Source: Chlorobiota bacterium
GTDB lineage: Bacteria > Bacteroidota > Ignavibacteria > Tepidaquicellales > OLB5
Length of the DNA: 46,358 nt
Direction: 5' to 3'
Assembly: GCA_022616535.1 (NCBI GenBank)
Contig: JAKEEM010000003.1
Span: forward strand, 1-46,358
How positions within the stretch are numbered: the stretch's first letter is position 1; each line of letters opens with the position of its first letter. The notes beneath the pieces are model-generated. The model searched no databases. It was not told where the DNA came from and saw only the letters and a program-made list of their open reading frames with translations. Of this stretch, positions 1 through 46,358 are shown one piece after another. Both the position numbers and the translations under genes were made by a program.

Positions 1-931
1 ACGGCCTGATTTCTTCCTCTCCCCCATCAACTTTCTTCCTAATCAAGGGAATATTTTTCTTATTGATAATTTCTATTGCTTCGTCGTAAGTCAAGCGGGG
101 AAAAGGTTTTTTAATCACTTCAAGTTTCGTTGTGTCGCGCTCCAATACAGCAAGTTCTTTTGCCCTGTTTTTCAATACCTGCTGAATGATGTATTCAATA
201 AAATCTTCAATCAAATCCATATCATCAAACAAGTCATAATACGCCATTTCCGGTTCAATCATCCAGAACTCGGTTAAATGCCTGCGGGTTTTGGATTTTT
301 CCGCTCTGAATGTTGGACCGAAATCATAAACTTTAGCGAAAGCCATTGCTCCTGCTTCTGCATACAATTGTCCGGTTTGGGCGAGATAAACTTTCCCCAA
401 ATCAAAATAATCAGAGCTGAATAATGTTGTTGTTCCTTCAGCCGCATTTGGGGTAAAAATTGGAGAATCAAAAAGTACAAAACCGTTATCATACATATAA
501 TCACGGCATGCTTTTATTATTTCCTCTCTTACTTTAATAATAGCAATCTGCTTTGGTGAGCGCACCCACAAGTGTCTGTGGTCAGCAAGAAATTCAATAC
601 CGTGCTCTTTTGGAGTAATCGGATAAGGTTCCGCTACCTGTACAATTTCAAGCGATTTTACCTGAATCTCGAATTCGTCTTTTTTAGGATGCTTTGAAAC
701 AACACCCTTTACGATAATGGATGACTCCTGAGTAAGTTTTTGAAAATCCTCCCAGACTTTTTCAGATACATCTTTCTGCGAAACCACTCCCTGAATAATA
801 CCCGTCCCGTCCCTAAGCTGCGGAAACATAAGTTTTCCTGATGTTCTTACATTATATAGCCAACCCTGTATAATGACTTCCTGACCGACATAATCAGCAA
901 TTTGAGCAATATAATAGCGTTTTTTTAACAA
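1..931 (-). CDS. asnS: Asparaginyl-tRNA synthetase, 3' end cut by window
   Basis: Class II aminoacyl-tRNA synthetase that charges tRNA-Asn. The visible N-terminal part holds an OB-fold anticodon-binding domain (start [14 protein letters not shown], then [14 protein letters not shown]) followed by the catalytic core with [41 protein letters not shown]. The [13 protein letters not shown] stretch fits AsnRS better than AspRS. I read the start as TTG at 931, just after GGGAG; no in-frame ATG exists nearer, and the SD spacing is short, so the exact start is uncertain. About 310 codons are present; the C-terminal motif 3 region lies outside the window. Identity is sure, start less so. Confidence 0.93.
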
Positions 932-1054
932 TTTCTCCCTTGATAAAACCGCAAGTTACCGAAAAATTGAAGTTGTTTCAATGAAATAAGTTTTTGCGAA
1001 ACATGTACGGGATGAATCAGATTAGTTTTACCTATTTAGCTCTGTTAACTGACA

Positions 1055-1672
1055 TTACTTTTTAACCGGTCTTCTGACAACATAATATCCAATCAGTTTA
1101 TACTTGCCGTAGCAGACATTATTCTTAATATTATCCCCGTTATCGGATTGCTGTGTTCCTGCCCACCATGCCATTGCGTATAAATCGCTTTTTATTTTTG
1201 TAAGCGATTCAAAAATTATAACGTGTCCGTTCCATACAATTAAATCACCTTTCTTTGCTTTTGTAGCATCCTTAATGGCAACAACGGGAAAAATATCCGT
1301 GAATTTTTCAGTATCGACAAGGTCGCGAGTTAAAGCATTGGTTGTAGGTGTTTTGAATCCTGATTTAAACAGCACATTGAGCGCAAAAATATTACATTTG
1401 GTCGAGCCGTTAAGAAGTATAAGCTTGTTGTTAAGCCAGTAAAGGTAAGCGGAATCCTTTTCGGGTGAATACATTTCATTCGCCTGCTCTGTTTCAGCAA
1501 TATTTAATATCTTAACTCCGTCTGCTTCTTCTACATCGGTGATTTCAGTATTTTCCTCTGTTGTTTCAGATTCCGATTCATCTTTTTCCGTACGAGAAGC
1601 CGGGAAACAGCCCATCAAGTACACAACGAGAACAAACAAAAACAGTAATAGTATCGATTTTTTTATATACAT
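1055..1672 (-). CDS. Lipoprotein with NlpC/P60- or CHAP-like amidase domain
   Basis: 205 residues. A hydrophobic N-terminus ends in a lipobox (LMGC, Cys22), so the protein should be lipid-anchored. An acidic linker (residues about 27-50) follows. The C-terminal domain has the order of a papain-like cell-wall amidase: STKCNIFALNVLFKSGF with candidate nucleophile Cys93, then KKGDLIVWNGHVIIFES with His150, then AWWAGTQQSDNGDN. This suggests cleavage of peptidoglycan peptides or a related amide bond, but the substrate cannot be read from sequence. It lies downstream of dnaK, separated by a terminator, and is probably its own transcription unit. Confidence 0.7.
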   Translation of the reverse strand: MYIKKSILLLFLFVLVVYLMGCFPASRTEKDESESETTEENTEITDVEEADGVKILNIAETEQANEMYSPEKDSAYLYWLNNKLILLNGSTKCNIFALNVLFKSGFKTPTTNALTRDLVDTEKFTDIFPVVAIKDATKAKKGDLIVWNGHVIIFESLTKIKSDLYAMAWWAGTQQSDNGDNIKNNVCYGKYKLIGYYVVRRPVKK

Positions 1673-1759
1673 AACCTATATATTTATATATGTTATGTAA
1701 TAATAACTTAAAGTCTTGATTTAAACAATGGAATATATACCGAAAATAAGGTAAATAAA

Positions 1760-1788
1760 AAACCACCCATTTTTAGGCGGGGCGGTTT
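1760..1788 (-). terminator. Rho-independent terminator after dnaK
   Basis: Inverted repeat AAACC-a-CCC / GGG-c-GGTTT with an 11-nt loop. On the minus strand it is followed directly by TTTTATTT. It lies 47 bases downstream of the dnaK stop and should end the hsp20/dnaK transcript. Confidence 0.7.
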
Positions 1789-1834
1789 ATTTTGCTTAAT
1801 GGAGAATATATATTAAGCTATGGGATTCATAAGC

Positions 1835-3754
1835 TTATTTCTTATCATCATCAATTACTTCATAATCAGCGTTTTCAACTTTCTTGTCATCTTTACCCTG
1901 TGGTTGTTCCTGCTGTGCTCCCTGTCCACCCTGCTGCTGCCCGGCACTGCCGGTTGCCTGTGAATACATCTGTGTTGATGCTTCATTCCACGCAGCGTTA
2001 ACTGCTTCCATTGAAGACTTAATTTCATCTACGCTTGTGCCCTTAACCGCTTCTCTAAGTCTGCCTAGAGCAGTTTCAATCTTCATCTTTATATCGGCAG
2101 AAAGTTTATCGCCGAATTCCTTAAGCTGTTTTTCGCTCTGGAATATCAAGCTGTCCGCATGGTTCTTTGTATCGACTTCCTCACGTTTTCTTTTGTCTTC
2201 GCCTTCATGCTCCTTGGCGTCTTTTCTCATTTTTTCGATTTCAGCATCGCTTAGCCCGCTGGAATGAGTAATCTTAATTGACTGTTCCTTACTAGTTGCC
2301 TTATCCTTTGCATTTACGTGAAGTATACCGTTAGCATCGATATCAAAAGTTACTTCAATTTGAGGTATACCTCTCGGTGCCGGGGGAATCCCGTCTAAGT
2401 GAAATTTTCCAAGCGTCCTGTTATCATGTGCCATGGGACGCTCACCCTGCAAAACATGAATCTCAACTGAGGGCTGGTTATCAGCGGCAGTTGAAAATAT
2501 TTCTGTTTTTTTAGTAGGTATTGTTGTGTTGGCATCTATCATCTTAGTCATAACACCGCCGAGAGTTTCGATACCGAGCGAAAGAGGCGTAACATCAAGC
2601 AGAAGCACGTCTTTTACGTCGCCTGCCAGCACACCGCCCTGGATAGCGGCACCTATTGCAACAACCTCGTCCGGATTTACTCCCTTATGCGGCTCCTTCT
2701 TGAAGAAATTCCTTACGGCTTCCTGAACCTTTGGAATTCTTGTTGAACCGCCGACGAGTATCACCTCATCAATCTGGTCAATTGTGAACTTCGAGTCCTC
2801 AACTGCCTTTCTGCAAGGACCAATCGTTCTTTGTATTAAGTCATCAACAAGCTGTTCGAACTTAGCCCTCGTGATTGTCATATCAAGGTGTTTAGGTCCG
2901 TCAGCTCCCACAGTAACGTAGGGAAGCTTAACATCCACCTGAGTCTGGTTTGAAAGGTCGCATTTTGCCCTTTCGGCTTCGACTTTTAGTCTTTGCAAAG
3001 CCATCGGGTCTTTTCTTAAATCAATTCCTTCCTGCTTCTGAAATTCATCAGCCATATAATCAATTAATCTCTGGTCGAAGTCATCGCCTCCCAAATGTGT
3101 ATCACCGTTTGTTGATTTAACGTGAAATACTCCATCTCCAAGCTCAAGTATTGAAATATCGAATGTTCCGCCGCCTAAGTCAAATACTGCAACTTTCTCA
3201 TCGTTTTTCTTCCTGTCAAGTCCGTACGCAAGCGCAGCTGCTGTGGGCTCATTAATAATTCTCTTTACTTCGAGCCCTGCAATTTTGCCTGCGTCCTGTG
3301 TTGCCTGGCGCTGGGCATCGTTAAAGTAAGCCGGAGTTGTAATAACCGCCTCGGTTACTTTTTGTCCAAGGTAATCCTCGGCTGTCTGCTTCATTTTCTG
3401 CAGCACCATAGCAGAGATTTCCGGTGGTGAATAAACTCTGTCCCCGATTTCAACTCTTGCCGTATCATTTTCGCCCTTAACAACTTTATACGGCACAAGC
3501 TTGATTTCCGAACCGACTTCATTGTATCTTCTTCCCATAAATCTCTTTATGGATGAAACTGTGTTTTGCGGATTGGTTACCGCCTGCCTTTTTGCTGCCT
3601 GCCCTACCAAACGTTCGCCTCCTTTGGTAAAGGCAACAACAGAAGGCGTTGTTCTGTGCCCTTCCGAATTAGGAATTACAACCGGGTCACTCGCCTCCAT
3701 TACGGCAACAACCGAGTTAGTCGTTCCTAAGTCAATTCCAATTATTTTTCCCAT
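1835..3754 (-). CDS. dnaK: Chaperone protein DnaK (Hsp70)
   Basis: ATP-dependent Hsp70 chaperone, 639 residues, normal full length. The N-terminal ATPase domain begins [13 protein letters not shown] and contains [32 protein letters not shown] and [25 protein letters not shown] closes the second phosphate region. The substrate-binding domain follows ([14 protein letters not shown]), then a helical lid and a Gly/Gln-rich linker ending in the acidic tail EVIDDDKK. Start ATG is preceded by GAAAGGAAA. No dnaJ or grpE is in the window. The upstream neighbour on the same strand is hsp20 with a 186-base, hairpin-rich spacer, so the two may share the hsp20 promoter. No CIRCE element was seen. Confidence 0.98.
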
Positions 3755-3780
3755 AGTGGTTTTATTTTTCCTTTCTTTTT

Positions 3781-3868
3781 AAATTCTGAACGAAGCGCTC
3801 TGCCTGCTGCAGGCAGAATCTCATTGACAAATATCTCTGAATCAAATCCTTCGCTTCGTTAAGAATTT
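3781..3868 (-). repeat. 17-bp inverted repeat with nested 9-bp palindrome in dnaK leader
   Basis: Arms 3781-3797 and 3852-3868 are inverted copies with one mismatch (AAATTCTGAACGAAGCG and its complement). Inside lies a perfect palindrome at 3799-3817, TCTGCCTGC-T-GCAGGCAGA. In the hsp20-dnaK transcript this would form a long stem directly before the dnaK ribosome-binding site. It could be a regulatory or RNA-processing element, or a small palindromic repeat. Confidence 0.6.
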
Positions 3869-3873
3869 TCAAA

Positions 3874-3903
3874 GCAGAGACAGGATTTCAATCCTGCCTC
3901 TGC
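3874..3903. repeat. 12-bp hairpin downstream of hsp20
   Basis: GCAGAGACAGGA and TCCTGCCTCTGC are inverted with one mismatch and a 6-nt loop. On the minus strand no T-run follows, so a standard rho-independent terminator is unlikely. It may be a transcript-stabilising hairpin that sets different levels of hsp20 and dnaK mRNA. Confidence 0.55.
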
Positions 3904-3940
3904 TAATTTGATAAACCTTTTACCTTATCGAGATTATACT

Positions 3941-4396
3941 TTACTTTATCTCAATCTGCTTTTCAACAACCTTAGCTTCCTCAGTCTTAGGCAGAGTGAT
4001 ATTCAGTACTCCGTCATTGTATTCAGCAGAAATCTTATCAGTAACTACTTCAGCCGGCAATGTAAAGCTTCTTGAAAATGAACCGTAGTTCCTTTCAATC
4101 CTGTAGTAGTTCTTGCTTTCGTCCTTTTGCTCTGATTTCTTTTCGCCGCTGATTGTGAGCACGTCTCCGACTATATTAATCTTCACATCATTTTTCTCAA
4201 CACCGGGAATCTCAACATGCACATATAAATTATCCTTATCCTCGGTAACGTCAACTCTTGGAGTAAAAACATTGCTGTTAAAGGATTTTAATCCCCAGTC
4301 CCCGAAGAATGGCGAATCGAAATCTTCAAAGAACTTTTTCAGTCTCTTTTCGATATGAGAAAGCTCATGTGCGGGTTTAAATTTAACTAATGTCAT
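3941..4396 (-). CDS. hsp20: Small heat-shock protein, Hsp20/alpha-crystallin family
   Basis: 151 residues, ATP-independent holdase chaperone that keeps unfolding proteins soluble. The alpha-crystallin domain spans roughly residues 45-140: FTPRVDVTEDKDNLYVHVEIPGV, DVKINIVGDVLTISGEKK, RNYGSFSRSFTLPAEV and the conserved AEYNDGVLNITLPK. A C-terminal IEI-type anchor (KQIEIK) is present for oligomer assembly. The start ATG has a very strong Shine-Dalgarno AAGGAGGTCG. A -24/-12 sigma-54 type promoter lies about 67 bases upstream. dnaK follows on the same strand. Confidence 0.96.
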   Translation of the reverse strand: MTLVKFKPAHELSHIEKRLKKFFEDFDSPFFGDWGLKSFNSNVFTPRVDVTEDKDNLYVHVEIPGVEKNDVKINIVGDVLTISGEKKSEQKDESKNYYRIERNYGSFSRSFTLPAEVVTDKISAEYNDGVLNITLPKTEEAKVVEKQIEIK

Positions 4397-4462
4397 TTTT
4401 ATCGACCTCCTTTTGTTAAATTACTTTGTTCTATAAATTTTAATTTAGTCAGATACTAAGAG

Positions 4463-4479
4463 TACAATAGCCGTGCCAA
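4463..4479 (-). promoter_or_regulatory. Sigma-54 (-24/-12) type promoter of hsp20
   Basis: The minus strand reads TTGGCACGGCTATTGTA. Compared with the sigma-54 consensus YTGGCACGrNNNTTGCW only one position differs (TTGT for TTGC), and the GG of -24 and the spacing are exact. It faces hsp20, leaving a leader of about 55 bases. Sigma-54 control of small heat-shock genes is known for ibpB of Escherichia coli. Confidence 0.7.
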
Positions 4480-4691
4480 ACTTTTTTATATAAAATATAA
4501 GGAAATTGACGTTTCATAAAAAAACACTGTGACAAAAATTATAACCACTTTGAAATTTTTTCAAAATTGTGTAATTATTTACAAAAAGCCCTGACAATTT
4601 GTCATACTTGATTTTTACTTAATTTATAGCTTTATTTGCATTGTCTCTCCGATATTTAAGATTTTACTGAAAACTTTAAATCACCAATTTT

Positions 4692-5987
4692 ATGCCAAGC
4701 GAAATCTTAGAAATTAAAGAACGCACACTAATGGTTTCAGATATGGCGGAAACATTGATAGCCTCTGAAATTATAAAGTTAGCAGGTGAGATAAACGAAA
4801 AAATTAAAAAGGGGGAGAGAATATATAATTTAACAATCGGCGATTTTGACTCAAAAATATTCCCCATACCTGCCAAGCTTGAAGAAGAAATAATAAAAGC
4901 ATACAAAGAGGGGGCAACCAACTACCCTCCCGCAGACGGACTGTTTGAAACCAGAGAGGCAGTTTCCAAATTTCTTGCAGAGAAAGAAGGGCTTGATTAT
5001 AGCCCCGCAAACGAAATTTTAATTGCTGCAGGTGCCCGGCCGCTTATATATGCTACTTATCAAACTATAGTACACCCCGGAGATACCGTAATATTTCCAG
5101 TTCCTTCTTGGAATAATAATCATTATTCACATCTTTCACACGCAAAAAAAATTGAGATCCTTGCCAGACCCGAAAATAACTTTATGCCAACAGCAAGTGA
5201 CTTAAAACCCTACCTGAACCAAGCCGCACTTGTCGCTCTTTGCTCTCCGCTCAATCCAACCGGGACAGCATTCACAAAACAGGGACTTGAAGAAATATGT
5301 GAGCTTATTCTTGAGGAAAACAACTCAAGGGATGAAAGCCAAAAGCCGCTTTATCTGATGTATGATCAGATTTACTGGGTGCTTACATTCGGCGGCACGG
5401 AACATTATAACCCTGTTTCGCTTTTCCCTGAAATGAAAAATTACACATTGTTTATTGACGGACTTTCGAAATCATTTGCAGCTACGGGAGTCAGGGTCGG
5501 ATGGACATTTGGTCCTTCAAGAGTAATCGGCAAAATGAAATCCATACTTTCACATTTAGGGGCTTGGGCGCCGAAAGCTGAACAAGTCGCAGCGGCAAGG
5601 TATTTAAGCCGTTTAAGTGACGTTGAGAGCTACCTTAATAAATTTAAACAGCAGGTTAGTGAACGGCTCGAAGGCTTCTACAACGGTTTTATGGAATTAA
5701 AAAACGAGGGTTTTAAAGTTGATGCGATTTCTCCGCAGGCGGCGATTTACCTCACTGTACAGTTTGATTTACACGGAATGAAAAAAGAAGGCGGAGCAAT
5801 TTTAAAAAATACAAAAGATATTACAAAATATCTTTTAGATGAGGCCAAAGTTGCAATTGTGCCTTTTCACGCTTTCGGTGATTCTGATAACTCAACCTGG
5901 TACAGGCTTTCGGTTGGAACGTGTAAAATAGATGAAGTTGAAGAGGTAATAAAAAATTTACGTAAGTCATTAGGCAAATTAAGTTAA
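4692..5987 (+). CDS. PLP-dependent class I/II aminotransferase
   Basis: 431 residues, fold type I aminotransferase of the aspartate aminotransferase superfamily. The PLP Schiff-base lysine is Lys260 in DGLSKSFAATGVRVGW; Asn188 in SPLNPTG and Asp225 in LMYDQIYW contact the cofactor; Arg405 in WYRLSVG would bind the substrate alpha-carboxylate. The N-terminal NLTIGDFD and Gly-rich region fit a dicarboxylate or aromatic amino-acid donor, but specificity is not decidable here. The first ATG (4692) has no clear SD; a second ATG at 4731 is possible. It stands alone, convergent with the T9SS gene downstream. Confidence 0.9.
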   Translation: MPSEILEIKERTLMVSDMAETLIASEIIKLAGEINEKIKKGERIYNLTIGDFDSKIFPIPAKLEEEIIKAYKEGATNYPPADGLFETREAVSKFLAEKEGLDYSPANEILIAAGARPLIYATYQTIVHPGDTVIFPVPSWNNNHYSHLSHAKKIEILARPENNFMPTASDLKPYLNQAALVALCSPLNPTGTAFTKQGLEEICELILEENNSRDESQKPLYLMYDQIYWVLTFGGTEHYNPVSLFPEMKNYTLFIDGLSKSFAATGVRVGWTFGPSRVIGKMKSILSHLGAWAPKAEQVAAARYLSRLSDVESYLNKFKQQVSERLEGFYNGFMELKNEGFKVDAISPQAAIYLTVQFDLHGMKKEGGAILKNTKDITKYLLDEAKVAIVPFHAFGDSDNSTWYRLSVGTCKIDEVEEVIKNLRKSLGKLS

Positions 5988-5992
5988 CTTGC

Positions 5993-6021
5993 TTGCAGGG
6001 ATGCAGAGAGCATCCCCGCAA
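5993..6021. terminator. Convergent-intergenic hairpin
   Basis: TTGC-A-GGGATGC, loop agaga, GCATCCC-C-GCAA: a 12-bp stem with a single A-C mismatch between the convergent aminotransferase and T9SS genes. There is no U-tract after it in either direction, so it may block RNA decay or act as a weak bidirectional terminator. Confidence 0.5.
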
Positions 6022-6026
6022 AAAAG

Positions 6027-7649
6027 CTATTTTACAAGAACCATCTTTTTAACATCACTAAAATCCCCGGCCGTAATTCTATATAAATATACACCTGTTG
6101 CGAGTCCTGTTGCATCAAAATCTACAGAGTAACTTCCTGCACCAAGACTTTCCCCGACCAGAGTTTTTATAACTTTGCCGCTTACATCATAAACTGTAAT
6201 TGTTGCAGCCGATTGTTTTGGCAAGTCAAATTTTATCTTTGTAACGGGATTAAAAGGATTGGGATAGTTATTGTAAAGCCTGAATTCATTTGGAATTTCA
6301 TTCGATACCGGTTCTATTGATGTTGTAATTGAATAACGTAGTGTAGCATAATCGCTTGAGCTGCCGATACCCACGCTGTTACCTGTCACAAAAATATTTC
6401 CTGATATATCTATACAAATTGATGCTGCGGCATCTATACCGTTTCCGGGACCGTTATACCTTTGTTCCCAGACTTGTGTTCCTGTCTGGTCATATTTTAA
6501 AGTCAGGTAGTCAAGATTAGTGCCGCCGGAATTACTTGCTCCGGTAACATACACATTTCCGCCCGCATCTGCTACGATTGATGATGCGTCATCGGAAGTA
6601 TTGTTAGGACCATTATATCTTGCAGCCCACTGCTGCTGCCCCGAGGAATTGTACTTTACTGTTGCGTAATCAGTTGCAGAACCTTGTCCAATGCTCGAGC
6701 CCGTTACATATACATCTCCGGATGCTGAAACCGCCAAACCAAATACAACATCATTGTCATTTCCTGTGCCGTTATATCTTGCTGCCCATTGCATTTCGCC
6801 GCTATAATTATATTTAACAGTTGCATAATCATTGGACGAAGTACTTCCGCTGCTGCCGCCCGTAACGTAAATATTGCCTCCTCCATCAATTTCCATGCTG
6901 GAAGGAACGTCATCGGCGTTGTTAGTTCCGTTGTACCTTGCTACCCACTGCATCTGGCCACTGGAATTATATTTAACGGTTGCATAATCCAGTCCGCTTC
7001 CGCTTCCTGTGCTGCTGCCGGTTACATAAACATTGCCCGAGGCGTCCACTCTGACCACGACGGCATTATCAATACTATTCTGGGGTCCGTTATATCTTGC
7101 AACCCACAGCTGCTGGCCGCTGGAATTATACTTAATTGTTGCATAATCGTAATTTGTTATGCTAAGGCTTTGTCCTGTAACATAAACATTACCCGAACCG
7201 TCAACAGCAACGGAAAAAGCCTCATCAACACCGTTGACTGGTCCGTTATACCTCGCTACCCATACCTGCTGCCCTGAACTATTATACTTTATAGTAGCAT
7301 AATCGCTCAAAGAAATTGAACCAGCGCTTATACCTGTTACATACACATTTCCTGATGCATCGACAGCAATTGCATTTGCAATATCTATAAGATTACCGCC
7401 ATCATAACGGGCTGCCCACTGCAGCTGGCCGGATGCACTGTATTTTACAGTTGCATAATCCAAGTTAGAATTAATTCCTGCACTGCTCCCCGTTACATAA
7501 ACATTTCCCGAAATATCTGCTACAACCGCAAAAGCCTCATCAAAGCTGTTGCCAGGCCCATTATATCTTGAAATCCATTGGCTGAATAATTGTAAACTGA
7601 AAAAATTTATAAGCACGAAGATTTTTAAAATGAAATGAATTTTTCCCAT
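6027..7649 (-). CDS. Secreted SBBP-repeat beta-propeller protein with T9SS sorting domain
   Basis: 540 residues. A signal peptide (MGKIHFILKIFVLINFFSLQLFSQ) is followed by eight repeats of about 52-54 residues, each with the pattern YNGP...(N)VYVTG.S...DYATVKYN.SG...W.ARYNG; this is the SBBP beta-propeller repeat. The last 80 residues form a type IX sorting domain: YNNYPNPFNPVTKIKFDLP, VYDVSGKVIKTLV and GVYLYRITAGDFSDVKKMVLVK. The protein should be exported by Sec, passed through the T9SS and attached to the surface or released. Ligand unknown. SD AAAAGGAG precedes the ATG. A near-perfect sigma-54 site lies 40 bases upstream. Confidence 0.92.
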   Translation of the reverse strand: MGKIHFILKIFVLINFFSLQLFSQWISRYNGPGNSFDEAFAVVADISGNVYVTGSSAGINSNLDYATVKYSASGQLQWAARYDGGNLIDIANAIAVDASGNVYVTGISAGSISLSDYATIKYNSSGQQVWVARYNGPVNGVDEAFSVAVDGSGNVYVTGQSLSITNYDYATIKYNSSGQQLWVARYNGPQNSIDNAVVVRVDASGNVYVTGSSTGSGSGLDYATVKYNSSGQMQWVARYNGTNNADDVPSSMEIDGGGNIYVTGGSSGSTSSNDYATVKYNYSGEMQWAARYNGTGNDNDVVFGLAVSASGDVYVTGSSIGQGSATDYATVKYNSSGQQQWAARYNGPNNTSDDASSIVADAGGNVYVTGASNSGGTNLDYLTLKYDQTGTQVWEQRYNGPGNGIDAAASICIDISGNIFVTGNSVGIGSSSDYATLRYSITTSIEPVSNEIPNEFRLYNNYPNPFNPVTKIKFDLPKQSAATITVYDVSGKVIKTLVGESLGAGSYSVDFDATGLATGVYLYRITAGDFSDVKKMVLVK

Positions 7650-7688
7650 AATGAACTCCTTTTCTAAATTCTAATCTTTAATTTTAAG

Positions 7689-7705
7689 AGCAATTTCTGT
7701 GCCAA
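7689..7705 (-). promoter_or_regulatory. Sigma-54 (-24/-12) type promoter of the SBBP/T9SS gene
   Basis: The minus strand reads TTGGCACAGAAATTGCT, matching YTGGCACGrNNNTTGCW at 16 of 17 positions, including both the GG and the GC dinucleotides. It ends 40 bases before the start codon, which leaves a leader of about 28 bases including the ribosome-binding site. Confidence 0.72.
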
Positions 7706-7803
7706 TCTAACTTTTTGAAAAAATAATTCACTCACCTATTAAAGATGACATTTATAACAGCCGTCTGACAAAGGTGGCAAACTGCAGTTAAGTAAAAATA
7801 ATT

Positions 7804-7831
7804 AAAAAAGGAGCCGAATGGCTCCTTTTTA
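7804..7831. terminator. Bidirectional rho-independent terminator
   Basis: GGAGCC-gaat-GGCTCC with an A-run before and a T-run after, so it works on both strands. It lies just downstream of the outer-membrane protein gene that ends at 7859 on the minus strand. Confidence 0.85.
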
Positions 7832-7858
7832 TTAACAGAAACAGGGTTTTTACGGGGT

Positions 7859-8479
7859 CTACAGACCGAATTTAATTCCTGCAGAAATCTGGAATCCGTT
7901 GTTTTTACCTGTAACAGCGGTTTTGGAAATGTTTGTGAGACCGAGTGAGTATCCAAAGCCGGTAAATATATCAGTGCCGGGAGCAACCCTGAATTCAACC
8001 CCGCTGCCGAAGAAAAGCCCGAAATCGATGGCAGAATAGAAGGTGCTCACATCCTGGTCCTGTACCTGTCCGTTTAAGGAGAACTCTGCGTTTGCTGAGA
8101 GCTGGACACCAAGCGTTGGACCCGCTTCAAAATAGGGTTTCACCTGGTTCAACGGCAGTTTTGCTTTAATCATAAGAGGGATTTCGATGTAGCTGTAACT
8201 TTCAGTAAGGTTTATACCCTGCTGTAGCTGGGTTGTGTAACCTTTTAGAATGTACCTTACAGCAGGTTTGATAGACACTATTCTTGAGACACCGATATCA
8301 GCAAATCCGCCTACCATGAAACCGGTTTTTGAACTGGTATTAAATGATGGTGTTGTGTTGACGTTTGCAAGGTTGATGCCTCCTTCTATACCCATGCTGG
8401 TTGTCTGCGAATAAGTGTTTGTGAATACTGACATTACGGTTAAAACAAATAAAGCTGCAATTAGTTTGGAAAAGTTCAT
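7859..8479 (-). CDS. Outer-membrane beta-barrel protein, PorT-like family
   Basis: 206 residues. Signal peptide MNFSKLIAALFVLTVMSVFTNTYSQ, then alternating amphipathic strands: SMGIEGGINLANV, TGFMVGGFADIGVSRIVSIKPAVRYI, YIEIPLMIKAKLP, KPYFEAGPTLGVQLSA, ending in GFQISAGIKFGL with an aromatic/hydrophobic strand typical of barrel closure. This is the common outer membrane protein beta-barrel family of Bacteroidota; individual functions are mostly unknown. It is the last gene of a three-gene minus-strand set (9010, 8524, 7859) closed by the terminator at 7804. Confidence 0.82.
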   Translation of the reverse strand: MNFSKLIAALFVLTVMSVFTNTYSQTTSMGIEGGINLANVNTTPSFNTSSKTGFMVGGFADIGVSRIVSIKPAVRYILKGYTTQLQQGINLTESYSYIEIPLMIKAKLPLNQVKPYFEAGPTLGVQLSANAEFSLNGQVQDQDVSTFYSAIDFGLFFGSGVEFRVAPGTDIFTGFGYSLGLTNISKTAVTGKNNGFQISAGIKFGL

Positions 8480-8523
8480 TTTTTTAATTCCTTTCTTTTT
8501 TTAAATTTTTTTATTGAACTGTT

Positions 8524-8931
8524 TTATTGAACTGTATAGTTTGAAGTAACATCATAATTTGAATTATTCTGACCGGGGAATGAGCCGGTAAAATTAAATT
8601 TCCACTGCTGTCCGTTTTGTACACTGGTATATTCATTAATGATATAAGTCGTGTCTCTGCTGTAGACATAGTTAGTGTTTGTATAGCTAATTGTATCTGC
8701 AAATTGCTGTGCATCCAGCTTGCTGATGATTCGGGAAACTTTAATATTAGCAGAGGGTTTGAATAAAAATTCAGTTCCGCCGTTGAGTCCGGTTTGCTGC
8801 GATATTTGAAATGTTACCCCAGAGCCTAAATTCGGTCCGAGAACATTATCGGTTTTACTGCATCCGCTCGCCGCTATTGCCGTTATTGAAACAAATAAAA
8901 AGAACAGCTTAATGAGTTTTTGAGATTTCAA
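8524..8931 (-). CDS. Small lipoprotein of unknown function
   Basis: 135 residues. The N-terminus MKSQKLIKLFFLFVSITAIAASGC is a lipoprotein signal with lipobox ASGC (Cys24). The rest is polar and strand-rich, with many Asn, Thr and Tyr and no catalytic motif I recognise. It contains TEFLFKPSANIKVSRI, which resembles SEFFLKPAGDQRMWHI in the gene just upstream (9010-9345); the two may be distant relatives. The position between that gene and an outer-membrane barrel gene suggests an envelope role, which is inference. Confidence 0.6.
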   Translation of the reverse strand: MKSQKLIKLFFLFVSITAIAASGCSKTDNVLGPNLGSGVTFQISQQTGLNGGTEFLFKPSANIKVSRIISKLDAQQFADTISYTNTNYVYSRDTTYIINEYTSVQNGQQWKFNFTGSFPGQNNSNYDVTSNYTVQ

Positions 8932-9009
8932 TTGTTTTTACTTCCTTTCTTTAAGTTTTTAAATTATTTTGAAATAAATTTGTTTATTAAATTTTAATGC
9001 CTGTTACTA

Positions 9010-9345
9010 CTAATAGACTTCCAATGGGACAATGATTGTATTTCTTACACGAACTGAATCGGCAGTGAAGAGATACTCAGAGTTATTGCAATCGAATCCT
9101 GAATCTGAATCAGCGATAACATATTTATTTGAAATATGCCACATTCTTTGATCGCCGGCCGGCTTTAAAAAAAATTCAGAGCTTCCGTCGAAATTCTCAA
9201 ATTCTGCAGCCGGAACGGGGATTTCGAAATTCAAATCCTTTGTCCCGCCCTTTATATGGCTCACCCCGAATGCCGTTAATATGCAAACGAGAAGCAAAGA
9301 GCCGATAACGACTAAAATTTCATAGTTTAATTTTGATATCTTCAT
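9010..9345 (-). CDS. Small membrane-anchored protein of unknown function
   Basis: 111 residues. One N-terminal hydrophobic segment (about residues 10-28, ILVVIGSLLLVCILTAFGV) serves as membrane anchor or uncleaved signal; the remaining 80 residues should be periplasmic. It shares an EF-FKP type motif with the lipoprotein encoded next. No recognised domain. First gene of the three-gene set running to 7859. No clear SD precedes the ATG. Confidence 0.55.
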   Translation of the reverse strand: MKISKLNYEILVVIGSLLLVCILTAFGVSHIKGGTKDLNFEIPVPAAEFENFDGSSEFFLKPAGDQRMWHISNKYVIADSDSGFDCNNSEYLFTADSVRVRNTIIVPLEVY

Positions 9346-9697
9346 TTTTTAAGTACCTTTTTTATTAGTTTAGTTTTTGTTTATTATTTTATAAATTATA
9401 GTTATTTAATCACCTAAAACTGAGAGTCCGGCTCGTATTGCATGAGCCGCAATAGGTTTTAATGACTTTTTAAAAGCCGATTAAGCTTTCGAGTAATTTA
9501 TTTGAGTTTAAGGTACCGGCAGCTGCTTAGTGTCTCTTTAAAACTACTGATACAAAAATACACTATCAAAGGCACGCGATGCAAAGAAACTTTTTTAAAA
9601 AACTAAACAAAGAAAATACTCATTTTTTCCAAAAAATGCTGTTTTTCCCTAAAATTTCGACATTTTATCAGGGTTTCAACTAAACAGTAATCTAACA
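9346..9697. other. Intergenic region between divergent genes
   Basis: 352 bases, AT-rich, holding the promoters for the divergent genes on either side. The only structure seen is a weak hairpin at 9429-9449 (CGGCTC, 9-nt loop, GAGCCG) without a T-run. No tRNA and no further gene was seen. Confidence 0.5.
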
Positions 9698-11158
9698 ATG
9701 AATAACACAAAATTAGTAGATGTTCTCAAAACTTTTACTAAGGCCGAATTTAAGGAGTTCGAAAAACTTGTAGCATCGCCATTTTTTAACAGGGGGAGGA
9801 ATTATTTACCGTTCCTAAAAGAGCTGAAAAAATTCTATCCTAAGTTTGACGATGATAAACTTACTTATGAATACATGCACTCGAAAATATATCTGGGAAA
9901 AAAATTTAATAAACAGATTATTTGGAATATGAACTCGGCATTGTATAATATGGCTGAGGAATTTTTAATACAAGTTACTCTTAAGAAAAATAGTTTTACA
10001 AGGAACAACCATATTGAAGATGAATTGTACTACAGGAAACTTTCAAACCTTTGCAGTCAAAAACTGGATACGATGGAACAGAATCTGAAATCGATTGGAC
10101 TTGGAAGTAATTACTTTCTGCATAAAATTCAGCTTGAGATTTGCAAAATGAATTTACTTTTTCTTGAAGACAGACAGCATCTTGTTCCTGGTCATGTGTT
10201 AAAAGAAGGCGAATCCGCTGTAATTTATTTTCTAATCATAATGGCTAATGTAATTAACAACATTTACTACAATATTCTACTGTTTAATACTAAATTTGAT
10301 ATAAATATACCTTTCGAGTTTATTAAGAGCCTTAACCTGGATATTGTAATAGACTATGCTAAAACAAATAAATTTAAATACGCTAATATTCTTGAACTGT
10401 ATTACTGCATAATTATGACTGCATTGAAACCTAACGAATTTAAATATTTTCAAAAAGCAAAAGAACTATATGAAAAAAGTTCACATTACCTTGAATCCGG
10501 AGAAAGGGGAATATTGTTAGGTGTTCTATGTAATTACAGTATTTACAGGGCAAACAAAGGTGAAGATTATTTCAAAAAAATGCTGTTTGAAGTAAACCTG
10601 CTAATGTTAAAAGAAAGTGAAAGATTACAAAAAAAAGAGATAGGGAAAATTTTCTATATTCAGGCTATTAGAAACGCGCTGCAGATTAATGAAATTGACT
10701 GGTCAAAAAAATTCATTGAAAAATACACCCCTTATTTAAAAAACTCATATCAAAAACCAATGCGGGCTTTAGCTGAATCTTTCATTGCATTTAAACAGGA
10801 TGATTACAATAAAGTCATTGAAAACTTAACTAAAGTGAGATTTATTGATACTCGGGATAAATTTTATGTTAAATCATTATCAATAATGGCTTACTATGAA
10901 CTAAATGAAATATTAGTCTTGCTTTATAATATTGACTCCGCAAAACAATTCGTTATTAAAAATCCTTCTTTGGGGAGATTAACCAGTATCAATTTCAATA
11001 AATTTTTGAATGCATTGAAAAAGCTTATTGATATAAAAGAAAAAAGTAATTTAAAGGAACTTAAGAATCTTTATGTTGAAATTGAGCAGGAAAAAAGTAT
11101 GGTAAACTATGACTGGCTGCTTGAAAAAATTGATGAAATTAAAACGAATAAACGTTAA
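9698..11158 (+). CDS. Orphan all-helical protein, SPFF-type family, copy 1
   Basis: 486 residues without signal peptide or membrane segment, so cytoplasmic. The protein is lysine-rich and predicted almost wholly helical, like TPR or HEAT-type solenoids, but no clear repeat consensus is visible. The N-terminus (LVDVLKTFTKAEFKEFEKLV followed by ASPFFNRGRNYLPFLKELKKFYPKF) and the C-terminus (YDWLLEKIDEIK) align with the protein at 42765-44216, so the window holds two members. Function unknown. It starts at an ATG without a clear SD and is not linked to an operon. Confidence 0.78.
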   Translation: MNNTKLVDVLKTFTKAEFKEFEKLVASPFFNRGRNYLPFLKELKKFYPKFDDDKLTYEYMHSKIYLGKKFNKQIIWNMNSALYNMAEEFLIQVTLKKNSFTRNNHIEDELYYRKLSNLCSQKLDTMEQNLKSIGLGSNYFLHKIQLEICKMNLLFLEDRQHLVPGHVLKEGESAVIYFLIIMANVINNIYYNILLFNTKFDINIPFEFIKSLNLDIVIDYAKTNKFKYANILELYYCIIMTALKPNEFKYFQKAKELYEKSSHYLESGERGILLGVLCNYSIYRANKGEDYFKKMLFEVNLLMLKESERLQKKEIGKIFYIQAIRNALQINEIDWSKKFIEKYTPYLKNSYQKPMRALAESFIAFKQDDYNKVIENLTKVRFIDTRDKFYVKSLSIMAYYELNEILVLLYNIDSAKQFVIKNPSLGRLTSINFNKFLNALKKLIDIKEKSNLKELKNLYVEIEQEKSMVNYDWLLEKIDEIKTNKR

Positions 11159-11174
11159 AATTAATACTCCTGAA

Positions 11175-11456
11175 TTATTCAGTCAAATGTTGTTCAATCA
11201 GAGGAAATAGTTCTCTTTCCTCGAATCTGATGTGAGCTTCGAGTAATTCCCCGAATAAAAAAAGGTCGTCTCCAAGCTTACTATCATCAGTCTTAATTGA
11301 GCTGTAAAGCTCATTCATCCTGACGTGCTCTTCACACATTCTTATAATATGAGGGTTATCCGGTAATAAATGAACAAGAATTTTCTCTTCCTCGCTGAAA
11401 TGAGCTAATAATTTAGTTTCATAAAAGATTAAAAATTTTTCCTTAATCCCGCTCAT
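11175..11456 (-). CDS. Hemerythrin-like HHE protein, C-terminal part in second frame
   Basis: 93 codons carrying helices 2-4 of a hemerythrin/HHE four-helix bundle: LLAHFSEEEKILVHLL, CEEHVRMNELYSSI and LLEAHIRFEERELFPLIEQHL supply the His and Glu ligands of the di-iron site. The helix that brings the first His ligand is missing from this reading frame; it is encoded just upstream in the other frame (11453-11560). The ATG at 11456 overlaps the stop codon of that first part as ATGA. The family binds O2 or NO, or senses redox/iron. Whether the intact protein is made by frameshifting, by reinitiation as two pieces, or not at all is open. Confidence 0.72.
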   Translation of the reverse strand: MSGIKEKFLIFYETKLLAHFSEEEKILVHLLPDNPHIIRMCEEHVRMNELYSSIKTDDSKLGDDLFLFGELLEAHIRFEERELFPLIEQHLTE

Positions 11457-11560
11457 ACTATCTTTTTTTGAGCAAACTTAATTGACTTTAGCAGTTTCGC
11501 AATCCTTAATCCATGATGGTGGTCGGAGGATAACGATTGAAGTGATTTATGGCGTTTCAT
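11453..11560 (-). CDS. Hemerythrin-like HHE protein, N-terminal part
   Basis: 35 codons reading MKRHKSLQSLSSDHHHGLRI and on to a TGA. The MKRH...L..DHHHGL start is the standard first helix of HHE hemerythrins, with the first iron-binding His. The frame reaches TGA at 11455-11453, two codons after the heptamer A AAA AAG (11468-11462). Shifting back by one at that heptamer joins it to the 93-codon part and gives a normal-length protein. The ATG lies right behind the rpsT terminator and has no SD. Confidence 0.7.
   Translation of the reverse strand: MKRHKSLQSLSSDHHHGLRIAKLLKSIKFAQKKIV
11462..11468 (-). other. Slippery heptamer A AAA AAG at the hemerythrin frame junction
   Basis: In the N-terminal frame the codons read CAA AAA AAG ATA GTA TGA, so the heptamer fits X XXY YYZ exactly and equals the dnaX frameshift heptamer of Escherichia coli. 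A -1 shift continues into the hemerythrin C-terminal frame. No strong downstream stem or near upstream SD was seen. A deletion of one A from an A8 run would give the same picture. Confidence 0.55.
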
Positions 11561-11565
11561 AAAAT

Positions 11566-11597
11566 AAAAAAGGAGCCTGTCAGCTCCCATTTTTTTA
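11566..11597 (-). terminator. Rho-independent terminator of rpsT
   Basis: On the minus strand GGAGC-tgacag-GCTCC is followed by TTTTTTATTTT. It lies 17 bases after the rpsT stop; the hemerythrin start codon follows only six bases after the T-run, so hemerythrin translation may depend on read-through or a promoter overlapping the terminator. Confidence 0.82.
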
Positions 11598-11613
11598 ATT
11601 AATTTTTACCAAA

Positions 11614-11871
11614 TTACTTAAGTTTATTAACGTATCGCGTAAGCAATGACTTTTTATTAGCCGCATTATTTCTGTGTATTATCCCCTTCACTGCAGCCTT
11701 ATCTAAAACAGAAACGGCTTTTTTAAGCTCTTTTTCAGCTGCACTTTTCTGCTTTGATGAAAGAACGCTTTTTAAAGCGGATTTTATTTTGGCTTTAAAG
11801 TGTTTATTATATTCGGTTCTCTTTGGTGTCTGCCTTGCTCTTTTTTGAGCGGATTTGTGTCTTAACGGCAT
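11614..11871 (-). CDS. rpsT: 30S ribosomal protein S20
   Basis: 85 residues, lysine/arginine-rich, three-helix protein that binds 16S rRNA in early assembly of the small subunit. The signature is seen in HKSAQKRARQTPKRTEYNKH near the start, then VSVLDKAAVKGIIHRNNAANKKSLLTRYVNKLK at the C-terminus. Length is normal. It is divergent from porX with about 165 bases between them, and ends at its own terminator. Confidence 0.96.
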   Translation of the reverse strand: MPLRHKSAQKRARQTPKRTEYNKHFKAKIKSALKSVLSSKQKSAAEKELKKAVSVLDKAAVKGIIHRNNAANKKSLLTRYVNKLK

Positions 11872-12036
11872 CTAAATTTTCCTTTTTAAACCGAAATTAT
11901 CGGTTTATTTTACTCTAAATTAACAATTATTTGCCAAAAATAGCCTAAACTTTATTGAAAATCAATTTACTCTTTAATGACTGACTTAGGTGTTTGAAAA
12001 GTCAGAAGATTTCTTCAATAATTTAAAAAACTAAAG

Positions 12037-13605
12037 ATGGAAAAATTGAAAAACAAAATTCTATGGGTGGATGATGAAATTGAGCTTCTTCGCTCAAACA
12101 TCCTCTTTCTGGAAGATAAGGGCTATTTTGTTGATAAAGCGACAAACGGTGAAGACGCCGTTGACTTAGTAAAGGAAAAAGATTACGACCTGATTTTTCT
12201 CGATGAAATGATGTCGGGTATGGGGGGACTTAGAACCCTGGCATCAATAAAAGAGCTTCAGCCAAGCGTTCCCGTTATTATGGTGACAAAAAATGAAACT
12301 GAAACGCTTATGGAAGATGCTATCGGGGCGAAAATTTCCGACTATCTGCTTAAGCCGGTAAATCCCAACCAGATACTTCTTGTCTGCAAAAAATTTCTTG
12401 AGGGTAAGCGAATAAAAAGCGAAACGGTTTCACGCGATTACATCCAGGAGCTCAACAAAATAAATATGTCAATGATGGACCCGCTTGATTATAATGACTG
12501 GATTAAAATCAACAGTGACCTGACGCAGTGGGAAATGGAGCTTGACGAACACCCTCAGCTTGGACTTAAAGAAACCGTTCTTGCTACACGGCGCGAGTGC
12601 AACGCAGAGTTCTGCAGGTTTTTTGAAAGAAACTATTTGGAGTGGATTCACTTTAAAAAGGAAGGACCTGTTTTCTCAAGCCAGATAGTTGAAAAATATG
12701 TCCTTCCGGAACTGGATGTGAACAAGTCTGTATTCTTTTTTGTAATTGATTGCCTTAGGTTAGACCAGTGGATGCTGATGGAAAAAATGCTGTACGATTA
12801 TTACAAAATCACAAAAGATTTTCATTATGGAATAATCCCCTCGGCAACTCCATATGCCAGGAACTCAATTTTCAGCGGTCTTTTTCCGAGTGAAATCGAA
12901 AAGCATTATCAAGATTTATTTGCAAAAGGAGAAGACGATGAAAACAGCAAGAATAATTATGAAAAGGAATTTTTGCAGAAACTCCTGGACAGAAAGAGAA
13001 TTAAGCTCAAAAATGATTTAAGGTATGTTAAAATACTCGATGTGGAGTTCGGAAGAGGAATAGAAAACAAAATTTCAAGCTTTACAAATACCCACCTTAA
13101 CGCTATTGTTGTAAATTTTGTTGATATCCTTGCTCACAGCCGTTCTGATAACGCAGTGTTAAAAGAAATTGCACCCGATGAATCTGCCTACCGCTCGCTT
13201 ACTCAATCCTGGTTTGAGCATTCATCGCTTTTTTCGATGTTTAAAATACTTTCCCAGCAGAAAGATATTAAAATTATTGTAACTACCGACCACGGAAGCA
13301 TCCGTTGTTTGCGGGGAGCAAAAGTACTCGGCGACAGGGAGACCTCAACAAACTTAAGATATAAATACGGACGAAACGTTAAATGTGATGAACGACAAGC
13401 GATTTTTATACGCAATCCGCTTGATTACAAGCTGCCAAAACGGGGAGGCATCGTAAACTACGTTATAACAAAAGAGGACTTTTACTTTGTTTATCCGACT
13501 GACTACCACTATTATTTAAGCCATTATAAAAACACATTTCAGCACGGGGGAATCTCTATGGAGGAGCTGATTCTTCCGGTTGTTACTCTTGAGCCGAAAA
13601 TATAA
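12037..13605 (+). CDS. porX: PorX-type response regulator with PglZ phosphatase domain
   Basis: 522 residues. The receiver domain (about 5-125) begins ILWVDDE, carries phospho-acceptor Asp56 in LIFLDEMMSG, and ends with DYLLKPVNP. A linker is followed by an alkaline-phosphatase-like PglZ domain with SVFFFVIDCLRLDQW, IPSATPYARNSIFSGLFP, VVNFVDILAHS and IIVTTDHGSIR, which hold the metal-binding Asp, Thr/Ser and His residues. PorX with PorY controls type IX secretion gene expression in Bacteroidota. Here it heads a nine-gene operon of housekeeping genes. No porY was seen in the window. Confidence 0.93.
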   Translation: MEKLKNKILWVDDEIELLRSNILFLEDKGYFVDKATNGEDAVDLVKEKDYDLIFLDEMMSGMGGLRTLASIKELQPSVPVIMVTKNETETLMEDAIGAKISDYLLKPVNPNQILLVCKKFLEGKRIKSETVSRDYIQELNKINMSMMDPLDYNDWIKINSDLTQWEMELDEHPQLGLKETVLATRRECNAEFCRFFERNYLEWIHFKKEGPVFSSQIVEKYVLPELDVNKSVFFFVIDCLRLDQWMLMEKMLYDYYKITKDFHYGIIPSATPYARNSIFSGLFPSEIEKHYQDLFAKGEDDENSKNNYEKEFLQKLLDRKRIKLKNDLRYVKILDVEFGRGIENKISSFTNTHLNAIVVNFVDILAHSRSDNAVLKEIAPDESAYRSLTQSWFEHSSLFSMFKILSQQKDIKIIVTTDHGSIRCLRGAKVLGDRETSTNLRYKYGRNVKCDERQAIFIRNPLDYKLPKRGGIVNYVITKEDFYFVYPTDYHYYLSHYKNTFQHGGISMEELILPVVTLEPKI

Positions 13606-13620
13606 TTGGCTAAAATATAA

Positions 13621-14058
13621 ATGGTAAAAGAGTTTGCAATTATAACAAAAAGCGCTGAAGAAACACAAAACTTCGGAATAGAATTCGCAAAGAAACTGAA
13701 AAAAGGTGATGTAATAGCCCTCTACGGCTACTTGGGAAGCGGGAAAACAGAGCTTGCTAAGGGTATATGCAAAGGGCTTGGAGTTACTCAAACAGTCAGC
13801 AGCCCAACTTTTGTTATTGTTAATGAATATTCATCGGCAAAATTTCCTAAAATATTTCATTTGGATTTATACAGACTGAAAACTCTGGATGATATAATAA
13901 ATATCGGTTTTTATGATTATATAAACGAAAATATGCTTGTATTAATTGAATGGCCGGAACATGTTGAAGATCTATTGCCGAAAAATACAATAAAAATTCG
14001 TTTAGCTTACACAGATGAAAATGAAAACTCACGATGGATAAAACTGGAGATAAATTAA
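13621..14058 (+). CDS. tsaE: tRNA t6A biosynthesis ATPase TsaE
   Basis: 145 residues. P-loop ATPase of the TsaBDE complex that helps make N6-threonylcarbamoyladenosine at position 37 of ANN-decoding tRNAs. Walker A is GYLGSGKT (residues 36-43); conserved SSPTFVIVNEY and FHLDLYRL follow, and LIEWPEHVEDLLP closes the family core. It sits 15 bases after porX and one base before tsaB, a normal pairing. Confidence 0.95.
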   Translation: MVKEFAIITKSAEETQNFGIEFAKKLKKGDVIALYGYLGSGKTELAKGICKGLGVTQTVSSPTFVIVNEYSSAKFPKIFHLDLYRLKTLDDIINIGFYDYINENMLVLIEWPEHVEDLLPKNTIKIRLAYTDENENSRWIKLEIN

Positions 14059-14059
14059 A

Positions 14060-14734
14060 TTGAACTTTTTACTAATTAACTCATCGGATAGCAGCGCATT
14101 TGCTGCTCTATACAAAAACGGTGAAATTATTTTATCTAAGGCATCTGACTTTACAGATGACCTTAATTTCTGTAAATATCCTGATATGCTTGTTAACTGT
14201 ATTAATTCAATTACAAAACAATATGGTGAAGAGATAAACAAAATCGATGCAATTGCAGTTACGATTGGTCCTGGGTCATTTACGGGGCTCAGGGTCGGAT
14301 TGGCTTTGGCAAAGGGCTTTGCATTTGGGTTGGAAAAAAAAATAATCCCGGTTGATAACTTTGCACTCACCTTAAACAGAGTACCTGAAATCTCTGCCCA
14401 AAAAAAATATTGCATTGTTATTCCTTCCAAAGCTCCGGAGTTTTACTTTAGGGTAGTAGGCGATGGTACCGTCATATCACAAGGATGCATCGAAATTAAT
14501 AATTTGAATAATTTTCTTGAAAAAGACACAATTGTTGTGGGAGATTTTGCCGATGAAAGTATAATAAAACATTGCTATTTTGAAGCTATTAATGTAAAAA
14601 ACTCAAAGCCGGAAGCAGAATCAATGTCAGAACTTGCTTTAGATTATCTTAGGAATAAAAAAGTTTTCGATTTAGAAGAAGTTGAACCCTTATACTTAAA
14701 AGATTTCGTAATTAAGAAAAAAATAACGAATTGA
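14060..14734 (+). CDS. tsaB: tRNA t6A biosynthesis protein TsaB
   Basis: 224 residues, actin-like ASKHA fold, scaffold partner of TsaD. The key stretch is VTIGPGSFTGLRVGLALAKGFAFG (residues about 72-95), typical of TsaB. The N-terminus FLLINSSDSSAFAALYKNGE is the usual first strand pair. Start codon is TTG (14060), one base after the tsaE stop, so translation is coupled. It ends one base before accD. Confidence 0.93.
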   Translation: MNFLLINSSDSSAFAALYKNGEIILSKASDFTDDLNFCKYPDMLVNCINSITKQYGEEINKIDAIAVTIGPGSFTGLRVGLALAKGFAFGLEKKIIPVDNFALTLNRVPEISAQKKYCIVIPSKAPEFYFRVVGDGTVISQGCIEINNLNNFLEKDTIVVGDFADESIIKHCYFEAINVKNSKPEAESMSELALDYLRNKKVFDLEEVEPLYLKDFVIKKKITN

Positions 14735-14735
14735 A

Positions 14736-15578
14736 ATGGCCTGGTTCAGAAGAACAAAGAAAAATATCGAAACACAGGACAAAAAGGAATTCGACGAAGG
14801 CCACTGGATAAAATGTCCCAAATGTGATGAAATTATGCATAAAACGCAGTGGGAAAACAACTTTTACCTCTGCACTAAATGCGACTACCATTTTAGAATC
14901 GGTAGCGAAGAGTATTTTAAAATAATTTTTGATGAAGGCGAATATAAAGAATTTGATAAAAAGGTTACGTCTTTAGACCCGCTTGAATTTGTTGATACTA
15001 AAAAATATAAAGACAGAATAAACGAAACAATTAAGAAGACAGGGCTGTATGATGCAATCAGAAACACCACTGGAAAAATTAACGGCAAGCAGTGTGTAAT
15101 CAGCGCAATGGATTTTAAATTCATCGGCGGCAGCATTGGTTCGGTTGTAGGGGAAAAAATCGCAAGAGCGGCACAAAAAGCTATAAAAGAAAAATGCCCC
15201 TACATAATTATATCCAAATCAGGAGGGGCAAGAATGATGGAAGCTGCTATATCACTTATGCAGCTTGCCAAAACATCCGCATGGCTGGCAAGACTCGGGG
15301 AAAACGGCTTACCCTACATATCGGTTATAACTGACCCTACTACGGGCGGAGCATCTGCAAGTTTTGCAATGCTTGGGGATATAATTATTGCAGAACCTGA
15401 TTCTTTAATCGGTTTTGCCGGTCCAAGAGTAGTGAGACAGGCAACAGGCAAGGACCTTCCGAAAGGATTCCAGCACGCAGAGTTCGTTATGGAGCATGGT
15501 TTCCTTGATGCAATTGTAAACCGTAAAGACTTAAAGGATAAACTTTATCAGCTGATGAAGTTTATGCATAATGAATGA
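14736..15578 (+). CDS. accD: Acetyl-CoA carboxylase carboxyltransferase subunit beta
   Basis: 280 residues. Transfers the carboxyl group from biotin to acetyl-CoA in fatty-acid synthesis, together with AccA (not in the window). The N-terminal zinc ribbon has Cys27, Cys30, Cys46 and Cys49 (KCPKC...LCTKC). The crotonase-like core follows: DFKFIGGSIGSVVGEK, IIISKSGGARMMEA, SVITDPTTGGASASFAMLGD and GFAGPRVVRQA. Full normal length. The stop overlaps the panC start as ATGA. Confidence 0.97.
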   Translation: MAWFRRTKKNIETQDKKEFDEGHWIKCPKCDEIMHKTQWENNFYLCTKCDYHFRIGSEEYFKIIFDEGEYKEFDKKVTSLDPLEFVDTKKYKDRINETIKKTGLYDAIRNTTGKINGKQCVISAMDFKFIGGSIGSVVGEKIARAAQKAIKEKCPYIIISKSGGARMMEAAISLMQLAKTSAWLARLGENGLPYISVITDPTTGGASASFAMLGDIIIAEPDSLIGFAGPRVVRQATGKDLPKGFQHAEFVMEHGFLDAIVNRKDLKDKLYQLMKFMHNE

Positions 15579-16441
15579 AAATCCTTCACACGGCAATTTC
15601 CGCTCAAAAAATTTCATTAGGTTTAAGAAAAAAAAATAAAATCATTGGTTTTGTCCCAACAATGGGTTATTTACATGAAGGGCATCTTTCTCTTATAAAA
15701 ACAGCCAGAAAAAAAGCTGATACGGTTTTTGTAAGCATTTTCGTAAATCCTCTCCAGTTCGGACCCCAGGAAGATTTAGCAAAGTATCCAAGAGATTTTA
15801 AGCGTGACGAAAAATTTTGCAGGGAGGCAGGTGTTAACTTCATATTTTATCCCAATGTTAAAGAAATGTATCCTGAAAATTATTCCACTTATGTAAACGT
15901 AGAAAATATTACCGAGAAACTGGAAGGAGAAATCCGCCCTGATCATTTCAGGGGAGTTGCAACAGTAGTGCTAAAACTTCTGAATATTGTTCAGCCTCAT
16001 TTTGCAGTATTCGGACAAAAAGACGCTCAGCAGGCATGCGTTATAAAAAAAATGGTTGAGGATTTAAACGTGAATACAAAAATAATTGTTTGTCCAACTG
16101 TCAGAGAGAAAGGCGGGCTGGCAATGAGTTCAAGAAATACATATTTATCTTTAGAACAAAGAAAAGATGCAGCCTATCTTTTTAAAGCATTAGAATACGC
16201 AAAAAGAAAAATTCAAACAGAAAATTACAACAGAGATATCGATTTCTTAAAAAGTCAAATGACAAAGCTTATTAAATCCCGCTCCACAGTAACAAAAATA
16301 GATTATATCTCGTTTAATGATAACAGGACACTTGCAGAAATTGACTCGCTTAAAAACATTGAAAATAAAGAGATTTTAGTAAGCTTGGCGGTCAGATTTA
16401 GCAATTTGAGGTTAATTGATAATATTATAATTAAGCGTTAA
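15575..16441 (+). CDS. panC: Pantothenate synthetase
   Basis: 288 residues. Joins pantoate and beta-alanine using ATP to make pantothenate. HIGH-type motif HEGH (His34, His37) in FVPTMGYLHEGHLSL, then VSIFVNPLQFGPQEDL, FRGVATVVLKL, VFGQKDAQQ, and the KMSKS-like AMSSRN. Overlaps accD by four bases. panD follows after 20 bases, so two successive coenzyme A precursor steps are co-expressed. panB is not in the window. Confidence 0.97.
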   Translation: MKILHTAISAQKISLGLRKKNKIIGFVPTMGYLHEGHLSLIKTARKKADTVFVSIFVNPLQFGPQEDLAKYPRDFKRDEKFCREAGVNFIFYPNVKEMYPENYSTYVNVENITEKLEGEIRPDHFRGVATVVLKLLNIVQPHFAVFGQKDAQQACVIKKMVEDLNVNTKIIVCPTVREKGGLAMSSRNTYLSLEQRKDAAYLFKALEYAKRKIQTENYNRDIDFLKSQMTKLIKSRSTVTKIDYISFNDNRTLAEIDSLKNIENKEILVSLAVRFSNLRLIDNIIIKR

Positions 16442-16461
16442 TTTTGTAAAAGGGACTAAAA

Positions 16462-16842
16462 ATGAGAAGAATAATGTGCAAATCGAAGATTCACCGCGCC
16501 AAGGTAACCGAGGCGAATCTTTATTACGAGGGAAGCTTGACAGTTGACAGCGATTTGCTTGATGCTGCCGATATCCTTCCTTATGAACGTGTTCAGGTTG
16601 TAAATGTTAATAACGGTGAAAGGTTTGAAACCTACACTATCCCCGGTAAAAGGAGAAGCGGAATAATTTGCTTAAACGGCGCCGCAGCCCGACTCGGTCA
16701 GATAGACGACGAAATAATTATAATTACTTACGGCACTTACAGCGAAGAAGAGCTTAAAAGCTATAAGCCGTCGGTGATTCTTTTAGATAAGGATAACAAA
16801 ATAGTTGACATAAAACGCGACACAGAAATAATTGAAGTCTGA
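16462..16842 (+). CDS. panD: Aspartate 1-decarboxylase (pyruvoyl enzyme)
   Basis: 126 residues. Makes beta-alanine from aspartate, the second substrate of PanC. The self-cleavage site Gly24-Ser25 lies in [18 protein letters not shown]; after cleavage Ser25 becomes the pyruvoyl group. [18 protein letters not shown] and [15 protein letters not shown] are standard. SD AAAAGGGAC before the ATG. The stop TGA overlaps the next ATG by one base. Confidence 0.97.
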
Positions 16843-17195
16843 TGGCAAAATTTTTCATCCTCACTGCGTTCTCAACAGTGTTTATTTTCAATAGTTCTTT
16901 ATTGGCTCAAAAGGTATTTAAGGTTAATTATGAATCTCAGGCAGATATTAAGATTTATGTCGTTTCTTATGAATCTCAGGCGGACTTGAATGTTTATATG
17001 GTTGAGTACGAGTCACATGCAGATAAAGACGGCTTATGGTATAATGTTGCTTATGAAAGCCAGGCGGATTTTAAGCTTTATTTTGTTGAGTATGAATCAC
17101 AGTCGGATTTAAAAATTTATTTCGTCGATTACCAATCGCAGGCAGGATGGAAGAATAAATCCAAGGAGCACCTGCTAAAGTTTAAAAACCAGTAA
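16842..17195 (+). CDS. Exported YESQAD-repeat protein
   Basis: 117 residues. A signal peptide ([23 protein letters not shown]) is followed by six short repeats with core YESQAD: NYESQAD, SYESQAD, EYESHAD, AYESQAD, EYESQSD, DYQSQAG, spaced mostly 12 residues apart with an alternating hydrophobic strand (IKIYVV, LNVYMV, FKLYFV). This looks like a small repeat-built beta structure of the kind annotated as DUF6150; function unknown. It overlaps panD (TGATG) and the next gene (TAATG) by one base each, so it is translationally coupled on both sides. Confidence 0.75.
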   Translation: MAKFFILTAFSTVFIFNSSLLAQKVFKVNYESQADIKIYVVSYESQADLNVYMVEYESHADKDGLWYNVAYESQADFKLYFVEYESQSDLKIYFVDYQSQAGWKNKSKEHLLKFKNQ

Positions 17196-18040
17196 TGCCC
17201 TTAACGGATACCAATTTTAATAAAAAAAACGCTGCTCAAAGAGAGCAGGAACTTGCAGAACTTTTAATGAAGGTAAAAAAAAAGGAAAATGTAATTAATA
17301 AAAAGTTAACCGTTGTAATTCTTGCAGCGGGACTAGGTAAACGCATGAAAAGCCCCAATAAGCCCAAAGTAATGTTTGAAGTCGGAGGCAGGCCAATGAT
17401 TGACTACGTGGTTGGGCTTGCCCTTAAAGTTAAGGCAGGCAGAGTGATTCCCATAGTAGGCAACCACAAAGAATTTGTTATTGATTTTCTGAACATGAAA
17501 TTTCCAAATAATGAAATTGAATATGCAGTTCAAGAAGAACAGCTTGGCACCGGTCACGCAGTAATGCAGACCGAAAATCTGCTGAGGGATTTTGACGGAG
17601 AGGTTTTAATATTATCGGGCGATGTTCCGCTTTTAAAATATGAAACTGTTCAAAAATTAATTGATGAACACTTTTCAAACAAAAATTATGCTACACTTTT
17701 AACAACCATGTTTAATAATCCGTCCGGTTACGGAAGGATAGTAAGAGATGAGAGGGGGAATTTTTTGAAAATTGCTGAAGATAAGGACGCAAGTGATGAG
17801 GAAAAGAAAATTAAAGAGATAAATCCCGCAATATATATTGTTAACTCAAATATCCTTTTTGATTCACTGAAGAAAATCACCCCCGGTAACAACCAAAAAG
17901 AATATTACCTCACCGATATCTTTCAATTGATACCCAAAGAAAAAGCCGGAACAGTTGTAACAAGTGATGAGCTTGAAGTAACGGGCATCAATTCTATTGA
18001 ACAGCTAATGGAAATAGAATCTAAGATTTCTGGAAATTAA
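17195..18040 (+). CDS. GlmU-like nucleotidyltransferase without acetyltransferase domain
   Basis: 281 residues. The core begins after a 40-residue charged N-terminal extension: VVILAAGLGKRMKSPNKPKVMFEVGGRPM is the nucleotidyltransferase signature, followed by EYAVQEEQLGTGHAVMQTENLL, ILSGDVPLL, NNPSGYGRIVRD and EINPAIYIVNS. These match the UDP-GlcNAc pyrophosphorylase half of GlmU, which makes UDP-N-acetylglucosamine. The left-handed beta-helix acetyltransferase half of GlmU is absent, so this is a single-function enzyme or acts on another sugar phosphate. Confidence 0.85.
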   Translation: MPLTDTNFNKKNAAQREQELAELLMKVKKKENVINKKLTVVILAAGLGKRMKSPNKPKVMFEVGGRPMIDYVVGLALKVKAGRVIPIVGNHKEFVIDFLNMKFPNNEIEYAVQEEQLGTGHAVMQTENLLRDFDGEVLILSGDVPLLKYETVQKLIDEHFSNKNYATLLTTMFNNPSGYGRIVRDERGNFLKIAEDKDASDEEKKIKEINPAIYIVNSNILFDSLKKITPGNNQKEYYLTDIFQLIPKEKAGTVVTSDELEVTGINSIEQLMEIESKISGN

Positions 18041-18056
18041 CTCCAAAAACTGATTT

Positions 18057-18962
18057 TTGCAAAAAAATCGAAATTTTAAGCAGTCATTTCCCGAAGATAA
18101 AATTGCTATTTCATTTTCCGCAGCTATAATCCTTATCCAAGTATATTATTACGTTACAGGATTTTTAAAGGAATTATCGCAGGTTTTAATCCCATTCAGT
18201 TCGATGGTAGTTATAATTCTTCTTATAAAATTTCAAAATAAATCAGACTTAAAAGCACTTAAATTTGCAAGAAGTTATATGCATATACCTCTTTACGGAA
18301 TAATTTTTACAGCATTTCAAAGTTTTGTTCACAAGCTTAACCCAAATGATTATGACTGGCTCTTGTTAAAATGGGATTTATATATTTTTGGTCTGGATAT
18401 AACAAGGTGGATGGAACAGTACATAAACGGTTGGTTAACGGAAATCCTTACTCTCTCATATTTTTCATATTACGTTTTACCTACTTTAACATTTGTAATG
18501 CTTTACTTTTCAAAAAAGAGTTCCTTTATAATTACAAGGAACTACCTGCTGGCAGTTGTTATCGGCTGGTATGGAGCATTTGTTTTTTATCTGTTGCTAC
18601 CTGCTGCGGGGCCCGACATAGCTTTCCCCCGGCATTACACTGTACCTATCATCGGACTTTCACCGCTAACGGATAACTATCTTCAAAACCTTTCCCAATA
18701 TTTAAAAGAATCATTTGTGCGTAATACATTCCCAAGCATGCATTTCGGAATAATTTTAATAACAAATTATTTTGCATTTAAGCATAAGAGAAATTACTTT
18801 TGGCTTTGCACTTTTCCGCTAGGGATAATGCTTGGTATAGCTACATTATATCTTAGACAGCACTATTTAATCGATTTAATTGCATCAATACCTATAGTAA
18901 CTGCCTGCATTTACATTTCCGCAAAAATCAACAATAAATATTCAAACAAAGCATTAAATTAA
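18057..18962 (+). CDS. Membrane PAP2-superfamily phosphatase
   Basis: 301 residues, about seven hydrophobic segments. The PAP2 motifs are present: FPSMHFG (residues about 225-231, catalytic His229 after Ser-Met) and TLYLRQHYLIDLIASI (Arg267, His269, Asp273). GPDIAFPRHYTVP lies before them. The layout resembles inositolphosphotransferase/Aur1-like PAP2 proteins. A role in lipid phosphate removal, such as undecaprenyl-pyrophosphate recycling, is possible. Start read as TTG at 18057. Last gene of the porX operon; it ends three bases before the convergent OsmC gene. Confidence 0.82.
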   Translation: MQKNRNFKQSFPEDKIAISFSAAIILIQVYYYVTGFLKELSQVLIPFSSMVVIILLIKFQNKSDLKALKFARSYMHIPLYGIIFTAFQSFVHKLNPNDYDWLLLKWDLYIFGLDITRWMEQYINGWLTEILTLSYFSYYVLPTLTFVMLYFSKKSSFIITRNYLLAVVIGWYGAFVFYLLLPAAGPDIAFPRHYTVPIIGLSPLTDNYLQNLSQYLKESFVRNTFPSMHFGIILITNYFAFKHKRNYFWLCTFPLGIMLGIATLYLRQHYLIDLIASIPIVTACIYISAKINNKYSNKALN

Positions 18963-18965
18963 TTT

Positions 18966-19415
18966 CTATGAATGTTCATGATGAACATGTTCTTCCATAT
19001 CCTGCCCGTCGGGAAAATGCAACCGCAGGTCAACATCGATATCGGGGTGAATACTTTTTGCAACGGGACAATGAACTGCTACCGCTTCAAGCTTTCCTCT
19101 TTGTGCAAGCGGGATACCCTCCGGAAAGACAATCTCGGCAACAAGTCGAGCTACTCGCCTGGGTTTATCCGTGCTCATATGTTTTTCAATACGGCATGAG
19201 GTACCATTCATATTAATACCGCGTTCTTCAGCGGCAATACTCATTGTAGTCAAGTAACAAACCCCAAGTGACGCTGCCAGCAAATCCGTGGGGGAAAAGC
19301 TCTCACCTTTTCCGTGATTATCCACCGGTGCGTCTGTTTCAATAACTACTCCGCTCGGCTTATGTACTGCATTGCAATGAAGCTCTCCGTTATATTTAAC
19401 ATTAATTTCAATCAT
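18966..19415 (-). CDS. OsmC family peroxiredoxin, copy 1
   Basis: 149 residues. Thiol peroxidase of the OsmC/Ohr superfamily that reduces organic hydroperoxides. The two catalytic cysteines are Cys53 in ASLGVCYLTTMSIAA and Cys116 in VAVHCPVAKSIHPDI. The C-terminus is His-rich (EEHVHHEHS), unusual, perhaps metal-binding. It lies downstream of nrfA on the same strand with a hairpin between them. Confidence 0.9.
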   Translation of the reverse strand: MIEINVKYNGELHCNAVHKPSGVVIETDAPVDNHGKGESFSPTDLLAASLGVCYLTTMSIAAEERGINMNGTSCRIEKHMSTDKPRRVARLVAEIVFPEGIPLAQRGKLEAVAVHCPVAKSIHPDIDVDLRLHFPDGQDMEEHVHHEHS

Positions 19416-19445
19416 TTTTTAATTCTCCTGATTTTAAAGTTTTAA

Positions 19446-19467
19446 GATGACTTTCTTTTTAGTCATC
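19446..19467 (-). terminator. Hairpin after nrfA
   Basis: GATGACT, 8-nt loop, AGTCATC, starting two bases after the nrfA stop. On the minus strand TTAAAACTTT follows, a poor U-tract. It probably gives partial termination before OsmC. Confidence 0.5.
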
Positions 19468-19468
19468 A

Positions 19469-20764
19469 TTATTTCATTGTTATGTTTCTCAACCATCGTT
19501 CTGCCTCAAGCTGCGATTGCCTGGCATAATCTATTGCATTGCTCAAAGTTTTTAATGTTTCCTGCGGTGAATGAAATCCCATTGAGTTTTCTGCTGCTAT
19601 AAAATCCCACCTGAGCTGGGCTCTTCTGTGAAGCTTTCTTGCGTTTGCAAGCTGCTCATCGTTAGCCCCGGCATCCTTAGCTTTCTTTATGGCATCTATA
19701 GCATCAAGTATTGCAAGTTCAGTCTTATACATTGTTTCGTATGTTCTGTCCTGGATAGCTTTAACTCTCGCTATTAATTCCTGCTCATTCCACTTATGGC
19801 AGGTTTGGCATGCATTATTAATATTCCTTAAAGGACTCTTTATCCAGTGATTTGTAACTTTAACCGAGCCCGCTCTTTCATAAGGCATGTGGCAGTCAAC
19901 GCAGCTTACCCCGCTCCGTGCGTGGATGCCAGTATTCCACGTTTCAAATTCAGGATGCTGCATTTTTATCATAGGCGCGCCGGAAGTTTCGTGATTCCAG
20001 TCAGTAAAGTTATACTCATCATAATATGCCTCAATACTGTCAACGTTAAACCCTTTGTCCCAAGGAAAAGTCAAATACTTTCCTTCGCCCTTGAAATAAT
20101 ACTCTACATGGCACTGCCCGCAGACATAACTTCTCATTTCCTGCCTTGAAGCTTTTGTAACGTCAATTCCCCGTCTTTGCATTGCTTCAATAAACGCGGG
20201 ACGTTTCACCCTAAGCTCCATTGTTTTCGGGTCATGACAGTCAAGACAACCAATGCTTTTGTCATAATGTGCGGCAACGTCTTTAAACATTGCCTTGTAA
20301 AAATTTTCCGGGCCCATTTTTTCGACATCCTCCAGAACCTGAGAACTTTTGCAGCTTATACATGTATTTGCAGTTTTTTCATTAACTCTCAAAGATTGTT
20401 TAACATCAGTAATAGCCCAGTAGTGCCCTCTTTCTTCTCTGTAATCCTTTGAAAAAGGGTAGCCTGCAAACAACCTTATTAAATTTGGATATTTTTCCAG
20501 CTTCTGGTAATTATCCGAACCACCATAGTAAGTAGGACCTTCGTTTGTTTCTGTTTTTTTGTACGAGTCATATTCAAAAGGAAAATTCTCACCCCATACC
20601 TTTGGGTCGGTTTCATAATCTCCAACCGGTTTAAAAACTGAAGGATATAAGTTCGCTTCCTGTTTCTTTTCAAATATGTTTACAAGCAGAAGGGTTAATG
20701 CAGCTGTTATAAAAGCGGTAACAAAAAAAATTAAGACGTATCTTTTTTTTATCGGGTTTGCCAT
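19469..20764 (-). CDS. nrfA: Cytochrome c nitrite reductase, catalytic subunit NrfA
   Basis: 431 residues. Periplasmic pentaheme enzyme that reduces nitrite to ammonium with six electrons. The special catalytic heme motif is CISCK at 135-139; four normal sites follow: CLDCH 173-177, CGQCH 215-219, CVDCH 288-292 and CQTCH 319-323. QCHVEYYF and KMQHPEFETWNTGIHARSGVSC carry the active-site Tyr and His, and Ca-site residues. The N-terminus (YVLIFFVTAFITAALTLLLV) is a signal anchor. It follows nrfH by 24 bases. Confers dissimilatory nitrite reduction to ammonium and nitrite/NO detoxification. Confidence 0.97.
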   Translation of the reverse strand: MANPIKKRYVLIFFVTAFITAALTLLLVNIFEKKQEANLYPSVFKPVGDYETDPKVWGENFPFEYDSYKKTETNEGPTYYGGSDNYQKLEKYPNLIRLFAGYPFSKDYREERGHYWAITDVKQSLRVNEKTANTCISCKSSQVLEDVEKMGPENFYKAMFKDVAAHYDKSIGCLDCHDPKTMELRVKRPAFIEAMQRRGIDVTKASRQEMRSYVCGQCHVEYYFKGEGKYLTFPWDKGFNVDSIEAYYDEYNFTDWNHETSGAPMIKMQHPEFETWNTGIHARSGVSCVDCHMPYERAGSVKVTNHWIKSPLRNINNACQTCHKWNEQELIARVKAIQDRTYETMYKTELAILDAIDAIKKAKDAGANDEQLANARKLHRRAQLRWDFIAAENSMGFHSPQETLKTLSNAIDYARQSQLEAERWLRNITMK

Positions 20765-20788
20765 TGAGTAAAAATAATATTTATAAAA

Positions 20789-21232
20789 TTATTTCAAATG
20801 CCCCGCACTTCTGTGGCAGGATGTGCACTGTATTTTTGTATTTTCCGTTTCGTGAAAAGTTATGTTTGATGTTACCATTTGATGGCAATAGCGGCAGTTT
20901 TCTTCAGTAATATTTCTGTTTCTGGTGTTTATTTGAATCGGTTCATGAAAATTATCTGATGTAAAAGCATAGCTGTGGTTCCAGCCGTTTAATCCTTTTG
21001 TAATCCATTTCCTTCCGAAGCTTCGGGGTGTATGGCAATCATTACAAACGGCGACCGAACGATGAGAGGACTTAGTCCATGAATAATATTGGTTATCCAT
21101 AATATGGCAGTTATTGCAGGCAGAAGGGTCATCAAGCAAATATGAATAGCCGCCGGCGTAAAAGAATGTTGCAGAGCCAATTCCTAAAACGATTCCCATG
21201 CAAACAGATAATATAAGGTAAAGTTTTGCCAT
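20789..21232 (-). CDS. nrfH: Cytochrome c nitrite reductase, membrane subunit NrfH
   Basis: 147 residues. NapC/NirT-type tetraheme quinol dehydrogenase that passes electrons from menaquinol to NrfA. One N-terminal membrane helix (residues about 4-25) anchors it. Four c-type heme sites: CNNCH 39-43, CNDCH 63-67, CRYCH 113-117, CTSCH 136-140. Directly upstream of nrfA on the same strand, the usual order. The porin-like gene upstream is separated by a terminator, so nrfHA has its own promoter in the 114-base gap. Confidence 0.96.
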   Translation of the reverse strand: MAKLYLILSVCMGIVLGIGSATFFYAGGYSYLLDDPSACNNCHIMDNQYYSWTKSSHRSVAVCNDCHTPRSFGRKWITKGLNGWNHSYAFTSDNFHEPIQINTRNRNITEENCRYCHQMVTSNITFHETENTKIQCTSCHRSAGHLK

Positions 21233-21294
21233 TTTCGGAGCTGATTTTCTGCAAATTTTATATTTTTTAGGAAAATATCAAGTGAAATAGAATA

Positions 21295-21318
21295 TAAAAA
21301 AAGGAGCCCTGGGCTCCT
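21295..21318 (-). terminator. Rho-independent terminator of the beta-barrel gene
   Basis: AGGAGCCC-t-GGGCTCCT, with TTTTTTTATATT following on the minus strand. It lies 29 bases after the stop of the gene ending at 21347. Confidence 0.88.
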
Positions 21319-21346
21319 ATTAAATAAGTTTTTAAAAAAATTTATT

Positions 21347-22408
21347 CTATTTATAAACAAAATAAAATGTCATCCTTGCAGATACATCGGCTTTCTTTTC
21401 AGAAAGACTTGAGGTTTTTACTGAATAGGAGTTAATCCAAATGTTCGGCATAAAATGAATGTTTTCGATTGGCATGTAATCAAGTCCAACCGAAATAAAA
21501 TTTTCTTTATATCCCAGTGTATCATTCTTTGAATCCGGGTCATAATAATCAAACCTTGCAAATGCATTTAATACAGGTTTATTTTTTTTAGCGTAAAGCG
21601 TTCCCCATACAAAAGTAGAAATGCCAAAGGGAACAATATCAATATCAGTCCCGCCTGCATTTTGCTGAGTCTGCTGAATGACTTCTGCACCAATTGTAAA
21701 TTTTTTGATTTGGTAAGAAGCAAATCCCCTCACGGTTGTTTTATTTTTATCACCTGAATTAGGTTCGTAGTCTCCGTATGCTTCAATCGAAAGTCCTGTA
21801 ACCGGCTTAGCAAAAAGCGTGCCGTAATATTTCTTGAATTTATTTAACTCCGGGCGCTGTCCCGAACCGTTTCCAATCATAAAAGCAAAACCGTAGTTGC
21901 CCCCTTTATCGAATTTTCCTCTTGTAGCTGCACCCAAATCACTTGCGTTTCCAAGTCCCCTCATATCAATTATTGTTTTTTCAACAGAGCGGTAATTCCA
22001 CGTTTTTTCGTTAAGCGCCCATGACCAGCTTGGAGTAGGAATCATTCCGATTGAAAGGCTCGCATTATCAAAAGCCTTCCATTCTACATATGCCGCTTTG
22101 ATGAAAACCCCTAATCTGGTACTTGTCAGAATTTTATCATTCCCTTCAAGCAAAAACTGTGCAGAAAATTTGTCCGAAAATATGTAATCATAACCAAGAT
22201 ATACTCTTCTCAGTTCAAATGCCTGAAATGATTTCGGATATGATGAATATTGATTAGAGCTCCCGGTAGAATCACCGCTGATTTTATAAAAATAGTCGCC
22301 AAAAACATTACCCCAAAGCTTGCCTCCGGTTTGAGCATAAGAAGAGGCGTTTAAAGCAAATGAAAGTAAGATTAAAATCTTTACAAAAAGCTTTGTATAT
22401 TTAGCCAT
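21347..22408 (-). CDS. Outer-membrane beta-barrel (porin-like) protein
   Basis: 353 residues. Signal peptide MAKYTKLFVKILILLSFALNASSYAQ. The rest shows many amphipathic strands: SFQAFELRRVYLGYDYIFSDKFSAQFLLEG, NASLSIGMIPTPSW, GNYGFAFMIGNGSG, VTGLSIEAYGDYEP, KKFTIGAEVIQQTQ, VLNAFARFDYYDPDS, and a last strand ADVSARMTFYFVYK ending in an aromatic-Val-Tyr pattern that fits barrel assembly. Probably a 16-18 strand porin. Next to nrfHA, it could admit nitrite or another anion, but that is inference. Confidence 0.8.
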   Translation of the reverse strand: MAKYTKLFVKILILLSFALNASSYAQTGGKLWGNVFGDYFYKISGDSTGSSNQYSSYPKSFQAFELRRVYLGYDYIFSDKFSAQFLLEGNDKILTSTRLGVFIKAAYVEWKAFDNASLSIGMIPTPSWSWALNEKTWNYRSVEKTIIDMRGLGNASDLGAATRGKFDKGGNYGFAFMIGNGSGQRPELNKFKKYYGTLFAKPVTGLSIEAYGDYEPNSGDKNKTTVRGFASYQIKKFTIGAEVIQQTQQNAGGTDIDIVPFGISTFVWGTLYAKKNKPVLNAFARFDYYDPDSKNDTLGYKENFISVGLDYMPIENIHFMPNIWINSYSVKTSSLSEKKADVSARMTFYFVYK

Positions 22409-22586
22409 ATATTAGTTTGATTATAAAAATATGTAAAATTAGCGTTAAGAAGTTAGATTTAGGTAAAAATTATATTAAGATTTTATTAAGAAATCATGTT
22501 GTATTTTGCTTGTTAAAATCAATATTTAACTTTAACATAACACAAAAAAATTGAATTAATAATAAATTAACACAATTTACAAAAAT

Positions 22587-23000
22587 TTAACTAATTTTAT
22601 TAAGATTATATGAAGAAGTAATTTTCGCAGATTTTTGAAGCATTGCGTGAACCCTGCAATATTTCTCTTCCGAGAGTTTTATTGCACGCTCAATAGTTGC
22701 CTCGTCCAAATCTTCCCCTACGAAATTATAGGTCAGTTTAATATTTGTAAAAACCTTTGGGTGAGTTTCCGCTTCTTCTGCTTTTAAATCCACCCAGAAT
22801 TTTTCCAGCTTCTTTCTTGCCTTGGTTATAATTAACACACAGTCCAGCATTGTGCAGCCTGCAAGTGATTGAAGAAGCAACTGGGCTTGAGAGGCCGCCT
22901 CGGCATTTTCACCTGAATCCATATCTACAATTTGATTGTTATCAGTATACCCTGTAAGTTTATTATTTTTAATCCACTTGATAGTAGCCGTTTTAGTCAT
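22587..23000 (-). CDS. OsmC family protein, copy 2
   Basis: 137 residues. OsmC-like fold with Cys49 in LLLQSLAGCTMLDCVLI and Cys115 in EEKYCRVHAMLQKSA, the two positions used as reactive thiols; Cys54 is extra. The sequence around Cys115 (YCRV in place of HCP) is the YhfA-like subgroup, of less certain peroxidase activity. It is the last gene of the sulfur/redox operon, starting nine bases after the CoA-transferase stop. Confidence 0.87.
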   Translation of the reverse strand: MTKTATIKWIKNNKLTGYTDNNQIVDMDSGENAEAASQAQLLLQSLAGCTMLDCVLIITKARKKLEKFWVDLKAEEAETHPKVFTNIKLTYNFVGEDLDEATIERAIKLSEEKYCRVHAMLQKSAKITSSYNLNKIS

Positions 23001-23009
23001 AAAATAGTG

Positions 23010-24362
23010 TTATATATATTTTTTCTCTTTAGCAAATCTTTCAAGCTCTTCCCTGAACTTCGGATGAGCAATGCTGATTAAAGCGTGAACTCTTTCCCTG
23101 ACATTCATACCGTGTAAATCAACAACGCCGTATTCGGTTACAACAAAGTAAACGTCTCCACGTGATGTCGTTACCCCCGCCCCCTCATCAAGATGTGGAA
23201 CAATTCTCGATAAGTTTTCGTCTTTTGCCGTTGATTGCAGAGCAATAATTGGCTTACCGCCCTTTGACCTTTTTGAACCCCTGATAAAATCCACCTGTCC
23301 GCCAAAACCGCTGTAAAAGCTGTATCCGATAGAATCAGCGCATACCTGACCTGTTAAATCTATCTGCAATGCGGAGTTTATTGCTACCATTTTGTCATTT
23401 CTTGCAATTGTGAACGGGTCGTTTACAAATTCAGTCGGTCTGATTTCAACAAGAGGATTATCATGTATGTATTCAAAAAGCTTATGAGTACCCAGCACGA
23501 AAGAGGTAACCATTTTCCCGGGCAGAAGTGTTTTTTTAGCACAGTTAATTACGCCGCTTTCAACAAGGGGAATCACACCATCGGAAAACATTTCAGTGTG
23601 AATTCCCAAATCTTTCCTGTCGCCGAGCAGCCCCAGCACTGCATCGGGAATAGCACCAATTCCCATTTGCAATGTCGAACCGTCTTCAACCAAATCGGCA
23701 ATATTTTTACCAATTTTAGCAAAAATTTCAACATCTTTAGGATTTTTACTTATATTACTTGTCGGAAGCTCCTGCAAATCCTGTTCACATTCAACAGCGT
23801 AATCAATATCTTCTATATGGATAAAGCTGTCACCGTGAACGCGGGGCATTTTGGGGTTAACCTGAGCAATAACATAATCAGCCACTTCTGCTGCGGTTCT
23901 TGTGCAGTCCACAGCAATACCCATACTGCAGAATCCGTGCGAATCCGGCGGTGAAACCTGAATTAAAACAACATCAACCTTATGCTTTGTATCATGTTTA
24001 ATCAGGCGAGGAATGTCAGACAAAAAAATCGGCATAAAATCCGCTTTCCCATGATTAACGTGCTTTCTGGTATTTGCACCAAGAAAAAAACCATTGTGCC
24101 TGAAATGACCTTCCATTTCGGGCTTCATATAAGGAGCATCACCAAAAACCATTAAATGGCATACCTCAACATTTTCAAGCTCATCTTTTCTTCTTGCCAT
24201 CGCATCAACCAAGCACTTTGGATATGCACAGCCGGAATGAATGTAAATTCTGTCTTCGGATTTTATGACTTTTACCGCTTCGTCAGGGGTTACGAACTTA
24301 CTGGGAAACTTCTGCCTTATAGCATTTGAACTTTCTTTATTTAACACTTTTTGTTCTCCCAT
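23010..24362 (-). CDS. Acetyl-CoA hydrolase/transferase family protein (4-hydroxybutyrate CoA-transferase-like)
   Basis: 450 residues, family I CoA-transferase. N-terminal half with IYIHSGCAYPKCLVDAMARR and VLIQVSPPDSHGFCSMGIAVDCT; the catalytic Glu257 lies in LGIHTEMFSDGVIPLVESG; the CoA-binding glycines follow in YSFYSGFGGQVDFIRGS and PHLDEGAGVTTSRGDVYFVVTEYG. It moves CoA between short organic acids, for example acetate, butyrate or 4-hydroxybutyrate. It lies in the same strand and order as the SQR/TusE/DsrE genes with a 99-base gap from dsrE, so it may have its own promoter. Confidence 0.9.
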   Translation of the reverse strand: MGEQKVLNKESSNAIRQKFPSKFVTPDEAVKVIKSEDRIYIHSGCAYPKCLVDAMARRKDELENVEVCHLMVFGDAPYMKPEMEGHFRHNGFFLGANTRKHVNHGKADFMPIFLSDIPRLIKHDTKHKVDVVLIQVSPPDSHGFCSMGIAVDCTRTAAEVADYVIAQVNPKMPRVHGDSFIHIEDIDYAVECEQDLQELPTSNISKNPKDVEIFAKIGKNIADLVEDGSTLQMGIGAIPDAVLGLLGDRKDLGIHTEMFSDGVIPLVESGVINCAKKTLLPGKMVTSFVLGTHKLFEYIHDNPLVEIRPTEFVNDPFTIARNDKMVAINSALQIDLTGQVCADSIGYSFYSGFGGQVDFIRGSKRSKGGKPIIALQSTAKDENLSRIVPHLDEGAGVTTSRGDVYFVVTEYGVVDLHGMNVRERVHALISIAHPKFREELERFAKEKKYI

Positions 24363-24461
24363 GAATTAAAAACTTATAATATTTCTCGGAATTTTCTTTC
24401 AATATCCTAAATCTTCTTTTCTTTTTCACCGTAATATAAACTTCTTATTTTAAAATTATTA

Positions 24462-24944
24462 TTAGGTAAAAATTATATTCGCTCCGGCGGATGTTTCATA
24501 AAATTCACCAACCGTTATTATATCATCAACTTCTTTGCAAAAGTCCTCTTTTTTAAGATGAAACATATCTACCGAAGCTTTGCATGCGTAAATATAGCAT
24601 CCTGCATCATGAATCATTTCTATAAATTCCCTGACTGGCGGAATATCCAGCTTCTCCATTTCTTTTTCCATCATATGTGTAGCCAGTGCTGAGATTCCCG
24701 GCAAAGCTCCCAAAACAGTCGGCATGTGCATAGCTGGATTACCTACTGTTGCAACTTTAAGATGGTCCATTTTTTTATTAATAATTGCCTCCATACCGAA
24801 AAACGTAAAAAACAAATTAGCTTCGATACCTTCCATCCTCGCACCGTTTGCCATTATTAAGCCCGGGTAAACCCCTTCCATTGAGCCTTTCGATATTATT
24901 ATAGAAACTTTCTTAATTGGCTCAAGTCCGTTATTTTCAAACAT
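24462..24944 (-). CDS. DsrE/DsrF/DrsH-like sulfur-relay protein
   Basis: 160 residues. Rossmann-like DsrE fold: KKVSIIISKGSMEGVYPGLIMANGARMEG and ANLFFTFFGMEAI, then DAGCYIYACKASVDMF with Cys116 and Cys121, and Cys136. Cys121 is at the place where DsrE-type proteins carry the persulfide. No membrane segments. A likely role is passing sulfane sulfur to the TusE/DsrC-like protein encoded 29 bases upstream. SD AAAGGA precedes the ATG. Confidence 0.87.
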   Translation of the reverse strand: MFENNGLEPIKKVSIIISKGSMEGVYPGLIMANGARMEGIEANLFFTFFGMEAIINKKMDHLKVATVGNPAMHMPTVLGALPGISALATHMMEKEMEKLDIPPVREFIEMIHDAGCYIYACKASVDMFHLKKEDFCKEVDDIITVGEFYETSAGANIIFT

Positions 24945-24973
24945 TTTAATTTTCCTTTCTTGCGAAAATTTCT

Positions 24974-25294
24974 TTAAATGCAGCCTTTCGGTTTAGGCAG
25001 TCCTGCAATTCTCGCCGCTTTTTTAGCAGGTCCCTTTGGAAAAAGAGCGTAAAGCTCCTTTGTGTCTACACCGCTTTCCTTGGTAAGCTTGCGTATCGAA
25101 GGCGAATCTTCTTTTTCAGCAAATACCTTTCTCATAAAATTTATAACCTGCCAGTGCTTTTGGGTTAACTCTTCAATTCCTTCTTCCTTGGCAATAGCTT
25201 TTGCAATCTCTTCATTCCAGTCTTCTAAATTTACTAAATTTCCGTCAGCATCGATCGCAAGCTCTTTTCCTAGTATTTCAATTGTTGCGTTCAT
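24974..25294 (-). CDS. TusE/DsrC/DsvC family sulfur carrier
   Basis: 106 residues. The fold is recognised from DGNLVNLEDWNEEIAKAIAKEEGIEELTQKHWQVINFMRKVF and the C-terminal arm KKAARIAGLPKPKGCI with penultimate Cys105. Real DsrC proteins have a second Cys ten residues earlier; here that position is Ala, as in TusE-type carriers. So it can take one persulfide but not form the DsrC trisulfide. SD GGAG nine bases before the ATG. It partners with the DsrE-like protein next to it. Confidence 0.9.
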   Translation of the reverse strand: MNATIEILGKELAIDADGNLVNLEDWNEEIAKAIAKEEGIEELTQKHWQVINFMRKVFAEKEDSPSIRKLTKESGVDTKELYALFPKGPAKKAARIAGLPKPKGCI

Positions 25295-25296
25295 AT

Positions 25297-25443
25297 TTAA
25301 TTCTCCATTAATTGTGGCTGAACCACATCTTCTTTTATTAATTCACAATTTTTGTCAAGTTTTTTCCCTATTAAAGACATATCAGGACCAATCGGGAGTT
25401 CCTTGCCTTTTAGAAGCAGATTCCAGTAAGTCCATTTAAACAT
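25297..25443 (-). CDS. C-terminal part of SQR-like flavoprotein in -1 frame
   Basis: 48 codons starting MFKWTYWNLLLKGKELPIGP. The ATG overlaps the upstream stop as TGATG. The sequence reads like the amphipathic C-terminal tail of sulfide:quinone-oxidoreductase-like proteins (NH.GK..F.W.YWN.LL.G....), which helps membrane binding, and the upstream protein stops in the middle of that motif at NHMGN. Joining the frames by -1 gives NHMGKLMFKWTYWNLLL. So it is either the 3' part of a broken gene, a frameshift product, or a coupled separate tail peptide. Confidence 0.68.
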   Translation of the reverse strand: MFKWTYWNLLLKGKELPIGPDMSLIGKKLDKNCELIKEDVVQPQLMEN

Positions 25444-26582
25444 CAGTTTCCCATATGGTTTATTTTGGACTCCTTTAACAACGAAAATGGTCCTACAACG
25501 GGAAGAGGGAAAGTCCCCGGCATCGGCTCTAAATCATAGTTAAAATCGATTAAAAAAGCCTTCCCGTGTCCAGATTCAATAAAGCAGTTAGCATGCCCGT
25601 CAAATTTTGCCTCAAGCACTTCGCCATTAATTGCGTGTAATATATTTTCCGTCAAAATCTCAGACTCAAAATGCGCTACCGAACCGGCTTTTGAAGCGGG
25701 AACGTCAGTTGCATCACCTATTACAAAAATGTTTTCCCATTTAGCGGAGCGGAGTGTGTGCTTATCGGTGGGGACAAAATTAAGCTCATCGCCAAGCCCG
25801 CTATCTCCGATATAATCAGCACCTTTGTTTGTTGGAACTGTTACGAGCAAATCATAACCAACTTCTCTTTCATCCCAGGAAATTATTTTCTTATTTTCAT
25901 TATCAACTCTTGCAATATTAAAGTCAGTTATAAGGGAAATACCTTTATCTCCTAAATAATGACCAAGCACCTCGGAGCATTTATGCTTTGTAAACGCCTC
26001 TGAAAGAGGAGTCACATATTCAATTTGAACTTTATCTCTTATACCTTTGTCTTCGAAATAAGCGTCTGCCAAAAAAGCAAATTCTAAAGGGGCAACAGGA
26101 CACTTAATAGGCATTTCTGTTATGTGAATAACAAGCTTTCCGCCTTCCCAATTCTTAAGTTTTTCAGCGAGTGCTTTGGCTCCTTCAATTGTATAAAAAT
26201 CAAAAATATCCTTATACCAGAGTTTTCCTAAAAGTCCTTCGGTTTCCTCAGGGGCAGTTCGTGAACCCGTTGCAATAACCAGATAATCATACTCAATTAC
26301 CTCACCGTTTTTTAAAAGAACTTTGTTTGAATCAGGTATTACCCTCTCTATCTCTGAAAATATTACCTTTACACCCTCCGGAAAAAAAACATTCTTAGGT
26401 TTTATAACATCGTCTTCTCTGTAAACTCCGAACGGAATAAATAAAAAACCCGGCTGATAGTAATGCTTTTCGGTATTATCAACTATGGTAATTTGCCACT
26501 CACTGCCATTAAGTGCTTTATGCAGTTTATTCAGCATCATCGTGCCGGCGGTTCCTGCACCCAGAATAACTAGATTTCTCAT
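25443..26582 (-). CDS. Sulfide:quinone oxidoreductase-like flavoprotein, frame broken near 3' end
   Basis: 379 residues in this frame. FAD-binding GAGTAG in LVILGAGTAGTMMLNKL, second dinucleotide segment YDYLVIATGS, and IFVIGDATDVPASKAGSVAHFE. Cys161 (IKCPVAPLEF) and Cys333 (ANCFIESG) sit where SQR has its redox-active pair; Cys202 is extra. Likely oxidises sulfide or a persulfide and reduces the quinone pool, passing sulfur to DsrE/TusE. I chose ATG at 26582, six bases after AAGGAG, over the TTG further upstream. The frame ends NHMGN-stop, short of the family tail, which continues at 25297-25443. First gene of the sulfur operon. Confidence 0.82.
   Translation of the reverse strand: MRNLVILGAGTAGTMMLNKLHKALNGSEWQITIVDNTEKHYYQPGFLFIPFGVYREDDVIKPKNVFFPEGVKVIFSEIERVIPDSNKVLLKNGEVIEYDYLVIATGSRTAPEETEGLLGKLWYKDIFDFYTIEGAKALAEKLKNWEGGKLVIHITEMPIKCPVAPLEFAFLADAYFEDKGIRDKVQIEYVTPLSEAFTKHKCSEVLGHYLGDKGISLITDFNIARVDNENKKIISWDEREVGYDLLVTVPTNKGADYIGDSGLGDELNFVPTDKHTLRSAKWENIFVIGDATDVPASKAGSVAHFESEILTENILHAINGEVLEAKFDGHANCFIESGHGKAFLIDFNYDLEPMPGTFPLPVVGPFSLLKESKINHMGN
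25446..25452 (-). other. Slippery heptamer G GGA AAC at the flavoprotein frame junction
   Basis: Codons read ATG GGA AAC TGA; the heptamer G GGA AAC fits X XXY YYZ and ends right at the stop. This is a slippery site used by some plant luteoviruses. An SD-like AAAGGAG lies about 17 bases upstream. No clear downstream stem was seen. One missing A in GGGAAAAC would explain the break equally well. Confidence 0.5.
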
Positions 26583-26613
26583 TAGTTTCTCCTTCAATTT
26601 GTTTGTTTCATTA

Positions 26614-26621
26614 CAAAATTA
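26614..26621 (-). promoter_or_regulatory. TAnnTTTG -7 promoter element of the sulfur operon
   Basis: The minus strand reads TAATTTTG, an exact match to the TAnnTTTG element of Bacteroidota housekeeping promoters. It would start transcription near 26609-26611, about 28 bases before the flavoprotein ATG and about 40-41 bases from the centre of the nearer CRP/FNR box. Confidence 0.55.
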
Positions 26622-26644
26622 ACTGCATAAATTACCCTTCCAAA

Positions 26645-26656
26645 TGATATGAATCA
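26645..26656 (-). promoter_or_regulatory. CRP/FNR-family box 1 (proximal)
   Basis: TGAT-tcat-ATCA on the minus strand, the core of the FNR/DNR site TTGAT-N4-ATCAA. Its centre lies at about -40 to -41.5 from the predicted start, the class II activator position. Confidence 0.55.
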
Positions 26657-26666
26657 CGCAATTCTA

Positions 26667-26678
26667 TGATATTAATCA
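26667..26678 (-). promoter_or_regulatory. CRP/FNR-family box 2 (distal)
   Basis: TATGAT-taat-ATCATA (26665-26680), a perfect 6+4+6 palindrome with the same TGAT-N4-ATCA core. Centre to centre it is 22 bp from box 1, two helical turns, so both dimers would lie on one face of the DNA. Confidence 0.55.
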
Positions 26679-26835
26679 TAACTTAAACCACTGTTTATCA
26701 AATGTTTTAGAAATAAAAAATCTTTAGGTTACCTTCGATGTTAATGAACTAAAATACTCTGATTTAAAAAAAACAATTAGAGCGTAATCAATGAAAGTTA
26801 TGTAGTATATATCGTTACAAAGGGCAAATATTAAA

Positions 26836-26862
26836 GGGGCTACACAGTTTTTCAGTATAGCC
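26836..26862 (-). terminator. Hairpin, possible terminator
   Basis: GGGGCTA, 13-nt loop with two more possible pairs, TAGCCCC. On the minus strand TTTAATATTT follows. It would stop a transcript coming from the dapD side before it reaches the sulfur operon. Confidence 0.5.
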
Positions 26863-26891
26863 CCGCGGTTTAATAACATTATGATTTAGTC

Positions 26892-26939
26892 AGCTGCTTC
26901 TTTTTATAGATTTACCTTTCTAAGTTTTAAGAAGCAGCT
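26892..26939. terminator. Long-stem hairpin with U-run on plus strand
   Basis: AGCTGCTTCTT and AAGAAGCAGCT form a perfect 11-bp stem with a 26-nt loop; TTTTT follows on the plus strand. No plus-strand gene lies upstream, so it may belong to a small RNA or a decayed element. Confidence 0.45.
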
Positions 26940-27031
26940 TTTTACAAGACTTCTTACAATACAAACATAATATTGAAAGTGAGGGATAATCAATGATTGT
27001 TATCAAGCCAGGGTATGATTTTTATACCTGA

Positions 27032-27751
27032 TTAAATTCCTAAAAACAATCTTTGTGCCAAAGATGCTGGCAGTCCTTCCCTTATAATTTTTTGGGAGGC
27101 TGCCTCAATATTATAATCAAGTCTAATTAAGTGAAATTCAAACTTATCTGTATCAAACAGCCCGAAAGCAAGCTTTGGATTGCTATCTCTCGGCTGCCCC
27201 ACGCTTCCAACATTAATGATATACTTAAATTCCGGGTTTATACTTCCCTGCTCACAAATAGTAATTTTATCATCATTCTTTTCATATATTACAGGTCTGT
27301 GCGAATGACCTATAAAACAAACTTTTTCTGAAAATGAATTAAAATTCAATCCCGCTTCGCGAGTATTTAAAACGTAATCATATTCTTCGGGTAAATAGGG
27401 TGAGCCGTGAACAAACAACAAATCATTTTCAGAGTGGGTGTATGAAAGTGTTTTAAAGTAATCGAGATGATTGGGATTAATCACATTTCTTGTATTTACT
27501 GAAGATATATAAGCACTCTCGCTGAAACCCTCAGCAAGCTGGTGATTAAACTGTGCTTCATCATGGTTGCCTAAAATTACAACATCACACCTGTTTTTTA
27601 TCAGCTCGACAACTTCATTTGGCTGGGCACAGTAATCGACTAAATCCCCCAGACAAATTAATCTTTCGGGCTTAATCTTTTCCAACTCGCTCAGACAAAC
27701 CTCAAGTGCCTCAAGATTTGCATGAATATCCGAAATAACTGCATAAATCAT
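27032..27751 (-). CDS. Metallophosphoesterase (YfcE/MJ0936-like)
   Basis: 239 residues. Calcineurin-like di-metal phosphoesterase with all motifs: [13 protein letters not shown] (D-x-H), [10 protein letters not shown] (GD), [11 protein letters not shown] (GNHD), LLFVHGSPY (H) and [10 protein letters not shown] (GHxH), then [11 protein letters not shown]. This subgroup hydrolyses phosphodiesters or nucleotides; the natural substrate is unknown. It overlaps the end of dapD by four bases (ATGA), so the two are co-translated. Confidence 0.9.
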
Positions 27752-28584
27752 CTTAATGATTCTTCCAATGCCGTGGAGACATCGGTCTTTTCGTCTCGGT
27801 ACTTTATTATAATCGGAGTGTAAATTGACAGATTGTTTTCAATTCCATATTGCGATTTTAAAGAGCGTGAGCCTGCAACCACAACCGCACCCTCGGGTAT
27901 TATAAGTGGTTCCTCTGCAGTCTTTCTGTAAATTTTTCCATTTACTGTATCATAAACCGGAGTAGAGCCGGTAATTATACATCCTGCTGCAATTACTGCC
28001 CTTCTTTGGACAATCGTTCCTTCATAAATTCCTGCGTTGCCCCCTATCATAACTTCGTCCTCAATAATAACAGGAAGAGAGTTTATCGGTTCCAGAACCC
28101 CACCGATTTGTGCAGCTGCTGAAAGATGAATCTTCTTCCCAAGCTGGGCGCATGAGCCGACCAGTGCATTTGAGTCAATCAATGTATTCTCATCGACAAA
28201 TGCACCTATATTAATATACATTGGCGGCATGCATATAACACCTTTTCCTATATAACACCCGCTTCTAATCGAGGAGCCGCCGGGAACCATCCTTACGTTA
28301 TCATTTAGCTTTAAGGGCTTTAACGGAAGTACATGCTTATCAAAAAATCTGAATCTATCATCAATTGACATGACTTTAAGCTTCCCTATTCTAAATCCCA
28401 AAAGTATCCCTTTTTTGACCCACCGATTAACCTGCCACTTGCCGTTTCTTTTTTCAGCGGAGCGTATTTTCCCATTATTAAGGAGTTTTACCATTTCTTT
28501 AAAAGCAACTAAAGCTCTTTTTTTATCCTTTTCAGAAAGCTCTTTTGAATCAAATAATTTTTCAATATTCTTATCAAGGCTCAT
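27748..28584 (-). CDS. dapD: Tetrahydrodipicolinate N-succinyltransferase
   Basis: 278 residues. Succinyl-CoA-dependent step of the lysine/diaminopimelate pathway. N-terminal helical domain, then a left-handed beta-helix of hexapeptide repeats: [70 protein letters not shown], then [18 protein letters not shown] and [17 protein letters not shown]. Length matches the family. Start ATG at 28584. Overlaps the metallophosphoesterase gene by four bases. Confidence 0.95.
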
Positions 28585-28771
28585 TTAGAATTCCTTTTAG
28601 AATTAACGTTTTTATGAAATTATCAGGCAAATTAAGTGAATTTGTTGGTTAATACAACGGAAACAAATCAATGGCTATTTGTGTTAGATAAAGGCAGATT
28701 TATATTGCAAATTTGAGGAGTTAATCTTAATTTAAAAAGAAAGATTATAAAAAAGGAGTAAAATAGACAAA

Positions 28772-29227
28772 ATGGCATGGAAAATATCAAGAAGGGACTT
28801 TATTAAAACATCAGCTTTTGGTGTTGTTGCAGGGAGTTCAGCATTAGCATCGATTAACCTTAAAACATTTGCAAATTCTCCCGAAGCCAAAGGCGTATCA
28901 AAGGCATCGGGGGATGATATGGTAGTTAAGCTAAGCGAAAATGCTTCTTTAGACAAAGTCGGCGGCTCTGTTAAAGTAAGCGATGAATTAATGTTAATAA
29001 GAAATTCAGAGACTACTTTTTTAGCCGTTAGAACCATCTGTTCACATAAAGGGTGTGATGTTGAACTTGAAGGAAACAAGTTCGTTTGTCCGTGCCACGG
29101 TTCGGAATATACGCTTGAAGGAAAAGTTACCGAAGGTCCTGCAAAAAAGGATTTGAAAACTTTTGAAACAATTTTTGACTCCGATAAAGGGACTGTAACT
29201 ATTAAGATGGATGCAAAGCAGAATTAA
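28772..29227 (+). CDS. Rieske [2Fe-2S] protein with Tat signal
   Basis: 151 residues. A twin-arginine signal (KISRRDFIKTSAFG) indicates folded export. The Rieske cluster ligands are Cys90-x-His92 in ICSHKGC and Cys106-x2-His109 in VCPCHGSEY; Cys95 and Cys108 form the usual disulfide. It fits the soluble Rieske subunit of a quinol-oxidising bc-type complex, but no cytochrome b gene is next to it, so it may serve another redox partner. Divergent from dapD; AAAAGGAG lies upstream of the ATG. Confidence 0.9.
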   Translation: MAWKISRRDFIKTSAFGVVAGSSALASINLKTFANSPEAKGVSKASGDDMVVKLSENASLDKVGGSVKVSDELMLIRNSETTFLAVRTICSHKGCDVELEGNKFVCPCHGSEYTLEGKVTEGPAKKDLKTFETIFDSDKGTVTIKMDAKQN

Positions 29228-29239
29228 AAAGTAAGTTTA

Positions 29240-29253
29240 TGCTTTTAAAAGCA
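29240..29253. terminator. Short palindrome between convergent genes
   Basis: TGCTTTTAAAAGCA, perfect but AT-rich, between the Rieske and proline dehydrogenase genes. Weak terminator at best. Confidence 0.3.
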
Positions 29254-29271
29254 CGATAATCTCGGGCTTAT

Positions 29272-30174
29272 TTATTTCCCTCCGGTAAAAATACTTTTCA
29301 TTACGTAACCTGCCATTTGAGGATTTTCCTTGAACCTTCTAATCGAATACTGATACCAATGCGTACCGAAAGGAATGTATACTCGCATCCTGTGCCCGTC
29401 TTTTAATATCTTATCACGCAAACTCTCCCTCACCCCAAGCAGCATTTGAAACTCATATTGGTCAGAAGATTTCTTTAGCTCAGATATTAATCTATACGAA
29501 CCATCAATTAAATAATCATCGTGAGTTGCAATTCCAACGTAAGCATTGTTCTCAAGCATAAGTTTTAGGATTCTCAAAAAGCTATTCCTTATCTCCTGCT
29601 TATCTTTAAAGGCAATTTCTTCGGGTTCAATATAAATCCCCTTGCAAAGCCTGAAGTTAGCGCCAATTTTAATAAGTTTTTCCGTGTCAGCGAAGCTTCT
29701 CCTTAAATAGGATTGCAGCACAATTCCGCAGTTGTTAAATTTCTCATGCGACTGCTCAAAAAGCTTAATTGTATCATCCGTGCAGGAAGAATCTTCCATA
29801 TCAATCCTCACAAAAATATTGTATGATTTTGCTGCAGTGAGTATTTCTGTCAGGTTGTTAAGACAAAAATCCAAATCTATTTTTAGACCGAGTGATGTAA
29901 GCTTTACGGATTGGTTTGCATTCAATTTATGCTTATCGATTGCTTCAAGCACAGAAAGACAGCTGAGCTTCGCTCTTGATGCGTCATCCTCACTAAAAAC
30001 ATCTTCACCGAGAACATCTATTGTTCCCATAATTCCTTTATCATTTAGCTTTTTTGAAACTTCAACGGCATCCTCCAGCTTATCGCCGGCTATATAGCGG
30101 TTGGCAAATTTTCTAACCACCGGTTTTGGAACAAGCAGCAGCGTTCCAACCAGAATTTTATTGAATATGTTCAT
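29272..30174 (-). CDS. Proline dehydrogenase family protein
   Basis: 300 residues. Single-domain FAD-dependent TIM barrel that oxidises proline to pyrroline-5-carboxylate and feeds electrons to quinone. The family endings are clear: VRIDMEDSSCTDDTIKLF, VLQSYLRRS, RLCKGIYIEPEEIAF, VGIATHDDYLI, EFQMLLGVRESLRDKIL and the substrate-gating YQYSIRRFKENPQMAGYVMKSIF. No aldehyde-dehydrogenase partner is in the window. It follows leuS and the DUF2203 gene on the same strand. Confidence 0.92.
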   Translation of the reverse strand: MNIFNKILVGTLLLVPKPVVRKFANRYIAGDKLEDAVEVSKKLNDKGIMGTIDVLGEDVFSEDDASRAKLSCLSVLEAIDKHKLNANQSVKLTSLGLKIDLDFCLNNLTEILTAAKSYNIFVRIDMEDSSCTDDTIKLFEQSHEKFNNCGIVLQSYLRRSFADTEKLIKIGANFRLCKGIYIEPEEIAFKDKQEIRNSFLRILKLMLENNAYVGIATHDDYLIDGSYRLISELKKSSDQYEFQMLLGVRESLRDKILKDGHRMRVYIPFGTHWYQYSIRRFKENPQMAGYVMKSIFTGGK

Positions 30175-30212
30175 ATAAAAGCAAAAAGGAGAGTTACTTA
30201 ACGCTCATTTAT

Positions 30213-30605
30213 CTAAAGTTCTGTAATATTTCTTCTGCCGGCATACCCATCGGGAATTGTATGCCAGTAAGCAATTTCACCCTCTCCGAATTTCCAACAA
30301 AGGTAAACCTCCTCGCCGTTTTTGCGTATATGGGGAAAATCAATCAGTCCGTTATCAATTCCTTTAATCAAAACACCGTTTGCTGAAATCTTTTTTACTG
30401 TATCAACCAGGCGCTCCAATTCATCGGGGAAAACACCTTCCCCGTTCGGTCCGGACCCCCCGAAATACTGGTGATTGTATACATCGTATCCCCTTGAATC
30501 AAGCTTTTTCTTCAGCTTAATCATTTCTTCAATCTTGGGCTTGATGCTGTCGATTACAGAATTAGCCTCTTCAACTGAAAAATGATGGCTGTGAATGTAA
30601 TTCAT
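30213..30605 (-). CDS. DUF2203 family protein
   Basis: 130 residues. Recognised by [22 protein letters not shown] at the N-terminus and [41 protein letters not shown] at the C-terminus. Family of unknown function with an N-terminal coiled segment and a compact C-terminal domain. The ATG overlaps the leuS stop by four bases, so it is coupled to leuS translation. Confidence 0.87.
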
Positions 30606-33034
30606 TTAACAACAATATTTACAAGTTTATTTTTAACGACTATTTCCTTGACGATCTGCTTTCCGTCGATATAGCTTTTAATCTTCTCATCATGCTTAAT
30701 CAGTTCCTTGAGCTTCTCCTCATCAGTTCCGCTTTCGACCTCTATTCTTGCTCTTACTTTCCCGTTAATCTGCCCCACCACCGTAACCATGCTCTTTTGA
30801 GCTTTAGCCGGGTCATATTCCGGCCATTTTTCATACGCTATGGTTGATTCATTGCCCAGTCTTTGCCAAAGCTCTTCAGCCATATGCGGGGCAAAGGGAG
30901 CCATTAACTTTACAAGCGTAACAACTAAAGTTTTTGGAATAACTTCCATTTTCGACATTTCGTTAACAAAAATCATCAGCTCACTTACGCAGGTATTAAA
31001 CTTCATATCCATATCATCAATATCATCTGTAATATTTTTAATTGTTCTGTGCATCAATCTTTCGGCATCGCCCTCAGTTGAAGATTCCTTAATCTTCGAA
31101 CTTATACTTCCGCTTTCATCAATAACCAATCGCCAAGCTTTATTCAAAAAACGGTATACTCCTTCGATGCCTTTTGTAGACCATGGCTTCGTTGCAGAAA
31201 GTGGTCCGAGAAACATTTCAAACAGCCTTAAGGAATCAGAACCGTATTTTGCAATTACATCATCAGGATTTACAACATTTCCCCGTGATTTAGACATTTT
31301 ATTTGAATCATTGCCAAGTATCATACCCTGGTGATAAAGCCTTACGAAAGGTTCGCGTGTTGAAACATACCCTAAGTCGAAAAGAACTTTGTGCCAGAAC
31401 CTTGCATAAAGCAAGTGCAAAACAGCATGTTCTGCCCCGCCAAGGTATAGATTAACCGGCATCCAGTATTTTTCTTTTTCTTTGTTTACAATCTCTTTAT
31501 CATTACGCGGGTCAAGAAACCTTAAATAATACCAGCATGAGCCCGCCCATTGAGGCATTGTGTTTGTTTCACGCTTTGCCGGCATGCCTGTTTCCTTATC
31601 AACTGTATTCACCCAATCGGGAAATCCAGCGAGGGGAGACTCACCTGTTCCGCTTGTCTTGTAATTATCAACCTCGGGCAGCGTTACCGGTAAATCTTCT
31701 TCCGGAACTAATTTTACAGTTCCGTCTTCAAGGTAAATAATGGGAAATGGTTCACCCCAGAATCTTTGTCGTGAAAATAACCAATCCCGAAGCTTATACT
31801 GCACAGCCCGTTTTCCTATACTTTTTTGTTCAAGCCATTCAATGACTTTTTTCTTTGCTTTTTCGGTTTTAAGTCCCGTAATAAATCCCGAGTTCACAGA
31901 GACGCCTTCACCTGTAAATACAGATTCATTTAAATCGCTTTTATCACTGTCAATTAGTTTCACAACCTCAACAATAGGCAGATGAAATTTATTTGCAAAT
32001 TCCCAGTCTCGCTGGTCATGTCCGGGAACCGCCATAATTGCTCCGGTTCCGTAACTCATCAAAACATAGTCTGAAATCCAAATGGGTATTTCATCGTTAT
32101 TAACCGGGTTAATTGCATAAGCTCCGGTAAAAACCCCTGTTTTTTCTTTTTCTAACGCCTGACGCTCCAAATCGGATTTGTTTTTTGCGTTGTTTACATA
32201 AATTTCAAGAGCTGTTCTGCATTCTGGAGTCGTTATTATTTCAACATAAGGATGCTCAGGCGAAAGAACCATATAAGTTGCACCCCAAAGCGTATCGGGA
32301 CGGGTTGTGAATATTTCAATTGTTTCAGGGTGACTTTTAATTTTAAAATTAACCTTTGCCCCTTCTGATTTTCCAATCCAGTTTCTCTGCATCTCTTTTG
32401 TGCTTTCGGGCCAATCGAGCATATCTAAATCAACAAGCAGGCGTTCTGCGTATTGAGTTATTTTAAGCATCCACTGTTTCATTGGCCTTCGTTCAATTGT
32501 GTAGCCTTTTTCAATTTGTTCGGGGACCTCCTCGTTCGCAAGAACGGTACCCAGCTCAGGGCACCAGTTTACGGGAACTTCCGCCTGGTAAGCAAGCCCC
32601 TTCTTATAAAGCTGTATGAAAATCCACTGGGTCCATTTATAATACTTGGGATCGATAGTTGCAATTTCCCTGTCCCAGTCATAAGAAAATCCTATCGCTT
32701 TTAACTGGCGTTTGAAGTTATCTATGCTTTTCTGTGTCGTCATCCGGGGATGAATCCCGGTTTTTATTGCGTACTGCTCAGCTGGCAAACCGAATGCATC
32801 CCATCCCATAGGATGTAAAACGTTAAATCCATTCATTCTTTTGTAACGGGCAATAATATCGGTAGCTATGTATCCTTCCGGGTGACCTACATGAAGACCT
32901 TCTGAAGACGGATAGGGGAAAAAATCCAGAACATAATACTTGGGTTTTGAGTAATCCTCTTTTGCTCCAAAAGTTCTATTCTCTTCCCAGTATTTTTGCC
33001 ATTTATTCTCTATTTCGGTGAAATTATACTTCAT
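30602..33034 (-). CDS. leuS: Leucyl-tRNA synthetase
   Basis: 810 residues, class Ia synthetase that charges tRNA-Leu and proofreads near-cognate amino acids. HIGH motif [17 protein letters not shown] (His48, His51), editing domain with [23 protein letters not shown] and [20 protein letters not shown], tryptophan-rich [15 protein letters not shown], and KMSKS in [18 protein letters not shown]. The C-terminal anticodon domain ends [12 protein letters not shown]. Full length. Co-transcribed with the DUF2203 gene and perhaps proline dehydrogenase. Confidence 0.98.
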
Positions 33035-33220
33035 ATTTAAGCAAAATTACTAATTTGTATGATAATAAGCAGTGAACTTTATCTTGGATATAAATTTAAA
33101 ACATTTAGTCATTCATATGTACTACCTCCAATTCTAATTTGAATTTTTTTTAAGCATATTGTTCGTTAAATTCGCAAATGGCAGATATTCATAAAAGTAT
33201 TTAACAATTACTTTTAAAAA

Positions 33221-34060
33221 ATGCATCGTCACTTAAAAGATATTAAACTCATCGTCATAGATATTGATGGCACTCTGGTTGACGTTAACGGAGAAGTTGG
33301 AGAAAAATCTCTGTCTCTTGCAAAAGAATTAAAAAAACAAAGTATTTACTGCACACTTTCTTCAGCGCGTTCATATTATTATTCGTCTCATATTGCTGAT
33401 GAGCTTGATATTGATATCCCCTTTGTCACTCTTGACGGAGCTTTGATTAAAGACAGAAAAGGAAATACCGTGTATAAAGGAGTAATTAATGATAAGATAA
33501 TAAAAAAAGCCATTAAGTTTGCCGAAAACAACTACGGCAAAATCACAATGTGCGATGAAGATAATATGTTTATAACCCCCAGAAACGCGGTTGTAAAAGA
33601 ATATACAAAGCTCAGTGCGCCTGTAAAGGAAGTTATCGATTTTTCCGCCGTAAAAAACATTTTGGAAGTACTTATTTTTTGCGAAGATAAGGCAAGCTTA
33701 AGAGCCATCAGGGATAGTTTCAGTTTCTTTGATTCCCTTAATGTAAGCCTTAATGTGATGAAATCCCCCCGCAATGACTATTATTTATTAACTGTAAAGA
33801 ACCGTGGCAGTGACAAGCTTACAAGTGTAAAAAGGCTGGTAAAATATCTTAAGCTAACGAGGAAAAATGTGGCTGTAATTGGGGACTGGCATAACGATAT
33901 GCCCTTGTTTGATTACGGCGCTTACAATATAGCTGTTCAAAACGCAATACCGGAACTCAAAAGAAAAGCTGACTACGTAACCCGCTCAACAAATAACGAA
34001 GATGCTGTTGGCGAGGTTCTGGAGCTTGTGCATAATTATAACTTAAACGGCTCTCGGTAA
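33221..34060 (+). CDS. HAD-superfamily phosphatase, Cof type
   Basis: 279 residues. Catalytic Asp14 and Asp16 in LIVIDIDGTLVD, motif II Ser in TLSSARSYYYS, Lys in the SVKRLVKYLK region, motif IV GDWHNDMPLFDYG. The type II cap lies between. Members remove phosphate from sugar phosphates, flavin mononucleotide or similar; the substrate is not determined here. Single gene upstream of purE. Confidence 0.9.
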   Translation: MHRHLKDIKLIVIDIDGTLVDVNGEVGEKSLSLAKELKKQSIYCTLSSARSYYYSSHIADELDIDIPFVTLDGALIKDRKGNTVYKGVINDKIIKKAIKFAENNYGKITMCDEDNMFITPRNAVVKEYTKLSAPVKEVIDFSAVKNILEVLIFCEDKASLRAIRDSFSFFDSLNVSLNVMKSPRNDYYLLTVKNRGSDKLTSVKRLVKYLKLTRKNVAVIGDWHNDMPLFDYGAYNIAVQNAIPELKRKADYVTRSTNNEDAVGEVLELVHNYNLNGSR

Positions 34061-34188
34061 AATAATTCCCTATAGCTTTACATTATTAAAACGAAGTAAT
34101 TGAACTTAACTCTTCCCGATTAAAAAATGAAGTTGCATAAATTATAATTGAATTAAATTTAAAAATATTATAGAAACATAACAACAAA

Positions 34189-34701
34189 ATGAAATCAAAA
34201 CCAATTTTAGGAATTATAATGGGAAGCGATTCTGATTTACCCACTATGCAGCAAACCGCAAAAGTCTGTGAGGAGTTCAGTATTCCATACGAAATAACAG
34301 TTGCCTCTGCGCACCGGACCCCGAATTTTACTAAAGAATACTGCACTACGGCACATAAACGGGGAATAAAGGTTATAATTGCCGGGGCTGGCGGAGCGGC
34401 ACATCTGCCCGGCGTGGCTGCATCATTCACCCCTTTACCTGTTATCGGAGTTCCTATTCAAACAAAAGCACTGGGAGGGATTGATTCGCTTTTATCTATT
34501 GTTCAAATGCCTGCGGGAATTCCGGTTGCAACTGTCGCAATCGGGAACGGGAAAAATGCGGGCTTGCTTGCCGTTGAAATCTTAGCCGTTCATAACAAAT
34601 CACTTTTAAAGAAAATACAAAACTATAAGAAAAAACTGGCGGAAGAATCTCTTGCGAAAAATAAAAAACTGAAAAGAATATTAACAGATATAAATATTTA
34701 G
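34189..34701 (+). CDS. purE: N5-carboxyaminoimidazole ribonucleotide mutase
   Basis: 170 residues, class I PurE of purine synthesis; converts N5-CAIR to CAIR. IIMGSDSDLPTMQQTAKVCEEF, TVASAHRTPNFTKEY with catalytic His, IAGAGGAAHLPGVAASFTPLPVIGVP and DSLLSIVQMPAGIPVATVAIG are all present. purK is not adjacent. The C-terminal 15 residues are lysine-rich, slightly longer than usual. Confidence 0.97.
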   Translation: MKSKPILGIIMGSDSDLPTMQQTAKVCEEFSIPYEITVASAHRTPNFTKEYCTTAHKRGIKVIIAGAGGAAHLPGVAASFTPLPVIGVPIQTKALGGIDSLLSIVQMPAGIPVATVAIGNGKNAGLLAVEILAVHNKSLLKKIQNYKKKLAEESLAKNKKLKRILTDINI

Positions 34702-34797
34702 TCCCGATTGAAAGTTTAAGTATACTAATTTTTTTGTTCATTTTATTTAAAATAAAATAAATATATTTAGATTCTAATTAAATGAAATCAGTGATTT

Positions 34798-35595
34798 ATG
34801 CGTAAATATCTTCTCTATATTTTAGCGGTTTATATTGCTGCTGTTTTTGCCACGCTTGGCGGCTGCACTAAAAAAAGCGAAACAGAGCTTAAAAGAGAAA
34901 AAGACAGCCTGGAGCAGGTAAAATACCAGGAGGTTATTGATGAGCTGATTGATTCTAATTTTTTCTACAGAAGAAACGACAGCACGGATATTTACGGCAC
35001 TGGGAATTTTGATTACAGGGATACTCTTGAGTCATACCACAGGGGATACAGCATTCCCCGCGACAGCATATACAAAGTCTGGAATACAAAGGCATTTCAG
35101 CACTTAAATGAATTAATAAGAAAAAAACCGATACTTCCGGGCCCCTATCTTGACAGAGGAAATCACTTTCAGAACATTAAGATGTACCGTGAAGCCATAT
35201 CCGATTATAATGAATATATTAAGCGCAGCCCTTTTAATCATTCCGCATATATGAACAGGGGCAATGCTTATGAAAGATTTAAGATTTATGATTCAGCTAT
35301 GTGGGATTATAATAAAGTCCTTGAGCTGAAGCCCGACGATACGATTGCAAACTTCAATAAGGGAAATATTTATGATATTTTGGGTAAATTTGATTCGGCA
35401 GTATACCAGTACGATACCGTTGTTATAAAAGACCCCCGACTTGCAAAAGCTTATTACAACAGGGGAACATCATACTTAGCTCAGAGAAAATTTAAAGAAG
35501 CTGCAAGAGACTGGGAACAGGCAATAATTTTGAATCAAACCTACGAAGCAGAATTAAGGCCTAAAATCCGAAGGATAAGACCTTTGATTAAATAA
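34798..35595 (+). CDS. TPR-repeat lipoprotein 1
   Basis: 265 residues. Lipoprotein signal with lipobox LGGC (Cys23). A charged coiled stretch follows, then about four tetratricopeptide repeats from residue 115: GPYLDRGNHFQNIKMYREAISDYNEYIKRSP, SAYMNRGNAYERFKIYDSAMWDYNKVLELKP, IANFNKGNIYDILGKFDSAVYQYDTVVIKDP and KAYYNRGTSYLAQRKFKEAARDWEQAI. TPRs mediate protein contacts, so an envelope scaffold role is likely. It ends four bases before a convergent lipoprotein gene. Confidence 0.86.
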   Translation: MRKYLLYILAVYIAAVFATLGGCTKKSETELKREKDSLEQVKYQEVIDELIDSNFFYRRNDSTDIYGTGNFDYRDTLESYHRGYSIPRDSIYKVWNTKAFQHLNELIRKKPILPGPYLDRGNHFQNIKMYREAISDYNEYIKRSPFNHSAYMNRGNAYERFKIYDSAMWDYNKVLELKPDDTIANFNKGNIYDILGKFDSAVYQYDTVVIKDPRLAKAYYNRGTSYLAQRKFKEAARDWEQAIILNQTYEAELRPKIRRIRPLIK

Positions 35596-35598
35596 ATT

Positions 35599-36003
35599 TC
35601 ACTCCCTGTATACTGACCAAACACCCTCGGTATGCACATCAAGCACATATGCTCTTGTTTCGGGAACGTCGATTCTTTTTTTGCCTGTATAATTTCCTGT
35701 AACATCGGCAAGCACTTCCACAAGCTGCCCGTCAGGATACATTAATCTTGCCGTAAATTTGCCCTCGCCCTGATGTGTTAAAACAAACGTAGCCGGTCCT
35801 TTTATCAAATCAATTATCTGGTTCTTACTGCCGGTAAATCCCTCGGCAATTCTGTACTGGTCTTTATTAATCTGCACCGTATCTTTTTGCCTGTTTTGGG
35901 TTTGTGTGTTCTGCTTATTTTTGGTTGATTTATCGCTTGAGCAGGAAAAAATTACCGCAATGAAAACTAATATCGAAACTGTAAATCTGAGCCTATTTTT
36001 CAT
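35599..36003 (-). CDS. Small lipoprotein of unknown function
   Basis: 134 residues. Lipobox IFSC (Cys21), then a low-complexity Lys/Asn/Gln/Thr linker (about 22-48). The C-terminal domain is beta-rich: IDLIKGPATFVLTHQGEGKFTARLMYPDGQLVEVLADVTGNYTGKKRIDVPETRAYVLDVHTEGVWSVYRE, reminiscent of a small jelly-roll or pre-peptidase C-terminal-like sandwich. No catalytic residues recognised. It lies between the two TPR lipoprotein genes, on the opposite strand. Confidence 0.65.
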   Translation of the reverse strand: MKNRLRFTVSILVFIAVIFSCSSDKSTKNKQNTQTQNRQKDTVQINKDQYRIAEGFTGSKNQIIDLIKGPATFVLTHQGEGKFTARLMYPDGQLVEVLADVTGNYTGKKRIDVPETRAYVLDVHTEGVWSVYRE

Positions 36004-36087
36004 TTTCTTATTAACTTTTTTACGGTATTACAAATAATTTCATTAATTTCTAAACTTACTATATAAAATACTAATTTTCAACGAAAT

Positions 36088-37125
36088 ATGCTAAAGAATT
36101 TTGAGTTTGTGATGCTATTTTTTTTGGTTTTATTTTACGGATGTGCACCAAGAAACCCGGATGAGTCAAATAAGCATTTAAAGCTCGGAGTAGAACTTCA
36201 AAACAGCGGAAATCTTGACGATGCATACAAAGAATACACTGAGGCGGTAAAGTGGGATAAAAATAATTCTACTGCCTACTACCAAAGAGGTATTCTAAGT
36301 ATTTCAAAAAATAACCTTGTTAAAGGAGTAGAAGACTTAACGCAGGCAATTGATATTTCACCCGACACAGCAAGGTTCTACGATGCAAGGGGCTATGCTT
36401 ACATTACGCTAAATGATTACAGCAAGGCAATGGTCGATTATGAAAAGGCAGTATCAATAGAACCATCAAATTCCCAGTACATTAACAGAAGGGGATATGT
36501 TTATGCTTTATTAAAAGACTATACTCAGGCAGTTAAAGATTATACAAAGGCCATCGAGCTTAACCCAAAATTCGAAGACGCGTATTCAAACCGGGGATTT
36601 GCCTATTTAAGTCTTAACCGTTTTGAAAATGCTGCAAGTGACTTCACCAAAGCACTTGAGTTTAATCCAAGCCGCGCGGTTTATTATAACACTAGGGGCT
36701 ACGCTTATGCCAACTTAAAGCGCCTTGCAGAAGCTCTTGCAGATTATGACAGGGCAATTATGCTCGATTCAAACCTTGCAGACGCTTATGTTAACCGCGG
36801 ATATATTATGCTGAACTCAGGAATGCACCAGTTTGCTCTTGCTGATTTTGACAAGGCAATTAAACTCGGATTGATGAATGCATCTAATTACAACGCACGC
36901 GGATACGCTTTTGCAAATATGCGAAAATATCCCGAAGCTATAAACGATTACACCAAAGCAATAGAAATTGACCCGAACTTTACCGACGCCTATGTAAACA
37001 GAGGATTCAGCTATTTTAACTCGCTTGATAAGCAAAACGCACTGAAGGACTGGGAAACAGCAATCAAGCAAAAACCTTCGCTTGATTCATCGCTTAAAGT
37101 GTATCTGGATAAAGTAAAAAACTGA
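36088..37125 (+). CDS. TPR-repeat lipoprotein 2
   Basis: 345 residues. Lipobox FYGC (Cys19), then about nine tetratricopeptide repeats filling the protein, for example AYYQRGILSISKNNLVKGVEDLTQAIDISP, AYSNRGFAYLSLNRFENAASDFTKALEFNP and AYVNRGFSYFNSLDKQNALKDWETAIKQKP. The curved helical solenoid would face the periplasm. It resembles TPR lipoprotein 1 in repeat style (..NRG..Y......A..D......), suggesting shared ancestry or partners. Confidence 0.9.
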   Translation: MLKNFEFVMLFFLVLFYGCAPRNPDESNKHLKLGVELQNSGNLDDAYKEYTEAVKWDKNNSTAYYQRGILSISKNNLVKGVEDLTQAIDISPDTARFYDARGYAYITLNDYSKAMVDYEKAVSIEPSNSQYINRRGYVYALLKDYTQAVKDYTKAIELNPKFEDAYSNRGFAYLSLNRFENAASDFTKALEFNPSRAVYYNTRGYAYANLKRLAEALADYDRAIMLDSNLADAYVNRGYIMLNSGMHQFALADFDKAIKLGLMNASNYNARGYAFANMRKYPEAINDYTKAIEIDPNFTDAYVNRGFSYFNSLDKQNALKDWETAIKQKPSLDSSLKVYLDKVKN

Positions 37126-37151
37126 AATCTAAAGATGACTGAAAAATTTAA

Positions 37152-37174
37152 GGGCGGCTCCGCTTGAACCGCCC
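37152..37174 (+). terminator. Hairpin terminator after TPR lipoprotein 2
   Basis: GGGCGG, 11-nt loop with inner TC/GA pairing, CCGCCC, then ATTTC. Good stem but short U-tract; it lies 26 bases after the stop. Confidence 0.65.
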
Positions 37175-37225
37175 ATTTCAATAGAGGAAAATAGAGTCTG
37201 CCCTCTGAAAGGCAGTGGAGAAAAA

Positions 37226-37786
37226 TTAAAAAGGTACTTCTTCAGGTATTTTATTAAAACCTGCCAATGAATACTCAGGAATTATAACCTTCGGTTTGGG
37301 GTTTACTTCCGATTTTACAGCTTCATCGCTTTCTACCTGTGAGCGGTCAATTATACAAAGTGACCGCGTTGGATTATCGTCCAAATGGAGCAAAAAGCTC
37401 TCAGCCCAGCATTCAAGCGCCTTGGCTAAATTACCCCTGTGGGTGCTGTCCTTTGATGAGTAAATTTTAAGCCATGAGCTGTCATCGCACTCGCCGTCAT
37501 TGTACTGGATAAATCCGGTGTAAATTTCAACATAGTCTTCCCCGATTGTAAAAGAGCTGTAATCAACTGCACCGCCCTGAACAAACGTATTAACCGAAAT
37601 ATCAATAAATCCGGTGAGTTTTTTCTTGGGAAGGTTTTCAAGTGCATAGAATGCTTTTACCAGCGCATTAAATTTAACCGGGGAAACGTTGTACTTATCC
37701 GAGCCCATTATAAGCTCTTTAATAATCTGCTGGCTCGTATTTGCTGCTAGCTTATCGATGTTATTTATTACTATTTTATTATTCAT
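37226..37786 (-). CDS. Protein of unknown function with SSB-like acidic C-terminal tail
   Basis: 186 residues, no signal or membrane segment. N-terminal helical part (NIDKLAANTSQQIIKELIMG, VKFNALVKAFYALENLP), then a beta-rich middle (GFIDISVNTFVQGGAVDYSSFTIGEDYVEIYTGFIQY). The C-terminal 45 residues are Pro/Lys/Glu-rich and look disordered, ending KIPEEVPF. An acidic-x-Pro-Phe end is the hallmark of single-stranded DNA-binding protein tips that recruit DNA repair enzymes; the similarity is a short motif only. SD AAGGAG eight bases before the ATG. It follows a 44-residue membrane protein gene by 23 bases, both divergent from a WYL regulator. Confidence 0.62.
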   Translation of the reverse strand: MNNKIVINNIDKLAANTSQQIIKELIMGSDKYNVSPVKFNALVKAFYALENLPKKKLTGFIDISVNTFVQGGAVDYSSFTIGEDYVEIYTGFIQYNDGECDDSSWLKIYSSKDSTHRGNLAKALECWAESFLLHLDDNPTRSLCIIDRSQVESDEAVKSEVNPKPKVIIPEYSLAGFNKIPEEVPF

Positions 37787-37809
37787 TTCAAGCTCCTTGG
37801 ATTATAAAT

Positions 37810-37944
37810 TTAAAGAGTGGTTGACCAGATACTCAGTGCAAGAAATAAAACCGAAAGAAACAAGGTCACAGCTTTAGTGAGACGGATATTCCTTTCGCGC
37901 CTTTCCTCCCTTAAATCTTCTACAAAGTTTTTAAGTGATACCAT
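37810..37944 (-). CDS. Small single-span membrane protein
   Basis: 44 residues, MVSLKNFVEDLREERRERNI, then a basic turn and one hydrophobic helix (AVTLFLSVLFLALSIW) ending STTL. The N-terminal half is a charged amphipathic helix, so the protein should sit in the inner membrane with the N-terminus inside. A good Shine-Dalgarno (AAAGGAG, eight bases from the ATG) supports real translation. It is the first gene of the minus-strand pair with the SSB-tailed protein and its start lies close to a palindromic operator candidate. Confidence 0.65.
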   Translation of the reverse strand: MVSLKNFVEDLREERRERNIRLTKAVTLFLSVLFLALSIWSTTL

Positions 37945-38003
37945 TTTAATTCTCCTTTCTTCTCTAACAACGATACAAATATATTTTTCTTTAGAAGGGT
38001 ATG

Positions 38004-38022
38004 AGTATCATTTAATGATACT
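38004..38022. promoter_or_regulatory. Palindromic operator candidate in WYL divergon
   Basis: AGTATCATT-T-AATGATACT, a perfect 9-bp inverted repeat around one base, in the 130-base gap between the divergent genes. A related half, GTGATACCATT, overlaps the start of the 44-residue gene. Such a dyad suits a homodimeric regulator; WYL regulators often bind in their own divergent promoter. The AT-rich sequence is followed by TTTTT, so a weak hairpin is an alternative. Confidence 0.5.
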
Positions 38023-38074
38023 TTTTAAACAAACTCTATTAAAAGGTTGAAATAGCATTAATTACAGTGTATTT

Positions 38075-38950
38075 TTGCTTTACGATATGCTTGATTTTAA
38101 ATCAAAATTTAAGCGTCAGATTGAAATCCTCGGCATCTGCATAAACAAAAACTATAAAGGGCTCTCGATAAAAGATTTTGCCGAGCTTTTTGGTGTGGAA
38201 GAGCTTACAATTAAGCGCGATATGACAGATTTGCGCTCAGGCGGAATCGCTATTCACTCCTCAAAAGGCAAGGGTGTCGGACTCGAGCGAAGACCTGCTC
38301 CCGAAAAAATCAGAGAATTTATCAAACAGTACTCCGCCTTAAGCACATCGGACAGCTTTGTGGAAAAATCAACGAATCTGCTGGTTACCAAGCTTAAAGA
38401 GCAGGCACTTGCTAACATGGTCGTTTTGCAGATGTGCATCGATAAAAACAAAATGGCGGTAATTGACTACGAAAAGGACGCTGACATATTCGAAAAAAGC
38501 CAGGAGATAGCGCCGCTGTTGATTTTCCAGACAGATAATTACTGGAGGGTTTTAACAATCAGCCAGGGCAGAATTAAGCAGTTCATTATGAACAAAATCA
38601 TAAGCGCTAAGCCATCGAAGCGTTCGTTCAAGCTCATATCTAAAGAAAAAATAGAAGACGTTTTCAAGTATTCCTTCCGCAGCTGGCTCGGTGATGATAC
38701 ATATAAAATCAAACTTGAATTTTCTGCTTACTGGGCTGACAGAATCAAGCCGAAACAGCTTCTTGATAATGAAACTTTCACCGGGCAGAAAGACGGTTCG
38801 GTAATCTACGAAGCTGTTGTCAACTCGCTCGATGAAATCGCCGGCTGGGTGGTCACAAGAGGAGCCGGAGTGAAAGTGCTTGAGCCAGATGAATTGAAGG
38901 ATAAAGTCATTTTACTTGCAAACGGAGTATTAAAAAACTATAAAAAGTAA
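38075..38950 (+). CDS. WYL-domain transcriptional regulator
   Basis: 291 residues. N-terminal winged helix-turn-helix of the DeoR/HTH_11 type (LGICINKNYKGLSIKDFAELFGVEELTIKRDMTDLRSGGIAIHS). The WYL domain (about 125-200) is seen as IAPLLIFQTDNYWRVLTISQGRIKQFIMNKIISAK, the WYL core being YWRVL here, and a C-terminal WCX-like part (IKLEFSAYWADRIK...SLDEIAGWVVTRGAGVKVLEP) follows. WYL regulators sense ligands that include single-stranded DNA or nucleotides and often control phage defence or DNA repair genes. The stop codon abuts the start of the next gene. Confidence 0.87.
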   Translation: MLYDMLDFKSKFKRQIEILGICINKNYKGLSIKDFAELFGVEELTIKRDMTDLRSGGIAIHSSKGKGVGLERRPAPEKIREFIKQYSALSTSDSFVEKSTNLLVTKLKEQALANMVVLQMCIDKNKMAVIDYEKDADIFEKSQEIAPLLIFQTDNYWRVLTISQGRIKQFIMNKIISAKPSKRSFKLISKEKIEDVFKYSFRSWLGDDTYKIKLEFSAYWADRIKPKQLLDNETFTGQKDGSVIYEAVVNSLDEIAGWVVTRGAGVKVLEPDELKDKVILLANGVLKNYKK

Positions 38951-40702
38951 TTGCTCGCCGAAAATGAAATAAGTTTCAATTCCCCGAATAACTCCATTTT
39001 CAATACGGTATTTGCTGTAATTGATGTTGAAACAACGGGACTTAGTCCCGACCGGAGCAGAATTACTGAAATCGGCATAGTTAAAGTAAAAAACGGCGAG
39101 ATTATCGGCGAATACCAGCAGCTCGTAAATCCAGAGCAGTTCATTCCCTACGGAATTACACGCCTTACTGGAATAACAAACGAAATGGTCCAATTTAAGC
39201 CAAAGTTTGAAGAAATTGCGGGCGAGGTCTTAGAATTTATTTTTTCCGATGGAGAAAATGTCATCCTTGGGGGACACAATGTAAGGTTTGATTACGGGTT
39301 TCTTAATTCATCGCTGATTAGAGCGGGGTATAACAGGCTCGTTATTGCTTCCCTGTGCACTGCAAGACTCGCAAGGCGCCTAAGCCGCTCGCTCCCTTCG
39401 AAATCACTCAGCTCGCTCAGGAGGCATTTTAAAATTCATTCGCGCCGCGCCCACCGCGCCCTTGATGACGCTAAGGCAACAGCAATTATAATTACCAACT
39501 TCATCGAACAGCTTGTTACGGATTTTGAAATCGAAACAACCGATGAGCTTCTTGGTTTTCAATACAGGAAAATCTACGAGAACAAAAAACTGCCGGCAAG
39601 ATTCAAGAAATTAAAGGTCATACTCAGAAACGCTCCTCAAAAACCCGGGGTTTACTATATGCTTAACCGCAGCGGCGAAATCATATATATAGGTAAGGCA
39701 AAAAACCTTAAGGACCGCTTAAGCTCTTACTTTTACCATAATGTTTCACATACCTCAAAAATCAAAAAGCTCGTCCGCTACGTCCACAAGCTGGAGTGGG
39801 AAACAACCGGCTCCGAACTTTCTGCCCTGCTTTTGGAAAGCAAAATGATAAAACTCCACAAACCTATGTTTAACCGCGCTCTTACATCATTCAGGAAATA
39901 TCCGTTTATTAAGATTGACGCACAAAGAGAGTATCCGCGTGTGCAGAAAGTATACGAGATAATGCCGGACGGCGCTAAATATTACGGTCCCTTTGCAAGC
40001 TCATTTACAGTTAATAATCTGATTGAGGCGATAAATAAAAATTTCAAGCTGCGCAAATGCGATGACCGGGTTCTCCATCCCGCAAAAGGCAGAACGCCAT
40101 GCATGTATTATGAATTCAGCCAGTGCGGTGCCCCCTGCAATTACACTGTAACAGCGGGCGAATACAAAAAGGAAGTCAGGGGGGTCGATAGGTTTTTAAC
40201 CGGGAACTATGAAACAAACGCTGTAAAGCTTTTTGAACAACAAATGCATACGGAAGCCGAAAATATGAATTTCGAAAAAGCATCACATTTGCGCGATAAT
40301 ATTGCAGATTTGAGAAAAGTCCTGCTTAACATTGAGCTTACCAACTCAATTGTTGAGATGCAGAATTACATCATAAAATGCCGGGATGAAAATTCTAAAA
40401 ACATTGGGGAAATATTTTTAATGGCAGGCGGAAAGCTTGCAAAAACCTATATAGTTGATTCCGAAGACCCTGATGAAGACTTTTACAGCAATCTTTACGA
40501 GGAAATTAACTATTTATATTTCAGCGGAACTCTGTTCAGAGATTATATTTTCAGCGGGGCGCAGCAAAAATTCAAAATCAATGAAATAGACCAGGTTAAA
40601 ATCATTTCGAACTGGGTTTACAGAAATTACAAGCCTTCGAGAATACTGAAATTAACCCCCAAAACCAGAATCGATGATGTAATGAAGTTTATTTTTAAAT
40701 AG
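38951..40702 (+). CDS. Fused DnaQ-like exonuclease and GIY-YIG/UvrC-type nuclease
   Basis: 583 residues. The DEDDh 3'-5' exonuclease has Asp25 and Glu27 (VIDVETTG), an Asp in GGHNVRFDYGF, and His168/Asp173 in RRAHRALDDAKA. The GIY-YIG domain begins KPGVYYMLNRSGEIIYIGKAKNLKDRL. The Cys cluster RKCD...TPCMYYEFSQCGAPC matches the UvrC iron-sulfur region, and a UVR motif follows (EAENMNFEKASHLRDNI). The UvrC C-terminal RNase H nuclease is missing, so it resembles Cho-type proteins fused to an exonuclease, as known from Actinobacteria. Start is TTG at 38951, directly after the WYL stop. Confidence 0.92.
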   Translation: MLAENEISFNSPNNSIFNTVFAVIDVETTGLSPDRSRITEIGIVKVKNGEIIGEYQQLVNPEQFIPYGITRLTGITNEMVQFKPKFEEIAGEVLEFIFSDGENVILGGHNVRFDYGFLNSSLIRAGYNRLVIASLCTARLARRLSRSLPSKSLSSLRRHFKIHSRRAHRALDDAKATAIIITNFIEQLVTDFEIETTDELLGFQYRKIYENKKLPARFKKLKVILRNAPQKPGVYYMLNRSGEIIYIGKAKNLKDRLSSYFYHNVSHTSKIKKLVRYVHKLEWETTGSELSALLLESKMIKLHKPMFNRALTSFRKYPFIKIDAQREYPRVQKVYEIMPDGAKYYGPFASSFTVNNLIEAINKNFKLRKCDDRVLHPAKGRTPCMYYEFSQCGAPCNYTVTAGEYKKEVRGVDRFLTGNYETNAVKLFEQQMHTEAENMNFEKASHLRDNIADLRKVLLNIELTNSIVEMQNYIIKCRDENSKNIGEIFLMAGGKLAKTYIVDSEDPDEDFYSNLYEEINYLYFSGTLFRDYIFSGAQQKFKINEIDQVKIISNWVYRNYKPSRILKLTPKTRIDDVMKFIFK

Positions 40703-40749
40703 CCCGCTTTACGACGAAGTATTTTGGAATATAATTTCTTGAAAGCTCT

Positions 40750-41202
40750 TTATTTATCCGGAAATTTTACAATATCATTTTTAGTTGTTCCCACTATTTC
40801 AAAGAGCTCATTCTGCTCCTTTTCGGGCACATTGAATTTATCAAGAACCTTTTTGAAATCACCGGCCATTGCGTTCCATTGGGTTCCGGTGATATCAAGA
40901 TGCTGATGCGACTCTTTCATCGGGCGTCCGGTGTATTTAATTGGTCCCCCCGTAACTTCACATACAAGAGCGGTAACCTGAAATTTAAGACCGGCTTTTG
41001 GAACTCTGTCACGTGCTTCTTTTATGTTTGGATTAGCATTTAAAACATCGTTTACAAGCAGTGTTTCGATAAATTCATCGACAACGGTAGCAATTGAATA
41101 CACTCCGCCAAGCCGTTCATACAATGATTTTCCCTGTGCTGATGTCTGCGCGACTATTAAAATCACCGCAATTAAAGCAGACAATGATGTCTTAGTTTTC
41201 AT
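40750..41202 (-). CDS. Exported truncated hemoglobin, group 1
   Basis: 150 residues. After a signal peptide (MKTKTSLSALIAVILIVAQTSAQG), a 2-on-2 globin follows: SLYERLGGVYSIATVVDEFI, TGGPIKYTGRPMKESHQHLDITGTQWNAMAGDF. Proximal His99 lies in ESHQHLDIT. Group 1 truncated hemoglobins bind O2 and NO and often oxidise NO to nitrate. Sec export is uncommon for this family and places it in the periplasm near NrfA. I chose ATG at 41202 because AAAGGAGG precedes it, over an upstream start at 41244. Confidence 0.9.
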   Translation of the reverse strand: MKTKTSLSALIAVILIVAQTSAQGKSLYERLGGVYSIATVVDEFIETLLVNDVLNANPNIKEARDRVPKAGLKFQVTALVCEVTGGPIKYTGRPMKESHQHLDITGTQWNAMAGDFKKVLDKFNVPEKEQNELFEIVGTTKNDIVKFPDK

Positions 41203-41302
41203 GATAATTTCCTCCTTTAGTTTATAATTTTTGAAAGCCCTCAACTTGTGTTGATAAAGTTAAGAAAACTTTTTCAAATTGTCAAACGGTTTGAAAATAT
41301 AG

Positions 41303-42604
41303 CTATTTAATGAGAATCATCTTTCTTGACTCAGTGTAACCCCCGGTTTCAAGTTTATAAAAATACACTCCGCTCGGATAGTTGGCTCCATTCCACCGGA
41401 CTTTATATGTTCCAGGCCGCAGCTGTTCATTAACTAAAGTTACAATCTCTCTGCCTGTAATATCATAAATAACAAGTCTTGCCAATCCGAAATCCGAAAT
41501 TTGAAATTCGAAATGGGTCTCCGGATTAAACGGATTGGGGTAGTTTTGAAAAAGCTTATAATCATAGGGTACCGTACTTCCAACCGGCTCTATTGCAAGT
41601 GTAATCGAATCCGAATAAATAACAATACCGCTGTCGCCAAGAGCAGCAGCAATTCCTCTGTTAAAAACAAACTTATTAAGGTTTTTAGTGGTAAGATTTT
41701 GTGTCTCCTGGTGATAAAACCAATTGCTTCCTCTGTTAGTTGTATATTGAATGTCCCCGCGGTTTCCGACCGCAATACCAGAATCGACACTATAAAAATA
41801 AATTGAATTTGTGGAATTGTCATATTGCTGTTCCTGTTTAAATCTGACACTCCAGTTTTGTCCTGCGTTTGTGGTTCTGAATATATAATAAGCGCCCGCG
41901 AGCCACCCGGTATTTGGATTTATAAAATGGACCGCTTCCAGATCGACTCTGAATCCCTCGCTGTTATCACCAGCCTGATATACAAATTGCTGAGTCCAAT
42001 TATTGCCGCCGTTTGTAGAGTATAGAGTCAGCAGGCTGTCCCCGGCTATCCTCACTGTATCATCAAATATATCACAACCAATTATTTGTACCTCGTTCAG
42101 GTCTAGTGTTGTTCCACTATTTAACTGTGTGAAAGAACCCCCGGAATTTGTCGATTTTAAAATTGTCCCGTTATCGCCGACGATGTATATAGTGCCCCAA
42201 AATTCACACATCGCTATATCATTCAAATCAGAGTTAGTCCCGCTGTTTACATTTGTCCAAATATTAGTACTGTCATAATTGCTTCTTAAAATCTTACCGG
42301 AATTTCCCGCCACAATTATAAAGTCAAAAGGAAATTGGAATCCCTCAATTGAATTTAATCCCTGGGGATATAGAAGTGTATCTCTATATACAAGGCAGTT
42401 TCGGGAATCCATTTTAATAAAATGACCATTTGATGTTACACCCAAATAAAACTTATTATCAAAATCGTCGTATATATAAAAATCATTGAAGTTACCTGCA
42501 CTTATTGAGCACGTGAGGCACCCTTCGCCAAAATTTGTTGCTATAAATGAGGGTATAATTAAAAATAAAATCAATATTTGTGTGTATTTTTTAAAATACC
42601 TCAT
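41303..42604 (-). CDS. Secreted YCF48/BNR-like beta-propeller protein with T9SS sorting domain
   Basis: 433 residues from the second ATG (42604), chosen for the GGAGAG ahead of it. Signal region YTQILILFLIIPSFIATNFG. The middle holds YCF48-like repeats around AMCEFWGTIYIVGDNGTILKSTNSGGSFTQLNSGTTLDLNEVQI, TLYSTNGGNNWTQQF and FRTTNAGQNWSVRF. The type IX sorting domain ends the protein: FQNYPNPFNPETHFEF, VIYDITGREIVTLV and GVYFYKLETGGYTESRKMILIK. It would be displayed or released by the T9SS. Divergent from the second orphan helical gene. Confidence 0.9.
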   Translation of the reverse strand: MRYFKKYTQILILFLIIPSFIATNFGEGCLTCSISAGNFNDFYIYDDFDNKFYLGVTSNGHFIKMDSRNCLVYRDTLLYPQGLNSIEGFQFPFDFIIVAGNSGKILRSNYDSTNIWTNVNSGTNSDLNDIAMCEFWGTIYIVGDNGTILKSTNSGGSFTQLNSGTTLDLNEVQIIGCDIFDDTVRIAGDSLLTLYSTNGGNNWTQQFVYQAGDNSEGFRVDLEAVHFINPNTGWLAGAYYIFRTTNAGQNWSVRFKQEQQYDNSTNSIYFYSVDSGIAVGNRGDIQYTTNRGSNWFYHQETQNLTTKNLNKFVFNRGIAAALGDSGIVIYSDSITLAIEPVGSTVPYDYKLFQNYPNPFNPETHFEFQISDFGLARLVIYDITGREIVTLVNEQLRPGTYKVRWNGANYPSGVYFYKLETGGYTESRKMILIK

Positions 42605-42764
42605 AATCGAACTCTCCATTTTTGCTCAAAAATAAAGAATAAAAATCTGGCAAGTCAAAGAAAATTTTATTAGATTGTAATGTATAAAAGTATTTATTAA
42701 TTCAGTTTTTTAGATTATTTTATCAAAAATTAAAGTGTTTTGTAATGTAAAAAAACCTCAAAAA

Positions 42765-44216
42765 ATGAAAGAAACTTCTTTAATTCAACTATTAAAGTCT
42801 TTATCACATGTAGAGATGAGAAAATTAGATAAGTTCCTTCGTTCACCATACTTTATGGAGGGGAAGAATATAAGCAGCGGGATTATTTACAAGTATTTTG
42901 AAATATTGAAACGACACCATCCTCATTTTAATGATAAAGAGATTTCGGATGAAAAGATTTATTCACGACTTTATTCCAAAGGGAAAAACAATGTAAAAAT
43001 TATGAGAAAGCTTAATTCAGACCTATTAAAGCTCATTGAAAATTTTTTGTCGCATATGGAGTTTGAGAAAAATGGAACTGAATTCAGGCAGAACTTACTT
43101 CACCAGCTTGCAGACAGAAAAATAGAAAAAATTTTTAACAGAAGATTTAATGAAATGCTCAAATATCTTGAAACTCTTGATAAAGATGAAGATTATTTCT
43201 ACGAAGTATATAATACGTGGAATAATTATTGGACTAATTATTTTCTATCAAAGAGCGTATATAAGCTCGAGGAATCCTTAAAACACATCAATAGTTTTTT
43301 TATTTATGTAATCATAGGGTCGCTCAGTATTTATCTCTGGGGATTAAGTTATTTTTCTAATTTTTTAAGAATAGCGAACGTTGAACATGAATTTTATCTT
43401 TATAGCGAAATTCTGAATCACGTAAAGAAGAATTATAGCAAATACAAAGATATTCCGCAGATTCTAATTCATTATAATCTGATTTGTCTTATAGTATATA
43501 AACAGGAAGAATATTTTTATGAGCTGAAATCATTAAAGAATAAATATATTAGCTCTCTTTCGAATAAGGATAGATACAACCTGTTTATTATGATGTCCAA
43601 TTACTGTCAGTTGATGATTTCCCACCAATATGCTAAATACCGTGAAGAACGCTTCGACCTTGATAATGAATTTTTGCAATCCAACTTGATTAGTTGGGTC
43701 GGTGGCCTCCATTTTTTTCACTTTTTGTCTATATTGAAAAATGCTATCAAGCTAAGAAAGTTTAATTGGGCAGGGAAAAAAATCGAAACCCTCCGCTATC
43801 AAATCGAACCAAAGTATAGAGATTTTGCAATTAATTACGTTAATTCTCTTATTTTCTTTGAAAAGAAAGAATACAATAAATCCTTGGAATTGCTTGGAGC
43901 ACTTAAAACAGAGTACAGCCACCAAAAGCAACACGTTTGCAATCTCATGCTGCAGATTTACTTTGAAAATGGTGAGGATGAAACAGCATTTTCATTAATT
44001 GATACAAGCAGGCATTTTATCCATCGCGATAAACACTTAACGAAAAACTTTAAGGAAAGCTCGTTAAGTTTTCTGAAATTTACCGAAAAACTGATAAAAT
44101 TAAGGGGTAAACCTTCAGTTGAAACAACGGAAATGCTTAAAAAGGAAATGGCTAAGCAACCAGGCATGGAAAATAAGGACTGGCTTGTGGAAAAAGCCGA
44201 TGAACTGCTGAAATGA
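42765..44216 (+). CDS. Orphan all-helical protein, SPYF-type family, copy 2
   Basis: 483 residues from the ATG at 42765, chosen because the N-terminus then aligns with copy 1 (KETSLIQLLKSLSHVEMRKLDKFLRSPYF against NTKLVDVLKTFTKAEFKEFEKLVASPFF); a GTG at 42735 would add ten residues. Predicted cytoplasmic, almost wholly helical. The C-terminus (MENKDWLVEKADELLK) also matches copy 1. The middle is strongly diverged. Function unknown; a solenoid scaffold or sensor is a guess. Confidence 0.76.
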   Translation: MKETSLIQLLKSLSHVEMRKLDKFLRSPYFMEGKNISSGIIYKYFEILKRHHPHFNDKEISDEKIYSRLYSKGKNNVKIMRKLNSDLLKLIENFLSHMEFEKNGTEFRQNLLHQLADRKIEKIFNRRFNEMLKYLETLDKDEDYFYEVYNTWNNYWTNYFLSKSVYKLEESLKHINSFFIYVIIGSLSIYLWGLSYFSNFLRIANVEHEFYLYSEILNHVKKNYSKYKDIPQILIHYNLICLIVYKQEEYFYELKSLKNKYISSLSNKDRYNLFIMMSNYCQLMISHQYAKYREERFDLDNEFLQSNLISWVGGLHFFHFLSILKNAIKLRKFNWAGKKIETLRYQIEPKYRDFAINYVNSLIFFEKKEYNKSLELLGALKTEYSHQKQHVCNLMLQIYFENGEDETAFSLIDTSRHFIHRDKHLTKNFKESSLSFLKFTEKLIKLRGKPSVETTEMLKKEMAKQPGMENKDWLVEKADELLK

Positions 44217-44563
44217 ACGAAATCCCTTGACAATTAATTGCAATTGTATTAATTTTACCACAGAGTTTTTATGACCTTCTTTAAGAGGTAAAGATAAACC
44301 TTAATAATATTCAAAAAACACTAATTGTTTCACTTTCAAAACTTGTCCGCCCGCTGGCGGATATCAAATTACTTAATTTTTTTAAAATTTAAGCAATATT
44401 CTCACCTAACTTTACATAATCTGGGATTTGAAACACGCAAAATATTTTTGAGTGAGAAAAATAATGAAAACAGTGAAATTTTGATGTGCCCGCCGCCTGG
44501 CATGGTAGTTTGGAGCACTCAGTTTCTGTATATTTTATCTAAAATTAATGGTATTTTTGAAAA
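44217..44563. other. Intergenic region
   Basis: 347 bases. A TTGACA/TTAATT-like pair lies near 44228, and a short GC-rich palindrome at 44346-44361. A -24-like TGGCATG near 44498 lacks the -12 GC. An open frame that runs into the next gene in another frame is probably chance. No RNA gene was seen. Confidence 0.45.
44346..44361. repeat. GC-rich palindrome TCCGCC-cgct-GGCGGA
   Basis: A perfect 6-bp stem around a 4-nt loop in an otherwise AT-rich gap. The core resembles short dispersed TCCGCC/GGCGGA palindromes that occur in Bacteroidota genomes. Confidence 0.45.
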
Positions 44564-45112
44564 ATGTCCGAAGATTTCCATTCTAAGTCCAATAAAATAG
44601 CCCTGACCCTGCTTGCGATTTCTGCAGTTTTCTGGCTTGGGGGAATTAACGTGAGAACATTGATAGGAAACGAGCTTTTGGACTACGACCAGTTCGAGTT
44701 CAGAACCTCAATACCTCCTGACAGGGAAAACACGCTTTTTCAGATGATTTCAAATGCATCAATATTGATTATCATCAGCTACACGATAGTCCTGATTTCA
44801 GCAATCTGGTTTATTTCAACCACAAGGCTTAAAGTCAGAGAAAACGGCTGGCTTTTAATGGCGGCGATTTTGTTCTTTATGTTCGTGCCCGTTGAAATCT
44901 ATACTTACTGGCTTGATATGAAATTCATACAGCTGTTTTTCTCGAATCCTCCCAACCATGATGAGCTTCTCAGAATATTCGGGGAACGTATAGGCGCACT
45001 AAGCGGTCTGCCTGTAATTGCCGTATTTTGCTATTATACAATAATACCGATTGTAATTTTTAAACCTTTAGGAAAGAAACAGCCTGTTAATGAAGAGAAA
45101 AAGACAAGTTGA
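44564..45112 (+). CDS. Four-span membrane protein of unknown function
   Basis: 182 residues with four hydrophobic segments at about 12-29 (ALTLLAISAVFWLGGI), 64-84 (ASILIIISYTIVLISAIWF), 97-115 (LLMAAILFFMFVPVEIY) and 148-170 (LPVIAVFCYYTIIPIVIF). A polar, partly acidic loop (LDYDQFEFRTSIPPDRENT) separates spans 1 and 2 and would be periplasmic. No family recognised. Overlaps the next gene by 23 bases, so it is the first gene of a three-gene operon. Confidence 0.7.
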   Translation: MSEDFHSKSNKIALTLLAISAVFWLGGINVRTLIGNELLDYDQFEFRTSIPPDRENTLFQMISNASILIIISYTIVLISAIWFISTTRLKVRENGWLLMAAILFFMFVPVEIYTYWLDMKFIQLFFSNPPNHDELLRIFGERIGALSGLPVIAVFCYYTIIPIVIFKPLGKKQPVNEEKKTS

Positions 45113-45419
45113 CCCTGAATTAAAACAAATACTTGCCGAGCTTGAGGAGGTAGCATCCAGACTCGGCTTTAAAGTCCGCTACGAGAAAGGAAACTTCGAA
45201 GGCGGTTACTGCATATTAAAGGAATCGAAGCTGCTTGTAGTCAATTCAAGAAATGAGATCGAACGCCGAATCATTATTGTTTCAAAAAGCCTGAAGGAGA
45301 TAGGCATTGATGAAATCTATATAAAACCCAACGTGAGGGAAATTATTGAGAAAGAAAGTGCAAGAAAACTGACAAGCGAGAAAGTCGAAGAACCCGCCTT
45401 GGGCGGGGAGGCTGAATGA
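45090..45419 (+). CDS. Small conserved-looking cytoplasmic protein
   Basis: 109 residues. Charged helix at the N-terminus (DPELKQILAELEEVASRLGF), then two strands (KVRYEKGNFEGGYCILKESKLLVVN) and helix-strand units (RRIIIVSKSLKEIGIDEIYIKPNVREII). The compact alpha/beta layout looks like a folded domain, but I do not recognise the family. Start lies inside the end of the membrane gene; the stop overlaps the next start as ATGA. Confidence 0.7.
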   Translation: MKRKRQVDPELKQILAELEEVASRLGFKVRYEKGNFEGGYCILKESKLLVVNSRNEIERRIIIVSKSLKEIGIDEIYIKPNVREIIEKESARKLTSEKVEEPALGGEAE

Positions 45420-46201
45420 AGGTTATAATCTTAGGGAGCGGTACTTCTCAGGGTGTTCCGATTGTTGGATGTAAATGTGCGGCTTGTACCTCGACTAATC
45501 CCAAAGATAAGAGGCTGCGTGTTTCGGCATATATTGAGGCTGAAATCCCTAAGGAGAATGATAAGTATTTACGGCTTTTAATCGATACTTCTCCTGATTT
45601 CAGGCAGCAGATGCTGATAAACAATGTTGTTGATATTGATGCTATTTTGTTCACACATTATCATATAGATCACATTATGGGACTAGACGATATAAGGCAG
45701 ATTAACCAGCTTCATAAAAAAACCGTTGATGTTTACGCCAACGGGGAAACTTTGGAGAGAATAAAGCAAACGTTCAGCTATATATTTGATAAGAACACTT
45801 ACCGGGGCGGCGGAATACCTAAGATTAACGTTAAAGAAATAGGGCTTGATAAGTTCAGTATATCCGGCGTTGAGATAACTCCAATTGAATACCGGCACGG
45901 CCCTGCAACCGTTTACGGATTTAGAATCGGGGATTTTGCGTATATGACCGACTGCAATAAAATACCTGAAAAAGAATATGAGAAACTTAAAAATCTTAAG
46001 GTTCTTGTTTTGGATGCATTAAGATACAGACCTCACCCCACACATTTTTCAATTGATGAGGCAATTGAGGCTTCTCAAAAAATTGGCGCCGCGCAGACTT
46101 ATTTCACGCACATCACACACGATGTGATTCATGACAAGGCAAACCAAAGACTGCCTAAAGGAATTGAACTTGCTTATGACAGGCTTGCATTTGAGATTTG
46201 A
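45416..46201 (+). CDS. Metallo-beta-lactamase-fold hydrolase (PhnP-like)
   Basis: 261 residues. Begins MKVIILGSGTSQGVPIVGCKCAAC, with cysteines in the PhnP-like zinc region, then the metal motif FTHYHIDHIMGLDD (HxHxDH), IEYRHGPATVYGFRIGDFAYMTDCNKIP, LVLDALRYRPHPTHFSIDEA and a C-terminal FTHITHDVIH. This group holds cyclic phosphodiesterases such as PhnP and related enzymes; a role in nucleotide or RNA processing is possible. Last gene of the three-gene operon, ending before a hairpin terminator. Confidence 0.92.
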   Translation: MKVIILGSGTSQGVPIVGCKCAACTSTNPKDKRLRVSAYIEAEIPKENDKYLRLLIDTSPDFRQQMLINNVVDIDAILFTHYHIDHIMGLDDIRQINQLHKKTVDVYANGETLERIKQTFSYIFDKNTYRGGGIPKINVKEIGLDKFSISGVEITPIEYRHGPATVYGFRIGDFAYMTDCNKIPEKEYEKLKNLKVLVLDALRYRPHPTHFSIDEAIEASQKIGAAQTYFTHITHDVIHDKANQRLPKGIELAYDRLAFEI

Positions 46202-46210
46202 GCAAAAAAA

Positions 46211-46234
46211 ATGCCGGTTTTTTTCACCCGGCAT
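46211..46234. terminator. Hairpin between convergent genes
   Basis: ATGCCGG, 10-nt loop with a T7 run, CCGGCAT; an A-run precedes the stem on the plus strand, which gives a U-tract for the minus-strand gene that ends at 46260. Convergent terminator. Confidence 0.75.
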
Positions 46235-46259
46235 TTACAAACACGTTCTTTCACTTATT

Positions 46260-46358
46260 TTACCATTCCCCGAATATGAAGGAATTTTGTCCTGTGATTT
46301 TATGTCCTGCAATCTTATCGGTTACAGATACCGTGAAACCAACTGAGTAGGGGGAATC
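46260..46358 (-). CDS. 3' end of an unidentified gene, cut by window edge
   Basis: The last 32 codons of a minus-strand frame, SPYSVGFTVSVTDKIAGHKI followed by TGQNSFIFGEW-stop. Alternating hydrophobic residues suggest a beta-rich domain, perhaps of an exported protein. It converges on the hydrolase gene and the hairpin at 46211-46234. Too short for naming. Confidence 0.45.
   Translation of the reverse strand, partial: DSPYSVGFTVSVTDKIAGHKITGQNSFIFGEW

Follow-up and report, generated by a model that had tools for sequence, protein, structure and literature searches.

Conservation of a divergent WYL regulator locus

Does a WYL-family regulator control the two small genes that diverge from it, and in which process would their products act? 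The question arises from a 46,358-nucleotide stretch of DNA from Chlorobiota bacterium (contig JAKEEM010000003.1; hereafter the window), in which a WYL regulator gene and a nuclease gene lie opposite two genes encoding proteins of 44 and 186 amino acids (TM44 and P186). A first-pass annotation had grouped the four genes as a WYL-controlled divergon acting on damaged or foreign DNA. All four open reading frames were confirmed, as was the perfect dyad AGTATCATTTAATGATACT between the divergent genes, with a 17-bp palindrome core at 38005-38021. The features are as follows.

37226..37786, minus strand: P186, 186-aa protein with a predicted folded core (about residues 8-152), a disordered linker (153-180) and an SSB-like tip
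37229..37243, minus strand: codons for EEVPF, the SSB-Ct-like C-terminal tip of P186
37810..37944, minus strand: TM44, 44-aa protein with a charged N-terminal segment followed by a single membrane helix at the C-terminus; leads the operon
37976..37983, minus strand: -7 promoter box TATATTTG of the TM44-P186 operon, Bacteroidota type TAnnTTTG
38005..38021, no strand: operator dyad GTATCAT-N3-ATGATAC, also found at recA and other genes
38087..38950, plus strand: WYL-family regulator (HTH_11, WYL-like, WCX)
38951..40702, plus strand: DnaQ-GIY-YIG-UvrC-like nuclease (NCBIfam PRK07883 type), a neighbor outside the unit

P186 was present in 12 genomes of this Ignavibacteria family, and in all 12 the WYL regulator, TM44 and P186 were kept together, in a position that is largely syntenic across nearly all relatives. 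TM44 was intact in each of them (52–84% identical) and is separated from P186 by 23 nt in the window. Together with the conserved dyad, the linkage of these three genes supports a WYL-controlled divergon. The nuclease fared differently. Its homology to DnaQ exonuclease, GIY-YIG and UvrC was confirmed, with a match to PRK07883/NF005906 slightly under the curated cut-off, and its open reading frame continues in the frame of the WYL gene beyond one TAA, in agreement with the abutting stop and start described initially. In nine relatives, however, 2–4.5 kb separate it from the WYL gene, a stretch filled by variable genes and a methyltransferase on the opposite strand, and because of this separation we place it outside the unit; judged by whether the genes stay together in relatives, a refuting condition named at the outset, the original grouping therefore stands for three genes and fails for the fourth. 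Neither an operator promoter nor a LexA box was found at the nuclease in relatives, and dyad-like matches at its start in some of them were discarded as coding sequence without a -7 box.

P186 carries an SSB-like tip on a core unlike SSB

The last residues of P186 read PEEVPF, and the likeness to the SSB tip noted in the first-pass annotation extends across the family: all 12 homologues end in [DE]E[VA]PF after a variable linker. Pairwise identity was 0.87 in the last five columns versus 0.44 in the preceding linker, and the tip is kept by selection, beyond chance. A degenerate pattern of the tip had one match in the whole genome. The family's housekeeping SSB has DDDLPF at its end. As in SSB-Ct, the conserved acidic, hydrophobic and Pro-Phe residues of P186 occupy the extreme C-terminus and follow a disordered linker. 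Structure prediction of P186 alone, one of the checks suggested at the outset, gave a model of modest quality (pTM 0.62) with residues 153-186 disordered. Unlike SSB, the core matched no SSB/OB profile and, with this modest model, no fold at E ≤ 0.001; provisionally, it appears to be devoid of an OB-fold. Searches of Pfam, PHROGs, NCBIfam, PADLOC and PDB returned no family for P186, which would accordingly represent a new protein family as judged from sequence.

Conserved C-termini have many uses, and the EEVPF end might instead serve as a degron, bind the protein's own core or TM44, or act as some other signal. A remote homologue in G143 without the tip would fit this explanation, but the match to SSB-Ct in composition, end position and variable disordered linker argues against it and makes it rather unlikely. 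The G143 homologue also weakly resembled a gene from the neighborhood of a T4-like 'anti-restriction nuclease' (E 4e-3); this similarity involved one phage lineage, was not shared by P186 and is unsupported. A phage origin of P186 was rejected on the absence of relatives in viral contigs and of any phage match of P186.

A shared operator at a fixed distance from the -7 box

All 12 genomes with P186 keep the dyad GTATCAT-N3-ATGATAC, and a spacing of exactly 21 nt separates it from the downstream -7 box TAnnTTTG of the operon, an exact match in every distinct TM44 promoter. We examined 55 distinct dyad sites, chosen independently of the -7 box, at spacings of 5–44 nt. An exact TAnnTTTG was present at spacing 21 in 30 sites and at the 39 other spacings combined in 3 (30/33 exact boxes at 21 nt). 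Of these 30 sites, 11 belong to TM44 promoters, 12 to recA and 7 lie elsewhere. Across the 15 family genomes, 99 sites with up to one mismatch were counted versus 4 control sites, an approximately 25-fold enrichment; the composite operator pattern was not found in viral contigs. A symmetric operator that overlaps -35/-33 and keeps a constant distance from -10/-7 is a feature of WYL activators of DNA-damage genes, and the sites here show it. With its place at -33, the dyad would also suit a repressor.

Beyond the divergon, the dyad (0–2 mismatches) was found in the recA promoters of 13 of the 15 family genomes, with dyad and -7 box arranged as at TM44; no dyad was found at recA of G005. In some genomes umuDC, methyltransferases and transposases were also preceded by dyad and box. 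Since recA and umuDC carry the same operator, the suspected link of the TM44-P186 divergon to DNA damage is supported.

The linked WYL protein as candidate regulator

According to Pfam (WCX 1e-13, HTH_11 4e-7) and PADLOC (WYL profile 7.5e-17), the regulator has the DriD/PafBC architecture (wHTH, helical bundle, WYL, WCX), in keeping with its initial assignment. The AF2 model was poor (pTM 0.33), so the middle part of this architecture rests on the profiles and the model was unsuited to fold search. The start is likely the conserved ATG at 38087 rather than TTG at 38075. The WYL motif is degenerate (YWRVL). In an alignment inspected by eye, one of the two PafB ssDNA arginines is replaced by lysine and the other by a non-basic residue, and the WYL-domain ssDNA-binding residues read R/K-x-KQF...NKI versus RxFRLDRI, which suggests that the ligand may differ.

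Several observations tie this protein to the dyad. Orthologues in other families had a dyad (0–1 mismatch) within 180 bp upstream in five genomes of three families, against a chance expectation of roughly 8e-5 in 500 bp; an ARPP-1 gene adjoins four of these five dyads. The recognition helix [ED]ELTIKRD accompanied the outer G..C of the site in 15/15 cases and I(M/L/R)RD paralogues did so in 0/7 (counts that ignore phylogeny). No dyad was seen at three orthologues with an altered recognition motif. Outer operator bases and recognition helix thus appear to change together.

The dyads might nevertheless be bound by a paralogue (about 50–53% identity) or another regulator, with the linked WYL protein controlling something else. 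This paralogue was the sole WYL protein found in the family genomes without P186 (G001, G010 and G012), of which G012 and G010 keep the recA dyad; from its presence alone in G012, the paralogue or another factor may share the sites. In G000, G004 and G005, however, the linked protein was the only WYL protein at E ≤ 1e-20, yet dyads were present. Moreover, sites belonging to the paralogue have other outer bases, matching the change in its helix, and TM44-P186 accompanies the linked WYL gene in 12/12 genomes. We consider such a division of roles quite unlikely.

A further explanation would make the dyad a LexA box and TM44-P186 an ordinary SOS operon, with the WYL gene merely adjacent. The content of the regulon (recA, umuDC) is SOS-like, LexA was found in 12/15 family genomes, and G001 and G012, which have almost no dyads genome-wide, are both without LexA. 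On the other hand, the box in lexA promoters is of the CTGT-N8-ACAG type and a dyad is missing there, while this box was absent from the recA promoters (14/14 examined) and from the TM44-P186 operon; G012 keeps its recA dyad without LexA, and WYL genes of other families have dyads beside them. This explanation is very unlikely, and the dyad sites point to a DNA-damage regulon apart from LexA. No relevant paper on damage regulons under WYL or LexA control in Ignavibacteria came up in a literature search. Finally, an anti-phage defense module of four genes, as the first-pass annotation had also entertained, is extremely improbable: BrxR-type WYL regulators guard defense islands (PMC9122601) and a distant P186 homologue was found in an integrated element, but the locus is syntenic in nearly all relatives, PADLOC defense models matched neither TM44 nor P186, the nuclease is not kept in the unit and the operator is common with recA.

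Proposed mechanism and relation to known systems

We favor as probable that the linked WYL protein works like DriD and PafBC, activating a DNA-damage regulon independent of LexA, with TM44-P186 as its dedicated output; that it binds the dyad, activates instead of repressing and responds to damage is our inference, as are the functions of both small proteins. A WYL dimer would bind GTATCAT-N3-ATGATAC in place of a -33 element and help RNA polymerase to start from the -7 box exactly 21 nt downstream. Among the targets would be recA, joined in some species by umuDC, DNA methyltransferases and transposases, the divergent TM44-P186 operon being the one that is always linked. Upon loading of the WYL domain by ssDNA or another damage signal, TM44 and P186 would be made. 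As its core is joined through a disordered linker to an SSB-type tip, P186 should dock on SSB-binding pockets (RecQ, PriA, RecO, ExoI type) and may recruit repair enzymes or compete with them. SidA/DidA-type proteins are small single-helix inner-membrane proteins under damage control that block FtsW/I/N; the small size and one hydrophobic helix of TM44 are compatible with this type of division inhibitor, and TM44 could by analogy be a damage-induced division brake, or else a membrane partner of P186.

More tentatively, this Ignavibacteria family may run recA and much of its damage response via a WYL activator and not LexA. The core output would then be a two-protein device, in which a non-SSB protein with an SSB tip captures or redirects the SSB-binding repair machinery and a micro-membrane partner ties the device to envelope or division. 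For the DNA-damage response of a lineage for which the literature search returned none, the analysis names a concrete operator, a candidate regulator and a rule for the promoter (dyad, 21 nt, TAnnTTTG). It may extend the control of recA by WYL proteins to a new phylum-level group, and it describes a protein family with an SSB-type docking tip on a core apparently unlike SSB.

At its promoters DriD overlaps the -35 element, a constant distance away from -10, and it activates DidA, a small membrane protein (PMC12340889, PMC4211646). Like the Caulobacter DriD regulon (didA, bapE, recJ, dnaG), the putative regulon described here has a WYL/WCX regulator, a site overlapping -35/-33 at a fixed distance from -10/-7 and a target that encodes a small membrane protein with a single helix, and it is separate from LexA. 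It differs in the operator (ATACGAC-N7-GTCGTAT for DriD), in the site at recA in 13/15 genomes and in a regulator divergent to the main operon, and we know of no counterpart in the DriD regulon for P186 with its SSB-like tip. PafBC, which is switched on by ssDNA (PMC11804915), similarly sets a WYL regulator over DNA-damage genes including recA, beside LexA, in mycobacteria. In contrast to this heterodimer, a single WYL protein would probably act here as a homodimer on a symmetric site, at another promoter class; the match to PafC by sequence was limited to the WCX end (E 0.0035). Lineage-specific damage operators also replace the classical one under non-canonical LexA-like regulators of Bacteroidetes (PMC8565304), but those are S24-peptidase repressors (GGA-N5-TCC or CTAA-N5-TTAG), whereas the candidate here is a WYL protein and LexA has a CTGT-type box. 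The neighboring nuclease is of a known kind, the PRK07883/NF005906 DnaQ-UvrC-like exonuclease, yet lies outside the conserved unit.

Conservation of the trio

G000, the 2.9 Mb, 98% complete source genome of the window, is of Ignavibacteria type, and all four open reading frames named in the first-pass annotation are present in the window. The features considered here are:

37226–37786, minus strand: P186, a 186-aa protein with the SSB-like tip EEVPF
37810–37944, minus strand: TM44, a 44-aa one-helix membrane protein
37976–37983, minus strand: -7 box of TAnnTTTG type
38005–38021: core of the dyad GTATCAT-N3-ATGATAC
38087–38950, plus strand: WYL-family regulator
38951–40702, plus strand: DnaQ-GIY-YIG-UvrC-like nuclease

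Domain scans identified HTH_11 and WCX in the regulator (WYL profile match at 7.5e-17) and RNase_T, GIY-YIG and UVR in the nuclease, whose top NCBIfam model is of PRK07883 type. Pfam, PHROGs, PADLOC and NCBIfam gave no family match to P186 or TM44. Of the 44 genomes of the order, 12 encode P186; they belong to a single family, and in 12/12 TM44 lies upstream on the same strand with the WYL gene divergent. This arrangement is retained in G003, in which the neighbours on the P186 side have been replaced by other genes. The four genes had been proposed to act together; the trio of WYL gene, TM44 and P186 holds as a unit, but the nuclease does not belong to it, lying ~2–4.5 kb from the WYL gene in nine relatives with both on one contig, separated from it by variable genes and by a methyltransferase encoded on the opposite strand. 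The abutment of the two genes is therefore local to the window's genome, where they share a reading frame and are separated by one TAA followed by TTG (38948–38953); termination-reinitiation is possible at this junction, in this genome only. The three family genomes without P186 (G001, G010 and G012) carry only a WYL paralogue (~53% identity). Because two of these three are incomplete (87% and 75%), the all-or-none pattern is firm for G012 (94%) only. All genomes compared are assemblies, and some gene absences may be gaps. Elsewhere in the window, a PurK-like gene (about 378 aa) found between a HAD hydrolase gene and purE in most relatives is absent at the corresponding place (34061–34188), as it is in G009 (L030).

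Core and tip of P186

The proposed SSB-like end of P186 is borne out: [DE]E[VA]PF is C-terminal in 12/12 homologues, and identity among them is 87% over the last five residues and about 81% in the core, versus 44% in the linker. The main SSB of the family genomes ends in DDDLPF. A degenerate DNA pattern for [DE][DE][V/I/L/M]PF-stop matched once in the genome, at P186; SSB itself falls outside because the pattern omits TTA/TTG leucine. AlphaFold2 (pTM 0.62) predicts a core of two helices, a beta-sheet and two further helices, with residues 153–186 disordered, and the model had no match at E<=0.001 among PDB and viral folds. A remote 155-aa homologue in G143 (E 2e-22) lacks the tip and is located in an integrated element (L131:7522-14578), adjoining a tyrosine integrase and a DnaB-like helicase, the latter named from its own sequence and not via family search. 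The tip is thus a trait of the chromosomal P186 family and not of all homologues.

A promoter rule and its regulon

The intergenic region separating TM44 from the WYL gene contains two conserved blocks: the 17-bp dyad, perfect in 12/12 genomes, and, invariably 21 nt from it on the TM44 strand, a -7 box of Bacteroidota type, TATATTTG. As judged from this conservation the dyad is an operator, and we assign it to TM44-P186 because its distance to the WYL gene differs by hundreds of bases among relatives. Within about 160 kb of surrounding sequence from 11 relatives, no other promoter combining dyad and -7 box was found.

Across 15 family genomes, 99 dyad sites with <=1 mismatch were found versus 4 for a reversed control pattern. 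Of 55 distinct sites whose flanks were compared, 30 had an exact TAnnTTTG at a spacing of 21 nt, versus 3 occurrences altogether at the 39 other spacings tested. TM44 promoters account for 11 of these 30 and recA promoters for 12, with 7 others; exact or near-exact boxes also accompany sites at umuDC, cytosine and N4/N6 methyltransferase, transposase and TPR protein genes. At the level of sequence, these comparisons demonstrate a regulon and its promoter rule (dyad, 21 nt, TAnnTTTG).

Two further groups of sites were observed. At the TPR protein gene of several relatives (L160, L172, L182, L185, L188 and L245) the dyad overlaps the likely start region and the -7 box falls within the open reading frame, so the real start is probably further downstream. 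A family of 265–279-aa proteins with an HTH-like HKISKATVYRE segment (L156, L166, L247 and L253) has the dyad upstream at a spacing of 22 nt, not 21.

Probable binder of the dyad

LexA is unlikely to be the owner of the dyad. A full LexA with an S24 domain (this part read from sequence) is present in 12/15 family genomes, and the lexA promoter carries TACTGTATATTTATACAGTGTA, an E. coli-type CTGT-N8-ACAG box (one base off in some genomes); no dyad was found at lexA promoters. Conversely, recA has the dyad in 13/15 genomes (0–2 mismatches) and lacks CTGT-N8-ACAG in 14/14 examined, and G012, without LexA, keeps its recA dyad.

The WYL protein is well supported, from comparative evidence, as the likely binder. 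In five genomes of three other families (G148, G184, G054, G122 and G129), WYL orthologues 43–50% identical have a dyad with 0–1 mismatch 78–176 bp upstream, against a chance expectation of about 8e-5 per 500 bp. The recognition helix [ED]ELTIKRD pairs with the outer G..C of the dyad in 15/15 cases, and paralogues in which M, L or R replaces the helix lysine have changed outer bases in 7/7, both raw counts that ignore shared ancestry. Three WYL orthologues with other recognition-helix changes had no dyad. The WYL paralogue may share the recA sites.

In 4/5 of these genomes, from other families of the class, an ARPP-1 domain gene faces the WYL orthologue, with the dyad in between (L124, L125, L126 and L128); this gene is a candidate for a role in the damage response.

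Proposed mechanism

Two known WYL systems resemble this one. Independently of the SOS response, DriD activates didA, which encodes a small membrane protein that inhibits division; the DriD site overlaps the -35 element and keeps a constant distance to the -10 box (PMC12340889, PMC4211646), a geometry similar to that of the dyad promoters; the activity of PafBC is switched on by ssDNA (PMC11804915). On the strength of these resemblances, we propose the WYL protein as a damage-sensing activator, whose ligand may not be ssDNA because its WYL motif is degenerate. We infer that it would sense DNA damage and activate recA plus a variable set of further genes, with TM44-P186 as the constant target; P186 would dock via its tip on the SSB-binding pockets of repair enzymes, and TM44 may slow division or anchor P186. 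Two transposase-like genes of the source genome (G000:C29:25327, L152; G000:C72:63730, L154) have the dyad with a perfect -7 box spaced 21 nt from it, which suggests damage-inducible transposition.
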